A DNA stretch of 64,000 nt from Bradyrhizobium sp. RD5-C2 (GTDB lineage: Bacteria; Pseudomonadota; Alphaproteobacteria; Rhizobiales; Xanthobacteraceae). Numbering within the stretch: the first letter of the stretch is position 1; the number at the start of each line of letters is the position of its first letter. The position numbers and the translations under genes are program-made. The stretch is taken from positions 475,877-539,876 of the forward strand of contig NZ_BOVL01000019.1 of the NCBI RefSeq assembly GCF_019972155.1, read 5' to 3'. Under the pieces are notes generated by a model. The model did no database searches. It was not told where the DNA came from and saw nothing but the letters and a program-made list of their open reading frames with translations. Below, piece after piece: positions 1 through 64,000 of the stretch.

Positions 1-1
1 G

Positions 2-949
2 CGTGACAAAAAGCCGGTCAAGGAGATCGCGAGCGGTCGCATTGCCGTCGGCGGCGCGATGTTTCCCGTCTACCTCTCGGCCGACTGGTCCAATCCGCTG
101 CCGGACGTCACCCGCGCGGTGCTGGTGCTGCACGGCGTGCTGCGCAATGCCGACGATTATTTTCGCGCGGCGCTGAGCGCGCAGGCCGCGGCCGGCGACG
201 TTGGCAAGGGCACGCTGATGATCGCGCCGCAATTCTTGATCGAGCCCGACGTCGAGGCGTTCAAGCTGCCGGCGGAAACCCTGCGCTGGAGCCTCTATGG
301 CTGGCAGGGCGGCGAGCCTGCGCTTGCGCCGAACCCGGCCAGCTCGTTCGAAGCGCTCGACGCGATCCTGGCCAGGCTCGGCGACCGCAAGCTGTTTCCC
401 AACCTGAAACAGGTCGTCGTGTTCGGCCATTCCGGCGGCGGCCAGGTGGTGCAGCGCTATGCGATCGCCGTGAAGGGCGACCAGGTGCTGCTGCACGAGG
501 GCATCGGCGTGCGCTACGTCGTCGCCAATCCGTCCTCCTACGCCTATTTCACCAAGGAGCGACCGGAGCCCGCGATCGCCGCGAAGTGCGAAGGCTACAA
601 CAGCTGGAAGTTCGGCATGGACGACCGTCCGCCCTATCTCGCCGAGCCTTCGCCAACGGCGCTGGAGCAGGCCTATGTCGCGCGCCGCGTGATCTATCTA
701 TTGGGAACGCTCGACACTAACCCAAATCATCCCGCGCTCGACAAATCCTGCATGGCGGAAGCCGAAGGGCCGTATCGCTACGCGCGCGGGCATTCCTATG
801 TCGCGGCGATGCAGGCCCGCGACCACGGCGCGCCGAACCACAGCCTGTGGGATGTGCCCGGCGTCGGCCACGAGGGCGGCAAGATGCTCAACTCGCCCTG
901 CGGCCTGACTGCGGTGTTCGACATCCCCGGCTGCGAGGCGTCGCGCTGA
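2..949 (+). CDS. alpha/beta-hydrolase-like protein, 5' end outside the window
   Basis: The frame is open from base 2 with no stop, so the gene very probably begins upstream. An internal ATG at 59 follows residues that read like ordinary protein (KEIASGRIAVGG), so 59 is unlikely to be the true start. The visible part is 315 residues. It has an early V-L-H-G segment, as in the oxyanion region of alpha/beta hydrolases, and a G-H-S-G-G-G nucleophile elbow about 140 residues after the ATG. A late G-V-G-H-E could supply the catalytic His. A serine hydrolase or esterase of unknown substrate is the best reading. It ends 108 bases before the next small gene on the same strand. The fold is fairly sure; the function is not. 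Confidence 0.7.
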   Translation, partial: RDKKPVKEIASGRIAVGGAMFPVYLSADWSNPLPDVTRAVLVLHGVLRNADDYFRAALSAQAAAGDVGKGTLMIAPQFLIEPDVEAFKLPAETLRWSLYGWQGGEPALAPNPASSFEALDAILARLGDRKLFPNLKQVVVFGHSGGGQVVQRYAIAVKGDQVLLHEGIGVRYVVANPSSYAYFTKERPEPAIAAKCEGYNSWKFGMDDRPPYLAEPSPTALEQAYVARRVIYLLGTLDTNPNHPALDKSCMAEAEGPYRYARGHSYVAAMQARDHGAPNHSLWDVPGVGHEGGKMLNSPCGLTAVFDIPGCEASR

Positions 950-1057
950 TACCGCACACCGGAATTTGTGCGTGAAATCGGTGGCAAGCGGCGTGGGGAT
1001 TGCCTACGCTCGTCTCGCGAATGGAGTATCAGAACCGACAGCTCGATGGAGAACATC

Positions 1058-1315
1058 ATGAGAGCAGGTTTGATCACGCTTCTGACAGCCAGCGCGTTCC
1101 TCAGCTTGACCCCCGCCAACGCCGCAGAGGGATGTGGCGACGGTTGCCACAGGACCTCACGAGGTGCCTGCGTGATCGACGGCTGGGCCACCAGCGCGCC
1201 GGTCAGGAACGAGTGCCCCGCCACCTCGCGCCCACGTCCCCCCTGTGGTGGCGGCGGCTTCATCTGGCGGCGCGACTACCAGGCTTGCGCCCAGACGACG
1301 AAGGATTGGCTCTAG
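1058..1315 (+). CDS. small secreted Cys-rich protein
   Basis: This is an 85-residue protein with a clear signal peptide (MRAGLITLLTASAFLSLTPANA) and a short mature part containing C-G-D-G-C-H, a G-A-C-V-x-D-G-W motif, a Pro/Gly-rich C-P-P-C-G-G-G-G-like stretch and a last Cys near the end. The start at 1058 is chosen because a GGAGA sits just upstream and the signal peptide begins there; an in-frame ATG at 1046 is the alternative. The spaced Cys residues suggest disulfide bonds in the periplasm. Similar short periplasmic Gly/Cys proteins are common in Bradyrhizobium with no assigned role. Function unknown. Confidence 0.6.
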   Translation: MRAGLITLLTASAFLSLTPANAAEGCGDGCHRTSRGACVIDGWATSAPVRNECPATSRPRPPCGGGGFIWRRDYQACAQTTKDWL

Positions 1316-1365
1316 GCACCGAGGCCGCCGGTGCGTATGTCGCGCGGCGACCCGGTCCACGCGCC

Positions 1366-2709
1366 TTAGGACTTCGCGGCCGACGCCTGCGCCGGCCGAT
1401 AGGCGGCGGCGTCCGTCGTGAACTCGGCGTGGCCGTAGTCCTTCAGCAGGCTTTCGATTCGCTTGACCAGCCGCCGGTCGGCTGCCTCGCGCAGGCCGGG
1501 AATCCGCGACGCCAGCCGATAGAGCGCAAGCCGGGTGAACAGGAAGATCCCGACCAGTGCCGTCACAGTGCGATCCCTCGCCGTGATCGGCACGCCGATC
1601 GATGCGGCCCTGGCCCTGTCGCCGTTCATGAAGCTGTTCAGGAAGAACGTTTTCGCGAAGCTGCGCTCGAATAATTCGAAGAGGCGGCTGCCGAAGGACT
1701 CGTCGGAGCGCAAGGTTGCCGCCATCGTGGCCCGGACCAGTTCGCCGCAGGTCCTGTCGTCATAGCCGGCCCGCAGCGTCGCGGAACGCAGCACCATGAG
1801 ATCGACAATTCCCTTCGGCGTTTCGGCGAGCAGGTCCTCCGGCAGGCCGAGCAGGACGCAGCGGTAGCGCGCGAGCTCGACGCGGGCCCGTTCCTCCGGC
1901 GTGAACTGGGTGCGGCCGTCGGCCAGCACCTTCTGTGCCAGCAGGAAGATCGGGATCAGTCCGGCGGGCATCTGGTCGACCTGCGGAATCGGGATGCCGT
2001 AGACCGAGATGTCCCAGTTGTCGGCGCGGCGCATCACGTTGGCGCGCACCATCGAATGCATTAGCCGCACCATCGCCGCTGCCTTGAAGCCTGCGCCGAA
2101 CCGGCCGAGCGCACCGGGCAGCACAGACGTCGCGAAGAATGTCGCGGTCTCCTTGACGCGTCGTGCCGACGAGCCGCTCGACAAGGCGTTGGTGATCGCC
2201 ATCGGCAGCGCCGCATACTTGTTCATGAAGGTGGCGAGAAACGCGCCGCGGATGATGAAGGGACTGAGATTGGCGGCCGCGTTGCGATCGATCCGCGCGC
2301 CTTCCTCGACCAGCTTCATGTCGAGCCAGGCGGGCGTGCGCTCCATGTCGCGGATCAGCGCGATCAGCTCGGGCGGCGCATCGGCCACCGCCTCGACGCC
2401 GGCATCGCAGGCCTGAACCAGCATGGTGACCAGCCGGCGGAAGCCGTATTCGCGCATCAGCGCCGCATAGGCGTCCGCGGGCGGATCGCCCATCATCGTG
2501 TAGCTGCGGATGAACGCCATGCGGTCGGGATCGGTCAGCAACGCCGCGCGGGCGGCGGCGAATTTTTCAGGAAGCACGCTCGGGGTGCCGGCATCTTGCG
2601 CAAATCGTTCCGGGACGATGGAGAAATCGACCTTGCCGTAGATACCGGGATTCCTCTCCTTCTGCGCGGCGACGTTGCTGCGCAGCTTTTCCAGCGTTCC
2701 GGCCTGCAT
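1366..2709 (-). CDS. oxygenase MpaB family (DUF2236) protein
   Basis: The protein has 447 residues. The central R-L-M-H-S-M-V-R segment followed by W-D-x-S-V-Y-G-I-P-I-P-Q-x-D matches the heme-binding core of the MpaB/latex-clearing-protein superfamily (DUF2236), whose members oxidise lipids or polyisoprene. No signal peptide is visible. The start at 2709 has an AGGGAGAG ribosome site about 6 bases away. It is transcribed divergently from a TetR-family gene starting at 2801; the 91-base gap is AT-rich and holds a palindrome, so the TetR protein probably controls it. The family assignment is good; the substrate is unknown. Confidence 0.75.
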   Translation of the reverse strand: MQAGTLEKLRSNVAAQKERNPGIYGKVDFSIVPERFAQDAGTPSVLPEKFAAARAALLTDPDRMAFIRSYTMMGDPPADAYAALMREYGFRRLVTMLVQACDAGVEAVADAPPELIALIRDMERTPAWLDMKLVEEGARIDRNAAANLSPFIIRGAFLATFMNKYAALPMAITNALSSGSSARRVKETATFFATSVLPGALGRFGAGFKAAAMVRLMHSMVRANVMRRADNWDISVYGIPIPQVDQMPAGLIPIFLLAQKVLADGRTQFTPEERARVELARYRCVLLGLPEDLLAETPKGIVDLMVLRSATLRAGYDDRTCGELVRATMAATLRSDESFGSRLFELFERSFAKTFFLNSFMNGDRARAASIGVPITARDRTVTALVGIFLFTRLALYRLASRIPGLREAADRRLVKRIESLLKDYGHAEFTTDAAAYRPAQASAAKS

Positions 2710-2777
2710 CCGCGGCTCTCCCTGATCTTGATTGGCTGCTGCGAATTTATATCAAGCGATAGAAAATGCAATAAATA

Positions 2778-2791
2778 ATATCGTGTGATAT
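2778..2791. promoter_or_regulatory. candidate TetR operator in the mpaB-like/tetR gap
   Basis: A palindrome ATATC-GTGT-GATAT (5-base arms, 4-base spacer) lies 9 bases before the TetR-family start codon at 2801, in the AT-rich gap between two divergent genes. TetR regulators commonly bind such sites to repress themselves and a divergent target. The match is by position and symmetry only. Confidence 0.4.
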
Positions 2792-2800
2792 GATTTTCCG

Positions 2801-3475
2801 ATGAGCGCACGAAACAGCCCCCTCCCGCCGCCGACGCGATCGGCCATGACCCCCTACAAGAAGGGTGACGAGACCCGCGACCGCATCCTCAACGCCGCAC
2901 TCTTAGCGTTCGGCAACAGCGGCTTTGCGCGGGTGACGACCCGCCAGATCGCCGAGGAGGCGGGCATCAATCTGCCGGCGCTCAACTATTATTTCGGCAA
3001 CAAGGAAGGCCTCTATCTCGCCTGCGCCCATGAAATCCTGGCGCGCTATCGCGAGAGCATGGCAGCGGTCGGCGGGGCCGCCCTCGCATCGCTAGAGGGG
3101 CCACCCGATCCGGACGGCGCCCGCGCGCAGTTGAAGCTGCTGCTCACGGCGCTGGCGCGGTTCCTTCTGACATCGGCAAGCGAGCAGAATCGGCTGTTCG
3201 TCCAGCGCGAGCTGGCGGACCCCGGGCGGGCATTCGAGGTTCTCTATGCCGGGCTGTGGCGGCCGGGAATCGAGCTCGTGGCCCAACTGATCATCGCAGC
3301 TTCCAGCGCGCGATTGACGACGGCGCAGGCGCGTGTCCGCGCCGTGATGATGATTGCCGGGCTAACCGGCTTCCAGTCCGGCGCGCCGATCATTTCGCGG
3401 ACGATGGGCAAGGCGGCCTCGCTGACGATGGTGATCGAAGCGCTCGAAGCGCAGGTCGACGCGCTGGCGCGCTGA
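2801..3475 (+). CDS. TetR/AcrR family transcriptional regulator (CerR-type)
   Basis: This is a 224-residue repressor. Residues 25-70 form the TetR helix-turn-helix (T-R-D-R-I-L-N-A-A-L, then T-T-R-Q-I-A-E-E-A-G-I and L-N-Y-Y-F-G-N-K-E-G-L-Y). The longer C-terminal ligand domain resembles the CerR/DUF1956 group (F-V-Q-R-E-L-A-D-P). A second possible start is the Met at 2846 (M-T-P-Y-K-K), because the first 15 residues are Pro/Ser-rich and look non-conserved. It is divergent from the MpaB-like oxygenase, the likely target. Confidence 0.85.
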   Translation: MSARNSPLPPPTRSAMTPYKKGDETRDRILNAALLAFGNSGFARVTTRQIAEEAGINLPALNYYFGNKEGLYLACAHEILARYRESMAAVGGAALASLEGPPDPDGARAQLKLLLTALARFLLTSASEQNRLFVQRELADPGRAFEVLYAGLWRPGIELVAQLIIAASSARLTTAQARVRAVMMIAGLTGFQSGAPIISRTMGKAASLTMVIEALEAQVDALAR

Positions 3476-3508
3476 CGAGCGCCTCGCGATCCGCCTGCAG
3501 ACTGCGCC

Positions 3509-3913
3509 TTACGCCGGCACGATCACCTTGCCGATCGGCCACAGCGCGATGCCGGCAAGCTTGAGATGCGCCCAGGCGAAGGGGATGCCGATGATGGTCA
3601 CCGCAAGCAGGATCGCGGTGATCAGATGGCCGATCGCAAGCCACCAGCCGGCCAGGATGAACCAGATCAGATTGCCGATCACGCCGAGCGGTCCGGTTCC
3701 GATATCGGACATGCCGGTGACTTCATCGCGGCGCACCGCACGCGAGCCGAACGGCAGCAGCGTGTAGACCGCGATGTTGAAGGCCGCGCGCGCCCAGGGC
3801 AGCCCGATAATGGTGACCGCCATGATGACGGCGGCGATCAGCCAGCCGAACGCCATCCACGCGCCGCCGATCAGGATCCATAGGATATTGAGGAGGATAG
3901 ACACAGGCTGCAT
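3509..3913 (-). CDS. yccF: YccF family inner-membrane protein (DUF307)
   Basis: The protein has 134 residues with four hydrophobic segments arranged as two related halves, each ending in the YccF signature (V-T-I-I-G-L-P-W-A-R-A-A-F and V-T-I-I-G-I-P-F-A-W-A-H-L-K-L-A). The start is set at 3913 (M-Q-P-V-S-I-L-L-N) because the extra upstream residues of the open frame are not hydrophobic and not family-like. Members are small inner-membrane proteins of unknown role. It converges with the TetR gene. Confidence 0.85.
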   Translation of the reverse strand: MQPVSILLNILWILIGGAWMAFGWLIAAVIMAVTIIGLPWARAAFNIAVYTLLPFGSRAVRRDEVTGMSDIGTGPLGVIGNLIWFILAGWWLAIGHLITAILLAVTIIGIPFAWAHLKLAGIALWPIGKVIVPA

Positions 3914-4082
3914 GGCTGACACCTTCGCGCCGCTTCGGACGCCCTCAATATAGGCTGATGTCGGCTGCGGCGGTAGGTGCGGCCCGAACGCGCGCCGACC
4001 TCGTTGCATCTCTTTTGATCGCGACTAAGCTCGCGCCGCCGCGCAGGACCCGAGAAGCCTGCATCGGAAAGGGAGAGCAACA

Positions 4083-4721
4083 ATGAGAAAATTACTTGGG
4101 CCAACTATTCTGGCGGCACTGGCATTTTCAGTGCAGGCCGCGCGCAGCGAGGACGCCGCGCGTTTCGCACCACTCAAGGCCGAGGAGCTGTCGCCGCCGC
4201 AAAAGGCCTGGGCCGACCTGATCAGCGCACCGCCGCGCAACGCCAAATTCGCCGCGCCGCCTTACCGCGCCTATATCCGCAATCCCGATCTGGCGCCGAA
4301 GCTGTCGAACCTGTCGGATTATCTTCGCTGGAACACCTCGCTGCCGCCGCGGCTGAGCGAAATGGCGATCCTGATCACGGCGCGGCACTGGACCGCGCAA
4401 TATGAATGGTCCGCGCACTACCCGCTGGCGATGAAGGGCGGGCTCGATCCCAAGATTGCAGACGGGATCGCCAAGGGCACGCGGCCCGACGGCATGAAGG
4501 ACGACGAGGCCGCGCTCTACGATCTCGGCATCGCGCTCTATCGCGACAGGAAGGTCAGCGACGCCGTCTACAAGGCCGCGCAGGAGAAATTCGGCGAGCG
4601 CGGCATCATGGATATCATAGGCATCATGGGCTATTACGATTTGGTCTCGATGACGCTGATCACGATGCAGGCCGGCTCCGCCAACGACAGCGTGCCGCCG
4701 CTCCCGGTGCTGGAGAAGTAG
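4083..4721 (+). CDS. exported carboxymuconolactone decarboxylase-like protein
   Basis: The protein has 212 residues: a signal peptide (MRKLLGPTILAALAFSVQAARS), then an AhpD/CMD-like alpha-helical domain including L-P-P-R-L-S-E-M-A-I-L-I-T-A-R-H-W-T-A-Q-Y-E-W-S-A-H. This resembles CMD-family proteins but lacks the C-x-x-C pair of peroxidatic AhpD, so a decarboxylase-like or binding role is more likely than a redox one. A purine-rich AGGGAGAGC precedes the start. Cytoplasmic relatives are ring-cleavage enzymes, so the export signal is unusual. No pathway partner adjoins it. Confidence 0.75.
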   Translation: MRKLLGPTILAALAFSVQAARSEDAARFAPLKAEELSPPQKAWADLISAPPRNAKFAAPPYRAYIRNPDLAPKLSNLSDYLRWNTSLPPRLSEMAILITARHWTAQYEWSAHYPLAMKGGLDPKIADGIAKGTRPDGMKDDEAALYDLGIALYRDRKVSDAVYKAAQEKFGERGIMDIIGIMGYYDLVSMTLITMQAGSANDSVPPLPVLEK

Positions 4722-5167
4722 CTGCGTCCGCAGCTGTCTCACTATCCTACCTCGTCCGCTTGCGGGTAGGGCAATCGCATCACAGTCTAAGGGGCTATAT
4801 CCTTGTCCCCCGTCGTCATCGCCCGGCCTGTGCGCAATTGCGCACATGGACCGGGCGATCCAGTACGCCGCGGCCTCTCGGCTCAAGCACTGCTGCCTCT
4901 GGAATACTGGATCACCCGCATGCGCGGGTGATGACGCCGCGTGGCGATGCTGGAACGACGAGTTCCTTCAACAAGGTCCGCCGCGTCGAACGCCGGCAGT
5001 CGCCGGCTACTTTGCATGGGGTTGTTTTCGATATTTTGGCAGCGCGCCCCCGGGCAAGCCATCGCATCCGGTTTTCGGCCTCGATCCATGGCCCGGCCAT
5101 GACGACGTGGACACGTCAGTTGCGGGAGAGGGAGTGCAGTCCCGTCGCGATTGCACCCTGACTCGCG
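4722..5167. repeat. 446-base intergenic stretch containing a palindromic repeat (CGTCATCGCCCGG family)
   Basis: No convincing gene lies here. Roughly 4811-4936 is an interspersed repeat unit. It opens with CGTCATCGCCCGG, has an internal TGCGCAATTGCGCA palindrome, then GGGCGATCCAGTA, and closes with TACTGGATCACCCGC and GCGGGTGATGACG, so the ends are inverted copies. A second copy lies at 27262-27364. Such elements are common between genes in Bradyrhizobium. The rest (4937-5167) shows no recognisable feature. Confidence 0.7.
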
Positions 5168-6940
5168 TCAGCGCCTGAAACCGCTGGCGCGGGAGTAGCT
5201 CTGGCGGCCTTCCTGGGCCGGGCGCGCGGCCATGCTGGCGCGGGTCTCGCTGGCGACCGGCGTCGCGGGCTTCAGGTCCTCGAGGAAGATCGGCTTGGCG
5301 AAGTAGAAGCCCTGGGCGTAGCGGATCTTGGTCGCCGCCTGCAGATAGGTCAGCTCCTCGTAGGATTCGATGCCCTCGGCGATCACGGTCATGCCGAGCG
5401 CCTCGCTCAGCGATTCGATCGCGCGCAGGATGCCCTGGCTGCGCGGCCGCTGATGGATGTCGGTGATGAAGGAGCGGTCGATCTTGATCTCGTCGGCGGT
5501 GATGTCGGCGAGGGCCGACAGCGACGAATAGCCGATGCCGAAATCGTCGATCGAGATGCCGACGCCGATGCCGCGCAGGATCGGCAGGATCTGGTCCTGG
5601 AAATGCGACCGGGTCACGAACGCGTCCTCGGTCACCTCGATCATGAATCGTTTCGGGAATCCGGTCTCCTCGATCGCGCTCGCGAAGCGGCGCATGAACT
5701 CGAGGTTGGAGGCCTGCTTGGCGGCGACATTGATGCTGATCGTCGCCGTGGGGCCGAACGTGTCGTTGATCAGGTCGATCGACTTGACGATCTCCGCCAG
5801 CACCAGAAACGTCAGCTCGTCGATCAGGCCGAGCTCCACCGCGAGGTCGATAAAGGTGCCCGGCGCCTGGATCACGCCCTCGTCGTCGCGCAGCCGCACG
5901 AGCGCCTCGATGCCCTTGACCTCCAGGGTGCGGATATCGACCTTGGGCTGGAAGGCGCAGCAGAAGCGCTTTTCCAGGATCGCCAGCCGCAGCGACTGCT
6001 CGATCTTCATCCGCGCCAGCGCCTCGCGCTCCATGCTGTTGTCGAAGAACGCGATCGAGCCCTTGCCGTTGTTCTTGACGCGGTACATCGCGATGTCGGC
6101 GTTCTGGCGCAGCGCCTCGTAGCCCCGGCCATGCACCGGGTAGAGGCTGACGCCGATCGAGGTCGAGGCGAAGATCTCGGAGTCCTCGATGAAGAACGGC
6201 GCCTTCAGCCGCTCCTGCATGACATGGATGAATTCGGCAACCTCGTCATTGCCGCTGATCGGGTTCAGCAGCAGCAGAAACTCGTCGCCGGAGATCCGGG
6301 ACAGGATATCGGTCTCGCGCAGCGCGTGGCCGAGCCGCTTGGACAGTTCGACCAGCAGTGCGTCGCCGATCGCGTGTCCGTAATAGTCGTTGATGTGCTT
6401 GAAGTTGTCGACGTCGAGGAAGGCGAGCGCGAATTGGCTCTGCGAGGAGTCGCGGATCAGGCCGTTGACGCGATGCTCGATCACCCGCCGGGTCGGCAGG
6501 CCGGTCAGTTCATCGTAGTAGGCCGAGCGGAACAGCTGGTCCTCGAACGCCTTCTGCTCGCTGATGTCGGTCGAGGTCGAAATCAGGAGATTGCGGCCGG
6601 CGATCTGCACCGGCCGGTGCGAGGTGAGGAACACGTATTTGGATGCGCCGCAGGCGAGGACTTCCTCGATCACCACCGGACGGCCGCTGCGCAACAGGTC
6701 CAGATTGGCGGCATGGCGCTCGTCGACCGGCGACGGCTGGCTCGCACCGGCCGCCAGCTGCAACTGGCTCTCTGCCGCTTCGTTCACCAGGATGAACTGG
6801 CCCTGCTCGTCCTGGACGGTGACGCCGGCCGGCAGCAGCTGGAGAAGATCGCGCAAGATGCGCAATTCATTGCTGGAAATGTCGTCCTGCCCGGTCGCTG
6901 CCGTGCCCGTCTGAAAATCGTTTTTGGTAAAACTATGCAT
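5168..6940 (-). CDS. PAS-GGDEF-EAL cyclic-di-GMP protein
   Basis: The protein has 590 residues from the Met at 6940, preferred over upstream frame extension because M-H-S-F-T-K begins the conserved-looking part and an AAGG lies about 10 bases upstream. It comprises a PAS domain (about 30-140), a GGDEF domain with the variant S-G-D-E-F and an upstream R-E-T-D inhibitory site, then an EAL domain. The EAL part keeps E-A-L-V-R, the N of I-N-V-A-A-K-Q, I-D-D-F-G-I-G-Y-S-S-L, K-I-D-R and A-E-G-I-E-S, so phosphodiesterase activity is likely. Cyclase activity is plausible, since SGDEF is tolerated in some enzymes. No membrane segment is seen, so it probably acts in the cytosol. Confidence 0.9.
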   Translation of the reverse strand: MHSFTKNDFQTGTAATGQDDISSNELRILRDLLQLLPAGVTVQDEQGQFILVNEAAESQLQLAAGASQPSPVDERHAANLDLLRSGRPVVIEEVLACGASKYVFLTSHRPVQIAGRNLLISTSTDISEQKAFEDQLFRSAYYDELTGLPTRRVIEHRVNGLIRDSSQSQFALAFLDVDNFKHINDYYGHAIGDALLVELSKRLGHALRETDILSRISGDEFLLLLNPISGNDEVAEFIHVMQERLKAPFFIEDSEIFASTSIGVSLYPVHGRGYEALRQNADIAMYRVKNNGKGSIAFFDNSMEREALARMKIEQSLRLAILEKRFCCAFQPKVDIRTLEVKGIEALVRLRDDEGVIQAPGTFIDLAVELGLIDELTFLVLAEIVKSIDLINDTFGPTATISINVAAKQASNLEFMRRFASAIEETGFPKRFMIEVTEDAFVTRSHFQDQILPILRGIGVGISIDDFGIGYSSLSALADITADEIKIDRSFITDIHQRPRSQGILRAIESLSEALGMTVIAEGIESYEELTYLQAATKIRYAQGFYFAKPIFLEDLKPATPVASETRASMAARPAQEGRQSYSRASGFRR

Positions 6941-7153
6941 GTGCCGACCTTGGCAAAGTCCGTTGTAGTTTTGGTTAAGCGGACTTGCGAAATGCCGTGA
7001 CAGAAAGAGACCCGGGCTGCTTTCGCAAGCCGCCGCGGCAATCGTCATTAACAGAGTATCAATGTCGGCATCGGCCGCCGGTGAAAGCGATTGCGCAGCG
7101 CGCGGTTGCATCGGCACGCGCAAATAAAGCGCATGTGCCGAAAAGCAGGCTTA

Positions 7154-8116
7154 TCAACAGTTGGGAAGATTGCACTGCATGATGCAGTGAACACCGGTCT
7201 TCAGGTAACTGATCTCGGTCTTGCCGTCGAACGGCCGCAGCGCCGACTTCAAGAGCTTGGTGCCGAAGCCGGCTTCGCCGATGACCTCGACCACCGGTCC
7301 CTCGGTTTCGTCCCAGATCACGTTGAGACGCCCGTCGTCCACCGACCACGACACCTGCAGAAATCCGCGCGGCGAGGAGAAGGCGCCGTACTTTCCGGCA
7401 TTGGTTGCGAGCTCATGGAAGATCAGCGCCAGCGAGACGGCGAGCTTGGCGGGCAGGAACAATTGCTCGCCATTGAGATTGAACCGCACATGGCCGTAGG
7501 GGCCGAGCTCCGAGCGCAGCAAATCCTTGATATCGCAGCCATAGCCGTCGACCCGCGCGATCAGGTCGTCGGTCGCCGCGAGCGCGCGGATGCGATGGTC
7601 GATGCGCTGCCAGACGTCGGGCCGGTCCTGCAGCGCCTGATGCAGCACGGCGTGAATGGTCGAGGATTTGTTCTTCAGCCGGTGCTGCAATTCGTCGACC
7701 ACGATTTTGCGGTACTGCTCCTCCTCAATCAGACGCTTGGAAACCTCGCGCTGCTGCGCGACCAGGGAACGGTAGTGCTCCACCCCCCAGATCGCGATGC
7801 CGCATACCACCCAGAAGATCATCAGCAGCGCAAAGCGCGCCGGGTCGGCGTGCGCGCTGCTGAAATTGAGCAGGACGCCGAGCAGGCCGCTGGCCAGCGC
7901 GGTCGCGATCCCGATCCGGAAGCCGCCAAGCGCGGTGGCGAAGAATACCGCCGGGAAATAGGGCGTGAAGAACACGTCTGGCCTGATCTGGGCGAGCCCG
8001 AACCGCGCGGTCGTGGCCAAAACGAGACACAGCACGGCGAAGGCCACCGCAAGCCGCAGCGATGGCTGCGCATCGCCCCGCCAACTCGCCCTGAAATCGT
8101 CGATCCACTTCTCCAT
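7154..8116 (-). CDS. membrane sensor histidine kinase, HisKA_2/HWE type
   Basis: The protein has 320 residues from the Met at 8116; the longer open frame beyond it is antisense to the next gene. Residues 20-115 hold about four membrane segments. Then comes the HisKA_2 dimerisation motif D-E-L-Q-H-R-L-K-N-K, with His145 as phospho-acceptor, and an HWE/HATPase_c domain with F-H-E-L-A-T-N-A-G-K-Y-G-A-F-S and a late G-F-G-T-K-L-L motif. Such kinases in alphaproteobacteria often feed general-stress (PhyR) or light signalling. No response regulator adjoins it, so it is an orphan kinase. Confidence 0.85.
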   Translation of the reverse strand: MEKWIDDFRASWRGDAQPSLRLAVAFAVLCLVLATTARFGLAQIRPDVFFTPYFPAVFFATALGGFRIGIATALASGLLGVLLNFSSAHADPARFALLMIFWVVCGIAIWGVEHYRSLVAQQREVSKRLIEEEQYRKIVVDELQHRLKNKSSTIHAVLHQALQDRPDVWQRIDHRIRALAATDDLIARVDGYGCDIKDLLRSELGPYGHVRFNLNGEQLFLPAKLAVSLALIFHELATNAGKYGAFSSPRGFLQVSWSVDDGRLNVIWDETEGPVVEVIGEAGFGTKLLKSALRPFDGKTEISYLKTGVHCIMQCNLPNC

Positions 8117-8293
8117 CGGTCGCTCCAGTTCACGTGAACAGGCGACCCAAAATAAGGCCGCTGCGACCGAAAAACCGCAGTTGTGGCCTTCTGGCCACAG
8201 GTGGACCTCGCCGGCCGTTAACCGCGCCTGCGCTTGCGTTGGCGGGAGCGGCTGGGGAATATCCGCAACATCAAACGTCAAAGGGGGACCGGC

Positions 8294-9136
8294 ATGGGAC
8301 GGCTGGACGGCAAGGTCGCGATCATCACAGGCGCGACCAGCGGCATCGGGTTGCGCACGGCCGAGATCTTTGTCGCGGAGGGCGCGAGGATCGTGATCGC
8401 CGGGCGCCGCGCGCCGGAGGGCGAGGCACTGGCGTACCGGCTCGGCGGCAACTGCATCTTTCGCCAGACCGACGTCACGGTCGAGGAGCAGATGCAGGCG
8501 CTGATCGCGCTCGCGGTAGAGAAGTTCGGCCGGATCGACTGCCTGTTCAACAACGCCGGCGGCCCGGCGCAGACCGGCGGCATCGAGGGCCTCGACGTCG
8601 AGCGGTTCGACGCTGCGATGGCGACGCTGGTGCGCAGCGTCATGCTCGGCATGAAGCATGTTGCGCCCATCATGCGCCAACAGGGATCCGGCAGCATCAT
8701 CAACAACGGCAGCATCGCCGGACGGCTCGCCGGCTTCTCCTCGTCGATGGTCTATGGCGCCGCGAAGGCGGCGGTGATTCACTTCACCAAATGCGTGGCG
8801 ATGGAGCTTGGCGAGTCCGGCGTCCGCGTCAACTCGATCTCGCCCGGCGCGATCGCCACCGGCATTTTCGGCAAGGCGCTGGGGTTGTCGACCGAAGCCG
8901 CCGAGCAGACCCCAGCCGTGATGCGCGAGGTCTACAAGGCGGCGCAGCCGATCCCGCGCGCGGGCCTGCCCGACGATATCGCGCATGCCGCGGTGTTCCT
9001 GGCGAGCGACGAATCGAGCTTCATCAACGGCCATGACCTCGTCGTCGACGGCGCCATGACCGGCGGCCGCAACTGGAGCCAGCAGCAGGCGGGCTACGTC
9101 GCGCTGCGCAAGGCGTTCGATCAGGGGGCCGGGTAG
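8294..9136 (+). CDS. SDR family oxidoreductase
   Basis: This is a 280-residue classical short-chain dehydrogenase. It has T-G-A-T-S-G-I-G at the NAD(P) site (about 12-19), N-N-A-G-G, an active-site Ser in I-N-N-G-S-I-A-G and the Y-G-A-A-K pair, then S-P-G-A-I-A-T-G and a C-terminal V-V-D-G-A sequence. The start at 8294 is chosen for AAGGGGG seven bases upstream and the immediate M-G-R-L-D-G-K-V opening. It runs divergently from the HWE kinase. The substrate cannot be told. Confidence 0.9.
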   Translation: MGRLDGKVAIITGATSGIGLRTAEIFVAEGARIVIAGRRAPEGEALAYRLGGNCIFRQTDVTVEEQMQALIALAVEKFGRIDCLFNNAGGPAQTGGIEGLDVERFDAAMATLVRSVMLGMKHVAPIMRQQGSGSIINNGSIAGRLAGFSSSMVYGAAKAAVIHFTKCVAMELGESGVRVNSISPGAIATGIFGKALGLSTEAAEQTPAVMREVYKAAQPIPRAGLPDDIAHAAVFLASDESSFINGHDLVVDGAMTGGRNWSQQQAGYVALRKAFDQGAG

Positions 9137-9143
9137 TCGCATC

Positions 9144-9227
9144 CGTCATTGCGAGCGAAGCGAAGCAATCCGTCGTGCCGCCGGCCGGGAAGTCGATTGC
9201 TTCGTCGCTTCGCTCCTCGCAATGACG
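9144..9227. repeat. intergenic palindromic repeat (CGTCATTGCGAGCG family)
   Basis: This unit is about 84 bases. It starts CGTCATTGCGAGCGAAGCGA and ends with the inverted GCTCCTCGCAATGACG. A second copy with the same ends and a diverged middle lies at 30358-30440. It is intergenic only and carries no coding signal. Confidence 0.75.
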
Positions 9228-9244
9228 CGGGGGGAGGGCACACG

Positions 9245-9289
9245 ATGGCATACGGAATTGCGATCTGCTGTTGGCCGCGTTTCGCATGA
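9245..9289 (+). CDS. possible 14-residue leader peptide overlapping the cyclase start
   Basis: A 15-codon frame (MAYGIAICCWPRFA, then TGA) follows a strong purine run GGGGGGAGGG and its stop overlaps the next ATG as ATGA (9286-9289). The downstream cyclase gene has no good ribosome site of its own, so this short frame could couple its translation. It may be chance; there is no conservation evidence here. Confidence 0.3.
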   Translation: MAYGIAICCWPRFA

Positions 9290-10305
9290 ACGCGAAGCTT
9301 GAACGCCGGCTGCGCTATCTCGTCGCCGTCATTGCCGCGGGCGCGGTGGCGAGCATCGGAATCAATCTCGTGCAGGGCCGTCATACTCTTGGGCCGCTGG
9401 TTGCGGGATTCGCTTATGCCTTCGTAACCTGTGTGGCGATCGGAGGGGTCGAACTATTCATCCTTCAGGGCCCGATGATGGAACGGCTTAATCGCTTGTC
9501 CTTTGTCGGGCTTCTTGCCGTACGCAGCACGATCTACGCTGTCATCATCATCGTCATACAATTGCTCCAGGTCGGCGAACGGGTTGCCGGGTTTCCGCTG
9601 CAGACCTCGATCGCGGATTTCGGCGTCAGCATCGCCTATTCCGCCGCGGTCTCGGTGCTGCTGAACCTGGGCTTCAGCATCGCCAATCTGATCGGCCCGC
9701 GCGTCTTCATGAACTTCGTCTCCGGCCGCTATCACTCGCCGGTCGAGGAGAACCGCTTCGTGCTGTTCGTCGACATAGCCGGGTCGACCGGGCTTGCCGA
9801 GCGGCTCGGCGGCATCGGCATTCACCGCTTTCTCGACCGGACCTTTCGTCTGCTCACGGAATCCGTCGTGGATTATCGCGGTGAGGTGCTGAACTATGTC
9901 GGCGACGAAATCATCGTGACCTGGCAGGAACGCGTGGGAGCGATCGACTGCCGGCCGCTGCGCTGCTTCGTGGCGATGCGCGCAGCGCTGCAGAAGGCGG
10001 CGCCGCAATTCGACCGCGAATTCGGCGCGGCCCCGCAGATCCGGGGCAGCCTGCATTTTGGCCCAGTGATCGTTGGCGAGATCGGCGACATCAAGCCGGC
10101 CATCGTGTTCAACGGCGATGTCATGAACACCGCGGCACGACTGGAGGAGCTGAGCCGCAAGGTCGACGGCGGCTTTCTCGCTTCGCGGACTGCGATGGCG
10201 CGCTTCGCCGCGCCGCCGCCGTTTCCGGTGAACGATCTCGGCCGGCTTCCGATCCGCGGCCGTGTCGACGGCATCGACGTCGTCGGGATCGGAGCGGTGG
10301 CGTAA
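9286..10305 (+). CDS. membrane-bound class III adenylate/guanylate cyclase
   Basis: The protein has 339 residues from ATG 9286 (a TTG at 9271 is an alternative). Four to five hydrophobic segments in residues 10-140 precede a class III cyclase domain. F-V-D-I-A-G-S-T holds the first metal Asp (D163) and N-Y-V-G-D-E-I-I-V the second (D207). G-S-L-H-F-G-P-V and M-N-T-A-A-R-L-E-E follow. It is predicted to make cAMP from ATP at the inner membrane. A strong ribosome site is missing directly before 9286 but one serves the leader frame at 9245. It stands alone as a unit. Confidence 0.85.
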   Translation: MNAKLERRLRYLVAVIAAGAVASIGINLVQGRHTLGPLVAGFAYAFVTCVAIGGVELFILQGPMMERLNRLSFVGLLAVRSTIYAVIIIVIQLLQVGERVAGFPLQTSIADFGVSIAYSAAVSVLLNLGFSIANLIGPRVFMNFVSGRYHSPVEENRFVLFVDIAGSTGLAERLGGIGIHRFLDRTFRLLTESVVDYRGEVLNYVGDEIIVTWQERVGAIDCRPLRCFVAMRAALQKAAPQFDREFGAAPQIRGSLHFGPVIVGEIGDIKPAIVFNGDVMNTAARLEELSRKVDGGFLASRTAMARFAAPPPFPVNDLGRLPIRGRVDGIDVVGIGAVA

Positions 10306-10675
10306 CGCGTCTGGATTCGCGCGTTGCGACAGAGGAGGGCGGAACGAAGAGCAAAGCTCGGGCAAATCGTGTCGCGAGAACTCGGATGTTTGACTCACAA
10401 ACCGCGCCACACATTCGATGTCGTCCTGGCGAAAAGCCAGGACCCATTACCCCGAGCATCAGTCGTTGCGCGACGTTGGAGCCACGATCTCGTTCACAAC
10501 CAAATGCGGTGGTTATGGGTCCTGGCTTTCGCCAGGACGACGCGGGGAGGGAGGTGCGCGCGCAACTCCATCCCCGTCATACCCGCGCAACGGCTTCGCC
10601 ATTGTTGCTGCGCGAGCGCCGCAGGATGACGGGTCAACCAGCCGTACGCGGGCAACGCGACGAACGGCGCAGCGC
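10306..10675. repeat. 370-base gap with a palindromic repeat (GTCGTCCTGGC family)
   Basis: About 10421-10542 is a repeat whose left end TCGTCCTGGCGAAAAGCCAG is the inverted counterpart of its right end CTGGCTTTCGCCAGGACGA, with G-G-T-T-A-T-G-G-G-T just inside. Related units lie at 43123-43254 and 45509-45632. The remaining bases contain fragments such as CCCCGTCATACCCGCGC but no credible gene. Confidence 0.7.
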
Positions 10676-11917
10676 TCACACCTTCTGCTTCGCCGCTTCC
10701 TTCGCGAGGTCGGGCGCATTCACGGCCGGGATCGCGACGCGGCCGGTGCCGGTTTGCTGAAGCGCTGCGGCGGCCTTGTCGTTCTGCATGATCTTCGCCA
10801 TGACAGCCTGGCCGGCGCGCTCGAACACCGCGCGATTGTCGATCACGAACTGGCGCGACTTGCGCAGGCCGTCGATATAGCCGTTGATCTCGGGCACGAC
10901 ATAGCGCGCGACCATGTCCCAGCTACGCCGGGTGTTTTCGGGGTTGGCCCAGTCATGGGCGAAGCCGATGATCGAGCCGACGCCGCCGGAGACGTCGACC
11001 AGGTTCTTGATCATCTTGATCAGATCATCCGGCGTGCCGATGGTGGAGGCAGCACCTTCGACGAAGGCGGTCTTGTCGACGGCTTCATCCGGCGAGGCGA
11101 ACGCGGTCAAGCCCGGCCGCATCAAGGTGCCGACGTTATATTCGTTGTGCCAGCGCAGCAGCCCGGCACCGGCCTCGCGCCGTGCCTGCTCGCGGGTCTC
11201 GGCGATGTGCCAGGACAGCAGCACACGCCAGTTGGCGCGGCTCACCGTGGTGCCCGCCTTCGCGGCGGCGTCCTCGGCGAATTGCCACTGCTGCGGCAGC
11301 GCCATCAGGCCCTGGGTCGACATCGAGCCGAGCGAGATGATGCCGATGCCGTACTTGCCGGCGAGCGTCATGCCCGACGGCGAGATCTGCGAGGCCACCA
11401 CGAACGGCATGTCTTCCTGCAGCGGCAGGATCTGCAACGCGGCGTCGTGCATCTCGAACCAGTCGGTCTTGGCGGTGACGCGCTCGCCGTTGAACAGGCG
11501 GCGGATCACCGCGATCGCCTCGTCCTGGCGGTCGCGCTGGGTCATCGGGTCGATGCCGAGCGTATGCGCGTCGGAGGCGAGCGCGCCGGGGCCGGAGCCG
11601 AAGATGGCGCGGCCGCCGGTCATGTGGTCGAGCTGCACCATGCGCTGTGCGACGTTGAAGGGATGGTGATAGGGCAGCGAGATCACGCCGGTGCCGAGCT
11701 TGATGCGCTTGGTGCGCTCGCCGGCTGCGGCCAGGAACATTTCCGGCGAGGCGATCGTCTCCCAGCCTGAGGAATGGTGCTCGCCGCACCAGAATTCGTC
11801 GTAACCGAGCGCGTCGAGCTGCTCGACGAAATCGAGGTCGCGGCGGAATTGCAGCATCGGATGCTCGCCGATCGGGTGATGCGGGGCGAGGAAGGCTCCG
11901 AACTTGAGGCGCGCCAT
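10676..11917 (-). CDS. LLM class flavin-dependent monooxygenase
   Basis: The protein has 413 residues with a bacterial luciferase-like TIM-barrel fold. It opens F-G-A-F-L-A-P-H-H-P-I-G, has Y-D-E-F-W-C-G-E-H-H (about 40-49), L-G-T-G-V-I-S-L-P-Y-H-H-P, and G-R-A-I-F-G-S-G-P-G-A-L. The family uses reduced FMN and oxygen on small organic substrates; its closest types are limonene/alkane-style monooxygenases. No flavin reductase gene adjoins it. The start at 11917 is followed at once by the family-typical opening and preceded by GGAGAG. The substrate is unknown. Confidence 0.88.
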   Translation of the reverse strand: MARLKFGAFLAPHHPIGEHPMLQFRRDLDFVEQLDALGYDEFWCGEHHSSGWETIASPEMFLAAAGERTKRIKLGTGVISLPYHHPFNVAQRMVQLDHMTGGRAIFGSGPGALASDAHTLGIDPMTQRDRQDEAIAVIRRLFNGERVTAKTDWFEMHDAALQILPLQEDMPFVVASQISPSGMTLAGKYGIGIISLGSMSTQGLMALPQQWQFAEDAAAKAGTTVSRANWRVLLSWHIAETREQARREAGAGLLRWHNEYNVGTLMRPGLTAFASPDEAVDKTAFVEGAASTIGTPDDLIKMIKNLVDVSGGVGSIIGFAHDWANPENTRRSWDMVARYVVPEINGYIDGLRKSRQFVIDNRAVFERAGQAVMAKIMQNDKAAAALQQTGTGRVAIPAVNAPDLAKEAAKQKV

Positions 11918-12150
11918 TGGTCGTTCTCTCCGGATGATTGTTATCGGGGGCTTTCCGCCAACCTACGGGGTGGCCCGGGGCAAGGCAATGCTCCGGGGTT
12001 GCGGCGCCCGCATGGTTGTTGCGCGAATCGGCGGCGATTGCCGCCCTCCGGAATGTTTCCCAGCGCATCAACGCAAATTGGCGCCGGTTCGCGCGTCCGT
12101 GATCCCAGGCCTACCTTGCAGGTAATCGAAGCGATGACGGGAATCTGCTG

Positions 12151-13593
12151 ATGTCGGTCACGACGTCATTTCGGGCAGGACAGGGCATGCACCAGATCGT
12201 TTCGACGCGGGCGGAGACCTCCCGCCGCTGGTGGGTGCTTGCGATCGTGGTCGCCGCGCAGTTCATGTTCGGCGTCGATGCCTTCATCGTCAACGTCGCG
12301 ATCCCGACGATCGCGGCGGAGCTGCACGCGACGCCGGCGCAGATCGAGGCCGTGATCGCGATCTATCTGATCGCCTATGCCACGCTGGTGGTCACCGGCG
12401 GCCGGCTCGGCGACATCCATGGCACAAGGAACGTGTTCATCGCCGGCGTCGCGGGCTTTTCGGTGACCTCGCTGTGGTGCGGTCTCGCGCAGTCCGGACC
12501 CGAGCTGATCATCGCCCGGCTGGCACAGGGCGCGACGGCGGCGCTGATGGTGCCGCAGGTGCTGGCGACGCTGCATCTGCTGTTCTCCGATGCCGCCCGC
12601 GCACGGGCGTTCGGCATCTACGGCATCGTGCTGGGGCTCGCCGGCGTCACCGGATTTGCGCTCGGCGGCGTGCTGGTGACGCTCGATCTCGCCGGCCTCG
12701 GCTGGCGCGCGGTGTTCTTCGTCAACGTGCCGTTCGGCGTCATCATCATCGCAGCCGCGCTGAAGATCATGCCGACGGTGCCGCGCCGATCCGGCACGCG
12801 GCTCGATATCCCGGGCGCGATCGTGCTGTTTGCGGGTCTGTTGTGCCTGATCGGGCCGCTGCTGTTCGGTCACGATCTCAACTGGACGGCGTGGATCTGG
12901 CTGGTGATGGCTGCCGGTGTTGCGATCATCGCGGCCTTCGTGCGGCTCGAGCGCAGCGTCGCGCGCCGCGGCGGTATGCCGCTGATCGACTTGGCGCTGC
13001 TGTCCGATCGCGCCTTCATGCGCGGCCTGGTCGCGGTGTTTTTCTTCTTCTTTGCGAACCTGTCCTTCTACCTGATCATGACCATGTTCATGCAGAAGGG
13101 CTTGCAGATTCCGCCATTGCAGGCCGGGCTGGTGTTCGTGCCGCTGGCGCTGACCTTCGTGATCGCCTCGCGGCACAGCGGCATCCGCGCGAAGCATCGC
13201 GGCACGCTGGTGCTGATCGAGGGCTGCGCGCTGCAGGTCGTCGGACTCGGTGTGCTGGTCGTGACGGTTCAGGCGATCGCAGCGCCATCGGCACTGCTGC
13301 TCGCACTGGTGCTTGTCATCTTCGGCTACGGCCAGGGTCTGGTGATGGCGCCGCTGTCGAGCGCGGTGCTGTCGAGCGTGAAGCCTGCGAGCGCCGGCGC
13401 CGGCTCCGGTATGTATGGCACGACGACGCAGATCGGCAACGCAGCCGGCGTTGCCGCGATCGGCGCAGTGTTCTTCGCTGTCGAGAGCGCGACGTCAGCG
13501 CATCTGGCGCTCTATGCGGCATGCGCATTGTTTGGGCTGTCGATCATTATTTCAGCCGCATTTCTGTCATGGATGCGCCGCGCCACAGCGTGA
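12151..13593 (+). CDS. MFS transporter, DHA2 (EmrB/QacA) family
   Basis: The protein has 480 residues and about 14 hydrophobic segments, the usual count for DHA2 drug:proton antiporters. Motif A reads G-G-R-L-G-D-I-H-G-T-R-N near residue 85, and motif C-like G-L-A-G-V-T-G-F-A-L-G-G lies near 165. It is predicted to export toxic compounds across the inner membrane. No membrane-fusion partner (EmrA) or regulator adjoins it. The first roughly 25 residues before W-W-V-L-A-I-V-V are cytosolic; the Met at residue 13 is an alternative start. Confidence 0.88.
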   Translation: MSVTTSFRAGQGMHQIVSTRAETSRRWWVLAIVVAAQFMFGVDAFIVNVAIPTIAAELHATPAQIEAVIAIYLIAYATLVVTGGRLGDIHGTRNVFIAGVAGFSVTSLWCGLAQSGPELIIARLAQGATAALMVPQVLATLHLLFSDAARARAFGIYGIVLGLAGVTGFALGGVLVTLDLAGLGWRAVFFVNVPFGVIIIAAALKIMPTVPRRSGTRLDIPGAIVLFAGLLCLIGPLLFGHDLNWTAWIWLVMAAGVAIIAAFVRLERSVARRGGMPLIDLALLSDRAFMRGLVAVFFFFFANLSFYLIMTMFMQKGLQIPPLQAGLVFVPLALTFVIASRHSGIRAKHRGTLVLIEGCALQVVGLGVLVVTVQAIAAPSALLLALVLVIFGYGQGLVMAPLSSAVLSSVKPASAGAGSGMYGTTTQIGNAAGVAAIGAVFFAVESATSAHLALYAACALFGLSIIISAAFLSWMRRATA

Positions 13594-13745
13594 ATCCGCA
13601 GGCATCTGGCGCGCATTCTTGAAAAGTTGGTGCTCAAACAAGGTGCTAAGGCAACTGTTTCGACCAGCCCGCAGCGCGATCACGCGTTAACGCCGATTCT
13701 CACATTTCCGCAGGGAAAGGCAGCGCACGGCCTTTTCATTTTGCA

Positions 13746-14984
13746 GTGCAGCAATTATCTGATCGGGTGACACAGAAGAATGAATCACCTCAGGAGTTGC
13801 TGTTGTCCCTGGTCAACAACGTCGAATTCTTGCGTCATCTGCCCAAGATGAACGCGTTCAGCGGTCTCGGCGCGCTTGCGCCGGCCGTGCCGACGCCGCT
13901 CGTCGAGACGACCGAATTCGGCGTCAACCCCGGCGATCTGAAGATGTTCTCGTTCGTGCCCGCGCAGCTTGCGCGGTCGCCCGCGCTCGTCGTGGTGCTG
14001 CATGGCTGCGGCCAGACGGCTGCGTCGTATGATCTCGGCGCAGGCTGGTCGACATTAGCGAAGCATTACGGCTTTGCGTTGCTGATGCCCGAGCAGCAGG
14101 CGATCAACAACGGCAACACCTGCTTCAACTGGTTCAATCCGCAAGACATCGCGCGCGGGCAGGGTGAAGCCTGTTCGATCCGGCAGATGATCGCGCAGAT
14201 GGTCGGCGCGCATCAGATCGATCCGCAGCGCATCTATGTGACGGGACTGTCCGCCGGCGGCGCGATGGCCTCGGTCATGCTCGCGACCTATCCGGATGTG
14301 TTCGCGGCGGGCGCCATCATTGCCGGCCTGCCGTTCGGCGTCGCCACCGATCTGCGCGAGGCGCTCAATGCGATGATGCATGCGAGCGCACTGTCCGCGC
14401 CCGAGCTCGGCGGTCTGGTCCGCAACGCGTCCACGCATGACGGCGCCTGGCCGAGGATTTCGGTGTGGCACGGCAGCGCCGACCGCACCGTGCATCCCGG
14501 CAATGCCGATGCGATCGTCCGGCAGTGGCTCGACGTTCACGGCCTGCCGCCGGCTGCGATGTCGAAGGCGGATGTCGACGGCTATCCGCGCGAGGTCTGG
14601 TGGAATGCCGACGGCGAAACGCTGGTCGAATCGTTCAGCATCACTGACATGGCGCATGGCACGCCGCTCGGGTTGGCCGACAATGACGAGCGGTATGGCG
14701 TGGAGGGCGCGTTCCTGATCGAGGCCGGAATCTCCTCGTCGTATCACATCGCGAGCTTCTTCGGCCTGACCGACAAGGTCCGTCAGCCGCATATCGCGCC
14801 GACCGGAATCCCGCGCGAGCGCGCCGACACGATCTCGATGACGATCCCGGTGCCTGCGGCCGAGCCCGAGCCTGAGCCCGCATCCGGCCGCAAGAGTGAC
14901 CGGCCGCGCAAGCGACGGAGCAAGGGTGTCGACGTCGGCGGTGTCATCACGCGGGCGCTGACCGCCGCAGGCCTGATGAAGTAA
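13746..14984 (+). CDS. PHB depolymerase family esterase
   Basis: The frame covers 412 residues. It has an oxyanion-type V-V-V-L-H-G-C-G-Q-T, a nucleophile elbow V-T-G-L-S-A-G-G-A-M and a C-terminal D-M-A-H-G-T-P with the likely catalytic His, matching the LpqC/extracellular PHB-depolymerase esterase group (also feruloyl esterases). No signal peptide is visible. The last 60 residues are Pro/Glu then Arg/Lys-rich. The start is uncertain: the frame opens with GTG at 13746 (poor ribosome site), whereas TTG codons at 13798 or 13804 follow a CAGGAG, and the first Met is at 13848. Confidence 0.75.
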   Translation: MQQLSDRVTQKNESPQELLLSLVNNVEFLRHLPKMNAFSGLGALAPAVPTPLVETTEFGVNPGDLKMFSFVPAQLARSPALVVVLHGCGQTAASYDLGAGWSTLAKHYGFALLMPEQQAINNGNTCFNWFNPQDIARGQGEACSIRQMIAQMVGAHQIDPQRIYVTGLSAGGAMASVMLATYPDVFAAGAIIAGLPFGVATDLREALNAMMHASALSAPELGGLVRNASTHDGAWPRISVWHGSADRTVHPGNADAIVRQWLDVHGLPPAAMSKADVDGYPREVWWNADGETLVESFSITDMAHGTPLGLADNDERYGVEGAFLIEAGISSSYHIASFFGLTDKVRQPHIAPTGIPRERADTISMTIPVPAAEPEPEPASGRKSDRPRKRRSKGVDVGGVITRALTAAGLMK

Positions 14985-14999
14985 CGGCGGATGAAGTAG

Positions 15000-15099
15000 C
15001 TAGAGGTTCGGTTCTGATTGAATCAGAACCGAACCTCTAGATTCTTGTTTTGACGCGTTTTCTTCACGCGAACCGGTTTCCACTTCGCTCGAAAACGCT
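15000..15099. repeat. hairpin-headed intergenic repeat, copy 1
   Basis: Two perfect 20-base arms (15000-15019 and 15021-15040), separated by a single G, form an almost continuous palindrome centred on CTGATTGAATCAG. A conserved tail follows: ATTCTTGTTTTGACGCG, then TTCTTCACGCGAACCGG and CGCTCGAAAACGCT. The element ends exactly at the stop codon of the hydrolase on the other strand. A second copy lies at 33878-33997. Confidence 0.85.
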
Positions 15100-15768
15100 C
15101 TACATCTCGCCGGTCAGGAACGGGTTCGTCATCCGCTCCTGGCCGATGCTCGATCCGGCGCCGTGGCCGCAGATGAAGCCGACGTCGTCGCCGAGCGGCA
15201 GCAGCTTATCCTTGATTGACTTGATCAGTTCCGGATGGCTGCCGCCGGGCAGGTCGGTACGCCCGACCGAGCCGGCGAACAGCACGTCGCCGACATGAGC
15301 GAAGCGCAGCTCCTTGTTGAAGAACACCACACTGCCAGGTGAATGGCCGGGGCAGTGCAGGATGTCGAAGGTGAGGTCGCCGATCGAGACTTGATCGCCC
15401 TCGTCGAGCCAGCGGTCCGGCCCGAAATTGCGCACCCCGGTCATGCCGAAGCGCTCGCCGCTCGAGACCACGTTGTCGAGCAGATATTTGTCCGCGATAT
15501 GCGGGCCCTCAATCTTGACCTGCAGCGCATCGCGCAATTCGGCGGCGCCGCCGACATGGTCGATATGGCCGTGGGTCAGCCAGATCTTCTCGACCGTCAC
15601 GCCGGTCTGCTTGATCGCGGCCTGGATCTTCGCCACGTCGCCGCCGGGGTCGATCACCACGGCCTTCTTGGTCGGCTCGTGCCAGATGATGGTGCAGTTC
15701 TGCTCGAACAGCGTCACCGGCACGATGATCGCGCCGGCCTTCGGTTTGGTGTCGGTTGTCTCGTTCAT
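15100..15768 (-). CDS. MBL-fold metallohydrolase (glyoxalase II-like)
   Basis: The protein has 222 residues with the zinc motif T-H-G-H-I-D-H (about 65-71), then C-P-G-H-S-P-G, H-V-G-D-V-L-F-A and the late C-G-H-G-A-G-S-S-I-G-Q-E-R. The last motif is typical of the short YcbL/GloB2 group, which hydrolyses glutathione or other thioesters. It is shorter than classical GloB, which has an extra C-terminal helical domain. It is predicted to be cytosolic. Confidence 0.85.
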   Translation of the reverse strand: MNETTDTKPKAGAIIVPVTLFEQNCTIIWHEPTKKAVVIDPGGDVAKIQAAIKQTGVTVEKIWLTHGHIDHVGGAAELRDALQVKIEGPHIADKYLLDNVVSSGERFGMTGVRNFGPDRWLDEGDQVSIGDLTFDILHCPGHSPGSVVFFNKELRFAHVGDVLFAGSVGRTDLPGGSHPELIKSIKDKLLPLGDDVGFICGHGAGSSIGQERMTNPFLTGEM

Positions 15769-15943
15769 GGGCGCACCATAGGCTACCGGAAAATGCCGTC
15801 AACACGCTCGGCAAATGCTTTTGCCCCGGCGTGTGCTCCCAAAACGGACCGTGATAAGGTCACCTCCAGCAGAACACCTTCGTGAGCAGGCCGGTAAACG
15901 GTTGCTCTCGATCATGCGTTAAGTCCTCGCAGTCCGGAACTTC

Positions 15944-16756
15944 ATGACCCAGGCCCCCAATTCACCGCTCGGCGGACCCCGGACCACCGCCCGCGCCTTC
16001 TTCGTCGCGGACCGCATCAACACGTCCGGCCTCGAGCGCGGCGACGTGCTGGCCACGACGCCGCTGGCGTTTCGCGTCAATGACAATGGTGTGGCGATCC
16101 TGTTCCGCTATGGCGTCGTCGTCCTGATCGGTCTCAACGCGCTGGAGGAGGATGAATTCCTGCGCAGCCTGCAGTCGCGCATGACCGGCCTGTTCACACG
16201 GCGCGAGGAGGAAATCGCGATCATCGAGGTCGCGACTGACAGGGAAGACCAGATTCCGCCGGGCGGTCCGATCTATCTGCAAAGCCTGTCGCCGGAGCGG
16301 CTGATCCTGGTCGGCGAGGCGCTGGCGAAAAGCGTGGTGCTGGCGCGGCATGAGCGCGAGGTCCGGGCGGTCTTCGACACCACCGAGCCGCTGGCGCGCG
16401 AGCTCGCCAAGGGTGGCCAGGTCCGAGGCGGCCGGGTCGCGATCCTCAAGCACATCGGCAACGCGCTGTTGGTGCGGCATCGCGTGGCCGGCCCGGTCGA
16501 AGTGTCGGAGAAGCCCGACATCCTCTGGGACAAGCCGCATCTCGAGCGGCTCTATGCCCGGCTCGAGGACGAGTACGAATTGAAGGAGCGTGCGGAATCG
16601 CTGAACCGCAAGCTCGCCGTCGTGGCCGAGACCGCGCAGGTGCTGACCGATATCATCGACACCAGCCGCTCGCTGCGGCTGGAGCTGATCATCGTCTTCC
16701 TGATCCTGTTCGAGGTGCTGATCACGATCTATCAGCTCGCAATCGCCCGCCACTGA
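15944..16756 (+). CDS. RMD1/YagE family protein (DUF155)
   Basis: The protein has 270 residues. The core contains V-A-I-L-F-R-Y-G-V-V-V-L-I-G-L, a P-D-I-L-W-D-K-P-H-L-E-R-L-Y motif and a helical R-A-E-S-L-N-R-K-L stretch, followed by a final membrane anchor (about 243-267). This is the DUF155 layout known from yeast Rmd1/Sif2-type mitochondrial proteins and bacterial YagE. The bacterial role is undefined. It lies 106 bases before the GH13 gene on the same strand. Confidence 0.82.
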   Translation: MTQAPNSPLGGPRTTARAFFVADRINTSGLERGDVLATTPLAFRVNDNGVAILFRYGVVVLIGLNALEEDEFLRSLQSRMTGLFTRREEEIAIIEVATDREDQIPPGGPIYLQSLSPERLILVGEALAKSVVLARHEREVRAVFDTTEPLARELAKGGQVRGGRVAILKHIGNALLVRHRVAGPVEVSEKPDILWDKPHLERLYARLEDEYELKERAESLNRKLAVVAETAQVLTDIIDTSRSLRLELIIVFLILFEVLITIYQLAIARH

Positions 16757-16862
16757 CGCATTGCAGCCATTTTTCCGTCCCGAATTATGCGTCATCCCTG
16801 AACCGACAGACCGCCCCGGGGCGCGGGGCGGCCTGGACCGGGCTGCGAGCTTGGGGGACGGG

Positions 16863-18466
<1,604 letters not shown>

Positions 18467-18470
<4 letters not shown>

Positions 18471-20158
18471 CGGGGCTTGCGGGGCTCGTTGGTATCGATA
18501 TCGCTGCGCTTGAGCAGGTAGTCGAGCCCGCCGACCCTGTACCAGCGATAGCCATAGGCCTCGATCAGAAGCTTGTGACGGCCGCCATCGTCGGCGCGGC
18601 TGTGATCCTCGGTCAGAAGGTTGACGAGGTGATTGCCGGCGTCGTCGGGCAGCCCAACGTCGAACGATATCTCGAGCGGCTTTTCCGCGAAATTGTGTAC
18701 GAACAGCACCGAGTTGTTGCGCCAGTCGTAGCGCATGATCAGGACGGCAGGATTTCGGGTTGCAATGATCTTGAAATCCCCCCAGCCGACCTCGGGGACT
18801 TCCTTGCGCATACGAATGATGCGCTCGGTCCAGTTCAACATCGAATTGGGGTCGCGCCGCTGCTTGGCGGCGTTGACGTGTTCATAGCCGTAGGGTCCCT
18901 TGTCGATCACGGGTACGCATGGCCGATCGCTCTCGGTAAAGCCGCTGTGCGGTTCGGTCGACCATTGCATCGGCGTGCGCGCGCAAGTGCGCTCGGGCAG
19001 GTCGAGATCATCGCCCATGCCGAGCTCATCGCCGTAGCGGATCACGGGCGTGCCGGGCAGCGTGCACATCAAGCTATAGGCGAGCTCCAGGCGCCGTCGG
19101 TCGCCGCCGAGCATCGGCGCGAGGCGCCGACGGATGCCGCGATTGTAGAGCTGCATGCTCTTGTCGGGACCGAATGCCTTGAACACCGCCTCACGCTGCG
19201 CCTTGGTGAGGCGGCCGAGGTCGAGTTCATCGTGATTGCGCAGGAACAGGCCCCATTGCGCGGTCGCAGGCCGTGGCTTGGTCGCCGTCAAGGCTTTCGC
19301 CAATGGCTTCGAATCGGCTGACGCCAGCGCGTAGAACAGATGCTGATTGACGTGGAAATTGAACATCATCTGCATGCGGTCGCCGTCGCGCCCGAAATAC
19401 TCCATGTCCGTCTCGGGCAAGACATTGGCTTCGGCGAGGATGATCGCGTTGCCCTGGCGCCATTGCAGGAATTCGCGGAACGATCGCAGCATGTCGTATT
19501 GCTCGACCGGCTTGCGCACGGAGGCGCCCTTGGTTGCGATCACGAAGGGCACGGCGTCCATGCGGAAGCCCGAGACGCCGAGCTGAATCCAGAACCCCAT
19601 GATCTTGAGGATCTCGGCCTGTACGTGCGGGTTCGATGTGTTGAGGTCCGGCTGGAAATCGTAGAAGCGATGGAAATACCAGGCGCCTGCCTGCTTGTCG
19701 CGCGTCCAGGTCGATTTCTGGACCCCGGGAAACACCATGCCCGTGTTGGCATTGGCAGGCTTCTTGTCCGACCAGACGTACCAGTCGCGGTAAGGCGAGT
19801 CCTTCGAGCTGCGTGCGGATTTGAACCAGGCGTGCTGGTCCGAGGTGTGATTGACGACGAGATCGATGATCACGCGGATGCCGCGTTGCCGGCAGCCATG
19901 GGTAAATTCCACGAAATCGCCCAGCGTGCCGTAGCGCGGATCGACGCCGTAGTAGTCTGCAATGTCGTAGCCGTCGTCCTTGCAAGGCGAAGGCTGAAGC
20001 GGCATCAGCCAGATCGCAGTGATGCCGAGCCCGTGCAGATAATCCAGACGCCGCAGTAGGCCTCTGAAATCGCCGATGCCGTCGCCGTTGGCATCCATGT
20101 AGGTGCCGACGGACAGGCAGTAGATCACGCCATTCTTGTACCAGAGGTCGTCGATCAC
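18467..20158 (-). CDS. GH13 trehalose synthase-like / alpha-amylase family protein
   Basis: The protein has 563 residues. The opening W-Y-K-N-G-V-I-Y-C-L-S-V-G-T-Y-M-D-A-N-G-D-G-I-G-D-F resembles TreS-type enzymes. The triad is D201 (G-F-R-M-D-A-V-P-F), E243 (I-L-A-E-A-N-V) and D310 (R-N-H-D-E-L-D-L). TreS interconverts maltose and trehalose; the C-terminal maltokinase domain fused in some bacteria is absent. The opposite GH13 gene meets it tail to tail, so the two probably serve the same glucan/trehalose pool. TreS-like hydrolases of unknown specificity are the alternative. Confidence 0.82.
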
Positions 20159-20288
20159 CAGGCAGCCCTCATCGGTCCGCCCATGGTGGCGGCCATGGGA
20201 TAAGCGGCGAGGCGGCGGCGGGTTCCTGCCCGGAGCGCCGTCCCACTTTTCCGGATCATGCTCTCGCGGAATCGGCTACTCTGGAGAG

Positions 20289-20774
20289 ATGGAATCGCCC
20301 GCCCGCCAGATCGCGCTTGTGCCCGCGCCCGACCGACGCCAGTCGGAAACCGCGCTTGCGATCGCGCGCGGCACTGCGCGACTTCTGAGATCGCTGGGAT
20401 TTTCCTGCATCAGCGAATTGCCGCTGCCGTCCGGCCGCCGGGCCGATCTGGTGGCGCTGAACGAACGCGGCGAGATCTGGATCGTCGAGATCAAGTCATC
20501 GCTCGAGGATCTGCGCGCCGACCAGAAATGGCAGGACTACCGAATGCATTGCGACCGGCTGTTCTTCGCTTTCACGCAGGATCTGCCGTGCGAGATCTTC
20601 CCCTCGGACACCGGCCTGATCATCGCCGACGCTTATGGCGCACATCTGCACTGCGAGGCGCCGGAGCACCGCCTGCCGGCGGCCACCCGCAAGGCGATGA
20701 CGCTGCGCTTTGCGATGGCGGCAGCGCAGCGGATCAATCGCCTGATTGATCCGCAAGGGCATGAGGAGCTTTAG
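20289..20774 (+). CDS. mmcB: MmcB family DNA repair protein (putative PD-(D/E)xK nuclease)
   Basis: The protein has 161 residues from ATG 20289 (GGAGAG upstream). The longer open frame before it is non-conserved and overlaps the TreS-like promoter region. D53 in R-A-D-L-V, with E67 and K69 in W-I-V-E-I-K-S-S, fits a PD-(D/E)xK nuclease active site. The rest matches DUF1052/MmcB, a Caulobacter protein associated with DNA damage repair. An alphaproteobacterial LexA box (GTTC-N7-GTTC) was looked for upstream and not seen, so damage control is not supported here. Confidence 0.85.
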   Translation: MESPARQIALVPAPDRRQSETALAIARGTARLLRSLGFSCISELPLPSGRRADLVALNERGEIWIVEIKSSLEDLRADQKWQDYRMHCDRLFFAFTQDLPCEIFPSDTGLIIADAYGAHLHCEAPEHRLPAATRKAMTLRFAMAAAQRINRLIDPQGHEEL

Positions 20775-20794
20775 GCAAGGGCGCGATGTTGACC

Positions 20795-20900
20795 CGTCAT
20801 CCTGAGGAGCCGCGAAGCGGCGTCTCGAAGGATGCACGGCCCGGCTAGTGGCCGTCGACCCTTCGAGACGCGCGCAAGAGCGCGCTCCTCAGGGTGACGG
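20795..20900. repeat. palindromic repeat (CGTCATCCTGAGGAGC family)
   Basis: This is a near-perfect inverted repeat of about 105 bases between mmcB and regR. It begins CGTCATCCTGAGGAGC, has CGTCTCGAAGGATGCACGGC inside, and ends GCTCCTCAGGGTGACGG after CCCTTCGAGACG. A second copy is at 30238-30339. Confidence 0.8.
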
Positions 20901-20929
20901 TGATAGCGCTCTACCCATCCTACGAAACG

Positions 20930-20962
20930 AAAAAAGCAAATGGCCGGGACGAGCCCGGCCAT
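20930..20962 (-). terminator. rho-independent terminator of regR
   Basis: Read on the minus strand, the stem ATGGCCGGG / CCCGGCCAT with a 5-base loop is followed by TTGCTTTTTT. It lies 26 bases past the regR stop. Confidence 0.85.
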
Positions 20963-20988
20963 CGCCAAAACAAAAGTGATGCGATCGC

Positions 20989-21543
20989 TTAGCGCGGCGC
21001 GCGCTTGGCGAGGATCCGCTGCAGCGTCCGGCGGTGCATGTTGAGACGGCGCGCGGTCTCCGAGACGTTGCGGTTGCACATCTCGTAGATGCGCTGGATG
21101 TGTTCCCAGCGCACGCGGTCCGCCGACATCGGATTGGCCGGCAGCTCGGACTTCTCGGTGCCGGTCGCAAGCAGCGCGGCGACCACGTCATCGGCGTCGG
21201 CGGGCTTCGACAGATAGTCGACGGCGCCCATCTTTACCGCGGTGACGGCGGTGGCGATGTTGCCATAGCCGGTCAGCACGATCGCGCGCGCCTCGGGGCG
21301 CTTGCGCTTCAACGCCGAGACGACGTCGAGGCCGTTGCCGTCGCCGAGGCGGAGGTCGACGACCGCGAAAGCGGGTGCGGAACGGCCGATCTCGGCGAGA
21401 CCATCGGACACCGTGTCGCATGACTTCACTGCGAAACCGCGCGTCTCCATCGCGCGCGACAGGCGTTCCAGGAACGGCTTGTCGTCCTCGACGATGAGGA
21501 GCGAGCGGTCGGCATGGTCATTCAGTTCAGTGATGGCGTTCAC
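20989..21543 (-). CDS. regR: redox response regulator RegR (RegA/ActR/PrrA family)
   Basis: The protein has 184 residues. Receiver domain residues 13-125 include phospho-acceptor D63 in V-V-D-L-R-L-G-D-G-N-G, T92-type L-T-G-Y-G and K in L-S-K-P. After a linker comes a Fis-type helix-turn-helix at the very end (V-S-E-T-A-R-R-L-N-M-H-R-R-T-L-Q-R-I-L). This nearly invariant C-terminus marks the RegA/ActR group. In Bradyrhizobium RegR activates nifA and other microaerobic genes. It lies 134 bases downstream of regS on the same strand, with its own terminator after it. Confidence 0.93.
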   Translation of the reverse strand: MNAITELNDHADRSLLIVEDDKPFLERLSRAMETRGFAVKSCDTVSDGLAEIGRSAPAFAVVDLRLGDGNGLDVVSALKRKRPEARAIVLTGYGNIATAVTAVKMGAVDYLSKPADADDVVAALLATGTEKSELPANPMSADRVRWEHIQRIYEMCNRNVSETARRLNMHRRTLQRILAKRAPR

Positions 21544-21677
21544 GGTCCATTTTTCCCTGTGGCAGACACCTAATATATGGGGTCCTACTGCGGCGCTGCC
21601 AAGGCAGCCGAAAGTCGCGTGCCATTCCGGAAAGAGTGCTGCATCCGGTATGCCAGAGGTGCGATTAAGAATCGTTC

Positions 21678-22997
21678 TCAGGCTTCGGTTTCATCGGTCG
21701 GCGCCGCTTCCTCGAAGCGCTCGCGGGGCCAGACGATCTGCACCACGGCGCCGTGATCGGGGAAGGTGCGATTGGTAAACGACACCTTGGCTCCGGTGCG
21801 TTCCAGCAGCGTTCTTGCGATGAAAACGCCCAAGCCCAGGCCGCCACGCGCGTTTTGGGCCTCATCTGCGCCCCGGCGGCGGGACAAATACGGCTCGCCG
21901 ATCCGTTTCAGCATGTCGGGCGCGATGCCTGGGCCGTCGTCGGAGACCACGATCTCGATGGTTTCGGCGTTCCACCACGCATTCACCTCGACAGTTTGGT
22001 GCGCGAAATCGACCGCATTTTCCAGAATGTTTCCGACGCCATAAAGGATCGCGGGATTGCGCGCGGCGACCGGTTCGCGCGTTGCTGCGACAGCAAGCCG
22101 CACCTTGATGTTGATGCCGAAATCGCGATGCGGCGCCACCGCCTCCTCGATCAGGGTCGACAGCTTCATGGTGTCGAACGGCGCGCCGCTCGATGACAGT
22201 TGCGCAATCTTGCTCAGGATGTCGCGGCAGCGCTGCGCCTGCTCGCGCACCGTCTTGAGGTCGTCGGTAATCGCCGGGTCGTGCACCGTCTTCTCGAGCT
22301 CGCGCGAGATCAGGAAGATCGTCGACAGCGGCGTGCCGAGTTCATGCGCGGCGGCGGCGGCGAGGCCGTCGAGCTGGGTCAAATGCTGCTCGCGCGTCAG
22401 GATCAGCTCGGTCGCGGCAAGCGCATCGGAGAGCTGGCGCGCCTCCTCCGTCACCTGGAATGCGTAAAGGCTGGTGACGCCGATCGCGAGCAGGATCGAG
22501 AGCCAGACGCCGATCAGGTAGATCGGCGGCAGCACCAGCGGATCGTCGCCGTCCCAGGGCAGCGGCAGATGGTAGAAGAACAGCGCCGAGGCGCAGGCGA
22601 CCGCAAGACAGCCGAGCGCGATCGTCAACCGGATCGGCAGCACGGTGGCCGAGATCAGCACCGGTGCCAGGAACAGGAACGAGAACGGGTTCTGCAAACC
22701 CCCGGTGAAGTACAGCAGACCGCCGAGCTCGACGATGTTGAACGCGAGCAGGGCCGCGGCATAGACCGGCTCCAGCCGCTGCATCGGGTTGAACGCGATC
22801 TGCAGCGCCAGATTGAGCAGCGCCGAGAACGTCACGATGATGACGCAGGGGACGATCGGAACGTCGAATTCCAGTCCCTGGGCCACGATGAAGATCGCGA
22901 CGAGCTGGCCGAGCGCGGCGAGCCAGCGCAGCCGCAGGATCGTATCCAGGCGGACATAGCGGCGGGGTTGGCGGAAATCGGAAGCGAAGTCGGTCAT
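21678..22997 (-). CDS. regS: redox sensor histidine kinase RegS (RegB/ActS/PrrB family)
   Basis: The protein has 439 residues with six membrane segments in residues 25-180. The RegB quinone-site signature G-G-L-Q-N-P-F-S is at 99-106. The H-box A-A-A-H-E-L-G-T-P-L-S has His218, and the redox-box Cys257 lies in E-Q-A-Q-R-C-R-D-I-L, aligning with the Cys that forms a disulfide in Rhodobacter RegB. The ATPase domain carries the N box and D-D-G-P-G-I. All known sensing residues are present, so it should respond to quinone-pool or thiol redox state and phosphorylate RegR. Confidence 0.93.
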   Translation of the reverse strand: MTDFASDFRQPRRYVRLDTILRLRWLAALGQLVAIFIVAQGLEFDVPIVPCVIIVTFSALLNLALQIAFNPMQRLEPVYAAALLAFNIVELGGLLYFTGGLQNPFSFLFLAPVLISATVLPIRLTIALGCLAVACASALFFYHLPLPWDGDDPLVLPPIYLIGVWLSILLAIGVTSLYAFQVTEEARQLSDALAATELILTREQHLTQLDGLAAAAAHELGTPLSTIFLISRELEKTVHDPAITDDLKTVREQAQRCRDILSKIAQLSSSGAPFDTMKLSTLIEEAVAPHRDFGINIKVRLAVAATREPVAARNPAILYGVGNILENAVDFAHQTVEVNAWWNAETIEIVVSDDGPGIAPDMLKRIGEPYLSRRRGADEAQNARGGLGLGVFIARTLLERTGAKVSFTNRTFPDHGAVVQIVWPRERFEEAAPTDETEA

Positions 22998-23102
22998 CTC
23001 TGGACTTTAGCTGTGCCGTGGGCGGCGCACAAATTCGCGACTTAGCGCAAGCACGCCGGGCAAGCCTTGCGCTTATTGTCGCAATGCCCCAATGACGGCC
23101 AT

Positions 23103-23921
23103 ATGCAACAGCGCGGGACAGGTCAGGCGCAAGCGCCTAGTCAGCCGCCCGCGGCCGATCAGGGTGGATCGGCCGCGATCGACGTTGCGCATCTGGTCAA
23201 GGTCTACAAGACCACCCGCGCGGTCGACGACATCTCCTTCCGTATCGCGCGCGGCAGCATCACCGGCCTGCTCGGCGGCAACGGCGCCGGCAAGACCACG
23301 ACGATCGCGATGATCATGGGGCTGGTGCTGCCGACCTCGGGCAGCGTCGCGGTGCTCGGCGCGAAAATTCCCGAGCAGCGCTATGAGGTGCTCGGCCGGA
23401 TGAATTTCGAGAGCCCCTATGTCGACATGCCGATGCGGCTCACGGTGCGGCAGAACCTGACCATCTTCGGCCGCCTCTATGCCGTGAAGCATCTGCGCGA
23501 GCGGATCGACCAGCTCGCGGCCGATCTCGATCTGAAGGAATTTTTGGACCGTTCCAACGGCAAGCTCTCCGCCGGGCAGAAGACCCGCGTCGCGTTGGCG
23601 AAGGCGCTGATCAACGAGCCGGACCTGCTGCTGCTCGACGAGCCGACCGCCTCGCTCGACCCGGATACGGCCGACTGGGTGCGGCAGCATCTCGAGACCT
23701 ACCGCAAGACCCATAACGCGACCATCCTGCTGGCCTCGCACAACATGCTGGAGGTCGAGCGCCTCTGCGACCGCGTCATCATCATGAAGCGCGGCAAGAT
23801 CGAGGACGATGACAGCCCCGAGGGGATCATGGCGCGCTACAACCGCGACACGCTGGAAGAAGTGTTCCTCGACGTGGCGCGCGGCCGCCTTCGGGAGGGC
23901 GCGCCGGAGGGCACATCATGA
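23103..23921 (+). CDS. ABC-2 type exporter ATP-binding protein
   Basis: The protein has 272 residues from ATG 23103. Walker A G-G-N-G-A-G-K-T is at 58-65, the signature L-S-A-G-Q-K-T-R replaces the usual LSGGQ, Walker B is L-L-L-L-D-E-P-T-A-S-L-D, and the switch His is in L-A-S-H-N. It belongs to the drug/nodulation (NodI/CcmA-like) exporter ATPases. Its last four bases overlap the permease start (ATGA), which indicates translational coupling. The first 25 residues are Gln/Pro-rich and non-conserved. Confidence 0.9.
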   Translation: MQQRGTGQAQAPSQPPAADQGGSAAIDVAHLVKVYKTTRAVDDISFRIARGSITGLLGGNGAGKTTTIAMIMGLVLPTSGSVAVLGAKIPEQRYEVLGRMNFESPYVDMPMRLTVRQNLTIFGRLYAVKHLRERIDQLAADLDLKEFLDRSNGKLSAGQKTRVALAKALINEPDLLLLDEPTASLDPDTADWVRQHLETYRKTHNATILLASHNMLEVERLCDRVIIMKRGKIEDDDSPEGIMARYNRDTLEEVFLDVARGRLREGAPEGTS

Positions 23922-24742
23922 GCGAGATCGTCAGCCATCAGCCGCGCGGCATTTCACTGCAACGCATCAACGCGATGGTGCTGCGCTATTGGTATCTGCT
24001 GATGTCGTCATGGCCGAGGCTGCTGGAACTGGTCTACTGGCCGGCCTTGCAGATCATCACCTGGGGCTTCCTGCAGAATTACATCTCGCAGGCGTCCGGC
24101 TTCTTCGCCAAGGCGGGCGGTACGCTGATCGGCGCCGTGATCCTGTGGGACATCCTGTTTCGCGGCCAGCTCGGCTTCTCCATCTCGTTCCTGGAAGAGA
24201 TGTGGGCGCGCAATCTCGGCAACCTGATGATGAGCCCGCTGAAGCCGATCGAATTCCTGCTCTCGCTGATGATCATGAGCCTGATCCGGCTCGCCATCGG
24301 CGTGATCCCGATGACGCTGCTGGCGCTGTTCTTCTTCGGCTTCAATTTCTACGCCATCGGGCTGCCGCTGATCGCGTTCTTCTGCAATCTGATCTTCACG
24401 AGCTGGTCGGTCGGCGTGTTCGCCTCGGGCCTTGTGCTGCGCAACGGGTTAGGAGCGGAAAGCATCGTCTGGACGCTGATGTTCGCGGTGATGCCGCTCG
24501 CCTGCATCTACTATCCGGTCGAGGTGCTGCCGAGCTGGCTGCAATATGTCGCCTGGACGTTGCCGCCGACCTACGTGTTCGAAGGCATGCGGTCGCTGCT
24601 GATCGATCACGTCTTCCGCGCCGACCTGATGGCCTGGGCGCTGGTCATCAACGCCATCCTGTTCACTGCCTCTTTTGCGGTCTTCCTTGCCCTTTTGCAG
24701 AGCGCCAAACGCAACGGATCGCTGCTCGGGGGTGGTGAATAA
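23918..24742 (+). CDS. ABC-2 type exporter permease
   Basis: The protein has 274 residues with about six membrane segments, opening R-I-N-A-M-V-L-R-Y-W-Y-L-L-M-S-S-W-P-R-L-L-E. It has the ABC-2 features of a long first cytosolic turn (E-E-M-W-A-R-N-L-G-N-L-M-M-S-P-L) and a late Y-Y-P-V-E-V-L-P-S-W-L-Q. It pairs with the preceding ATPase to form an exporter; the substrate is unknown, and there is no nod gene nearby to suggest lipochitooligosaccharide export. Confidence 0.88.
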   Translation: MSEIVSHQPRGISLQRINAMVLRYWYLLMSSWPRLLELVYWPALQIITWGFLQNYISQASGFFAKAGGTLIGAVILWDILFRGQLGFSISFLEEMWARNLGNLMMSPLKPIEFLLSLMIMSLIRLAIGVIPMTLLALFFFGFNFYAIGLPLIAFFCNLIFTSWSVGVFASGLVLRNGLGAESIVWTLMFAVMPLACIYYPVEVLPSWLQYVAWTLPPTYVFEGMRSLLIDHVFRADLMAWALVINAILFTASFAVFLALLQSAKRNGSLLGGGE

Positions 24743-24870
24743 ATGTCACTTTCCCGTGGATTCTCGGTGTTTTAGCCCGATATCGCCCCCAGATTCGGCT
24801 CGCGGCGCATTGACGCATTGTTACGCATTGGTCAGTATGCTGCGGCGCAAAACAGGGGTCTGAAAATACT

Positions 24871-26199
24871 ATGCCCATCGGTGAATTTGGCGGTGCCCCG
24901 CCACTAGCGGCGGAAGGCAGCCCGGCACTCACGACGCCGATGTACTGGATGTACGAGATGGCGCATGCGTCGCTCAATCCGGTACGCGCCGTGACCGACG
25001 CCACCAAGATCCTGTTTCAGAACCCGCTCAATCCGTGGACGCACACCGAGTTCGGCAAGTCGATCGCCGCCGGCTGCGAATTGTTCGAGCGCACCACGCG
25101 CCGCTACGGCAAGCCCGAATGGAACCTGCCGACGACCGAGGTCAATGGCATCCGCACCGCGGTCGAGGTTCGCACGGTCTGGGAAAAGCCGTTCTGCCGC
25201 CTGCTGCATTTCGATCGCAAGCTGACGCGCCCGTTGCGCTCGCCGCAGCCGCGCGTGCTGATCGTGGCGCCGATGTCGGGCCATTATGCGACGCTGCTGC
25301 GTGGCACGGTCGAAGCGTTCCTGCCGACCCATGAAGTCTACATCACCGACTGGGCCGATGCGCGCATGGTGCCGCTCGCGGCCGGCCGGTTCGATCTCGA
25401 GGATTACGTCGATTACCTGATCGAGATGCTGCACGCGCTCGGCGGCAACATGCACATCGTCGCGGTGTGCCAGCCTTCTGTACCTGTCGTGGCAGCTGTT
25501 TCGGTGATGGAAGCCAGCAACGACCCGTTCGTGCCGCTGTCGATGACGCTGATGGGCGGTCCGATCGACACAAGGCGCAATCCGACCGCGGTCAACAACC
25601 TCGCGGAAGAGCGCGGCATCGAGTGGTTCCGCAACAATGTCATCACCAAGGTGCCGTTCCCGCATCCGGGCGTGATGCGCGACGTCTATCCGGGCTTCCT
25701 GCAACTCAACGGCTTCATCAGCATGAACCTGGATCGGCACATGGACGCGCACAAGGCGCTGTTTGCCAATCTGGTGAAGGGTGACGGCGATCTCGTCGAC
25801 AAGCACCGTGAGTTCTACGACGAATATCTCGCGGTGATGGACCTCACCGCCGAGTATTACCTGCAGACCGTCGACCTCGTCTTCGTCAAGCACGCGCTGC
25901 CGAAGGGCGAGATGACCCATCGCGGCAATCCGGTCGATCCGTCGAAGATCCGCCGCGTCGCGCTGATGACGGTCGAAGGCGAGAAGGACGACATCTCCGG
26001 TCTCGGCCAGACCGAGGCAACGCACGCGCTCTGCACCGCGATTCCGAACCATCGCCGCGTGCACTACGTGCAGAAGGGCGTCGGCCACTACGGAGTCTTC
26101 AACGGCTCGCGGTTCCGCTCCGAAATCGTGCCGCGGATCTCCGATTTCATGGTTTCGGCGGCCAATACGCGGCTTTCGCTGGTCGCCGCGGCCGAATAG
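24871..26199 (+). CDS. phaZ: intracellular polyhydroxyalkanoate depolymerase
   Basis: The protein has 442 residues. The core Y-W-M-Y-E-M-A-H-A-S-L-N-P-V-R starts at about 24940, where the family's usual N-terminus begins; the extra 23 residues may mean the true start is that Met. The lipase-box-like V-A-V-C-Q-P-S-V-P has Cys200 as nucleophile, as in Ralstonia PhaZ, instead of Ser. A late G-V-G-H-Y-G holds the catalytic His. It mobilises storage PHB granules in the cytoplasm. A terminator follows at 26271. Confidence 0.92.
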   Translation: MPIGEFGGAPPLAAEGSPALTTPMYWMYEMAHASLNPVRAVTDATKILFQNPLNPWTHTEFGKSIAAGCELFERTTRRYGKPEWNLPTTEVNGIRTAVEVRTVWEKPFCRLLHFDRKLTRPLRSPQPRVLIVAPMSGHYATLLRGTVEAFLPTHEVYITDWADARMVPLAAGRFDLEDYVDYLIEMLHALGGNMHIVAVCQPSVPVVAAVSVMEASNDPFVPLSMTLMGGPIDTRRNPTAVNNLAEERGIEWFRNNVITKVPFPHPGVMRDVYPGFLQLNGFISMNLDRHMDAHKALFANLVKGDGDLVDKHREFYDEYLAVMDLTAEYYLQTVDLVFVKHALPKGEMTHRGNPVDPSKIRRVALMTVEGEKDDISGLGQTEATHALCTAIPNHRRVHYVQKGVGHYGVFNGSRFRSEIVPRISDFMVSAANTRLSLVAAAE

Positions 26200-26270
26200 G
26201 TATCACCCCGGCCGCGATTGTTGCAGTCGCGCAAGTCACTGATTTAACTAAAAGAATCTCAAATCAGCCA

Positions 26271-26312
26271 AGGCTCAAGTGATGAATTTAATTTCATCTC
26301 TTGGGCCTTTTT
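26271..26312 (+). terminator. rho-independent terminator of phaZ
   Basis: A 16-base stem (26271-26286 with 26293-26308, two mismatches) encloses a 6-base AT loop and is followed by TTTTT. It lies 71 bases after the phaZ stop. Confidence 0.8.
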
Positions 26313-26481
26313 CGTGACTCTGATTCATCAGAAAAAATCCGGTTCCGCCCCCTGCCGGTAGAGGTCAATTAACGGCCAACCCCTGTATATTGGGCAAATG
26401 ATTTGTTTTTGCGCCGAGCGCTTTCCCTGGCGGCGGATATGGCAAAGTTCGGGCGAACTCCTGCTCCCCGGACTCTCAGAA

Positions 26482-27237
26482 ATGGCTACTCGCGCGCTCC
26501 TCTATCGGCGGCCTGCCGAACCCGCGACCGTATTGGTCAGACACGGCTCCCAGTTCTTCACTGTCAGGCTGCGCCGGCATCGGCGCGCGCGCCGCTATAC
26601 GCTCAGGATTCACCCAACCGACCGCGAAGCGATCCTGACCATGCCGCCGCGCGGCACGATCGTGGAAGCCAAGGAGTTCGCCAATATCCATGGCGGCTGG
26701 ATTGCCGCCCGTCTTGGCCGCTTGCCGAAGGCGGCGCCGTTCCAGCCCGGCACCGTGGTGCCGTTGCGCGGCGTACCGCATCGGCTGGTGCATCGTTCGG
26801 GCGAACGCGGCACGGTCTGGACCGAGACGCGCGACAGCGGCGAGAAGATCATTTGCGTCGCCGGCGGCGTCGAGCACATGGATCGCCGGGTGCATGACTT
26901 CCTCAAGCGCGAGGCGCGCAAGGATCTGCAGAAGGCGGCGCAGCTGCACGCCGCGGAACTCGGCGTGCGGGTGCGGCGAATTTCGATCCGCGACCAGTCC
27001 AGCCGCTGGGGCTCGTGCACCTCGGCGGGTTCGCTGTCGTTCTCGTGGCGGCTGATCCTGGCGCCGCCCTTCGTGCTCGATTACCTCGCCGCCCATGAGG
27101 TCGCGCATCTCGTCGAGATGAACCACTCGGCGCGGTTCTGGCGGGTGGTCGACAAGGTCTGCGCGTCGGTCACGCGCGCCAAGAACTGGCTCGACACCTA
27201 CGGCAACGACCTGCACCGCTACGGGATTCAGGAGTAG
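26482..27237 (+). CDS. YgjP/SprT-like zinc metallopeptidase (M48-associated, DUF45)
   Basis: The protein has 251 residues from ATG 26482 (an upstream ATG at 26398 adds 28 residues that look non-conserved). An R-R-H-R-R-A-R-R-Y-T-L-R-I start is followed by R-D-Q-S-S-R-W-G-S-C-T and the zinc motif A-H-E-V-A-H-L-V-E-M-N-H-S-x-x-F-W. This is the YgjP-like (DUF45) layout. Members are thought to be metal-dependent peptidases or nucleic-acid-linked proteins; the role is undefined. No ribosome site clearly decides the start. Confidence 0.82.
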   Translation: MATRALLYRRPAEPATVLVRHGSQFFTVRLRRHRRARRYTLRIHPTDREAILTMPPRGTIVEAKEFANIHGGWIAARLGRLPKAAPFQPGTVVPLRGVPHRLVHRSGERGTVWTETRDSGEKIICVAGGVEHMDRRVHDFLKREARKDLQKAAQLHAAELGVRVRRISIRDQSSRWGSCTSAGSLSFSWRLILAPPFVLDYLAAHEVAHLVEMNHSARFWRVVDKVCASVTRAKNWLDTYGNDLHRYGIQE

Positions 27238-27261
27238 GCGAACTCTTCGCCCCGGCCTCTG

Positions 27262-27364
27262 CTGTCATCGCCAGCGAAAGCGGGCGATCCAGTATTCCAG
27301 AGGCATTCGTGTTCAACTGATAAGCCGCGGCGCACTGATCCCCCGCATTCGCGGGGGATGACAG
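27262..27364. repeat. palindromic repeat, second copy of the CGTCATCGCCCGG family
   Basis: About 100 bases between convergent genes. It has GGGCGATCCAGTATTCC near its left end and CCCGCATTCGCGGGGGATGA at its right end, as in the unit at 4811-4936 but shorter in the middle. Confidence 0.65.
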
Positions 27365-27396
27365 TTGGGGTTGCGGGGCGACCTTCGGCCTAACGC

Positions 27397-29646
27397 CTAC
27401 CGAAACAACCGATCCGCCAACCAGCCATCCAGCCCTGCCGCAGCCTCCGGCCGCGCGTTCGGGTTTGGTGGCGCCGAGGCGCGGGCCGGCGTCGGCGGTG
27501 GCTGGCGATAATAGCCGCCGCCGGACGGGACCGGCGCGGGCGGCGGCGTCTGCATCGGCGGTTGAATCTGCAGCGGTGCCGCCGGTGCTGAAGGCGCTGA
27601 TATCTGCGACGAGATCTGCATTAGGTTCGCCGGCGCCCAACTACCTTGCGAGTTCGGGATCGCTGCGACCGGCACGCCCTGATGCGCGGCCTTCATGAAG
27701 CGGGTCCACACTTCCACCGGCAGTCCGCCACCGGTTGCCTTCTTGGTCGGCGAATTGTCGTCATTGCCGAGCCAGACGCCGGTGACGAGCTTGGCGGTGT
27801 AGCCGATGAACCAGGCGTCGCGATAATCCTGGCTGGTGCCGGTCTTGCCGGCGGCGGTCCAGCCGGGGATTTCCGCCTTGCGCGCGGTGCCCGAGATCAG
27901 CGTCTCGCGCATCATGGCGTTCATCATCGCATCATAGCGCGGCTCGATCACCTGGTTGGGCGGATCCGTCGGGCGGTCATAGAGCAGCTTGCCGGAGCTG
28001 GTCTTGATCTTGGTCACCACATGCGGCGACACGGCGTAGCCGCCATTGGCGAACGGCGCATAGGCGCCGACCAGCTCGAGCACGGACACTTCCGAGGTGC
28101 CGAGCGCGATCGAGACGTTGGGCTCCAACTTGGAGGAGATGCCGAGCCGGTGCGCGGTGCGCACCACGTTCTTGGCGCCGACCTCGACGCCGAGCCGCAC
28201 CGCCACCGTGTTCAGCGACATCGCCAGCGCCTGGGTCAATGTCACCGAGCCGAAATATTCGTGGGTGTAGTTCTCCGGCTTCCAGCCCTTGATATCGAGC
28301 GGCGCGTCGGTGCGGATGGTGTCCGGCGTCAGCCCGGATTCGACTGCGGTAAGATAGACGAACGGCTTGAACGACGAGCCCGGCTGCCGTTTCGCGGTGA
28401 CGGCGCGATTATACTGGCTCTCGGCATAGTTCCGGCCGCCGACCATGGCGCGCACCGCGCCGTCGGGCGTCATCGCCACCAGCGCGCCCTGGCTGACATT
28501 GAACTTCACGCTCTTGGCGGCGAGCTCGTCGATGACGGCGGCTTCGGCGACGTTCTGCAGCTTCGGATCGATCGTGGTCTGCACCACGATGTCCTGGTCG
28601 ATCTGGCCGACCAGATCGTCGAGCACTTCGCCGATCCAATCGGCGACATAGTTCACGGTGCCGGCGCCGGCCGGCTTCACGGCAATCGAGGGCTGCCCGA
28701 TCGAGGCCTTTGCCTGCGCTTCGGTGATGAACTTGGCATCGGCCATCGCCGCGAGCACGACCTGCGCGCGCTGCTCGGCGCCCTCGGGGTTGCGGTTTGG
28801 CGCCAGCCGCGACGGCGACTTGACGAGGCCCGCGAGCATCGCGGCTTCCGGCAAGGTGACGTTCTTCGCCGACTTGCCGAAATAGCGCTGTGCGGCGGCC
28901 TCGACGCCGTAGGCGCCGGAACCGAAATAGACGCGGTTGAGATAGAGCTCGAGGATCTCGTCCTTGGAATGCTTGCGTTCCAGCCACAGCGCGAGCTCGG
29001 CCTCCTGCAGCTTGCGCTGCATGGTGCGCTCCTGGGTCAGGAACAGGTTCTTGGCGAGCTGCTGCGTCAAGGTCGAGCCGCCCTGCGACACACCCCGATG
29101 CAGTACGTTGGTGACGGCTGCGCGTAAAATGCCGACCGGGTCGACACCGAAATGCGAATAGAAGCGGTGGTCCTCAATGGCGATGAACGCCTTCGGCAGA
29201 AAGGGCGGCAGGTCCTTCAACGCGATGTTGGCGCCGGCCATTTCGCCGCGCTGCGCCAGTACGCTGCCGTCCATGCCGACGATCTGGATCGTCGGCGGAC
29301 GCTTGGGAATTTCCAGGGACTGGATTGGCGGCAGATGCGCGCCGACCCACACCACGACACCGATCACCGCAATGCCCGCCCACAGGCCGAGCACCGCGGT
29401 CCAATAGAACAGGCGGCCGATGCCGAAGCCGCGCGATTTGCTCCGCCGCTTGCTGCCGCTGCGCGACGGGCGCGGTTTCTCGCTGCCGGAATCGCTGCTT
29501 TTGGGTTTGGATTTGGCGGGTTTGTCGTCGCCGCCGCCTGGAACGCGATCGGAGGGTGACAGGCGGAGGTCGGCAAGCGCAGCCGGAAGCCCGAACAGCG
29601 GCTCCTTGCGCGCACCGCCTTTTTTACGTCCCCACGCCATCCGCAA
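27397..29646 (-). CDS. penicillin-binding protein 1A (bifunctional peptidoglycan synthase)
   Basis: The protein has 749 residues. A basic, Ser/Lys-rich cytosolic tail (1-75) precedes one membrane anchor (about 80-102). The glycosyltransferase 51 domain has E158 in A-I-E-D-H-R-F-Y and G-G-S-T-L-T-Q-Q-L-A-K-N. The transpeptidase domain has S424-S-F-K427, S477-L-N and K601-T-G-T. The C-terminal 90 residues are Pro/Ala-rich. It polymerises and cross-links glycan chains in the periplasm. The Met at residue 3 (29640) could also start it. Confidence 0.93.
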   Translation of the reverse strand: MRMAWGRKKGGARKEPLFGLPAALADLRLSPSDRVPGGGDDKPAKSKPKSSDSGSEKPRPSRSGSKRRSKSRGFGIGRLFYWTAVLGLWAGIAVIGVVVWVGAHLPPIQSLEIPKRPPTIQIVGMDGSVLAQRGEMAGANIALKDLPPFLPKAFIAIEDHRFYSHFGVDPVGILRAAVTNVLHRGVSQGGSTLTQQLAKNLFLTQERTMQRKLQEAELALWLERKHSKDEILELYLNRVYFGSGAYGVEAAAQRYFGKSAKNVTLPEAAMLAGLVKSPSRLAPNRNPEGAEQRAQVVLAAMADAKFITEAQAKASIGQPSIAVKPAGAGTVNYVADWIGEVLDDLVGQIDQDIVVQTTIDPKLQNVAEAAVIDELAAKSVKFNVSQGALVAMTPDGAVRAMVGGRNYAESQYNRAVTAKRQPGSSFKPFVYLTAVESGLTPDTIRTDAPLDIKGWKPENYTHEYFGSVTLTQALAMSLNTVAVRLGVEVGAKNVVRTAHRLGISSKLEPNVSIALGTSEVSVLELVGAYAPFANGGYAVSPHVVTKIKTSSGKLLYDRPTDPPNQVIEPRYDAMMNAMMRETLISGTARKAEIPGWTAAGKTGTSQDYRDAWFIGYTAKLVTGVWLGNDDNSPTKKATGGGLPVEVWTRFMKAAHQGVPVAAIPNSQGSWAPANLMQISSQISAPSAPAAPLQIQPPMQTPPPAPVPSGGGYYRQPPPTPARASAPPNPNARPEAAAGLDGWLADRLFR

Positions 29647-29779
29647 CGCTCACACCCTGACAGGGGCGCACGCTAGCGTTCCCGGTTTAAGGGGCGGTTA
29701 CGCAAAGCTTAACGGGGGATTAGGAGGTGAGGCGGCGCGTGCTAGATATAGTCGGAACAACAAAACAAAGGAGCGCCGC

Positions 29780-30205
29780 ATGGGCCATATCGATCCGACG
29801 AAGGACGTGTTTGCGCAATTCCGGGACAACAACCGGCCGGGCCCGATCCACATGCTCAATCTGGTGCGCTTGCGCGAATGGGCCGCCTATCCCGACGGCC
29901 GCAAGGCGACCGGTGCGGAGGCCTATGCCGCCTACGGCCGCGAGAGCGGGCCGGTGTTCGAACGGCTCGGCGGCCGCATCGTCTGGCAGGGCCGCTTCGA
30001 GCTGATGCTGATCGGTCCGCAGGAGGAGCGCTGGGATCACTGCTTCATTGCGGAGTATCCAAGCGTCGCCGCCTTCGTCGAAATGATCCGCGATCCCGTC
30101 TATCGCGAGGCGGTGAAGCACCGCCAGGCCGGCGTCGAGGATTCGCGGCTGATCCGGCACGCGGTGCTGCCGGTCGGGAAGAATTTTGGTGAGATACCGA
30201 AGTGA
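29780..30205 (+). CDS. DUF1330 family protein
   Basis: The protein has 141 residues from ATG 29780, with AAAGGAG eight bases upstream. The fold is a dimeric alpha+beta barrel: P-I-H-M-L-N-L-V-R near the start, then Y-A-A-Y-G-R-E-S-G-P-V-F-E-R-L-G-G-R-I-V-W-Q-G and a late S-V-A-A-F-V-E-M-I-R-D-P-x-Y. No catalytic role is known for the family. It stands alone, divergent from PBP1A. Confidence 0.82.
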   Translation: MGHIDPTKDVFAQFRDNNRPGPIHMLNLVRLREWAAYPDGRKATGAEAYAAYGRESGPVFERLGGRIVWQGRFELMLIGPQEERWDHCFIAEYPSVAAFVEMIRDPVYREAVKHRQAGVEDSRLIRHAVLPVGKNFGEIPK

Positions 30206-30516
30206 GGTCGCGTTAGCGCGAGACGAATCTCTATCACCGTCACCCTGAGGAGCGCGCAGCGCGTCTCGAAGGGTGCACGGCCACAGCCGGGCCGTCGACC
30301 CTTCGAGACGGCCGCGTTGCGGCCTCCTCAGGGTGACGGAGTGCACTGTTCCATCCACGTCATTGCGAGCGAAGCGAAGCAATTCATGTCTCGGCTTGCG
30401 GAGCGATGGATTGCTTCGTCGCTATCGCTCCTCGCAATGATGGTGATAGGGCGAAGCCCCAAAACAAAATCGGCGGCCCGCAGGCCGCCGATTGCATTTC
30501 AAATCCGCAAGAGCCG
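30206..30516. repeat. 311-base gap with two different palindromic repeats and a terminator
   Basis: Two repeat families sit side by side here: 30238-30339 (the CACCCTGAGGAGCGCGCAGC type also at 20795) and 30358-30440 (the CGTCATTGCGAGCGAAGCGA type also at 9144). The remainder holds the terminator of the binding-protein gene at 30461-30492. No gene is seen. Confidence 0.8.
30461..30492 (-). terminator. rho-independent terminator after the first binding-protein gene
   Basis: On the minus strand a perfect 10-base stem ATCGGCGGCC / GGCCGCCGAT with a 4-base loop is followed by TTTGTTTT. It lies 25 bases past the stop. Confidence 0.85.
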
Positions 30517-31743
30517 CTAGCCCGCCGGGCCGGCGTCCTCGAGGATCGGGCCGAACAGCTCCCAGCGTTCGCCGTTGAACTTCATCATCTGCAGCTGCTT
30601 GTTGACGCGATAGTCGTTCGGCGTGGTGTTGCCCTTGATGCCGGGCAGCGCCATGTCGAGGTCGACGTTCTTCAGGTTGGTGGCCTGCTTCAGCACGTTC
30701 TCGCGCGTCAGCTCGTCGCCGCACTGCTTCAGCACATGCACCATCAGCTGGGCGGTGGAGTAGCCGTAGGTGTTGAAGTTCGAGTTCTTGTCACCGTCGG
30801 GATAGTACTTGGCCATGAAGTCGAAATAGCGCTTCATGCCCGGATCGTCCTTCCACTGCGGGTCGGCGGGATCCTTGCCGTAGTTGGTCGAGATCAGGCC
30901 CTTGGAGGCCTCCAGACCCGCCGGCTGCAGCACGGCGCCGACCGAGGTGGCGTTGATGTCGACGATGTGGACCGGATGCCAGCCGAGCTCGGCGATCTTC
31001 TTGATCGCCTGCGCTGCCTGCTTCGGCGTCGAGGCCGAGAAGAACAGGTCGGCGCCGGCGTCCTTGATCTTGATCACCTGGGAATCGATGGTCGGGTCGG
31101 AGACCTCGTAGGAGGCTTCGGCCACAATCATCTTGGCCGCCTTGTCGCCGAGGCCGGCCTTGATGCCGTTCAGATAATCCTTGCCGAGGTCGTCGTTCTG
31201 ATAGAGCACGCCGATCTTGGCGTTCGGATGCTCCTTCAGGATGTACTGGCCGTAGATGCGGCCTTCGACGAAGTAGTTCGGATTGAAGCCGAGCGTCCAC
31301 GGGAAGTTCTTCGGATCGGTGAACTTCGAGGCGCCGGTGGCCGCGAACAGCTGCGGCACCTTCTTGGCGTTGAGATATTTCTGCACGGCGGCGTTCGACG
31401 GCGTGCCGACGATCTGGAAGGTCAACAGCACCTCGTCGCTCTCGACGAGCTTGCGCACCTGCTCGACGGCCTTGGGCGGCGAATAGGCGTCGTCATACTG
31501 GATCAGGTTGATCTTGCGGCCGTTGATGCCGCCCTGATCGTTGATCATCTTGAAATAGGCCGCCTGGGTCTTGCCGATCGAGGCATAGGCGGAAGCCGGT
31601 CCGGAGAAGGGGACGGTCTGGCCGATCTTGATCTCGGTATCGCTCGCGCCGGGATCGTACTTCTTCTGCGCGGAGGCCGACGTTGCAGACAGCGCGATCG
31701 CGAGCGCCGTTGCCGTGACCAGGTGGAAAATCCCATTCCTCAT
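30517..31743 (-). CDS. branched-chain-type ABC substrate-binding protein, paralogue 1
   Basis: The protein has 408 residues from ATG 31743 (GAGGG upstream). Signal peptide M-R-N-G-I-F-H-L-V-T-A-T-A-L-A-I-A-L-S-A-T-S-A-S-A is followed by the LivJ/LivK fold (I-K-I-G-Q-T-V-P-F-S-G-P-A-S-A, G-G-I-N-G-R-K, Y-Q-N-D-D-L-G-K-D-Y). It binds a solute in the periplasm for an ABC importer. No permease or ATPase gene is adjacent. It is closely related to the next gene, and more distantly to the one at 56784. Confidence 0.9.
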   Translation of the reverse strand: MRNGIFHLVTATALAIALSATSASAQKKYDPGASDTEIKIGQTVPFSGPASAYASIGKTQAAYFKMINDQGGINGRKINLIQYDDAYSPPKAVEQVRKLVESDEVLLTFQIVGTPSNAAVQKYLNAKKVPQLFAATGASKFTDPKNFPWTLGFNPNYFVEGRIYGQYILKEHPNAKIGVLYQNDDLGKDYLNGIKAGLGDKAAKMIVAEASYEVSDPTIDSQVIKIKDAGADLFFSASTPKQAAQAIKKIAELGWHPVHIVDINATSVGAVLQPAGLEASKGLISTNYGKDPADPQWKDDPGMKRYFDFMAKYYPDGDKNSNFNTYGYSTAQLMVHVLKQCGDELTRENVLKQATNLKNVDLDMALPGIKGNTTPNDYRVNKQLQMMKFNGERWELFGPILEDAGPAG

Positions 31744-31914
31744 AATGCTGTTTCCCTCACGTGACTGATGGTTGGCCGATGATCTTGTCCGCGGGTTCAA
31801 GGTCCCGCGGTCGCCATCGCTGGGCCGGGATACTGGAGGAACCGTTGCTGCGATGCAAGGCGACGGATGCCGAAAAGGTGAGCGATTTCAGTCAACCAAC
31901 GTAGGGGGCGGCGC

Positions 31915-31949
31915 AAAAAGGAACGGCGCAGCGGGGATGCGCTGCGCCG
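31915..31949 (-). terminator. rho-independent terminator after the second binding-protein gene
   Basis: On the minus strand a perfect 10-base stem CGGCGCAGCG / CGCTGCGCCG with a 6-base loop is followed by TTCCTTTTT. It lies 30 bases past the stop and separates the two paralogues into different transcripts. Confidence 0.85.
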
Positions 31950-31979
31950 GCTTTCGTGGCCGGAGATGGCTGCGAGCCG

Positions 31980-33200
31980 CTAGCCCGCCGGTCCGGTGTC
32001 CTCGATGATCGGGCCGAACAGCTCCCAGCGCTCGCCGTTGAACTTCATCATCTGCATCTGCTTGTTGATGCGATAGTCGTTCGGTCCGGTCGTGATCGAC
32101 ATGCCCGGCAGCGCGAGGCTCGGCACGAACTTCTTCAGGCTGGTCACCTGCTTCATCAGGTTCTCGCGGGTGAGGTCGTCGCCGCACTGCTTGAGCACCT
32201 GGATCAAAAGCTCGGCCGTCGAATAGCCGTAGGTGTTGACGGTGTTGAGCTTGTCGCCCTCCGGGTAATACTTGTCCATGAAGGCGAAGTAGGCCTTCAC
32301 GCCGGGATCGTCCTTCCACTGCGGATCGGCGGGATCCTTGCCGTAATTGGTCGAGATGATGCCCTTGGAGATGTCGAGGCCGGCCGGCTTCAGCGTCGCC
32401 GACACTGGGCTCGCATTGATGTCGAGGATGTGCACCGGGTGCCAGTCGAGGTCCGCGACCTTGCGGATCGCCTGAGCTGCGAATTTCGGCGTCGACGCGT
32501 TATAGAGCAGGTCGACGCCGGCGGCCTTCAACTTGACGATCTGGGAATCGACGGTCGGGTCGGTCAGCTCGTAGGACACCTCGGCGACGATCATGCTCGC
32601 GGCCTTGTCGCCGAGCCCGCTCTTCAGGCCGGTGATGTAGTCGCGGCCGAGATCGTCGTTCTGGTAGAAGATGCCGATCTTGGCGTTGGGGTGATTGGCC
32701 AGGATGTATTTGGCGTAGATGCGTCCTTCGGACTGGTAGTTCGGGTTGAAGGCGATCGTCCACGGCGCGTTCTGCGGATCGGAGAAGCGCGAGGCGCCGG
32801 TGGAGGCCAGCAGCTGCGGCACCTTCCTGGCATTCAGATATTTCTGTACGGCGGCATTTGAGGGCGTGCCGATGATCTGGAAGGTGAACAGCACCTCGTC
32901 GCCTTCGACCAGCTTGCGCACCTGCTCGACCGCTTTCGGCGGCGAATAGGCATCGTCATACTGGATCAGGTTCAGCTTGCGGCCGTTGATGCCACCCTGA
33001 TCGTTGATCATCTTGAGGTAGGCCGCCTGGGTCTTGCCGATACCGGCATAGGCGGATGCGGGGCCCGAGAACGGCACGGTCTGGCCGATCTTGATCTCGG
33101 TGTCGGTCGCGCCGACGTCGTATTTCTTCTGCGCGGTGGCCGATGTAACCGACAACGCGATGGCAAGCGCTGTCGCAGCGAGCAATTGCACGCTCCTCAT
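31980..33200 (-). CDS. branched-chain-type ABC substrate-binding protein, paralogue 2
   Basis: The protein has 406 residues from ATG 33200 (GGGAGG upstream), with signal peptide M-R-S-V-Q-L-L-A-A-T-A-L-A-I-A-L-S-V-T-S-A-T-A. It shares long identical runs with paralogue 1 (Q-K-K-Y-D, S-P-P-K-A-V-E-Q-V-R-K-L-V, A-D-P-Q-W-K-D-D-P-G, and the terminal G-E-R-W-E-L-F-G-P-I), so it is a tandem duplicate. Differences cluster in the middle domain, which fits altered ligand choice. It is also an orphan with no transporter genes beside it. Confidence 0.9.
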   Translation of the reverse strand: MRSVQLLAATALAIALSVTSATAQKKYDVGATDTEIKIGQTVPFSGPASAYAGIGKTQAAYLKMINDQGGINGRKLNLIQYDDAYSPPKAVEQVRKLVEGDEVLFTFQIIGTPSNAAVQKYLNARKVPQLLASTGASRFSDPQNAPWTIAFNPNYQSEGRIYAKYILANHPNAKIGIFYQNDDLGRDYITGLKSGLGDKAASMIVAEVSYELTDPTVDSQIVKLKAAGVDLLYNASTPKFAAQAIRKVADLDWHPVHILDINASPVSATLKPAGLDISKGIISTNYGKDPADPQWKDDPGVKAYFAFMDKYYPEGDKLNTVNTYGYSTAELLIQVLKQCGDDLTRENLMKQVTSLKKFVPSLALPGMSITTGPNDYRINKQMQMMKFNGERWELFGPIIEDTGPAG

Positions 33201-33340
33201 GTCCGTGACCTCCCATGTTGCCGGTGATCTTGTCCGCAAGCGTCAAGCCGGCGGATGTCACCGTTGAACGGGATGATGGAGGAACGGTGAGGGCATTGCA
33301 AGGCGATGGCCCTGCGCGCGATGTCGCGTCAGCGTACGTC

Positions 33341-33484
33341 TTCTCCCTCTCCCCGTTCTTACGGGGAGAGGGTTGGGGTGAGGGGCTCTCTCCACCTGCG
33401 ATGTCAGTGGACGTACCTGTACCCCCTCACCCGGATCGCATCTAACGATGCGATCCGACCTCTCCCCGCAAACGGGGCGAGGTG
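33341..33484. repeat. palindromic repeat (CTCTCCCCG family)
   Basis: The gap 33201-33500 holds this 144-base unit: TTCTCCCTCTCCCCG with CGGGGAGAGGG, then GTGAGGGG, and in inverted order CCCCTCACCC, GGATCGCATC / GATGCGATCC, and CTCCCCGCAAACGGGG. It is made of nested hairpins. No gene is seen here. Confidence 0.75.
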
Positions 33485-33500
33485 AAGCGGAGCCCGCGCT

Positions 33501-33863
33501 TTAAGCGAGCCAGAGCAGGATCAGTGCGAGCGCCGCGGGCGCCGCCTGCACATAAAGAATGCGGCGGCTGACGGTGGCGGCGCCATAGGCACCGGCGACG
33601 ATCACACAGAGCAGGAAGAATGTCTTGATCTGGAACGCAAAGGCAGCATTGCCGTGCACCAGGCCCCAGATCAGTCCGGCGGCGAGGAAGCCGTTATAGA
33701 GCCCCTGATTGGCGGCAAGCACGGCCGAATCATTGGCCTTCTCGATCGAGTTGCGGAAGGTCTTCAGCCCGAGCGGCTTGGTCCAGAGAAACATCTCGAG
33801 CACGAGGAAGTAGATGTGCATCGCAGCCACCACCGTGACCAGAAAATTGGCTATCCAAAGCAT
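33501..33863 (-). CDS. DUF1304 family membrane protein
   Basis: The protein has 120 residues from ATG 33863 (GGGGGAC upstream) and four membrane segments. The family core A-A-M-H-I-Y-F-L-V-L-E-M-F-L-W is followed by N-Q-G-L-Y-N-G-F-L-A-A-G-L. This is the DUF1304 pattern; the role is unknown. A hairpin repeat (33878-33997) lies just upstream, so that repeat sits in its promoter or leader region. Confidence 0.85.
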   Translation of the reverse strand: MLWIANFLVTVVAAMHIYFLVLEMFLWTKPLGLKTFRNSIEKANDSAVLAANQGLYNGFLAAGLIWGLVHGNAAFAFQIKTFFLLCVIVAGAYGAATVSRRILYVQAAPAALALILLWLA

Positions 33864-33877
33864 ACTCGGTCCCCCAA

Positions 33878-33997
33878 GAGCTTTGGTTCTGATTGAATCA
33901 GAACCAAAGCTCAAGATTCTTGTTTTGACGCGCTTTCTTCACGCGACCGGTGTCAATCCCGAATCAAGTCCGGGACAGGCTTTCGCTCGAAAACGCT
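33878..33997. repeat. hairpin-headed intergenic repeat, copy 2
   Basis: Perfect 17-base arms (33878-33894, 33896-33912) around a single G share the CTGATTGAATCAG centre and the tail (ATTCTTGTTTTGACGCG, TTCTTCACGCG, CGCTCGAAAACGCT) with the copy at 15000. The outer arm sequence differs (GAGCTTTGG here, AGGTTCGG there), yet both arms stay fully paired. Confidence 0.85.
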
Positions 33998-34089
33998 CCA
34001 GCCGGAATTCGGGTGGACGCTAGCACGCGCACGGTGAATTGTATGCCGAGCGACCTGTTTCCAGGGCGATGACTTTCCAGAGTACTGAT

Positions 34090-34614
34090 ATGGCCGACCG
34101 CAAGACCGCACAGACCTTCAACATCGACCGCCTCAAGACGCCGATCGGCACCGCGCTGCTGGTGACCGACGACGATGGCGTGCTGCGCGCGCTCGACTGG
34201 GACGACTATGAAGGGCGCATGCTCGACCTGCTGCGGCTGCACTATGGCGCCGTGACGCTGAGGGACGGCCGCGCACCGGCTGCGATGCGCAAGGCGCTCG
34301 GCGATTACTTCAACGGCGATCTCGATCGGCTTGCGGATGTCGAATGGCGCGTCGCCGGCACGCCGTTCCAGCAGAAGGTCTGGCACGCGTTGCCGAAGAT
34401 TCCGCCGGGCACCACGATGAGCTACGGCGCGCTGGCGGCAAGACTGAAAGTGCCGAACGCGATGCGCGCGGTCGGCCACGCCAACGGCTCCAACCCGATC
34501 AGCGTCGTCGTGCCCTGTCACCGCCTGATCGGCGCCAACGGCTCGCTGGTCAAATATGGCGGTGGACTGGAGCGCAAGCGCTGGCTGCTGCGCCACGAGG
34601 GCGTTGAGGTGTAG
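34090..34614 (+). CDS. ogt: methylated-DNA-[protein]-cysteine S-methyltransferase
   Basis: The protein has 174 residues from ATG 34090. The active-site motif V-P-C-H-R-L-I-G has acceptor Cys143. The DNA-binding domain before it has Q-Q-K-V-W-H-A-L, P-P-G-T-T-M-S-Y-G-A-L-A and R-A-V-G-H-A-N-G. It transfers alkyl groups from O6-alkylguanine or O4-alkylthymine to itself, a one-use repair. No AdaA domain is fused. It converges with the tiny-gene operon that ends at 34642. Confidence 0.92.
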   Translation: MADRKTAQTFNIDRLKTPIGTALLVTDDDGVLRALDWDDYEGRMLDLLRLHYGAVTLRDGRAPAAMRKALGDYFNGDLDRLADVEWRVAGTPFQQKVWHALPKIPPGTTMSYGALAARLKVPNAMRAVGHANGSNPISVVVPCHRLIGANGSLVKYGGGLERKRWLLRHEGVEV

Positions 34615-34641
34615 CGGCCGAACTCAGCCGCAGCGAGACGA

Positions 34642-34758
34642 TCAATCGAGATCCTCGCGCGGCATGTTTCGCAGATCACGCACGATGTAGAGGAATACAA
34701 TCAGCGAAGGTACCCACGCGAGGATCGCTCCTACCAGCATCGCATCGACCGTCGTCAT
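34642..34758 (-). CDS. 38-residue single-span membrane peptide
   Basis: This short gene reads MTTVDAMLVGAILAWVPSLI, then V-F-L-Y-I-V-R-D-L-R-N-M-P-R-E-D-L-D. AAGGAG sits six bases before the ATG at 34758. A single hydrophobic helix (about 7-26) is followed by a charged tail. It is the third gene of a compact minus-strand operon, 18 bases after the Cys-rich gene. The clear ribosome site and position support a real gene; function unknown. Confidence 0.65.
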   Translation of the reverse strand: MTTVDAMLVGAILAWVPSLIVFLYIVRDLRNMPREDLD

Positions 34759-34776
34759 CGGATCTCCTTGAGCGCG

Positions 34777-34968
34777 TCAGATCAGCTTTTTCGATGGGCC
34801 ACCGGTTCTCGGGAGGGGATAGAGCCACTTCCAGTAGACCTTGTTGCGCTCCAACTGCCGCCTGTAGATCTCGCGGCACTTCGTCGAGCAGAACTGCTCG
34901 AAGTACCAGCTATGCCGGATCAGCCCGAACGGCCGCCGGCAACCTGGATTCCCGCAACGGCCCGTCAT
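34777..34968 (-). CDS. 63-residue Cys-rich zinc-finger-like protein
   Basis: The start ATG at 34968 has GGAGG nine bases upstream and overlaps the previous stop (ATGA). It has four Cys residues at 5, 10, 27 and 31, spaced C-x4-C-x16-C-x3-C, with a conserved-looking W-Y-F-E-Q-F-C-S-T-K-C-R-E-I-Y core and a basic, aromatic C-terminus. The spacing suggests a single zinc-binding finger. No family is recognised. It is the middle gene of the three-gene operon. Confidence 0.7.
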   Translation of the reverse strand: MTGRCGNPGCRRPFGLIRHSWYFEQFCSTKCREIYRRQLERNKVYWKWLYPLPRTGGPSKKLI

Positions 34969-35129
34969 GATGCTGCCTCCGCATTCGCTCGCCAAAGCCA
35001 GCGAATGAAGTCCTCCTGACCCTTGTGAAGACAGAGCCGTCCGCAGTAGCGTTCACCCGCCGGATTGCGCAGGCAGATGATCTTGGCATCTTCACTGTCA
35101 CACTGGGCGCAGCGCGGTTCCTTACGCAT
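34965..35129 (-). CDS. 54-residue Cys-rich zinc-finger-like protein
   Basis: The start ATG at 35129 has GGAGGG upstream. Five Cys residues are at 7, 10, 19, 29 and 33 (C-A-Q-C, then C-L, Y-C-G-R-L-C), followed by a tail with F-I-R-W-L-W-R-A. Its stop overlaps the next start by four bases, so the two proteins are made together. Y-C-x3-C recalls the second protein's F-C-S-T-K-C, so they may be related zinc fingers. It lies 168 bases after the single-receiver regulator. Function unknown. Confidence 0.65.
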   Translation of the reverse strand: MRKEPRCAQCDSEDAKIICLRNPAGERYCGRLCLHKGQEDFIRWLWRANAEAAS

Positions 35130-35297
35130 GGCGACTTCCCTCCAAGGAACTGCCATTGGCCAATCAAGAATGTCTGATGCTGTCGTTGCCGCCGGTCTTC
35201 TTGAAGGACGGCGCCCCGAAATCTTGCGCTGCCACCGTCGATGCGCAACTTGTCCAGATGTTTCCCGGCATCATCCTTGCGTATATTCGACTTGAAC

Positions 35298-35684
35298 TCA
35301 CGCGCTCGTCGTTGTGCCCTGCCTTGCGAGCGCGGCATCGAGGCATTTGACCAGCGCATCTCCGTCGAACGGCTTGATCAGAAAGCAGATCGCTCCCGCC
35401 TCCATGGCGCGGGCCCGATCGGTTTCGACAGAGAAGGCCGTGATGAAGATGAACGGAACGCGCCGTCCGTCGGCAATCAGGCGGGCCTGCAGGTCGAGCC
35501 CGCTCATGGCCGGCATCCTGACATCGGCGATCACGCAGGAGGTGTCGTCCAGCTGCGGCGAATGCAGGAATTCTTCGGCCGATGCGTAGGTCTGGACCGC
35601 GTAGCCCAGCGACCTGACCAGATTGTCGGTTGCGGTGCGGACCGACATGTCATCGTCAACGATTGATATCACCGGGTTGGACAA
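35298..35684 (-). CDS. single-domain receiver (CheY/FixJ-N type) response regulator
   Basis: The receiver domain V-I-S-I-V-D-D-D at its start, C-V-I-A-D-V-R-M-P with the phospho-acceptor Asp and L-I-K-P-F near the end form one complete domain and nothing else. No Met is available; TTG 35684, with AGGAAA about 9 bases upstream, gives about 128 residues. The frame is open up to 35771, so a start upstream is possible. It follows the FixJ-like gene and probably receives phosphate from the same PAS kinase. Confidence 0.75.
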   Translation of the reverse strand: MSNPVISIVDDDMSVRTATDNLVRSLGYAVQTYASAEEFLHSPQLDDTSCVIADVRMPAMSGLDLQARLIADGRRVPFIFITAFSVETDRARAMEAGAICFLIKPFDGDALVKCLDAALARQGTTTSA

Positions 35685-35773
35685 GAAGGGTTTCCTGGAA
35701 CGGCCAGAGGGGCCTCTGGTGTCTGCTCTCACGGCGCCACAGTGCGTCGTCGGCCGCGGCCGGAGAATCATAC

Positions 35774-36445
35774 TTAGGTTTGCGCGCCGCCGGACGCCTG
35801 CTTGACCCCGAGGATCTGCGCCATCCTGACCAGATCAGGCAACGACTTCGCCGCCATTTTTCGCATGATGTGCCCGCGGTGTATCTTGACCGTGATCTCG
35901 GCGACGCCGATTTCGGCGGCGACCTGCTTGTTCATCAGCCCCGCGGTGACAAGGCTCATGATCTGGCGCTCACGCGGGGTCAGGGTCGCGAAGGCTGAGC
36001 GCAGGTTCGCGAGCGCCCTGGCCTCATTGCGGCGCGTTCTGTCGCGTTCGATCGCAGTCGTGACGGCATCCAGCATGTCCTGATCGCGGAACGGCTTGGT
36101 CAGGAAGTCGACAGCGCCGGCCTTCATGGCTCTGACCGTCATCGGGATATCGCCATGGCCGGTCATGAAGATGATCGGAATATGAATGTCGGCCTTGGCC
36201 AGCTCCGCCTGGAAGTCGAGACCGCTCAGCCGCGGCAGCCTGATGTCCAGGATCAGGCAGCTCGGAACATCGGGGAGCTTGTGCTGCAGAAATTCATGGG
36301 CCGACCCGAACGCGGCGGTGCGCAGGCCGACCGACCGGAGAAGATTGTTCAGCGAGTCTCGCACGGACGCGTCGTCGTCGACGACGAACACGATCGGCTC
36401 GGTGTTCGCGAGAGCGGGAGACGATGCCGCGTGTCCAATCACCAT
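35774..36445 (-). CDS. FixJ/LuxR-family response regulator
   Basis: The protein has 223 residues. The receiver domain (18-130) has D67 in L-I-L-D-I-R-L-P and K in L-T-K-P-F; a LuxR-type helix-turn-helix lies at about 160-215 (L-T-P-R-E-R-Q-I-M, then N-K-Q-V-A-A-E-I-G-V-A-E-I-T-V-K-I-H-R). Its start overlaps the end of the kinase gene by 7 bases, which means coupled translation. The FixL/FixJ architecture is shared, but the kinase lacks a recognisable heme-PAS, so oxygen sensing is not implied. Confidence 0.9.
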   Translation of the reverse strand: MVIGHAASSPALANTEPIVFVVDDDASVRDSLNNLLRSVGLRTAAFGSAHEFLQHKLPDVPSCLILDIRLPRLSGLDFQAELAKADIHIPIIFMTGHGDIPMTVRAMKAGAVDFLTKPFRDQDMLDAVTTAIERDRTRRNEARALANLRSAFATLTPRERQIMSLVTAGLMNKQVAAEIGVAEITVKIHRGHIMRKMAAKSLPDLVRMAQILGVKQASGGAQT

Positions 36446-38205
36446 GCATGATCCTCTTGACGCAGCGGCAGGGTGAACTGGAACGTCGTGCCGGGGCCGA
36501 TATTTCTGGACATGGACAGGCGCCCTCGGTGGGCTTCGACGATCGAGCGACAGATCGACAGCCCCATTCCCATGCCGCTGGCTTTGGTGGTGTAGAAGGC
36601 GTCAAACAGCCGCTCGGCATGCTCTGTCGCAACCCCGACGCCACAGTCGGTGACCGTGACCAGGATCTGCCCGGCATCGTCCTGGCGGGTCCGGATCACG
36701 AGTTCCCGTGGCCTGTCCGTGACCGGCTGCATGGCCTCGATGCCGTTGACGACGAGGTTGAGGATGACCTGCTGCAGCTGGACGCGGTCGGCGACAACCG
36801 GCGGGAGCGCGGGAGCGAGGTCGAGCTGCAGGGATACAAGGTGGCTCTGCAGCTCGTGCTGCACCAGGCCGATCACCTGGTTGATGGCTTCATTGATGTC
36901 GAGCGGCGCCATCTGACCGGTTGTCTTGTTCACCAGCGCGCGGACGCGCTGGATGACCTCGCCCGCCCGGTTGCCGTCGCTGATGATCGACCTCACCGCC
37001 CCGCGCGCTTCATTCAGATCGGGAGCCGCACGGTTGAGCCAGCGCAGGCATGCCGCGGCGTTGGCGACCACGGCGGCAAGCGGCTGGTTCACTTCATGGG
37101 CGATCGATGCGGCGAGCTCGCCGAGTGCCGTCACGCGCGTGACGTGCGCGAGGTTGGTCTGCGCTTCATGCAATTCTGCCTCGGCACGCTTGCGGGCGGT
37201 TACGTCGGTGACCGCTCCGATGAATTCGGTGTCGCCCGAGGGGGTGGTCACCGCATGCGCCCTGGCGTGAACATATTTGATCGCGCCGTCCGGCATCTGC
37301 AACCGGTAGCCGTGCTCGAAGTCCTTGCCGTCGAGCGAGACGCGGTCGATGGTCCGTTGCACGCGGGTGCGATCATCCGGATGGATGCGTTGAAGAACCG
37401 TGGCATGCTTGATGGAAGGCGCCCTGTCGAATCCGAAGATCCTGAACGTCTCTTCCGACCAGATCACCTCACCGCTGGCGACGTGCCAGCCAAAGCTGCC
37501 GGTGTGGCTCAATCGCTGGGCTTCGCTCAGGTACATTTCACTCTGCAGCAGCGCATTTTCGGCCTGTTTGCGCTCGGTGATATCCTCGCATGCGATCAGC
37601 ACGATCAATCGATCGTCCTGCCGCCGCACGGCCTTGGCATTTTCACGAACCCAAAGTCCTGAGCCGTCCTTGCGGACCTTCCGGATCTCCCAATTGTGGG
37701 TCTGGCCGATGTTGTCGAGGCACGCCGCGACGTTGCGCTGCACCGCCTGATGGTCTTCGGCGGCAAAGACCCGCAGCACGGATTGCCCGAGCAAATCGTC
37801 GACGGTGTAGCCGAGTTGCGCCGCGCCGAACGTGTTGACCGACAGCACGAGACCCGTTGCGTCGACCATGAAGTACATGACCGGGTTGTGCTCGAACACC
37901 TCCCGCCATTGCGCTTCGCTGTTGCGCAGAGCCTCGACCGCGCGCTCTTCGCCGCTGACCCGGCCGCGCAACATGGCTTCCATCTGCCTGTGGGTGCGGC
38001 CGACCACCCCCATCATCAGCAATGCGGCGGCAAGCGAGGCGATCAACAGCGCCAGCGCGATCAGATGGGCGGAAGCGGCAGGCTGCGGACCAAGCAGCAG
38101 CCCAATGCAGGTTGCGGCCAAAGCCAACACCATGCCGCCGAGCAGCCATTGCTCGGCCGACCAGGACCTCGTGGTCGGGATGCGCATCATCGGCAGCACC
38201 AGCAC
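36439..38205 (-). CDS. membrane PAS-PAS sensor histidine kinase
   Basis: The protein has 588 residues: two membrane segments (about 20-38, 48-66), PAS at about 95-212, a second PAS at about 235-340, H-box with His370 (A-S-I-A-H-E-V-N-Q-P-L-A), and an ATPase domain to the end (V-T-D-C-G-V-G-V-A; G-M-G-M-G-L-S-I-C-R-S-I). The E-V-N-Q-P-L-A subtype is typical of FixL/DctB-like kinases. It heads a kinase, FixJ-like, receiver cluster. The signal is unknown. A start at residue 6 or 7 is possible. Confidence 0.9.
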   Translation of the reverse strand: MLVLPMMRIPTTRSWSAEQWLLGGMVLALAATCIGLLLGPQPAASAHLIALALLIASLAAALLMMGVVGRTHRQMEAMLRGRVSGEERAVEALRNSEAQWREVFEHNPVMYFMVDATGLVLSVNTFGAAQLGYTVDDLLGQSVLRVFAAEDHQAVQRNVAACLDNIGQTHNWEIRKVRKDGSGLWVRENAKAVRRQDDRLIVLIACEDITERKQAENALLQSEMYLSEAQRLSHTGSFGWHVASGEVIWSEETFRIFGFDRAPSIKHATVLQRIHPDDRTRVQRTIDRVSLDGKDFEHGYRLQMPDGAIKYVHARAHAVTTPSGDTEFIGAVTDVTARKRAEAELHEAQTNLAHVTRVTALGELAASIAHEVNQPLAAVVANAAACLRWLNRAAPDLNEARGAVRSIISDGNRAGEVIQRVRALVNKTTGQMAPLDINEAINQVIGLVQHELQSHLVSLQLDLAPALPPVVADRVQLQQVILNLVVNGIEAMQPVTDRPRELVIRTRQDDAGQILVTVTDCGVGVATEHAERLFDAFYTTKASGMGMGLSICRSIVEAHRGRLSMSRNIGPGTTFQFTLPLRQEDHAW

Positions 38206-38561
38206 TTGGCCATCATGGGCCGCGCTGCGTCGCTAGGTGACCGCTATCATCAGCGGCGACAACGTCGCCCTCCTTACAAACTGCACATTAGCAGCTTTCT
38301 CGACGTCCGAACCGGATCGTGGGGGCGATTTTTGGCGATCCACACGCATCGCGTGAGATCGCGCGGAAAGCGCAATCGTCGGACCAACGCAGGCCCAGGT
38401 TGCGGCTAAACCAAAGTATGTCGTCCCCATCCGAATGTAACGGCTGGATCAACTTCCGTTCAATGGCCGGTTTCCTCCCGGCGGCTACGCTTATTGGGTA
38501 ACTCGATGACAGTAGAGGCCTCCGGGGTTCAGCAATCGTCAATCCGAGACGGGAGATTGAA
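38206..38561. other. 356-base gap without a supported gene
   Basis: This region separates the divergent kinase gene and the small gene at 38562. No repeat, terminator or convincing promoter was recognised. A 27-codon frame at 38418 has no ribosome site and was not accepted. Confidence 0.5.
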
Positions 38562-38828
38562 ATGCCCAACACGCGCCTGCATCTGATCCTCTGTTCCGAC
38601 GATGTCGGGCGCGAGACCACGCCTCAGAGGCGTAACCGCAGCTTCCAGCCCTTCGTTATCGATGGCGGCAGGCAAGCCGCGAGCGTGCCGGCCGGCAACC
38701 CCTGGATCGATCTGCTCGACGTCTTCGATTTGGGCGCTGTGCTCTGTCAGGCGAGCTACCTGGCCTTGCTGGGGGCGAGCCTCGCGACGCTGCAGTCGCA
38801 ATTGAACGTGCCGGATCCAGGATCGTAG
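38562..38828 (+). CDS. hypothetical small protein
   Basis: The protein has 88 residues. GGGAG lies 7 bases before the ATG, and nearly every codon ends in G or C like its neighbours, which supports coding. The N-terminal half is polar, with a hydrophobic stretch at about 58-76 (C-Q-A-S-Y-L-A-L-L-G-A-S-L-A-T-L). No family is recognised. It could be chance coding on repeat-flanked DNA. Confidence 0.45.
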   Translation: MPNTRLHLILCSDDVGRETTPQRRNRSFQPFVIDGGRQAASVPAGNPWIDLLDVFDLGAVLCQASYLALLGASLATLQSQLNVPDPGS

Positions 38829-39134
38829 CCCGCTCTGGATCCAAGTCCGGCAGGCTGCCGGGACCGACGCGCTGGCTGCTCACGCCTGGGTCGCGCAAAA
38901 CGGGTCCGACAACAGCCTCCGTGAGAGCCCGGAATCCACTCCCCGTCTAGCCCCGGCCCTGATGGATTCCGGGCTCAGTTTCTCGGTTGTCATTCCCCGA
39001 TGCGCAATTGCGCATCTGAGGGCTCGCGAAGCGAGAGCCCGGAATCCATTTCATCGCAGAACGTGAGGTCTGATGGATTCCGGGTTCAGCCCTGCGGGCT
39101 GCCCCGGAATGACGGATAGAGGGGGAGTCGGCCG
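38829..39134. repeat. 306-base gap rich in GGATTCCGGG-type palindromic repeats
   Basis: From about 38915 to 39113 the motifs AGCCCGGAATCCA and TGGATTCCGGG(C/T)TCA alternate in both orientations. They enclose GATGCGCAATTGCGCATC, GGGCTCGCGAAGCGAGAGCCC, and finally CCCCGGAATGACGG. These are stacked copies of one interspersed repeat. No gene is seen. Confidence 0.75.
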
Positions 39135-41927
39135 TTACGCCGCCGGCTTCGCCGCCTGGTCCTCGCTCGACAACAGATGCAGCAGCGCGCTCTTGATCGC
39201 GGCCTGCCGGGTCGGCGCGGTGATCTGGGCGCCGAGCAGGTCGGTGACATAGAACACGTCGCGGGCGCGCTCGCCGAAGGTCGCGACATGCGCCGAGGCG
39301 ATGTTGAGATTGAGTTTCGAGATCGCGGTGGTCAGCTGGTAGAGCAGGCCGGGGCGGTCGAGACCGGAGACCTCGATCACGGTGTAGCGGTCGGACCATT
39401 GGTTGTTGATGGTCACTTCGGGCTCGACGATGAACGGCCGTGCCTTGCTGCGCACCGCGCGCTTGGCCACCGCCTCGGGTAGCCTGAGCTTGCCTTCCAG
39501 CACCTGCTCGATCATCTCGCCGATCCGCGTCGCGCGGCGGCCTTCATCATCGTCGCGGTCGTACTCGCGCGAGATCGAGATGGTGTCGAGCGCGCGGCCG
39601 TCGGTCGTGGTGTAGATCTGCGCGTCGACGATGTTGGCGCCGGCCGAGGCGCAGGCGCCCGCGATGATCGACAGCAGCCAGGGATGGTCGGTCGCGAGAA
39701 TCGTGAGCTCGGTGACGGCGCGGACCTCGTCGAAGCCGACATTGATCGCGAGCTTGTGGCCGGCCTGCTCGCTGGCGCGGATGAAGCGGGCCTGGCGGAT
39801 CTTGCGTTGCAGCTCGACCTTGAGCCAGTAGGCCGGATAGTGCCGGCCGATATAGGCGTTGAGCTCGACCTCCGGCCATTCGGTGAAGGCGCGGCGGAAT
39901 TCGGCCTGCGCCACCGCGATGCGCTGGGCGCGGTTGACCTCCGAGAAGCCGCCGGTCAGCACCGGCTCGGTCTCGTAATACAGTGTGCGCAGGAGCTGCG
40001 CCTTCCAGCCGTTCCACACGCCCGGGCCGACGCCGCGGATGTCGGCGGTGGTCAGGATCGTGAGCAGCTTCATCTGCTCGACGGACTGCACCACGGCGGC
40101 GAAATTCTCGATGGTCTTGCGGTCCGACAGATCGCGCGATTGCGCCACTGTCGACATCGTCAGATGTTCCTCGATCAGCCACGCCACCAGTTCGGTATCG
40201 GCGGCCGAGAAGCCGAGCCGCGGGCACAGCCGCCGCGCCACCTTGGCGCCGGCGATCGAATGATCTTCCGGTCGGCCCTTGGCGATGTCGTGCAGCAGGG
40301 TTGCGATATAGATCACCGGGCGATGTTCGGGACGGATCTTGCGGAACAGGTCGCTGGCGACCGTGAACTCCTCATTGCCGCCGCGCTCGATGTCCTGCAG
40401 GTAGCCGATGCAGCGGAGGAGATGCTCGTCCACCGTATAATGGTGGTACATGTTGAACTGCATCATCGAGACGATCTTGCCGAAGGCGCGGATGAAATGG
40501 CCGAGCACGCCGGTCTCGTTCATCCGCCGCAGCACGGTCTCGGCATCGTTCGAGGTCAGGATCTCCATGAACAGGCGGTTGGCTTCCTCGTTGTCGCGGA
40601 GCTGGGTGTTGATCAGCTTCAGCGAGCGGGTCACCGTGCGCATCGCATCGGGATGGAAGGCGAGGTTGTTCTGCTGCGCGAGGCGGAAGATCCGGATCAG
40701 ATTGACCGGATCGTGCTTGAACACATCAGGGGCGGCGAGGTTGATGCGGTTGTTGTCGACGATGAAGTCGTCGCTGCCGGCCACCCGCCGCCGCTTGGCG
40801 CCGGGCCGCAGCCGCGCCACCATCCGGCTCAGCACCGGCGCCGGCTTGTTGTGCTCCTCCTCGAGCTTGGCGCACAGGATCGCGGTGAGATCGCCGACGT
40901 CCTTGGCGATCAGGAAGTAGTGCTTCATGAAGCGCTCGACGTCCTGCATGCCGGGATGCGAGGTGTAGCCGAGGCGGACCGCGATCTCGCGCTGCATGTC
41001 GAACGACAGCCGCTCCTCGGCGCGCCCTGCAAAGAAGTGCAGATTGCATCGGACCGACCACAGGAAGTCGGCGCAGCGGCGGAAGGTGCGGTACTCCTGC
41101 GCGTCGAACACGCCGCGCTCCAGCAGCTCGTCGGTCTCGCGCACGCGGTAGACGTATTTCGCGATCCAGAACAGCGTATGCAGGTCGCGCAGGCCGCCCT
41201 TGCCGTCCTTGACGTTGGGCTCGACCAGATAGCGCGACTGGCCGGCGCGGCGATGCCGCTCCTCGCGCTCGGCAAGCTTGGCGGTGACGAATTCCGCTGC
41301 GGTGCCCTGCACCACTTCCTTGTCGAAGCGTTCGACCAGCTCGTCGTAGAGCGGCTGGTCGCCGGTTAGGAACCTGGTTTCCAGGATCGCCGTGCGGATC
41401 GTCATGTCGCCGCGCGCCTGGCGGATCGATTCATCGACCGAGCGCGTGGCGTGGCCGACCTTCAGCCCCATGTCCCAGAGGCAATAGAGGATGGCTTCGG
41501 CGACCTGCTCGCCCCAGGCGGTCTGCTTGTAGGGCAGGATGAACAACAGATCGATGTCTGATTCCGGCGCCATCAGCCCGCGGCCATAGCCGCCGGTCGC
41601 GACCACGGCCATGCGCTCGGCGCCGGAGGGGATCGGCGAGTGATAGAGATGCCGGGTCGCCGCCGCGTAGAGGATGCGGATGATCTCGTCCTGCACGAAG
41701 CACAGCCGTTCCGCGCAGCGGCGGCCGTGGCGGTCCTTCAGCAGCAGCGTCTGCGCCGTGGCGCGCGCGGCGATCAGCTCGGCCTTGAGCAGTTGCGCCA
41801 TCGCGGCGCGGAACTGGTCCTCGCGGCCGGCATGCTGTTCGGCGAGTGCATTGACCGCCGCGGTGATCCGCTCGGTCTCGAAACGATCATCCGCGTCAGG
41901 GCGGACTTCGGCTACGACGCTGTCCAT
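39135..41927 (-). CDS. glnD: [protein-PII] uridylyltransferase / uridylyl-removing enzyme
   Basis: The protein has 930 residues, the usual length. The nucleotidyltransferase site G-G-Y-G-R-G is at 112-117 with S-D-I-D-L-L at 123-128. An HD phosphohydrolase domain has L-L-H-D-I-A-K-G, and two ACT domains occupy roughly the last 200 residues (ending in D-R-P-G-L-L-Y-Q-L and A-R-D-V-F-Y-V-T-D-L-L-G). It adds or removes UMP on PII proteins according to glutamine level. It is a single gene read away from the sulfonate transporter. Confidence 0.95.
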   Translation of the reverse strand: MDSVVAEVRPDADDRFETERITAAVNALAEQHAGREDQFRAAMAQLLKAELIAARATAQTLLLKDRHGRRCAERLCFVQDEIIRILYAAATRHLYHSPIPSGAERMAVVATGGYGRGLMAPESDIDLLFILPYKQTAWGEQVAEAILYCLWDMGLKVGHATRSVDESIRQARGDMTIRTAILETRFLTGDQPLYDELVERFDKEVVQGTAAEFVTAKLAEREERHRRAGQSRYLVEPNVKDGKGGLRDLHTLFWIAKYVYRVRETDELLERGVFDAQEYRTFRRCADFLWSVRCNLHFFAGRAEERLSFDMQREIAVRLGYTSHPGMQDVERFMKHYFLIAKDVGDLTAILCAKLEEEHNKPAPVLSRMVARLRPGAKRRRVAGSDDFIVDNNRINLAAPDVFKHDPVNLIRIFRLAQQNNLAFHPDAMRTVTRSLKLINTQLRDNEEANRLFMEILTSNDAETVLRRMNETGVLGHFIRAFGKIVSMMQFNMYHHYTVDEHLLRCIGYLQDIERGGNEEFTVASDLFRKIRPEHRPVIYIATLLHDIAKGRPEDHSIAGAKVARRLCPRLGFSAADTELVAWLIEEHLTMSTVAQSRDLSDRKTIENFAAVVQSVEQMKLLTILTTADIRGVGPGVWNGWKAQLLRTLYYETEPVLTGGFSEVNRAQRIAVAQAEFRRAFTEWPEVELNAYIGRHYPAYWLKVELQRKIRQARFIRASEQAGHKLAINVGFDEVRAVTELTILATDHPWLLSIIAGACASAGANIVDAQIYTTTDGRALDTISISREYDRDDDEGRRATRIGEMIEQVLEGKLRLPEAVAKRAVRSKARPFIVEPEVTINNQWSDRYTVIEVSGLDRPGLLYQLTTAISKLNLNIASAHVATFGERARDVFYVTDLLGAQITAPTRQAAIKSALLHLLSSEDQAAKPAA

Positions 41928-42125
41928 ACGTTCTTCCGATATCGGACGGAGCTGTTGCTGTCACTGACCAAAGTATTACGACAGCAGCTCCATGCTCTCC
42001 TGACGACACCGTGAGCAAGATCGTTCTCGCGCCGTCGCCTAAAGGGTAGAGATTTTCTCGTTGACCGCAAGGCTAACTCATTGAATTAAAAGACTGTTTA
42101 TTAATCAACCCGAGGGGGTCGACCA

Positions 42126-43100
42126 ATGCAGAATTTTTCCCGGCGCGCTTTCGCGACGCTGTTCGCGATCTCCGCGTTGCTGCCCGGCACAGCGCTTGCC
42201 GCCGACGCGCTGAAGGAGATCCGGATCGACTGGGCGACCTACAATCCGGTGTCGATGGTCCTGAAGCAGAAGGGGCTGCTGGAGAAGGAGTTCGCCAAGG
42301 ACGGCATCAGCATCGTCTGGGTGCAGTCGGCCGGCTCCAACAAGGCGCTCGAATTCCTCAACGCCGGCTCGATCGATCTCGGCTCGACCGCAGGCTCGGC
42401 CGCTTTGGTCGCCCGGATCAACGGCAACCCGATCAAGTCGATCTATGTCTATTCGCGTCCCGAATGGACCGCGCTGGTCACCACCAAGGACTCCAAGATC
42501 GCGTCGGTCGCCGACCTCAAGGGCAAGCGCGTCGCGGTGACGCGGGGCACCGACCCGCACATCTTCCTGGTCCGCGCGTTGCTCGGCGCCGGTCTGACCG
42601 AAAAAGACATCACGCCAGTGCTGTTGCAGCACGCCGACGGCAAGACCGCACTGATCCGCGGCGATGTCGACGCCTGGGCCGGCCTCGACCCGATGATGGC
42701 GCAGGCGGAAGTCGAGGACGGCGCCAAGCTGTTCTACCGCAAGGCCGACGCCAACACCTGGGGCATCCTCAATGTGCGCGAGGAGTTCCTGAAAGCGCAT
42801 CCGGACATCGTCCGCCGCGTCCTCGCGACCTATGAGGAGGCGCGGAGATATTCGCTGGCGAACTATGACGAGCTGAAGAAGACCTTCATCGCGGTCACCA
42901 AGCTGCCCGATGCGGTGGGGGACAAGCAGCTGAAGGAGCGCACCGAGTTGACCCACAGCCGGATCGGCGCTCCCCAGCGCGAGTCGATTTTGGCCGCGGG
43001 CCTCGCCTTGCAGCAGGCCGGCGTGATCGACGCCAAGACCGACGTGAAGGCGGCGCTCGACAGCCTGATCGACGATCAGGTCCCGCTGCCGACCAACTAA
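42126..43100 (+). CDS. ssuA: sulfonate/nitrate/taurine-type substrate-binding protein
   Basis: The protein has 324 residues. The signal peptide holds S-R-R-A-F-A, a likely Tat twin-arginine motif. The mature fold is SsuA-like: I-D-W-A-T-Y-N-P-V-S-M-V-L-K, A-G-S-I-D-L-G-S-T-A-G-S-A-A, L-K-G-K-R-V-A-V-T-R-G-T. It binds an alkanesulfonate or similar ligand in the periplasm for the SsuC/SsuB pair that follows after a 213-base repeat gap. GAGGGGG precedes the start. No SsuD monooxygenase is nearby. Confidence 0.85.
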   Translation: MQNFSRRAFATLFAISALLPGTALAADALKEIRIDWATYNPVSMVLKQKGLLEKEFAKDGISIVWVQSAGSNKALEFLNAGSIDLGSTAGSAALVARINGNPIKSIYVYSRPEWTALVTTKDSKIASVADLKGKRVAVTRGTDPHIFLVRALLGAGLTEKDITPVLLQHADGKTALIRGDVDAWAGLDPMMAQAEVEDGAKLFYRKADANTWGILNVREEFLKAHPDIVRRVLATYEEARRYSLANYDELKKTFIAVTKLPDAVGDKQLKERTELTHSRIGAPQRESILAAGLALQQAGVIDAKTDVKAALDSLIDDQVPLPTN

Positions 43101-43122
43101 CCGCCGTCGCCAAACTAACTCC

Positions 43123-43254
43123 GTCGTCCCGGACAAGCGAAGCGCGATCCGGGACCCATAACCACAGGGCTTTGTTGTTGAACAAGGCCGTGGCTCCAGC
43201 TTTCTCTCTCGCCACGGCCTGTGGTTATGGGTCCCGGCCTTCGCCGGGACGACG
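43123..43254. repeat. palindromic repeat (GTCGTCCCGG family), inside the ssu cluster
   Basis: The left end CGTCGTCCCGGACAAGCGAA and the right end CGCCGGGACGACG are inverted, with GGGACCCATAACCACAGG and its inverse GTGGTTATGGGTCCC inside. Related units lie at 10421 and 45509. It sits between ssuA and ssuC. Confidence 0.75.
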
Positions 43255-43313
43255 TGGATAGAGCGGAGTCCGTTCCCCCACCTTGCAATCCCGCCGGAAG
43301 AATAGTTCTTGCT

Positions 43314-44156
43314 ATGGCTATGACTGTTGACCTGCCCGCGCTGGAACAGACGGCCGCGCCGCGTGCGGCGGCGGCGGGGTGGTCGCGTTATGCGCGCCCG
43401 GTGCTGGGGCTGGTGCTGCCGGTCGCGCTCGCGCTGGGCTGGGAACTCATCGTTGCTCTCGGCTACTCCAACGGCCGCCTGGTGCCGCCGCCGTCGAAGG
43501 TGTTCGAGACCATCGTGGCGCTCGCCAGAAGCGGCGAGCTGTGGCGCCATATCCTGGCGACGCTCTGGCGCGTCGGCGCAGGCTTTGCGCTCGGCGTCGT
43601 CGCCGGCACCGTCATGGGCGCGGTCTCCGGCTACTGGGGCCTGGCCCGGCGGCTGCTCGATCCGACCGTGCAAGCCTTGCGCGCGATCCCCTCGATTGCC
43701 TGGGTGCCGCTGTTCATCCTGTGGCTCGGCATCTTCGAGACCTCGAAGGTCGCGCTGATCGCGGTCGGCGTGTTCTTTCCGATCTATCTCGGCGTGATGG
43801 GCGCGATCCTGTCGGTCGATCGCAAGGTGGTCGAGGTCGGCCGCGTGTTCCGGCTGTCCGGCTTTGCGATGATCCGCCGCATCCTGCTGCCCGCGGTGCT
43901 GCCGGCCTATGTGGTGTCGCTCCGGGTCGGCCTCGGTCTCGGCTGGATGTTCGTGGTCGCCGCCGAATTCATGGGCGCCTCCGAAGGGCTCGGCTATCTC
44001 CTGATCGATGGCCAGCAGCTCGGCAAGCCGGCGCAGATCCTCGCCGCGATCGTGATCTTCGCGATCCTCGGCAAGCTGACCGACTGGCTGATCGAGGTCG
44101 CAACCGCGCCGCTGCTGCGCTGGCAGGATGCGTTCGGCGCGCGGGGAGGGCAGTGA
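43314..44156 (+). CDS. ssuC: sulfonate-type ABC transporter permease
   Basis: The protein has 280 residues from ATG 43314; the upstream frame runs into the repeat, so it is excluded. Six membrane segments are seen, with the EAA-type loop V-G-R-V-F-R-L-S-G-F-A-M-I-R-R-I-L-L-P-A and P-S-I-A-W-V-P-L-F-I-L-W-L-G-I, as in SsuC/TauC. The stop overlaps the ssuB start by one base (TGATG). Confidence 0.88.
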   Translation: MAMTVDLPALEQTAAPRAAAAGWSRYARPVLGLVLPVALALGWELIVALGYSNGRLVPPPSKVFETIVALARSGELWRHILATLWRVGAGFALGVVAGTVMGAVSGYWGLARRLLDPTVQALRAIPSIAWVPLFILWLGIFETSKVALIAVGVFFPIYLGVMGAILSVDRKVVEVGRVFRLSGFAMIRRILLPAVLPAYVVSLRVGLGLGWMFVVAAEFMGASEGLGYLLIDGQQLGKPAQILAAIVIFAILGKLTDWLIEVATAPLLRWQDAFGARGGQ

Positions 44157-44941
44157 TGCTGGCGCTGAAGGATGTCGGCAAGACTTATCCGAACGGCGTT
44201 CACGCGCTGGAGCGCTTCTCGGCCGAGATTTCGCCCGGCGAGATCGTCGCGATCATCGGCGGCTCCGGTTGCGGCAAGTCGACATTGCTGCGCGCCATCG
44301 CCGGCCTCGATCGCGCCAGCACCGGCAGCGTGACGCTCGACAATGCCGTGATCACGTCGCCGCACGCCGAGATCGGCATCATCTTCCAGGAGCCGCGGCT
44401 GCTGCCTTGGCTCAGCGTCGCCGACAATATCGGCTTCGGTCTCGCCGACCTTCCGGCTGATGTGAGGCGCGAGCGGGTCGCGGCGGCGCTGGCCCGCGTC
44501 GGCCTTGCCGACAAGGCCGTGGCGTGGCCGCGCGAATTGTCCGGCGGGCAGGCGCAGCGGGTCGCGATCGCCCGCGCGCTGGTGCCGCAGCCCGAAGTGC
44601 TGCTGCTCGACGAGCCGTTCTCGGCACTCGATGCCTTCACGCGGCGCGACCTCCAGGATCACCTGCTCGATCTCTGGGCCGACACGCGCCCGACCCTGAT
44701 CCTGGTCACCCATGACGTCGACGAGGCCGTCGTGCTGGCCGACCGCGTGCTGGTGATGCGGCCGCGGCCCGGCCGGCTGTTCGAGCGGATCACCATCAAT
44801 CTGGCGCGGCCGCGCGATCGCAAATCGGAGCTGTTCGACACCTTCAAGCGCCGCGTGCTGACCGCGCTCGACCGCTCGCTGGACCGTTCGGTGCGCGACG
44901 TCACGGACAAATCCAGCGCCGGCGAGGCAATGTGGTGGTGA
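44156..44941 (+). CDS. ssuB: sulfonate-type ABC transporter ATP-binding protein
   Basis: The protein has 261 residues. Walker A G-G-S-G-C-G-K-S-T is at 35-43, the Q-loop is F-Q-E-P-R-L-L-P-W, the signature is L-S-G-G-Q-A-Q-R, Walker B is L-L-L-D-E-P-F-S-A-L-D, and the switch is V-T-H-D-V-D-E-A. It energises SsuC. Specificity among sulfonates, nitrate and taurine cannot be told from sequence. Confidence 0.9.
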   Translation: MLALKDVGKTYPNGVHALERFSAEISPGEIVAIIGGSGCGKSTLLRAIAGLDRASTGSVTLDNAVITSPHAEIGIIFQEPRLLPWLSVADNIGFGLADLPADVRRERVAAALARVGLADKAVAWPRELSGGQAQRVAIARALVPQPEVLLLDEPFSALDAFTRRDLQDHLLDLWADTRPTLILVTHDVDEAVVLADRVLVMRPRPGRLFERITINLARPRDRKSELFDTFKRRVLTALDRSLDRSVRDVTDKSSAGEAMWW

Positions 44942-44997
44942 CATCGGCGCTATAAGGCCTTACATCGGCATAAAGAAGAACAGCCGGGAGCAGAACC

Positions 44998-45507
44998 ATG
45001 GACTCCGCCGAACTCCGCGCAATGCAGGCTCCGATCAAGGAGCGTTACAAGACCGATCCCCAGGCCGCCGTGATCACGTTGAAGGCCAAGGGCACGATCG
45101 ACAACGAAAGCCTGTCCTGCAAGGTCGAAACCGGCCGCGCGCTCGCGGTCGCCGGCCTGCACCCGGCGACCGGCGGCTCCGGGCTCGAGCTCTGCTCCGG
45201 TGACATGCTGCTTGAGGCATTGGTCGCCTGCGCCGGCGTCACGCTGAAATCGGTCGCGACTGCCGTCGAGGTGCCGCTGAAGGTCGGCAACGTGTTCGCC
45301 GAGGGCGATCTCGATTTCCGCGGCACGCTCGGCGTCGACAAGGAGGCCCCGGTCGGCTTCCGCGAGATCCGTCTGCGCTTCGACGTCGGCACCGACGCGC
45401 CGCAGGACAAGCTCGACCTGCTGCTGAAACTCACCGAGCGCTATTGCGTGGTCTATCAGACCATCAAGAATGGCCCGAAGGTGTCGGTCACGATGCAGCG
45501 GGTGTAG
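44998..45507 (+). CDS. OsmC family protein
   Basis: The protein has 169 residues. The OsmC/Ohr fold has two redox Cys positions in C-S-G-D-M-L-L-E-A-L-V-A-C-A-G-V-T-L and a late E-R-Y-C-V-V-Y-Q-T-I. The family reduces organic hydroperoxides, though many members have unproven substrates. GGGAG lies upstream of the ATG at 44998. It follows the ssu genes by 56 bases and may share the transcript. Confidence 0.82.
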   Translation: MDSAELRAMQAPIKERYKTDPQAAVITLKAKGTIDNESLSCKVETGRALAVAGLHPATGGSGLELCSGDMLLEALVACAGVTLKSVATAVEVPLKVGNVFAEGDLDFRGTLGVDKEAPVGFREIRLRFDVGTDAPQDKLDLLLKLTERYCVVYQTIKNGPKVSVTMQRV

Positions 45508-45508
45508 C

Positions 45509-45632
45509 GCGTCGCCCCGGCGAAAGCCGGGGCCCATACGCCGTGCCTTCTCGGTTCAAGCCGCGCTGCCCGACGGCTTTCGCTCCTCACGCCCATTCGT
45601 GGTTATGGGTCCCGGCCTGCGCCGGGACGACG
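45509..45632. repeat. palindromic repeat (CGTCGCCCCGGCG variant)
   Basis: This occupies the gap between osmC and the next gene. GCGTCGCCCCGGCGAAAGCC at the left and GGCCTGCGCCGGGACGACG at the right are inverted; GTGGTTATGGGTCCC is shared with the unit at 43123. Confidence 0.7.
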
Positions 45633-45636
45633 CTCG

Positions 45637-46446
45637 ATGTCCCCCGAACTCCACTTCGTCCTGCTCCTCGTGCTGCGCATGGCGGTTGCGGCCGCCTTCG
45701 TGGTCAGCGCGTCCATCATCACGGAACGTTCGGGGCCGGTGATCGGCGCACTGATCGCCACCCTGCCGATCTCGGCCGGGCCGTCCTACACCTTCCTTGC
45801 GCTCGACCATGACGCCGCCTTTATCGCTGAGGGCGCGCTGTCGAGCCTGCCGGTCAATGCGGCCACGATCTTCATGGGCCTCACCTATGCGGTGCTGGCG
45901 CAGCGCCGCGGCATGTGGATCAGCGCGGGCTCGGCGATCGCGTTGTGGCTCGTACTGGGCACCATCATCCGCCAGTTCGCGTGGACGCTTGCCGGCGGCT
46001 TGATCCTCAACGCCATTGCGTTTGCGATCTGCATTCCGCTGCTCAAGCCCTATCGACACGTAGCGAAAATGCCGCTGATCGCGCGGCGCTGGTACGACAT
46101 TCCGCTCCGCGCCGCGTTGGTCGCGAGCCTGGTCGGCACGGTCGTCACTGCGTCGACCTGGGTCGGCCCGCGCGTCACCGGCGTGATCGCGCTGTTTCCG
46201 ATCGTGTTCTCCTCGATGATGCTGATCTTGCATCCGCGGATCGGCGGCCCCGCCACCGCCGCCGTGCTCGCTAACAGCGCCTGGGGCCTGCTCGGCTTCG
46301 GACTTGGCATCGCCGTGCTGCATATCGCGGTCGCGCAATTCGGCTCGCCGATCGGCCTCTGCTGCGCACTCGCCACCTGCATCGTGTGGAATCTGGTGCT
46401 GTGGCAGCTCGGGCGAAGGAAGAGCGTGAAGACGTCGAAAGCGTAG
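45637..46446 (+). CDS. polytopic membrane protein of unknown function
   Basis: The protein has 269 residues and about eight hydrophobic segments in a ten-segment-like pattern, ending in a basic tail. E-R-S-G-P-V-I-G-A-L-I-A-T-L-P and V-T-G-V-I-A-L-F-P-I-V-F-S-S-M-M are repeated-like G-x-x-x-P motifs that suggest two related halves, as in small transporters. No family is recognised. The start lies directly after a repeat, with no clear ribosome site. Confidence 0.65.
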   Translation: MSPELHFVLLLVLRMAVAAAFVVSASIITERSGPVIGALIATLPISAGPSYTFLALDHDAAFIAEGALSSLPVNAATIFMGLTYAVLAQRRGMWISAGSAIALWLVLGTIIRQFAWTLAGGLILNAIAFAICIPLLKPYRHVAKMPLIARRWYDIPLRAALVASLVGTVVTASTWVGPRVTGVIALFPIVFSSMMLILHPRIGGPATAAVLANSAWGLLGFGLGIAVLHIAVAQFGSPIGLCCALATCIVWNLVLWQLGRRKSVKTSKA

Positions 46447-46522
46447 GGTGGGTTAGCCGAAGGCGTAACCCACCATGTCTTGCGCAAGAATCGGTGGGTT
46501 ACGCTTCGCTAACCCACCCTAC
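46443..46522. repeat. palindromic repeat (GTAGGGTGGGTTAG family)
   Basis: This unit is 80 bases with near-perfect inverted ends, GTAGGGTGGGTTAGC and GCTAACCCACCCTAC, with a second inner pair CGTAACCCACC / GGTGGGTTACG. It starts inside the stop region of the previous gene. The same element type is known from many bacterial genomes. Confidence 0.8.
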
Positions 46523-46529
46523 GGCACCG

Positions 46530-49256
46530 CTACTGCTTCGGCAGTTTCGCCCGCAACGCATACAGCGCATCGAGTGCTTCGCGCGGCGACATTTCGTCGG
46601 GATGCAGCGCCTTCACCGCCTCGACCAGCAGATCGGCCTCGCTCGGCGGCTTGTCCTCACTGGCAGCGCGGGACGGGACCGCGAACAGCGGCAGATCGTC
46701 GGCCAAAGCGCGCGCGGTCTGGCCGCGGTCCTGGGCCTCGAGTTTCGCCAGCACCGATTTGGCGCGCGTGATCACCGCGGGCGGCAGGCCGGCGAGCTTC
46801 GCAACCTGGATGCCGTAGGAGCGGTCGGCGGAGCCCGGCAGCACCTCGTGCAGGAACACGACGTCGCCCTGCCATTCCTTGACCCGCACCGTGGCGTTGA
46901 ACATCCGTGGCAGCTTCGCCGAGAGCGCTGTCAGCTCATGATAGTGGGTGGCAAAGAGCGTGCGGCAGCGATTGCTCTCATGCAGGTGCTCGATCGCGGC
47001 CCAGGCGATCGACAGGCCGTCGAAGGTCGCCGTGCCACGGCCGATCTCGTCGAGGATGACCAGCGACCGCTCGCTCGCCTGGTTGAGAATCACGGCAGTC
47101 TCGACCATCTCGACCATGAAGGTCGAGCGTCCGCGCGCCAGATCGTCGGCGGCGCCGACGCGCGAGAACAGCCGGTCGACGATGCCGAGCCGCGCCCGTG
47201 ACGCCGGCACGTAGGAGCCGATCTGCGCCAGCAGCGCGATCAGCGCATTCTGGCGCAGGAAAGTCGATTTACCGGCCATGTTCGGACCGGTGATCAGCCA
47301 GAGCTGGCCGGACTTCTGTCCCGGCGCAGGCGACAGATCGCAGGCATTGGCGATGAACGGCTGGCCGTTGCGCTTTAGCGCCTGCTCGACCACCGGATGC
47401 CGGCCGCCCTCGATCGCAAAGCCGAGCGAGCCGTCGACGTCGGGCCGCACATAATTGTCGTCGATCGCAAGCTTCGCCAGCGAGGTCGCGACGTCGAGCA
47501 TCGCAAAGGCATGCGCGGCGTTGCGCAGATCGTCGCTGGCGGCGAGCGCCATCGCGCTGAGCCGTTCGAAGATCTCAAGCTCGAGATTGAGGGCGCGCTC
47601 GCCGGCATTGGCGATCTTGGCCTCGGTCTCGCCGAGCTCCGAGGTGGTGAAACGGACCTGCCCGGCGAGCGTCTGGCGATGGATGAAGGTCGCATTCAGC
47701 GGCGGCGCGAACAGCTTGTCGCCGTGCTGCGCGGTGACTTCGACGAAATAGCCAAGCACGTTGTTGTGCCGGATCTTCAGCGTCTTGATGCCGGTGTCCT
47801 CGGCATAGCGCGCCTGCATCGCGGCGACGACGATGCGCGAGGCATCGCGCAAATTCCGGCTCTCGTCGAGCGCGGTCTCATAGCCTTCGCGCACGAAGCC
47901 GCCGTCGCGCTTGATCAGCGGCAATTGCTCGGAGAGTGCCCGGGTGAATTCCCGTGCCAGATCGCGCGAGGGACGTTGCAGCGCCGCCATCACGGTCGAC
48001 ACTTCGGCCGGCGGATTGCTGAGCTGCGCGAGCAGCTCCAGCGCCTGGTCGGCGGCAAGGATGCCATCGCGCAGGCTGGCGAGATCGCGCGGGCCGCCGC
48101 GGCCGACCGAGAGCCGCGCCAGCGCGCGCGACATGTCGGGCGCCGCGCGCAGCACGGTTCTGACGTCCTCGCGCGCCGCGGAATCCGCGACGAAGGCGGA
48201 GACCGCATCGAGCCGCCGCGCGATCACGGCAACATCGGTGAGCGGCGCGGCAAGGCGCTGCGCCAGCAGGCGCGAGCCTGCTGCGGTGACGGTGCAGTCG
48301 ATCGCATCGAGCAGCGAGCCGCGGCGCTCGCCGGCGAGCGTCCGCGTCAGTTCGAGGTTGGCGCGGGTCGCCGGGTCGATCGCCATCGTGGTGCCGGCAG
48401 CCTCGCGCGCCGGCGGCGACAGCGGCGGACGTTTGCCGACCTGGGTGCGGTCGATATAGGTGACGGCCGCGGCAGCAGCCGTCGCTTCCAGCCGCGACAT
48501 TGCGGACAGGCCATCCATGGTCGCGACCGCGAAATAGTCGCACAGCCGCCGCTCGGCGGTGGCGCTGTCGAACACGTCGCGGGTCAGCGGCGTGACCGAC
48601 GGCAGCTCGCGCAAGGTCGGTGCGAGCTCGTTGTCGCTATAGAGCGCGTCGGTGACGATGGCCTCGTTCGGATTGATCCGCGCCAGCGTCGCCGCAAGCT
48701 CCGCGGTCGCGCACTCCGTCACCATGAATTCGGAGGTCGAGATGTCGATCCAGGCAAGGCCGAGACGATCCGCGCCGGCCGAGCCGCGGGCGCGCGCGAT
48801 CGCGATCAGGTAATTGTTGGTGCGGGCGTCGAGCAGCGTGTCTTCGGTCAGCGTGCCCGGCGTCACCAGCCGCACCACGCCGCGGCGGACCACGCTCTTG
48901 TTGCCGCGGGCCTTTGCCTCGGCCGGATTTTCGGTCTGCTCGCACACCGCGACGCGGTGGCCGGCGCCGATCAGGCGATGCAGATAGTCCTCGGAACGTT
49001 CGACCGGAACGCCGCACATCGGGATGTCCATGCCCTGATGCTTGCCGCGCTTGGTCAGCACGATGCCGAGCGTCTTCGAGGCGATCTCGGCATCCTCGAA
49101 GAACAGCTCGTAGAAATCGCCCATCCGGTAGAACAGCAACAGGCCGGGGTGGGCGGCCTTGATCTCCAGGTACTGTTCCATCATCGGCGTGACGCGCGAC
49201 GGCGCCTCGGCGGCAGTGGCTTCGGGCGGAACGGGGATGGGCTGCTGAATGGTCAT
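46530..49256 (-). CDS. mutS: DNA mismatch repair protein MutS
   Basis: The protein has 908 residues from ATG 49256 (a Met ten codons earlier, 49286, is the alternative). The mismatch-reading motif G-D-F-Y-E-L-F is in the N-terminal domain; G-Y-F-V-E-V-T is in the clamp/core. The ATPase domain has [19 protein letters not shown] and T-H-Y-H-E-L-T. It recognises mismatches and recruits MutL. It is a single gene, divergent from pcaF. Confidence 0.95.
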
Positions 49257-49468
49257 GAGGTGGCGGAAACTACAGAATTTCGCCATGCGGTCCTATCCGC
49301 GAAGGCGGAGTTTTCCACCCTGTCCACGGTGCCATTATGATAGCCCTCACGGTAATGCGTGCAGGGCGGGCAGCCACGTCAATTGACCTGCCGCGGGCAC
49401 GCTCCTAAAACTTCCCTCAAGTTCCAGCCGACCCAGCGCCTAAGTCGCGGCATTCAGGGAGAGATTCA

Positions 49469-50677
<1,209 letters not shown>

Positions 50678-50729
50678 TCCAATAGCTTGGAGGGGATGAA
50701 AACAGCCCTTCCCCAATTTTGTTATGCAA

Positions 50730-50735
50730 TATAAT
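50730..50735 (+). promoter_or_regulatory. possible -10 box before pcaH copy 1
   Basis: A perfect TATAAT lies 48 bases before the pcaH start, in AT-rich DNA after the pcaF stop. No good -35 is visible 17 bases upstream, so an activator may be needed, or the match is chance. Confidence 0.3.
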
Positions 50736-50782
50736 GATCTGAAGTGGGCTCGCGGGGCGCGCGGGCCGCGGAGGAATTCGCC

Positions 50783-51484
50783 ATGACCCTGTTGTATCCG
50801 CTGCAATCGCTTGCGGCCCATCCGGCGCGGCTGTCGCCGGACTATCGCTCCACCGTAAAGCGTTCGCCGCAGAAGCCGTTGATTCCGATGCGGCACACGC
50901 TCTCGGAATTGACCGGGCCGGTTTACGGCCATGAGACGGTGCGCGCGCACGACAACGATCTCACCATCCAGGCCAAGGGTGAGCCGCTCGGCGAGCGCAT
51001 CATCGTGCATGGACACGTGCGCGACGAGGACGGCCGCGGCGTGCCCAACACGCTGGTCGAGCTGTGGCAGGCCAATGCCTGCGGCCGCTACATCCACGTC
51101 GTTGACCAGCATCCGGCGCCGCTCGATCCGAATTTTACGGGCGCCGGCCGCACGCAGTCCGATGCATCCGGCTACTACAAATTCATCACCATCAAGCCGG
51201 GCGCCTATCCGTGGGGCAATCACCACAACGCCTGGCGTCCCGCCCATATCCACTTCTCGGTGTTCGGGCATTCCTTCATCTCGCGTCTGGTGACGCAGAT
51301 GTACTTCCCCGGCGATCCGTTGTTTCCGTTCGATCCGATCTTCAACTCGGTGACCGACGAGAAGGCGCGGGCGCGGATGATCTCCTCGTTTGATCTCGAC
51401 AACACCCAGCCGGAATGGGCGCTGTGCTACCGCTTCGATATCGTGCTGCGCGGCCGCAATGCCACGCCGATGGAGACCAAGTAA
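50783..51484 (+). CDS. pcaH: protocatechuate 3,4-dioxygenase beta subunit, copy 1
   Basis: The protein has 233 residues from ATG 50783 (GGAGG upstream). Fe(III) ligands Y103 (C-G-R-Y-I-H), Y142 (G-A-Y-P-W-G-N), H155 and H157 (P-A-H-I-H-F-S) match those of the Pseudomonas enzyme. It performs intradiol cleavage of protocatechuate to beta-carboxymuconate with PcaG. It differs from copy 2 (61743) at about 15 residues, mainly near the N-terminus. Confidence 0.93.
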   Translation: MTLLYPLQSLAAHPARLSPDYRSTVKRSPQKPLIPMRHTLSELTGPVYGHETVRAHDNDLTIQAKGEPLGERIIVHGHVRDEDGRGVPNTLVELWQANACGRYIHVVDQHPAPLDPNFTGAGRTQSDASGYYKFITIKPGAYPWGNHHNAWRPAHIHFSVFGHSFISRLVTQMYFPGDPLFPFDPIFNSVTDEKARARMISSFDLDNTQPEWALCYRFDIVLRGRNATPMETK

Positions 51485-51485
51485 C

Positions 51486-52082
51486 GTGTCACGTCCTGAT
51501 GGAATCACGCCCTCGCAGACCGTCGGCCCCTATTTCAAATACGGCCTGACCCCGAACGGCGAGTATGAATGGAACGACGCCTTCACCAACAATCTGCTCA
51601 CACCTGACGTCTCGGGCGAGCGCATCCGCGTCGAGGGCATTGTCTATGACGGCGACGGCGCCGTGATCCCGGACTGCATGCTGGAGATCTGGCAGGCTGA
51701 CAGTCAGGGCCGTTTCTCCGATCCGCAGGATGCACGCGCGCTGCCGAATTCCTCCTTCAAGGGTTTTGGCCGCTGCGGCACCGACAAGAGCGGCGCTTAC
51801 GCCTTCGACACCATCAAGCCGGGCTCAGTGCCTGACGCCGATGGCAAGCCGCAGGCGCCGCACATCCTGCTCGCGGTGTTCGCGCGCGGCATGCTGCTGC
51901 ACCTCTACACCCGGATCTACTTTGATGACGAAGCCGGCAACGCCGGCGATGCCGTGCTCGCATTGGTGCCGGCCGATCGCCGCGCCACCTTGATCGCCAG
52001 GCGCAAGGCAGGCTCCGGCAACACCTACACGTTCGACGTTCGCCTGCAGGGTGACAACGAGACTGTGTTCTTCGACGTCTGA
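51486..52082 (+). CDS. pcaG: protocatechuate 3,4-dioxygenase alpha subunit, copy 1
   Basis: The protein has 198 residues with a GTG start at 51486, one base after the pcaH stop, so translation is coupled. R-P-D-G-I-T-P-S-Q-T-V-G-P-Y-F opens the family fold, and L-E-I-W-Q-A-D-S-Q-G-R-F and H-I-L-L-A-V-F-A-R-G follow. The alpha subunit lacks iron ligands and completes the active-site cleft. It differs from copy 2 at about eight aligned residues. It converges with the SDR gene, 10 bases apart. Confidence 0.93.
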   Translation: MSRPDGITPSQTVGPYFKYGLTPNGEYEWNDAFTNNLLTPDVSGERIRVEGIVYDGDGAVIPDCMLEIWQADSQGRFSDPQDARALPNSSFKGFGRCGTDKSGAYAFDTIKPGSVPDADGKPQAPHILLAVFARGMLLHLYTRIYFDDEAGNAGDAVLALVPADRRATLIARRKAGSGNTYTFDVRLQGDNETVFFDV

Positions 52083-52092
52083 TCGGCCGCTC

Positions 52093-52968
52093 TCAGGTCG
52101 CGATGGCTGGCTTGAACACGGCAAGCGGTGCGGGATCGCGGCTCGGCGGCGGCGGGACCTTGCCGTCGATGTCGGTAAAGCCGTATTCGGCCGCGAGCTC
52201 CGAGGCGAGCAGGATCTGACCGCTCTTGGCCATCATCTCGGGATCGCCGGCGAGTGCGGCGACTGCGCGCCCGGCGAACAGCGGTGTCTCGCCGCGCTCG
52301 GCGATCAGTTTGGCGAGCGCCGGCGGCACCCGGTCGGGCTGTGCCGCAAGCTTCTCGCTCTTGATGTAGCCGGGCCAGATCGAGACCGCGGCAATGCCGA
52401 ACGGCTTCAGCTCATGCGCCATGTCGCGCGCCATCCGGTCGACGCCTGATTTCTGCACGCCGAACGGAACATTGAACGTGTACCTGACGCCGCCGCCCGA
52501 CGAGGTGTTGACGATCAGGCCGCGCGCCTGCGGCAGCATCAGCGGCACCGCGAATTGGCTGGCGACGAAATGCGAGCGCAGGCCGACGCGGTGCATGGTG
52601 TCCCACAGCGACGCCGGAACCTGCCAGAACGGCACATTGACCGGCATCACGTTCGGCGCCGCGAACACGTTGTTGACCAGCACGTCGAGCCGGCCGTGGT
52701 CGCGCCGGATCAGGTCGAACACCTCCTGCACCGAACCGTCGTCGGAATGATCGCACAGCAGGCCGATGCCTCGGCCGCCGGCCTCGTCGATCGCGGCGAT
52801 GGTCTCATCCAGCGAGCCGGGCCACTCCGATCCGCCGCTGTTGCGCGTGCGCGCCGTGACGATCACGGTCGCGCCGGCCTCGGCGAGACCGATCGCCACG
52901 CCCTTTCCAACCCCGCGGCTTCCTCCCGTCACCAGCGCAATGCGATCCTTGAGGCGTTCCTTGGTCAT
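52093..52968 (-). CDS. SDR family oxidoreductase (DHRS1-like)
   Basis: The protein has 291 residues. The nucleotide site is T-G-G-S-R-G-V-G-K-G, followed by a C-D-H-S segment, N-N-V-F-A-A and S-S-G-G-G-V-R-Y. The Tyr of the usual Y-x3-K pair is replaced by F-G-V-Q-K-S-G-V, with Y-T-F just upstream, a variation seen in DHRS1-like SDRs. A GGGAG lies before the ATG at 52968. It is divergent from the Rieske operon with a shared control region, so it probably acts on the oxygenase product or substrate. Confidence 0.82.
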   Translation of the reverse strand: MTKERLKDRIALVTGGSRGVGKGVAIGLAEAGATVIVTARTRNSGGSEWPGSLDETIAAIDEAGGRGIGLLCDHSDDGSVQEVFDLIRRDHGRLDVLVNNVFAAPNVMPVNVPFWQVPASLWDTMHRVGLRSHFVASQFAVPLMLPQARGLIVNTSSGGGVRYTFNVPFGVQKSGVDRMARDMAHELKPFGIAAVSIWPGYIKSEKLAAQPDRVPPALAKLIAERGETPLFAGRAVAALAGDPEMMAKSGQILLASELAAEYGFTDIDGKVPPPPSRDPAPLAVFKPAIAT

Positions 52969-52987
52969 GCGATCTCCCGATATGGCT

Positions 52988-52998
52988 TCTTCGGAAGA
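52988..52998. promoter_or_regulatory. secondary palindrome TCTTCGGAAGA in the SDR leader
   Basis: An 11-base palindrome matches the half-sites of the larger operator at 53012 without the central CTAG. It lies in the untranslated leader of the SDR gene, 20-30 bases before its start codon. It may be a weaker second binding site. Confidence 0.35.
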
Positions 52999-53002
52999 TA
53001 TC

Positions 53003-53055
53003 TTGACAATAATCTTCCTAGGAAGATATTAGACGCAGAACGTTGAAGGCGTCAA
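53003..53055. promoter_or_regulatory. divergent promoters with a central 16-bp palindromic operator
   Basis: Plus strand: TTGACA (53003-53008), 17-base spacer, ATATTA (53026-53031), reading into the Rieske genes. The perfect palindrome ATCTTCCTAGGAAGAT (53012-53027) fills the spacer. Minus strand: TTGACG (53055-53050), 18-base spacer, TAATAT (53031-53026), reading into the SDR gene; the two -10 boxes coincide. A repressor on the palindrome would block both. The same layout recurs at 56728. The MarR-family gene at 55984 is the likely ligand. Confidence 0.65.
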
Positions 53056-53071
53056 CCAGGGAGGTTTCGCG

Positions 53072-54295
53072 ATGGTCACCAGGGAAGAGAACGAATTGCT
53101 GTGCCGCGTCACGGGTGACGCGCCGATGGGACGCATGCTGCGGCAGCATTATTGGCTGCCCGCCGTGCTCTCGGTGCGCGTGCGCAAGGGCGAGGCGCCC
53201 GTCCGGGTCAAGCTGTTCGGCCGCAACTTCGTGGCGTTCAGGGGCAAGGACGGCACCGTCGGCTTCCTCGACGAGGCCTGTCCGCACCGCGGCGCGTCGC
53301 TGGCGCTGGCGCGGGTCGACGACTGCTCGCTGACCTGCCTGTTTCACGGCTGGAAGATCAATGCGCACGGCGAGGTGCTCGATGTTCCCAACGAGCCGAA
53401 CAACCCCAGGGAGTTCGCCAAGACCGTCAGGGCGAAAGCCTATCCGGTGCGGGAAGGCGCCGGGTTGCTCTGGGTCTGGCTCGGCGAGGGCACGGCGCCG
53501 CCCGCGCCCGACTTCGAGTGGATGGATCTGCCGCCGGACCAGGTTTACGCGGCCGGCATCGAGCTCAATGCCAACTGGCTGCAGGGCGTCGAGGCCACCA
53601 TCGATTCCTCGCATGTCGCGCTGCTGCACCAGAGCTGGACCGCGACATCGTCGACCGATTTCGGTGCCACCCGCGTCAACACCGAAGTCGGCTACGAGTT
53701 CGAGAAGAAGTCCTATGGCTTCCGCGCCGCGGCGCTGCGCACGGCGCCGGATGGATCGTGCCTCGCGCGCGTCACCGAGTTCGTGATGCCCTATTACGGC
53801 CTGATCGCGCCGATCTTCTCCGGACCGCAGCAGGATCGCACCGCGATCATCGCGGTGCCGATCGACGACGAGAACCTGATCCAGTGGTACATCTTCTATA
53901 ATCCGGAGAAGCCGGTGGATTCCTGGCGCAAGGTGCAGCGCGCCAACCAGTGGCCGATGGCCGGCGGCCTGCCGGGCGACCAAAGCACCAATTGGGGTCA
54001 GAACCGCCAGATCATGGACGCCGGCAACAGCACCGGCTTCCACGAAATCGTCATCGAAGATTTCGTGGTGATGGTTAGCATGGGCCCGATCGTCGACCGT
54101 TCGCAGGAATATCTCTGCTCGGCGGACCAGGCGATCGTCAGGGTGCGACGCCAACTGCTCGACGAGGTGCGCGGCTTCATGGCCGGCAAGGCGCCGAAGA
54201 GCGGCCAGAGCGAGACCATGTCCTACAAGGACATCCGTGCGGTCGGCGGCCGGCTCGCCTCCGCCTCCGAGGATTGGCGGCAGATTCCCCGTTGA
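53072..54295 (+). CDS. Rieske non-heme iron oxygenase, large (alpha) subunit
   Basis: The protein has 407 residues; AGGGAGG precedes the ATG. The Rieske centre is C70-P-H72 and C89-L-F-H92. The mononuclear iron site follows the E-A-T-I-D-S-S-H-V-A-L-L-H pattern, with H181 and H186 and bridging D178. The layout resembles the phthalate 4,5-dioxygenase / demethylase group that works without a beta subunit, consistent with none being encoded here. It would hydroxylate or O-demethylate an aromatic acid using electrons from the next two gene products. The substrate is unknown. Confidence 0.88.
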   Translation: MVTREENELLCRVTGDAPMGRMLRQHYWLPAVLSVRVRKGEAPVRVKLFGRNFVAFRGKDGTVGFLDEACPHRGASLALARVDDCSLTCLFHGWKINAHGEVLDVPNEPNNPREFAKTVRAKAYPVREGAGLLWVWLGEGTAPPAPDFEWMDLPPDQVYAAGIELNANWLQGVEATIDSSHVALLHQSWTATSSTDFGATRVNTEVGYEFEKKSYGFRAAALRTAPDGSCLARVTEFVMPYYGLIAPIFSGPQQDRTAIIAVPIDDENLIQWYIFYNPEKPVDSWRKVQRANQWPMAGGLPGDQSTNWGQNRQIMDAGNSTGFHEIVIEDFVVMVSMGPIVDRSQEYLCSADQAIVRVRRQLLDEVRGFMAGKAPKSGQSETMSYKDIRAVGGRLASASEDWRQIPR

Positions 54296-54358
54296 TCGGA
54301 AGCCCGGGCGCGGCCATGTCCGCGCCCATCCCTCCATTGGCCCCGGAGAGGTCATCCC

Positions 54359-54730
54359 ATGACTTTGCAAGAATCGACCTGGCACCATCTCTGCGCCGCC
54401 GCGAAACTGTCGGAAGGCGAGCCGCTGGGCTTCAAGCTGGGCGACCGCCGCGTCGCGCTCTACAAGGTCGACGACGACATCTTCGCAACCGACGACGTCT
54501 GCTCGCACGCGTTTGCGCTGCTGTCATCAGGATTTCTCGAAGGGCACGTGATCGAATGCCCGCTGCATGGCGCGATGTTCGATGTCCGTGACGGCAAATG
54601 CCGGTCGAGTGCCTACAAGGATATCGCGGCATTCAAGGTCGAGATCCGCGACGGCGAGATCTACGTGCAGCTTGACGGCGGCACCGTGCCGGAAGCCGCA
54701 GGCGTCGGCGGTGCGGACGTCAAACCATGA
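54359..54730 (+). CDS. Rieske [2Fe-2S] ferredoxin
   Basis: The protein has 123 residues. The cluster ligands are C48-S-H50 and C67-P-L-H70. The fold opens W-H-H-L-C-A-A-A-K-L-S-E-G-E-P. It carries electrons from the FAD reductase to the oxygenase. GGAGAGG precedes the start; the last four bases overlap the reductase start (ATGA). Confidence 0.9.
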   Translation: MTLQESTWHHLCAAAKLSEGEPLGFKLGDRRVALYKVDDDIFATDDVCSHAFALLSSGFLEGHVIECPLHGAMFDVRDGKCRSSAYKDIAAFKVEIRDGEIYVQLDGGTVPEAAGVGGADVKP

Positions 54731-55965
54731 GCGGCCTCGTTGTCGTCGGTGCGTCCTATGCCGGCCTTCAGGCGGCCCTCACCGCGCGCGACGCGGGCTA
54801 TGCCGAACCGGTGACCGTGATCGCCGACGAGCCCGCGCTGCCCTATCAGCGACCACCGCTGTCAAAGGATTTTCTGCTCGACGAGATCGCCGCGCAGGGT
54901 CTCCTGATGCACGACGAGGCCATTTTTGCCGACAACAAGATCGAGCTGCTTCTGGGCCACCGCGTTGTCGAGATCGATCGCAACGCAGGCCGGGTCGCGT
55001 TGGCCGGCGGCGCGACGTTCGACTTCGACAGCCTCGTCATCGCCACCGGCTCGCGTGCGCGGAAGATCGCAGTCTGCGGCGCCGACCTCGACGGGGTCTG
55101 CTATCTCAGGTCGATCGCCGATGCCGTCGACCTCAAGGCGCGGCTCGGCCAGGCCTCCGAGATCGTGATCGTCGGCGGCGGCTTCATCGGTCTCGAGGTT
55201 GCGTCCTCGGCAGCGAGGCTCGGCAAGCGGGTGACGGTGATCGAGGCGGCGTCGCGTTTGCTCGAACGGGCGGTGTCTCCGGTGGTGTCGCGCTTCCTGC
55301 TCGATGTTCATGCCCGGGCCGGCGTTGCCGTGAAGTTCGGTACGGCCGTTTCGGCAATCATTGGAGATAGCGGACGGATTGCGGCGGTCGAGCTGAACGG
55401 CGGCATCCGTCTTGGCGCGGATCTCGTCGTCGTCGGCATCGGCGGCCTCGCCAATTCTGAACTCGCCGCCGCCGCAGGGCTCGAATGCGCCAACGGAATT
55501 GCGGTCGATGAGTGTGGCCGGACGGCATGCCCCGACATCTATGCCGCCGGCGACTGCGCCAATCACTACAGCCGGTTTGCCGAGGGCTGGATCAGGTTGG
55601 AGTCGGTTCAGCACGCGCAGGACCAGGGAAGAACAGTCGGGCTTGCGATCGCTGATAGCCACGAGCCCTACGACAGCGTGCCGAGGTTCTGGTCGGATCA
55701 GCACGATCTCAAGCTGCAGACCGTTGGCCTCGCCGCGCGCAGCGACCGCACCGTGATCCGCGGCACGGTCGAAGCCGGCCGGTTCTCCGTGTTCAACTAC
55801 CGGCAGGGCAAGCTCGTCGCGGTCGACAGCATCAACAATCCCGGCGACCAGATGGTGGCGCGGCGCCTGATCGCAGCCGGCATTTCGCCGACACCGGAGC
55901 AGACCGAAGACGGCTCATGCGATCTCAAGTCGCTCCTGAAACGCGGTGACAAGGCAGTCGCCTAG
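54727..55965 (+). CDS. FAD-dependent ferredoxin reductase
   Basis: The protein has 412 residues. The FAD-binding V-V-V-G-A-S-Y-A-G-L-Q-A is at the N-terminus, Y-Q-R-P-P-L-S-K-D-F-L follows, then the NAD-binding I-V-I-V-G-G-G-F-I-G-L-E-V and the second FAD motif I-Y-A-A-G-D-C-A-N. It is the NAD(P)H-oxidising part of the three-component system. It terminates 18 bases before the end of the convergent MarR gene. Confidence 0.92.
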   Translation: MSGLVVVGASYAGLQAALTARDAGYAEPVTVIADEPALPYQRPPLSKDFLLDEIAAQGLLMHDEAIFADNKIELLLGHRVVEIDRNAGRVALAGGATFDFDSLVIATGSRARKIAVCGADLDGVCYLRSIADAVDLKARLGQASEIVIVGGGFIGLEVASSAARLGKRVTVIEAASRLLERAVSPVVSRFLLDVHARAGVAVKFGTAVSAIIGDSGRIAAVELNGGIRLGADLVVVGIGGLANSELAAAAGLECANGIAVDECGRTACPDIYAAGDCANHYSRFAEGWIRLESVQHAQDQGRTVGLAIADSHEPYDSVPRFWSDQHDLKLQTVGLAARSDRTVIRGTVEAGRFSVFNYRQGKLVAVDSINNPGDQMVARRLIAAGISPTPEQTEDGSCDLKSLLKRGDKAVA

Positions 55966-55983
55966 TGTTGCAGGCAGCGGCAG

Positions 55984-56583
55984 CTAGTCCGCTGCCGCAA
56001 GCCGGCCGGACTTCTTCAGCGCCTTCACGGTTCTGACGGCGAGCAGCTTGCGCAGGCAGCGGTCGAGCATCGCGAGCTCCGCCTTGGTGAGCCCGCTCGC
56101 CTCGGTCACGCCCTCAACCACCCTCGCGACCTCGGCAATGCCGCGGTCGGCGGTCGCAAGACCCTTGGCGGTAAGGCGGACCAGCTCCGAACGGCCATCG
56201 TCGCTGGCCGAGACGCGCAGGACGAAGCCGCCTTCCTGGAGCCGCGCCACGCGCTTGGTCATGGCGCCCGATGTGACGAGGAGCGCGCGAAATAGGTCGG
56301 TCGGGCGCAACTCGTACGGCTTCCCCGAGCGCCTGAGCGCGAGCAGCACGTAGAGCTCGCCGGTTTGCAGGCCGACGGCTTTCGCAATCTGCTGCAGACG
56401 CAGTTCGTGCAGCTGGTTGACGCGCTCCAGCCGCAGCAATGTGCAGGCCGCGGCGAGGTCGAGGTCCGGGCGCTGCGCCAGCCAGGCGGCTTCGATGTCG
56501 TCGTAGAGGGTGCTGTCGGGCGTGGGCTGCTTGATCGCAGGTTCGGCGCGGCGTGACACGCTGCTCTTCTTCATTCCTTCCAA
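55984..56583 (-). CDS. MarR family transcriptional regulator
   Basis: The protein has 199 residues. The winged helix-turn-helix is at about 75-140 (L-Y-V-L-L-A-L-R-R-S-G, L-R-P-T-D-L-F-R-A-L-L-V-T-S-G-A-M-T-K-R-V-A-R-L, then G-G-F-V-L-R-V-S-A-S-D-D-G-R). A longer than usual N-terminus of about 50 residues is present. MarR proteins bind palindromes and release on ligand, often an aromatic acid. It sits between two promoters carrying the same palindrome, so it is the best candidate repressor for both. Confidence 0.85.
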   Translation of the reverse strand: MEGMKKSSVSRRAEPAIKQPTPDSTLYDDIEAAWLAQRPDLDLAAACTLLRLERVNQLHELRLQQIAKAVGLQTGELYVLLALRRSGKPYELRPTDLFRALLVTSGAMTKRVARLQEGGFVLRVSASDDGRSELVRLTAKGLATADRGIAEVARVVEGVTEASGLTKAELAMLDRCLRKLLAVRTVKALKKSGRLAAAD

Positions 56584-56696
56584 TCCCCTCCCGGGCCAAC
56601 GGCGCCGGCATCATGCGTCGCGGCAATTTATCACCGTCGAACTGACGTGTCGCCCCGCAAGTGCCTCGTCTCGCTGCAAGCCCCACGTCTCGCGCC

Positions 56697-56720
56697 GTAA
56701 GCGGCCATTTGCCGCTTTAC
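56697..56720. promoter_or_regulatory. imperfect palindrome upstream of the binding-protein promoter
   Basis: GTAAGCGGC with GCCGCTTTAC (one-base bulge) forms a symmetric element 8 bases before the -35 box at 56728. It may be a site for a second regulator or a small hairpin. Support is symmetry only. Confidence 0.25.
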
Positions 56721-56727
56721 GTTCCAG

Positions 56728-56756
56728 TTGACATTTATCTTCCTAGGAAGAATATT
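56728..56756 (+). promoter_or_regulatory. promoter with palindromic operator before the orphan binding protein
   Basis: TTGACA (56728-56733), a 17-base spacer and AATATT (56751-56756) form a sigma-70-like promoter. The spacer carries TCTTCCTAGGAAGA (perfect over 56738-56751). Spacing and sequence copy the promoter at 53003, with the same 14-base core in the same place. Two such matched promoters on either side of the MarR gene argue for one regulon. Confidence 0.65.
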
Positions 56757-56783
56757 CCAGGTAAGAAAACAGGGAGGAGCCTC

Positions 56784-57968
56784 ATGCGCGGACTTCGCGC
56801 GATTGTCTTGTTCGCGGCTTTCGTGGCCGCCTGTGGCCCGGCCAAGGCGGCCGAGACCGAACTGATCCTCGGCCAGACCATGCCCTATAGCGGGCCGGCA
56901 TCGGCGCTGAGCGCGGTCGGCAAGGTGCAGACCCGCTATTTCCAGATGATCAACGATCGCGGCGGCATCAACGGCCACAAAGTGAAGCTGATCTCGCTCG
57001 ATGACGGCTACAGCCCGCCGAAGGCCGTGGAGCAGACCCGCAGGCTGATCGAGAACGACGAGGCGGTCGCGATCTTCGGCAGCATGGGGACGGCGCAGAA
57101 TGCCGCGGTCCAGAAATATCTCAACGCCAAGAAGATCCCCCAGCTGTTCGTGTTCGCGGCCAGCGAGCGCTTTGCCGATCCGAAGACGAGCCCCTACACC
57201 ATCTCGGGGATGACGTTGTTCAGCACCGAGGCTGCGATCTACGCGCGGCTGGTGGCCGAGCACACGCCGGCCTCGCGCGTCGCCGTGCTGTACCAGAACG
57301 ACGACTACGGCCGCGAGTATCTGCGCAGCTTCAAGGCCGAACTGGCCCGGCTCGATCCCAAGGCCGAGATCGTCGCGGCCTCGCCCTACGAGGTCACGTC
57401 GCCGACGGTCGATTCGCAGGTCGTTGCGCTCGCCAGCACCAATGCCAACGTCTTTCTCAATGCGTCGACCGGCAAGTTCACCTCGCAGGCGATCCGCCAG
57501 GCAGGTGAGCTTGGCTGGCATGCGCAGCAGTTCCTGCCGATCGGCAGCAACTTCGTGCCGACCATCCTCAAGCCGGCCGGGCTCGAAAACGCCAAGGGCG
57601 CGATCTCGGCGACGCCGACCAAGTCGGTCGGTGATCCCGAATGGGCCAACGATCCCGCTTATCTGGAGTGGCTGGCTTTCATGAAGAGATACTATCCCGA
57701 GGGGGATATCGAGGATCAGCTCAACTTCACCGGATGGAACGTCGCGGTCCTCATGACCAAGGTCATCGAGGCCTGCGGCGACGATCTGTCCCGGCAAAAC
57801 ATCATGAAGCAGGCGACCGCGCTGAAGAACCTTGCGCTTCCGGGCCTGATCCCGGGCATCACCGTCAACAGCAGCCCGGACGATTATCGCCTGATCACCT
57901 CGCTGCGGCCGCAGCGTTTCGACGGCGAGCGCTGGGTGCCGATATCAGGCGTCATGGCCGCGCAATGA
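56784..57968 (+). CDS. branched-chain-type ABC substrate-binding protein (MarR-regulon)
   Basis: The protein has 394 residues from ATG 56784 (AGGGAGGAG upstream). A lipoprotein-like signal is possible (F-V-A-A-C-G-P-A-K-A); otherwise cleavage follows A-K-A-A. The LivK-type fold resembles the paralogues at 30517 and 31980 (M-P-Y-S-G-P-A-S-A, G-G-I-N-G, S-P-P-K-A-V-E-Q). No permease or ATPase is adjacent. Regulated with the Rieske genes, it probably binds their aromatic substrate. Confidence 0.88.
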   Translation: MRGLRAIVLFAAFVAACGPAKAAETELILGQTMPYSGPASALSAVGKVQTRYFQMINDRGGINGHKVKLISLDDGYSPPKAVEQTRRLIENDEAVAIFGSMGTAQNAAVQKYLNAKKIPQLFVFAASERFADPKTSPYTISGMTLFSTEAAIYARLVAEHTPASRVAVLYQNDDYGREYLRSFKAELARLDPKAEIVAASPYEVTSPTVDSQVVALASTNANVFLNASTGKFTSQAIRQAGELGWHAQQFLPIGSNFVPTILKPAGLENAKGAISATPTKSVGDPEWANDPAYLEWLAFMKRYYPEGDIEDQLNFTGWNVAVLMTKVIEACGDDLSRQNIMKQATALKNLALPGLIPGITVNSSPDDYRLITSLRPQRFDGERWVPISGVMAAQ

Positions 57969-58002
57969 GTGTCGGCCGATGATCGTGGATCGAGCGCGGC
58001 CG

Positions 58003-58980
58003 CTAGCGGCCGCGCCTAAGCTCCTCGGTGGCGCGCCGGAGCACCTCGTGAAGCCATTCGTGCGACGGTTCGCCCTCGACGCGCTCGTGCCACAGCAGCC
58101 GAACCTCCACGGGGGTCGTGGTGTAGGGCAGTTCATGGGTCGTGATCGCATGGGCCTGCTCGAGCGCCCGCGCCAGCGGCCGCGGGACGATCGCCGCCAA
58201 TTCGGAATCGATCAGCAGCGCGGGCAGGGCAAGGAAATGCGGCAGCGAGACCGCGATCCGTGGCGGCCGGTCGCTGTCGGCCAGCGCCCGTTCGAGCGCC
58301 GGGCGGTCGTACATCTCGGAACGTCTGGCGAGCCCACGCTCGGAGATGAAGCCGCCGATCGCGCCCTCCTGCTCGCCGCCGAAGGAGACGACGACCAGCG
58401 GCAAGCTCGCGAGCTTTGCCTTGTCGAGCCGGCCGAGCTTGCGCTTTTTGCCGACGATCAGCACGTCGTCATATTCGAACAGCAGCGCCGTGCGGAAGCG
58501 GCTCGGCGGCGACGAGAACACGCCGATGGCGACGTCGATGCGGCCGAGATCGATCTGCTCGGCAAGATCGATCCGCGTCACCGGCTTGATGGTGAGGTCG
58601 ATCGCCGGCGCTTCCCGGCTCAGGATCTTCAGCAGCGGCGGCGCCAGCACCATCGTGGTGAAGTCGTTGGCGGCGAGCGTGAACGGCTTGGTCGAGACCG
58701 CGGGCGCAAAGGTCGGCAACTCGACCGCGGCTTCCAGCGATCGCAGCGCCTGGCGCACCTGCGGCGCCATGGTCAGCGCGCGCGCCGTCGGCTGCATTCC
58801 GGTGGCGGTGCGGACGAACAGCTCGTCATCCAGCATCTCGCGCAGCCGCGCCAGCGAGTGGCTCACGGCGGATTGGCTCAGCGCGACCTTCTGGCTGGCG
58901 CGCAGCACGCTGCGCTCCTCCATGACGGCGTCGAACACCTTGAGCAGGTTCAGGTCCAGGGTCTTGAAGGAAACGGACAC
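58003..58980 (-). CDS. LysR family transcriptional regulator
   Basis: The protein has 325 residues. The N-terminal winged helix (9-66) reads L-D-L-N-L-L-K-V-F-D-A-V-M, S-V-L-R-A-S-Q-K-V-A-L-S-Q-S-A-V-S-H-S-L-A-R-L-R, followed by a periplasmic-binding-like ligand domain. It belongs to the NodD/PcpR-like group. It is divergent from the binding protein and pnb genes starting at 59212, so it is the probable activator of that operon; a LysR gene (pnbR) plays this role in Pseudomonas. Equivalence is inferred from position only. Confidence 0.85.
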   Translation of the reverse strand: MSVSFKTLDLNLLKVFDAVMEERSVLRASQKVALSQSAVSHSLARLREMLDDELFVRTATGMQPTARALTMAPQVRQALRSLEAAVELPTFAPAVSTKPFTLAANDFTTMVLAPPLLKILSREAPAIDLTIKPVTRIDLAEQIDLGRIDVAIGVFSSPPSRFRTALLFEYDDVLIVGKKRKLGRLDKAKLASLPLVVVSFGGEQEGAIGGFISERGLARRSEMYDRPALERALADSDRPPRIAVSLPHFLALPALLIDSELAAIVPRPLARALEQAHAITTHELPYTTTPVEVRLLWHERVEGEPSHEWLHEVLRRATEELRRGR

Positions 58981-59211
58981 GCCGAGAGTCCCGTCTGTTG
59001 CGGATCGCGCGCCTCGATCAAATTCTGCGATCGCGCGCAGTTAAGGCCAGCCGCCCGGCCGATGCAACCGATCGGATTGTCCGAGCGCGCGTCGCCGCAT
59101 CGCCGCGGTCCGCGTTCTGAAGGCGGTTCAGGATCACCCTGCAAGACTTTCACTTCCGCAATCCAGCGTTCTGGCCAAGATTGCCGGCGCCGGGTTGGGA
59201 GGAAGCAACAG

Positions 59212-60441
59212 ATGAATGCCTCAGTGCAATCGGACCATGGTGGCGCGTGCAAGTCGCTCGGGTTGGCGCTGGCGCTCATGATGCTCGCAGCGCCGGCGAT
59301 GGCGCAGAACGGGCCGGTCAGGCTCGGCGTGCTGACCGACATGTCGTCGCTCTACGCTGACAATGGCGGTCAGGGCTCGGTCGTCGCGGCGCAGATGGCG
59401 ATCGACGATTTCAAGGGCAAGGTGCTCGGGCGCTCGATCGAGATCGTCGCGGGAGATCACCAGAACAAGGCGGATATCGGTGCTGCGATCACCCGCCGGT
59501 GGCTGGAGAACGAGAACGTCGAGGCGATCCTCGACGTGCCGAATTCCGCGGTGGCGCTGGCCGTGCAGGGTATCACTCGTGACAAGAAGAAGCTGTTTCT
59601 CGCCACCGGCGCGGCCACCTCCCGCCTGACCGGCGACGAGTGCTCGCCGACCGGCATCCACTGGACTTACGACACCTACGCGCTGTCGCAGGGGACGACG
59701 AAAGCGATTTCGCGTCTCGGCGCCAAATCCTGGTTTTTCGTTTCAGCCGATTATTCGCTCGGGGTGCAGCTCGAGGCCGACAGCCGCAAGGTGATCGATG
59801 CCACCGGCGGCAAGGTCGTTGGCGCCGTCAAGCACCCGATCAATACGCCCGATTTCTCGTCCTTCCTGTTGCAGGCGCAGGCCTCCAAGGCGGACGTGAT
59901 CGCGCTCGCTGACGCCGGCGGTGACTTCGTCAACGCCGTGAAGCAGGCGGGGGAGTTCGGTGTGACGCGCGAGCAGAAGCTTGTCGGCCTGCTCGTCTTC
60001 ATCAACGACATTCACAGTCTTGGGCTCCCGAGCGCGCAAGGCCTGATGCTCAGCTCGGCCTTCTACTGGGATCTCAACGACGAGACGCGGGCCTGGTCGA
60101 AGCGCTTCATTGAGAAGACGAAGAAGGTGCCGTCGATGATCCATGCCGGCACCTATGGCGCAGTCATGCACTACCTCAAGGCGGTCGAGGCCGCCGGCAC
60201 GCTCGATGGGCCGACCGTTGCCGCGAAGATGCGCGAATTGCCTGTCAATGATTTCATGACCCGCAACGGCAAGATCCGGCAGGACGGCCGGCTGGTCCGC
60301 GACATGTATCTGTTCCGCGTCAAGTCGCCGGAGCAGTCGAAGTACCAGTTCGACTACTACCAGCTCCTAGCCACCATCCCCGGGGAAGAGGCCTTCAGAC
60401 CGATGGAGGACGGCGGATGTCCGCTTCTGAAGAAGTCGTGA
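59212..60441 (+). CDS. ABC-type aromatic-acid-like substrate-binding protein
   Basis: The protein has 409 residues from ATG 59212 (GGGAGGA upstream); the much longer upstream open frame is antisense to the LysR gene and is rejected. A late signal peptide (A-L-M-M-L-A-A-P-A-M-A) is followed by a type I binding fold (V-R-L-G-V-L-T-D-M-S-S-L-Y-A-D-N-G-G). This Y-x-D-x-x-G group includes proteins binding aromatic acids. It overlaps the nitroreductase gene by 25 bases. Confidence 0.85.
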   Translation: MNASVQSDHGGACKSLGLALALMMLAAPAMAQNGPVRLGVLTDMSSLYADNGGQGSVVAAQMAIDDFKGKVLGRSIEIVAGDHQNKADIGAAITRRWLENENVEAILDVPNSAVALAVQGITRDKKKLFLATGAATSRLTGDECSPTGIHWTYDTYALSQGTTKAISRLGAKSWFFVSADYSLGVQLEADSRKVIDATGGKVVGAVKHPINTPDFSSFLLQAQASKADVIALADAGGDFVNAVKQAGEFGVTREQKLVGLLVFINDIHSLGLPSAQGLMLSSAFYWDLNDETRAWSKRFIEKTKKVPSMIHAGTYGAVMHYLKAVEAAGTLDGPTVAAKMRELPVNDFMTRNGKIRQDGRLVRDMYLFRVKSPEQSKYQFDYYQLLATIPGEEAFRPMEDGGCPLLKKS

Positions 60442-61145
60442 TCGAGCAGGGCGCAACGTGCGAGCTTGCGCGCAATCCGATCGACGAGGTGATCGCCGGC
60501 CGGCTCTCTTGCCGTGAGTTCTCCGGCAGTCCCGTCTCGCGATCGACCATCGAGCAGATCCTGCGTGTGGCGCGCTTTGCGCCGAGCGGCGCCAACATCC
60601 AGCCCTGGCACGTCTACGTGCTGGCAGGCGCAGCGAAGGCTGAAGTGTCGGCTGCGCTTCTGCACGCGTATGAGACCGAGCCGAACGAGCACGTCTCCGA
60701 ATATCAATACTACGCCAGCGCGTTTCCGGAGCCGTATCTTGGTCGCCGCCAGACGTTCGGGCGATTGTTCTATGACTCGCTCGGGATCGCACAGAGCGAC
60801 ATGGCGGCGCGGAGCAGGCAGACCGCGAAGAACTTTGCGTTCTTCGGTGCGCCGGTTGGATTGATCGTCACCATCGACCGTCGCCTCGCGATGGGCAGCT
60901 GGCTCGATCTCGGCATGTTCATCCAGAACGTGATGCTGGCGGCGGTCGGCCGCGGACTGCAATCATGTCCGCAGGAAACCTTCGCCAAGTACCACCGGAT
61001 ATTGCGCCCGGCCCTGTCGATCCCCGCGGAGCAGATGGTGGCCTGCGGGATCTCGATGGGACATCCCAAGCATCAGGCGAGAGCGCGGCTGATGCCGCGT
61101 GCAGATCTGGAGGCGTTCGCCTCCTTCAAGGGTTTCGAGAACTAG
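60417..61145 (+). CDS. pnbA: nitroreductase, probable 4-nitrobenzoate reductase
   Basis: The protein has 242 residues. It contains R-x-S-C-R-E-F near residue 30, A-P-S-G-A-N-I-Q-P-W-H for FMN binding, and a late G-R-G-L-Q-S-C-P-Q-E. These are nitroreductase-family motifs. GGAGG lies 7 bases before the ATG, so this start is preferred over a GTG at 60438. It reduces a nitroarene to a hydroxylamine with NAD(P)H. The PnbB-like gene next to it makes 4-nitrobenzoate the best substrate; biochemical proof is lacking. Confidence 0.75.
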   Translation: MSASEEVVIEQGATCELARNPIDEVIAGRLSCREFSGSPVSRSTIEQILRVARFAPSGANIQPWHVYVLAGAAKAEVSAALLHAYETEPNEHVSEYQYYASAFPEPYLGRRQTFGRLFYDSLGIAQSDMAARSRQTAKNFAFFGAPVGLIVTIDRRLAMGSWLDLGMFIQNVMLAAVGRGLQSCPQETFAKYHRILRPALSIPAEQMVACGISMGHPKHQARARLMPRADLEAFASFKGFEN

Positions 61146-61159
61146 AACAGGAGACAGCC

Positions 61160-61699
61160 ATGGGAAGCCGTGAGCAGCTTATCGAACGCAGCATTCCGTT
61201 TCTGCGCGAAGTCAAGGACATGACGCCGAGCGCGGCGATGGAGCGATGGCTCAACGAGACCTATGGAGAGGGCAGCGCGCTCTACCAGGATCTCGCGCGT
61301 CTCATCAAAATGGGGGTCGAGGAGGGCTGGGCGGCGAACCAGGAAGTCGAAGGCCCGAACTATCGGCGCAGCCGCATCCTCGAGCCGGTCCCGGAAACGT
61401 TCCAGTTCAGCATCACCGCAGTCTACATGAATAGCACCGATCCGCGTCGCTTCAAGGACGAGGACGATCACGACGTGCTGCGCGGGCAATATCACGGCCA
61501 TCCCTATGGCGAACTCAACCTCGTCGTTCCCCTCGACAAGGGCGCCGAGTTGAAGGGGTTGCAGGGCTGGCAAGGACCGGGCTGGACCGCGCCGGATCCC
61601 GGCAGCCGGCATTATCCGGAAGTGAGGGGCGGCGCTGTCATCGCGCTGTTCTATTTGCCGGCCGGGCGCATCTCGTATGACTTCAAGGCGCCGGCCTGA
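61160..61699 (+). CDS. pnbB: probable 4-hydroxylaminobenzoate lyase (PnbB/DUF4863)
   Basis: The protein has 179 residues. M-G-S-R-E-Q-L-I-E-R-S-I-P-F-L-R-E-V-K-D-M-T-P and a cupin-like core Y-H-G-H-P-Y-G-E-L-N-L-V-V-P-L, then H-Y-P-E-V-R-G-G-A-V-I-A-L-F-Y-L-P-A-G-R-I, fit the DUF4863/hydroxylaminobenzoate lyase family. That enzyme converts 4-hydroxylaminobenzoate to protocatechuate and ammonium. It lies 14 bases after pnbA and 43 before pcaH copy 2, which would consume the product. The context is very strong; identification is from memory of the family. Confidence 0.75.
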   Translation: MGSREQLIERSIPFLREVKDMTPSAAMERWLNETYGEGSALYQDLARLIKMGVEEGWAANQEVEGPNYRRSRILEPVPETFQFSITAVYMNSTDPRRFKDEDDHDVLRGQYHGHPYGELNLVVPLDKGAELKGLQGWQGPGWTAPDPGSRHYPEVRGGAVIALFYLPAGRISYDFKAPA

Positions 61700-61742
61700 C
61701 GTCGGGCTGGTGGCTGGCGGCGAACCCGTCTGGAGAAGACAC

Positions 61743-62444
61743 ATGACGTTGATCTATCCGGTCACTTCGAACAGCGTTCATCCTGCGCGGCTGTCTCCGG
61801 CCTACCGGAGCGCGCTCAAGCGCTCGCCGCAGAAGCCGCTGATCCCGATGCGGCACACGCTCTCCGAGCTGACCGGGCCGGCCTATGGTCACGAGACGGT
61901 GCGCGCGCACGACAATGATCTCACCATCCAGGCCAAGGGTGAGCCGCTCGGCGAGCGCATCATCGTGCACGGTCATGTGCGCGACGAGGACGGCCGCGGC
62001 GTCCCGAATACGCTGGTCGAGCTGTGGCAGGCCAATGCCTGCGGCCGCTACATCCACGTCGTCGACCAGCATCCGGCGCCACTCGATCCCAACTTCACCG
62101 GCGCCGGCCGCACACAGAGCGATGACAAGGGCTACTACAAGTTCATCACCATCAAGCCGGGCGCGTATCCCTGGGGCAATCACGACAATGCGTGGCGTCC
62201 CGCCCATATCCACTTCTCGGTGTTCGGCCATTCCTTCGTCTCGCGTCTGGTCACGCAGATGTATTTCCCCGGCGATCCGCTGTTCCCGTTCGATCCGATC
62301 TTCAACTCGGTGACCGACGAGAAGGCGCGGGCGCGGATGATCTCGTCGTTCGATCTTGAGAACACCCAGCCGGAATGGGCGCTGTGCTATCGCTTCGATA
62401 TCGTGCTGCGCGGGCGCAACGCCACGCCGATGGAGACCAAATAA
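61743..62444 (+). CDS. pcaH: protocatechuate 3,4-dioxygenase beta subunit, copy 2
   Basis: The protein has 233 residues from ATG 61743. The same Fe ligands as copy 1 are kept (Tyr103, Tyr142, His155, His157). About 94% of residues are identical. The changes fall in the N-terminal 25 residues (V-T-S-N-S-V for L-Q-S-L-A-A) and in surface positions such as D148 for H148. It sits directly downstream of pnbB, so nitrobenzoate carbon reaches ring cleavage within one operon. Confidence 0.93.
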   Translation: MTLIYPVTSNSVHPARLSPAYRSALKRSPQKPLIPMRHTLSELTGPAYGHETVRAHDNDLTIQAKGEPLGERIIVHGHVRDEDGRGVPNTLVELWQANACGRYIHVVDQHPAPLDPNFTGAGRTQSDDKGYYKFITIKPGAYPWGNHDNAWRPAHIHFSVFGHSFVSRLVTQMYFPGDPLFPFDPIFNSVTDEKARARMISSFDLENTQPEWALCYRFDIVLRGRNATPMETK

Positions 62445-63047
62445 GTGTCGAACCCGCGTCCTGATGGAATCACGCCCTCGCAGACCGTCGGCCCCTATTT
62501 CAAATACGGCCTGACGCCGAACGGCGAGTACGAATGGAACGACGCCTTCACCAGCAATCTCCTGACGCCTGACGCCTCGGGCGAACGCATCCGCGTCGAG
62601 GGCATCGTCTATGACGGCGACGGCGCCGTGATCCCGGACTGCATGCTGGAGATCTGGCAGGCTGACAGCCAGGGCCGTTTCTCCGATCCGCAGGATGCGC
62701 GCGCGCTGCCGAATTCCAGCTTCAAGGGCTTCGGTCGCTGCGGCACCGACAAGAGCGGCTTCTATTCGTTCGACACCATCAAGCCGGGCGTGGTGCCTGA
62801 CGCCGACGGCAAGCCGCAGGCGCCGCACATCTTGCTCGCGGTGTTCGCGCGCGGCATGCTGCTGCACCTCTATACCCGGATCTATTTCGACGACGAAGCC
62901 GGCAACGCCGGCGATGCCGTGCTCGCATTGGTGCCGGCCGACCGCCGCGCCACCTTGATCGCCAGGCGCAAGGCGGGTGCGGGCAACGTCTACACGTTCG
63001 ATGTCCACCTGCAGGGCGACAACGAGACCGTGTTCTTCGACGTCTAG
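62445..63047 (+). CDS. pcaG: protocatechuate 3,4-dioxygenase alpha subunit, copy 2
   Basis: The protein has 200 residues with a GTG start immediately after the pcaH stop. It is two residues longer at the N-terminus than copy 1 (N-P inserted) and about 96% identical, with changes such as G-F-Y-S-F for G-A-Y-A-F and G-A-G-N-V for G-S-G-N-T. It ends the pnb-pca run; a strong hairpin follows at 63099. Confidence 0.93.
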   Translation: MSNPRPDGITPSQTVGPYFKYGLTPNGEYEWNDAFTSNLLTPDASGERIRVEGIVYDGDGAVIPDCMLEIWQADSQGRFSDPQDARALPNSSFKGFGRCGTDKSGFYSFDTIKPGVVPDADGKPQAPHILLAVFARGMLLHLYTRIYFDDEAGNAGDAVLALVPADRRATLIARRKAGAGNVYTFDVHLQGDNETVFFDV

Positions 63048-63098
63048 CCGTTGACCGCGCCTGGCGGCACGCAAATCCAGCATTGAAGGAACGACCCA

Positions 63099-63129
63099 AA
63101 TCCGCTGCGCGCCTTCGCCGCAGCGGATT
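63099..63129. terminator. hairpin after pcaG copy 2
   Basis: A perfect 11-base stem AATCCGCTGCG / CGCAGCGGATT with a 9-base loop lies 51 bases past the pcaG stop and before the ArsR promoter. It has no T-run, so termination would be intrinsic but weak, or it only protects the transcript end. Confidence 0.45.
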
Positions 63130-63149
63130 CTGCTTGACTATGCGCGATC

Positions 63150-63176
63150 AGTTATATAGCAAGCTAGTTATATAAC
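63150..63176. promoter_or_regulatory. candidate ArsR operator
   Basis: AGTTATATA occurs twice (63150-63158 and 63166-63174), 16 bases apart, and the second copy is part of a perfect 10-base palindrome GTTATATAAC (63167-63176). It lies 17 bases before the ArsR start codon. The AT-rich symmetry and position suit autoregulation. Confidence 0.5.
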
Positions 63177-63192
63177 AGATGCGAGATCAAGC

Positions 63193-63516
63193 ATGCCCAA
63201 CCTCGACGCCGCCTTTTCCGCGCTCGCCGACCCGACCCGCCGGGCGATCCTGGCGCGTCTCGCCTTAGGCGAGGCGACTGTCATGGAGCTGGTCGAGCCG
63301 TTCGAGATGACCCAACCCGCGATCTCCCGCCATCTCAAGGTGCTCGAAGGCGCGGGCCTGATCGTGCGGCGCGTCGAAGGCACCAAGCGGCCGTGCCGGC
63401 TGGCGCCGACGGCGGTCGCCGAGATCGATCAATGGCTCGGCATGCTGCGGCGGGCGCTGGAAACCAACTACGACCGGCTGGACGGAGTGCTGGCCGCAAT
63501 GAAGCCTGAGAAATGA
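63193..63516 (+). CDS. ArsR family transcriptional regulator
   Basis: The protein has 107 residues: one winged helix (A-L-A-D-P-T-R-R-A-I-L-A-R-L, then M-T-Q-P-A-I-S-R-H-L-K-V-L-E-G-A-G-L-I). It lacks the metal-binding Cys pair of ArsR/SmtB sensors, as in the common ArsR-SRPBCC two-gene modules. Ten bases separate it from the SRPBCC gene. Confidence 0.9.
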   Translation: MPNLDAAFSALADPTRRAILARLALGEATVMELVEPFEMTQPAISRHLKVLEGAGLIVRRVEGTKRPCRLAPTAVAEIDQWLGMLRRALETNYDRLDGVLAAMKPEK

Positions 63517-63526
63517 AGGGTATCCC

Positions 63527-63991
63527 ATGAGCAAGTTGACGCTGAAGACCGAAGGCGACCGCTATATCATTGTCACCAGGCGCTTCGTCGCGCCGCCCGA
63601 AGCGGTGTATCGCGCGCATACCGAGCCGGAGCTATTGCAGAAGTGGCTGCTCGGTCCGGAAGGCTGGACCATGCCGGTCTGCGTCAGCGAGCTCAGGCCC
63701 GGCGGCAAGATCCGCTACGAATGGACCGACGGCAAGGGCGGCGGCTTTCATCTGACCGGCGAATATGTCGAGCTCGAACCGTTCAGCCGCATCGTGCATA
63801 TCGAGCGCATGCACCTGCCGGATCCGACGCCCGACAATCGTGTCGAGACGCGGTTTGCGCCCGACGGCAGCGGCACCGTGATGACGATGCGGATGACGCT
63901 GCCGGATGCCGAGACGCGCGCGGCGATGCTTGCGACCGGCATGGAGCACGGCATGGAAGACAGCTATGCTCGGCTCGACCGCATGAGCTGA
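63527..63991 (+). CDS. SRPBCC (AHSA1-like) domain protein
   Basis: The protein has 154 residues. R-R-F-V-A-P-P-E-A-V-Y-R-A-H-T-E-P-E-L-L-Q-K-W-L-L-G-P-E-G-W is the AHSA1/SRPBCC signature; the G-T-V-M-T-M-R-M-T-L strand follows. The fold makes a hydrophobic cavity for lipids or small molecules. Paired with ArsR it probably forms a two-gene unit of unknown ligand. Confidence 0.9.
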   Translation: MSKLTLKTEGDRYIIVTRRFVAPPEAVYRAHTEPELLQKWLLGPEGWTMPVCVSELRPGGKIRYEWTDGKGGGFHLTGEYVELEPFSRIVHIERMHLPDPTPDNRVETRFAPDGSGTVMTMRMTLPDAETRAAMLATGMEHGMEDSYARLDRMS

Positions 63992-64000
63992 GCACTTCCG

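Follow-up and report, generated by a model that had tools for sequence, protein, structure and literature searches.

The stretch of DNA analyzed here, a window of 64,000 nucleotides from Bradyrhizobium sp. RD5-C2, raises the question of whether a MarR-family protein governs a closed set of genes for the uptake and oxidation of an aromatic compound, through palindromes set into two matched promoters. A repressor-operator regulon is the likely answer from sequence comparison, and one repressor seems to control, via matched switches, aromatic uptake and oxidation genes in some soil and root-nodule bacteria.

Organization of the locus

The features of the locus and its neighbours are listed below in window coordinates.

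52093..52968, minus strand: SDR-family protein, divergent from the oxygenase, with Phe for the catalytic Tyr of YxxxK
52984..52999, minus strand: second, degenerate palindrome ATCTTCCGAAGAAGCC, possible SDR-side operator, presumptively assigned to an SDR promoter
53003..53008, plus strand: TTGACA, -35 of the oxygenase promoter, from sequence
53012..53027, no strand: candidate operator 1, perfect palindrome ATCTTCCTAGGAAGAT, in promoter spacer
53026..53031, plus strand: candidate -10, ATATTA, AT-rich, by consensus only
53072..54295, plus strand: Rieske oxygenase, single alpha subunit (Rieske and LigXa_C)
54359..54730, plus strand: Rieske-type ferredoxin
54727..55965, plus strand: FAD-dependent ferredoxin reductase (AndAa/HcaD-like)
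55984..56574, minus strand: MarR-family putative repressor, PecS/MftR-like; preferred start ATG at 56574, alternative TTG at 56583
56728..56733, plus strand: TTGACA, -35 of the binding-protein promoter, from sequence
56737..56752, no strand: candidate operator 2, ATCTTCCTAGGAAGAA, in promoter spacer
56751..56756, plus strand: candidate -10, AATATT, AT-rich, by consensus only
56784..57968, plus strand: periplasmic binding protein, branched-chain amino acid type (Peripla_BP_6)
58003..58980, minus strand: LysR-family regulator, linked, without operator
60417..61145, plus strand: nitroreductase, PnbA-like by position, linked, without operator
61160..61699, plus strand: PnbB, 4-hydroxylaminobenzoate lyase, linked, without operator
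61743..63047, plus strand: protocatechuate 3,4-dioxygenase beta and alpha subunits, linked, without operator

An earlier, sequence-only reading had described matched promoters at 53003 and 56728, with TTGACA, a palindrome at the same offset in a 17-base spacer and an AT-rich -10, and all of these elements are seen. The TTGACA motifs at 53003-53008 and 56728-56733 are each followed at equal distance by the same sequence, TCTTCCTAGGAAG, and the 17-bp spacers are ATAATCTTCCTAGGAAG on the oxygenase side and TTTATCTTCCTAGGAAG on the binding-protein side. The gene identities assigned in that reading (oxygenase, ferredoxin, reductase, MarR, SDR and binding protein) also hold. The MarR gene is outside the oxygenase operon. 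It is read from the minus strand, away from the binding-protein gene, which places operator 2 in the gap between the two, some 160 bp ahead of where MarR starts; at this distance, autoregulation of MarR is uncertain. A palindrome had also been placed over the -10 of a divergent SDR promoter. The SDR gene is indeed divergent and has its own degenerate palindrome, which lies 4 bp past a minus-strand TTGTCA (53009-53004) overlapping the TTGACA of the oxygenase promoter, but operator 1 lies upstream of the SDR -35 and not over the SDR -10. No good -10 was seen for the SDR promoter. By eye, a second palindrome of this type is present in the window and in loci L056-L062 and absent from L063-L067, that is, it is found in only part of the genus.

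The 13-base core of the palindrome has five matches in the window at up to 2 mismatches, against 0.46 expected, and none of 100 shuffles reached five. These matches represent three places, namely the two palindromes (both strands of each) and 52986-52998 (2 mismatches). Over the 8.26-Mb genome, the 16-bp operator matches twice with at most 1 mismatch; no further site appears at 2 mismatches, and four appear at 3. A reversed control pattern gave four matches at up to 3 mismatches. In this genome the 16-bp motif is thus restricted to two places at up to 2 mismatches, rather than spread over many unrelated genes. Exact TTGACA 2-5 bp upstream has a background of 0.0125% of window positions. In our 22-row site tables, where sites were chosen by operator likeness (L081 and L082 were found with a TTGACA-containing pattern), it precedes site 1 by 3-5 bp in 20 rows and site 2 in 18. 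Site 1 of L091 is without TTGACA; at site 2, L056 departs from the operator at 3 bases and L064 at 4.

Distribution and conservation

Orthologs of the MarR and oxygenase genes occur in the same 13 genomes of a sample of 195 Bradyrhizobium genomes, and the operator (0-1 mismatch) is found in all 13, versus 7 of the 182 others; the Fisher values calculated for this co-occurrence ignore shared ancestry, which accounts for part of the conservation of the sites. Strains with the set include B. pachyrhizi PAC 48 and B. viridifuturi SEMIA 690. Among the seven operator genomes lacking the MarR ortholog, two sites adjoin a MarR paralog (G068 and G150), two are inside predicted ORFs (L070 and L072) and the remaining three are L069, L073 and L074. 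One regulon genome, G031, has an extra perfect site at the end of a predicted ORF (L068).

The arrangement follows the oxygenase to a certain distance. All 16 named loci whose oxygenase is at least 66% identical (L083-L098, 10 of them the same records as loci already in the genus counts) carry the MarR, SDR, ferredoxin and binding-protein genes together with one or more sites at no more than 2 mismatches. Neither MarR nor a site of this quality occurs in any of the 11 loci at 41-47% identity (L099-L109, three on short pieces); the nine of these whose neighbourhoods were viewed have other gene settings, as does a Rhodococcus plasmid relative (46% identity), and none indicates a substrate. In a class sample, 18 of 385 genomes have an oxygenase relative at E of 1e-60 or below, the window's own scoring 5.8e-285 and the next (G444) 1.9e-121. 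TTGACA plus site is found in 3 of 198 genomes of a family sample: the window's, G312 and G324.

Sites are kept where gene order has changed. A relocated reductase gene in L066 has its own site, without TTGACA; the displaced reductases of L065 and L067 have no site directly upstream, and a reductase search in L063 and L064 gave no match. L067 also has a site upstream of an azoreductase-like gene (the names cupin, LIV transporter in L095 and azoreductase in L081 were assigned by eye from translations). Two Variovorax loci (L095 and L134) carry site variants at the same promoter position, before the oxygenase and before a run of binding-protein, ABC transporter and SDR genes. A complete ABC transporter of the branched-chain-amino-acid type is here added to the gene set, the site-2 -35 has 1 and 2 mismatches, and MarR stays at the locus. 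Sites, positions, co-occurrence, conservation and gene families are all direct observations on the sequences. Our literature search, most subscription papers being outside its scope, did not find this regulon, and the string TCTTCCTAGGAAGA occurred in no paper searched.

The regulator

The MarR protein has a MarR winged-helix domain (Pfam MarR_2, 36 bits versus a cut-off of 27). Its predicted structure has a low pLDDT (58.9), and the 50 matches listed for the protein are mostly named MarR-family proteins. The nearest solved relatives are MftR (8ylf, 1.7e-27) and PecS (8ylh, 8.9e-27). These closest sequence relatives, together with a Trp in the N-terminal helix (helix 1) of 15 of 15 orthologs, place it in the PecS/MftR/UrtR group, and an Arg of the urate-binding set is also kept. 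An Asp common to PecS, MftR and the 2fbk chain, which we take to be HucR, is one of the urate-binding residues in this subfamily. It is Tyr or His in all 15 orthologs, and because of this loss urate is unlikely as the ligand. The protein suggests that a PecS-type regulator with a modified ligand pocket has been recruited for aromatic catabolism.

The candidate operators resemble the sites of this family. Passages of PMC6391409 give a PecS site as TATCTTTATATTAAGATA, where, of the 9 bp in each half, the first 6 are most conserved, and describe PecS sites of the type TATCTT-N6-AAGATA. Compared with the VvPecS site over the outer 6 bases of each half, operator 1 agrees at 5/6 and 6/6 and operator 2 at 6/6 and 4/6. 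At the loci of distant MarR paralogs of the genus, a palindrome (A/G)TCTT-N6-AAGA(T/C) lies within 400 bp of the MarR match in 11 of 17 cases.

The enzymes and a possible substrate

The oxygenase has the cluster and iron ligands of a Rieske non-heme enzyme (C70, H72, C89, H92, H181, H186 and D330) in 18 of 18 sequences, with D330 presumably the iron-binding Asp. Among solved chains, those of phthalate and isophthalate dioxygenases come closest to it. By sequence alignment, the three phthalate dioxygenase (PDO) anchors S182, R207 and R244 are not all present: Arg is found at the R244 position in 18 of 18 and at R207 in 17 of 18, and Val or Ile at S182 in 18 of 18. The structure model of the oxygenase has a pLDDT of 30.6. 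The SDR has FGVQK in 22 of 22 sequences, where DHRS1 has YGVGK; it lacks the catalytic Tyr of YxxxK and so differs from a classical SDR dehydrogenase. No solved relative of the binding protein was found at E of 1e-20 or below. A single aromatic acid is a plausible substrate, because the enzyme is phthalate-dioxygenase-like, the two carboxylate-binding Arg are mostly kept and the transporter in Variovorax is of the branched-chain-amino-acid type.

A more specific direction is suggested by PnbB, which is present in 13 of 13 regulon genomes versus 41 of the 182 others in the genus sample. In Variovorax J22P271 it lies with a nitroreductase and a LysR gene 17 kb from the oxygenase; none was found on the VAI-C plasmid record, and it is absent from two other regulon genomes. 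This co-occurrence and the Variovorax linkage point to a route into protocatechuate.

Proposed regulon and alternatives

We consider it quite probable, on the evidence of the sequences, that the locus is a small dedicated catabolic regulon, in which a PecS/MftR-like MarR protein acts on spacer palindromes and is released by an aromatic ligand. We infer that a MarR dimer would bind the palindrome (A/T)ATCTTCCTAGGAAGA(T/A) where it sits in the spacer of the oxygenase and binding-protein promoters, between -35 and -10, and would block RNA polymerase from there. With a -35 that overlaps the oxygenase one, the SDR promoter would come under operator 1 as well, joined in some members of the genus by the second operator. 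The repressor would be freed by a small aromatic ligand, which rather than urate is probably the substrate or an early product, so that the uptake protein, the three-component, alpha-only Rieske oxygenase system and the unusual SDR would be made together. The product would most likely end in protocatechuate. Repression of the whole gene set by MarR had been proposed in the sequence-only reading; co-occurrence, sites kept despite changed gene order and the Variovorax variants uphold the regulon, while repression and ligand release stand as inferred steps. With its regulator, operator and gene set all delimited, the proposal is testable in few experiments, and knowing the repressor's ligand would help to find what this unassigned Rieske oxygenase of Bradyrhizobium and Variovorax acts on.

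The palindrome could instead be bound by another regulator, such as the LysR protein (58003-58980) or an unlinked factor, with MarR a bystander, and the distance of operator 2 from the MarR start would fit this. We regard it as unlikely: site and MarR occur together in 13 of 13 genomes, MarR is kept at the Variovorax locus, a relative binds TATCTT half-sites (in the passages cited above) and a similar palindrome accompanies most of the distant paralogs. If MarR is the regulator, it might belong to a urate- or purine-responsive UrtR-type system that also controls the oxygenase. PecS and MftR are its nearest solved relatives, helix-1 Trp and Arg are kept, and urate binding by MftR and several PecS proteins is reported in parts of PMC6391409 and PMC6963729. 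The replacement of the shared Asp, and the failure to recognise any purine gene among the co-regulated genes, make such a system very unlikely.

Other readings concern the enzymes. A true phthalate-type dioxygenase with the SDR as dihydrodiol dehydrogenase would agree with the closest solved chains and the two Arg positions, yet is doubtful given Val or Ile at S182 and an SDR without its catalytic Tyr. A locus for degradation of auxin (indole-3-acetic acid) of the iad type is known in Bradyrhizobium and Variovorax and likewise combines a MarR protein with a Rieske oxygenase and a binding protein; however, portions of PMC9613470 and PMC10374108 describe alpha and beta oxygenase subunits (IadD/E) and an FMN-type reductase (IadC), whereas a single phthalate-dioxygenase-like alpha subunit, a Rieske ferredoxin and an FAD reductase are found here. 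Solved MarR proteins from such loci, or with indole-3-acetic acid bound, are far weaker matches (5.8e-5 to 4.7e-4) than MftR (1e-23) and PecS (1e-22), and the B. japonicum MarR 7kym is absent from the matches listed at a limit of 0.001. The auxin locus was rejected on its enzyme architecture and is left with a very small chance. An elaboration of the preferred regulon, speculative and quite improbable as a whole, would make the oxygenase an arylamine N-oxygenase, or an enzyme acting on a related N-substituted benzoate, that gives 4-hydroxylaminobenzoate for conversion by PnbB to protocatechuate. This would be an aerobic route for 4-aminobenzoate-like compounds, with a PecS-type repressor of changed ligand and an SDR-fold protein reacting without the catalytic Tyr.

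Comparison with known systems

The locus shares with iad loci (IadR/MarR_73) the control of a Rieske oxygenase by MarR, the binding protein and the two genera, but its oxygenase architecture is different and its MarR is of another branch. The dioxygenases for phthalate and isophthalate from Comamonas testosteroni KF1 (7fjl/7v25 and 9ina) match the oxygenase best and likewise have one subunit kind, and their two carboxylate-binding Arg positions are mostly kept, while a separate Rieske ferredoxin and FAD reductase are present here and Ser182 is replaced. The pnb pathway, from 4-nitrobenzoate to protocatechuate by PnbA and PnbB, has counterparts in the nitroreductase, PnbB and PcaHG genes close by in the window; this cluster, however, has a LysR gene of its own and no copy of the operator within 2 mismatches, and its link to the oxygenase is one of genome association only. 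The regulator is most similar to PecS and MftR (UrtR-type), in its nearest solved relatives, helix-1 Trp, candidate half-sites of TATCTT type and divergent gene arrangement. It differs in the replaced Asp and in the inner operator bases, CCTAGG, and is associated with an oxygenase set, whereas pecM and mftP are reported to encode efflux pumps.

The candidate regulon and its operators

Comparative evidence argues that the candidate repressor-operator regulon centred on the MarR gene of the window is real and conserved. The main features are as follows.

52093-52968, minus strand: SDR
53012-53027: operator 1, a 16-bp palindrome in the oxygenase promoter
53072-54295, plus strand: Rieske oxygenase
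55984-56574, minus strand: MarR regulator
56737-56752: operator 2, a 16-bp palindrome in the binding-protein promoter
56784-57968, plus strand: binding protein
61160-61699, plus strand: PnbB (4-hydroxylaminobenzoate lyase)

The locus contains the SDR, a Rieske oxygenase with a LigXa_C domain, a Rieske ferredoxin and an FAD reductase; MarR and a Peripla_BP_6 binding protein complete the set, and these last two genes are divergent, with operator 2 between them. Downstream of the set lie a LysR gene, a second binding protein, nitroreductase, PnbB and PcaHG. The named loci nearest to the window's oxygenase are from Bradyrhizobium species. The sequence-only reading had described two promoters with TTGACA, a 17-base spacer holding TCTTCCTAGGAAG at equal offset and an AT-rich -10, and both are present as claimed. 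The operator core is commoner in the window than in shuffled sequence. Throughout the 8.26-Mb genome the 16-mer occurs with up to 2 mismatches only at operators 1 and 2, and with 3 mismatches at 4 further places, the same number as for a reversed control pattern. Upstream of operator 2 is a short inverted repeat, GCGGCCATTTGCCGC (about 56703-56717), which by eye looks similar in several orthologous loci.

The sites, their positions and conservation and the gene families can be read from the sequences themselves. In the mechanism inferred from them, MarR would sit on the promoter spacer and block polymerase; an aromatic ligand would free it from the operator, and the uptake and oxygenation genes would then rise jointly. 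No published account of this regulon was found in the literature searched.

Conservation within and beyond the genus

Among 195 sampled genomes of the genus, the operator (0-1 mismatch) is found in 20, a MarR orthologue (at least 71% identity) in 13 and an oxygenase orthologue (E of 1e-110 or better) in 13. The MarR-bearing and oxygenase-bearing genomes are the same 13, and all of them have the operator, versus 7 of the 182 others (Fisher p 1.2e-15, kinship ignored). In two of these seven (G068 and G150) the operator is next to a gene for a MarR paralogue (35-38% identity).

All 13 genomes have at the locus an oxygenase, ferredoxin, MarR, binding protein and SDR, the binding protein of G140 being seemingly split in two pieces. 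The reductase was found in 11 of the 13 genomes; no reductase was found at loci L063 and L064, and in L065-L067 it is displaced. The displaced gene of L066 has its own operator site, without TTGACA, while those of L065 and L067 have none directly upstream. One operator site of L067 immediately precedes an azoreductase-like gene, and another has TTGACA and no gene assigned to it. Extra operator copies near azoreductase-like genes occur in L067 (13476 and 13640, by family search) and L081 (2010, by eye).

The set is kept in a Methylobacteriaceae MAG (L091), in two loci from other genera of the window's family (L081 and L082) and in two Variovorax. The Variovorax loci (L095, L134) have one run of binding protein, two ATPases, two permeases and SDR and another of oxygenase, ferredoxin and reductase; MarR separates the runs, and a site of the same form precedes each. 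In L059, L061, L082/L096 and L098 the gene after the SDR looks cupin-like by eye; in L095 (by eye) and L134 such a gene follows the reductase.

Sites before the oxygenase (site 1) and the binding protein (site 2) were tabulated in 22 rows each. With the site in each locus chosen for its likeness to the operator, site 1 departs from the operator by 0-3 mismatches and site 2 by 1-4. Exact TTGACA lies 3-5 bp from site 1 in 20/22 rows (one mismatch in one row, no TTGACA in L091) and accompanies site 2 in 18/22 (one mismatch in three rows, two in one), rows L081 and L082 having been retrieved by a TTGACA-containing pattern and the remainder by protein.

Predicted substrate

Phthalate and isophthalate dioxygenases are the closest match to the oxygenase. 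Phthalate dioxygenase holds phthalate via S182, R207 and R244 (PMC10511449, PMC12445078). At these positions the orthologues have Val/Ile (18/18), Arg (17/18) and Arg (18/18), respectively, and these residues suggest a carboxylated substrate. In the SDR, Phe replaces the catalytic Tyr of YxxxK in 22/22 sequences (the window and 21 orthologues, from alpha- and betaproteobacteria), and a role as a plain dihydrodiol dehydrogenase is therefore doubtful.

PnbB is present in 54/195 genus genomes, comprising 13/13 with the regulon versus 41/182 others (p 1.8e-8, kinship ignored). The examined stretch (the window, or 16-20 kb elsewhere) includes it in 11 of the 13, in several different arrangements; both G312 and B. 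liaoningense SZCCT0399 have it at a distance from the regulon. A nitroreductase at 57% identity or more was found in 12/13 regulon genomes and also in G312, and not in G025. Variovorax J22P271 has three of these genes as a group (L136 1-2155) some 17 kb away from its oxygenase: LysR at 54% identity to the one in the window, PnbB at 65% and nitroreductase at 43%. The regulon and PnbB groups are thus found near each other in a betaproteobacterium too. Some records argue against this link, since they lack PnbB: a regulon-bearing Hyphomicrobiales MAG (G324, identical with the L096 record, 99% complete), a regulon-bearing Methylobacteriaceae MAG (3.7 Mb, of unstated completeness) and the 2.48-Mb VAI-C plasmid record, where only the plasmid was searched. 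PnbA and PnbB convert 4-nitrobenzoate via 4-hydroxylaminobenzoate to protocatechuate (PMC9590159). Given this chemistry and the PnbB association, the pathway probably ends in protocatechuate. The genes at 58003-63047 (LysR, second binding protein, nitroreductase, PnbB, PcaHG) resemble a 4-nitrobenzoate pathway cluster. Two similar copies of pcaHG (protocatechuate 3,4-dioxygenase; 50744-52082 and 61743-63047) lie about 10 kb apart on either side of the regulon.

Comparison with known regulators

On comparative evidence, the putative regulon is a new form of MarR-controlled aromatic catabolism. The nearest solved relatives of its MarR, by sequence comparison, are MftR and PecS. The helix-1 Trp and Arg of PecS/MftR are kept in 15/15 MarR orthologues, and their Asp, a urate-binding residue, is replaced by Tyr or His in 15/15. 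The palindrome (A/G)TCTT-N6-AAGA(T/C) occurs in the 64-kb window at operator 1 only. It lies no farther than 400 bp from the MarR match in 11 of 17 loci of more distant genus paralogues (L039-L055), with centres unlike the operator's, and was not found within that distance in the other 6. The Vibrio vulnificus PecS site is given as TATCTTTATATTAAGATA, and in each 9-bp half of 26 predicted sites the first 6 bp are the best conserved (PMC6391409). Set against that site as given there, the outer bases of operator 1 agree at 5/6 and 6/6 positions and those of operator 2 at 6/6 and 4/6, but the centre differs in both.
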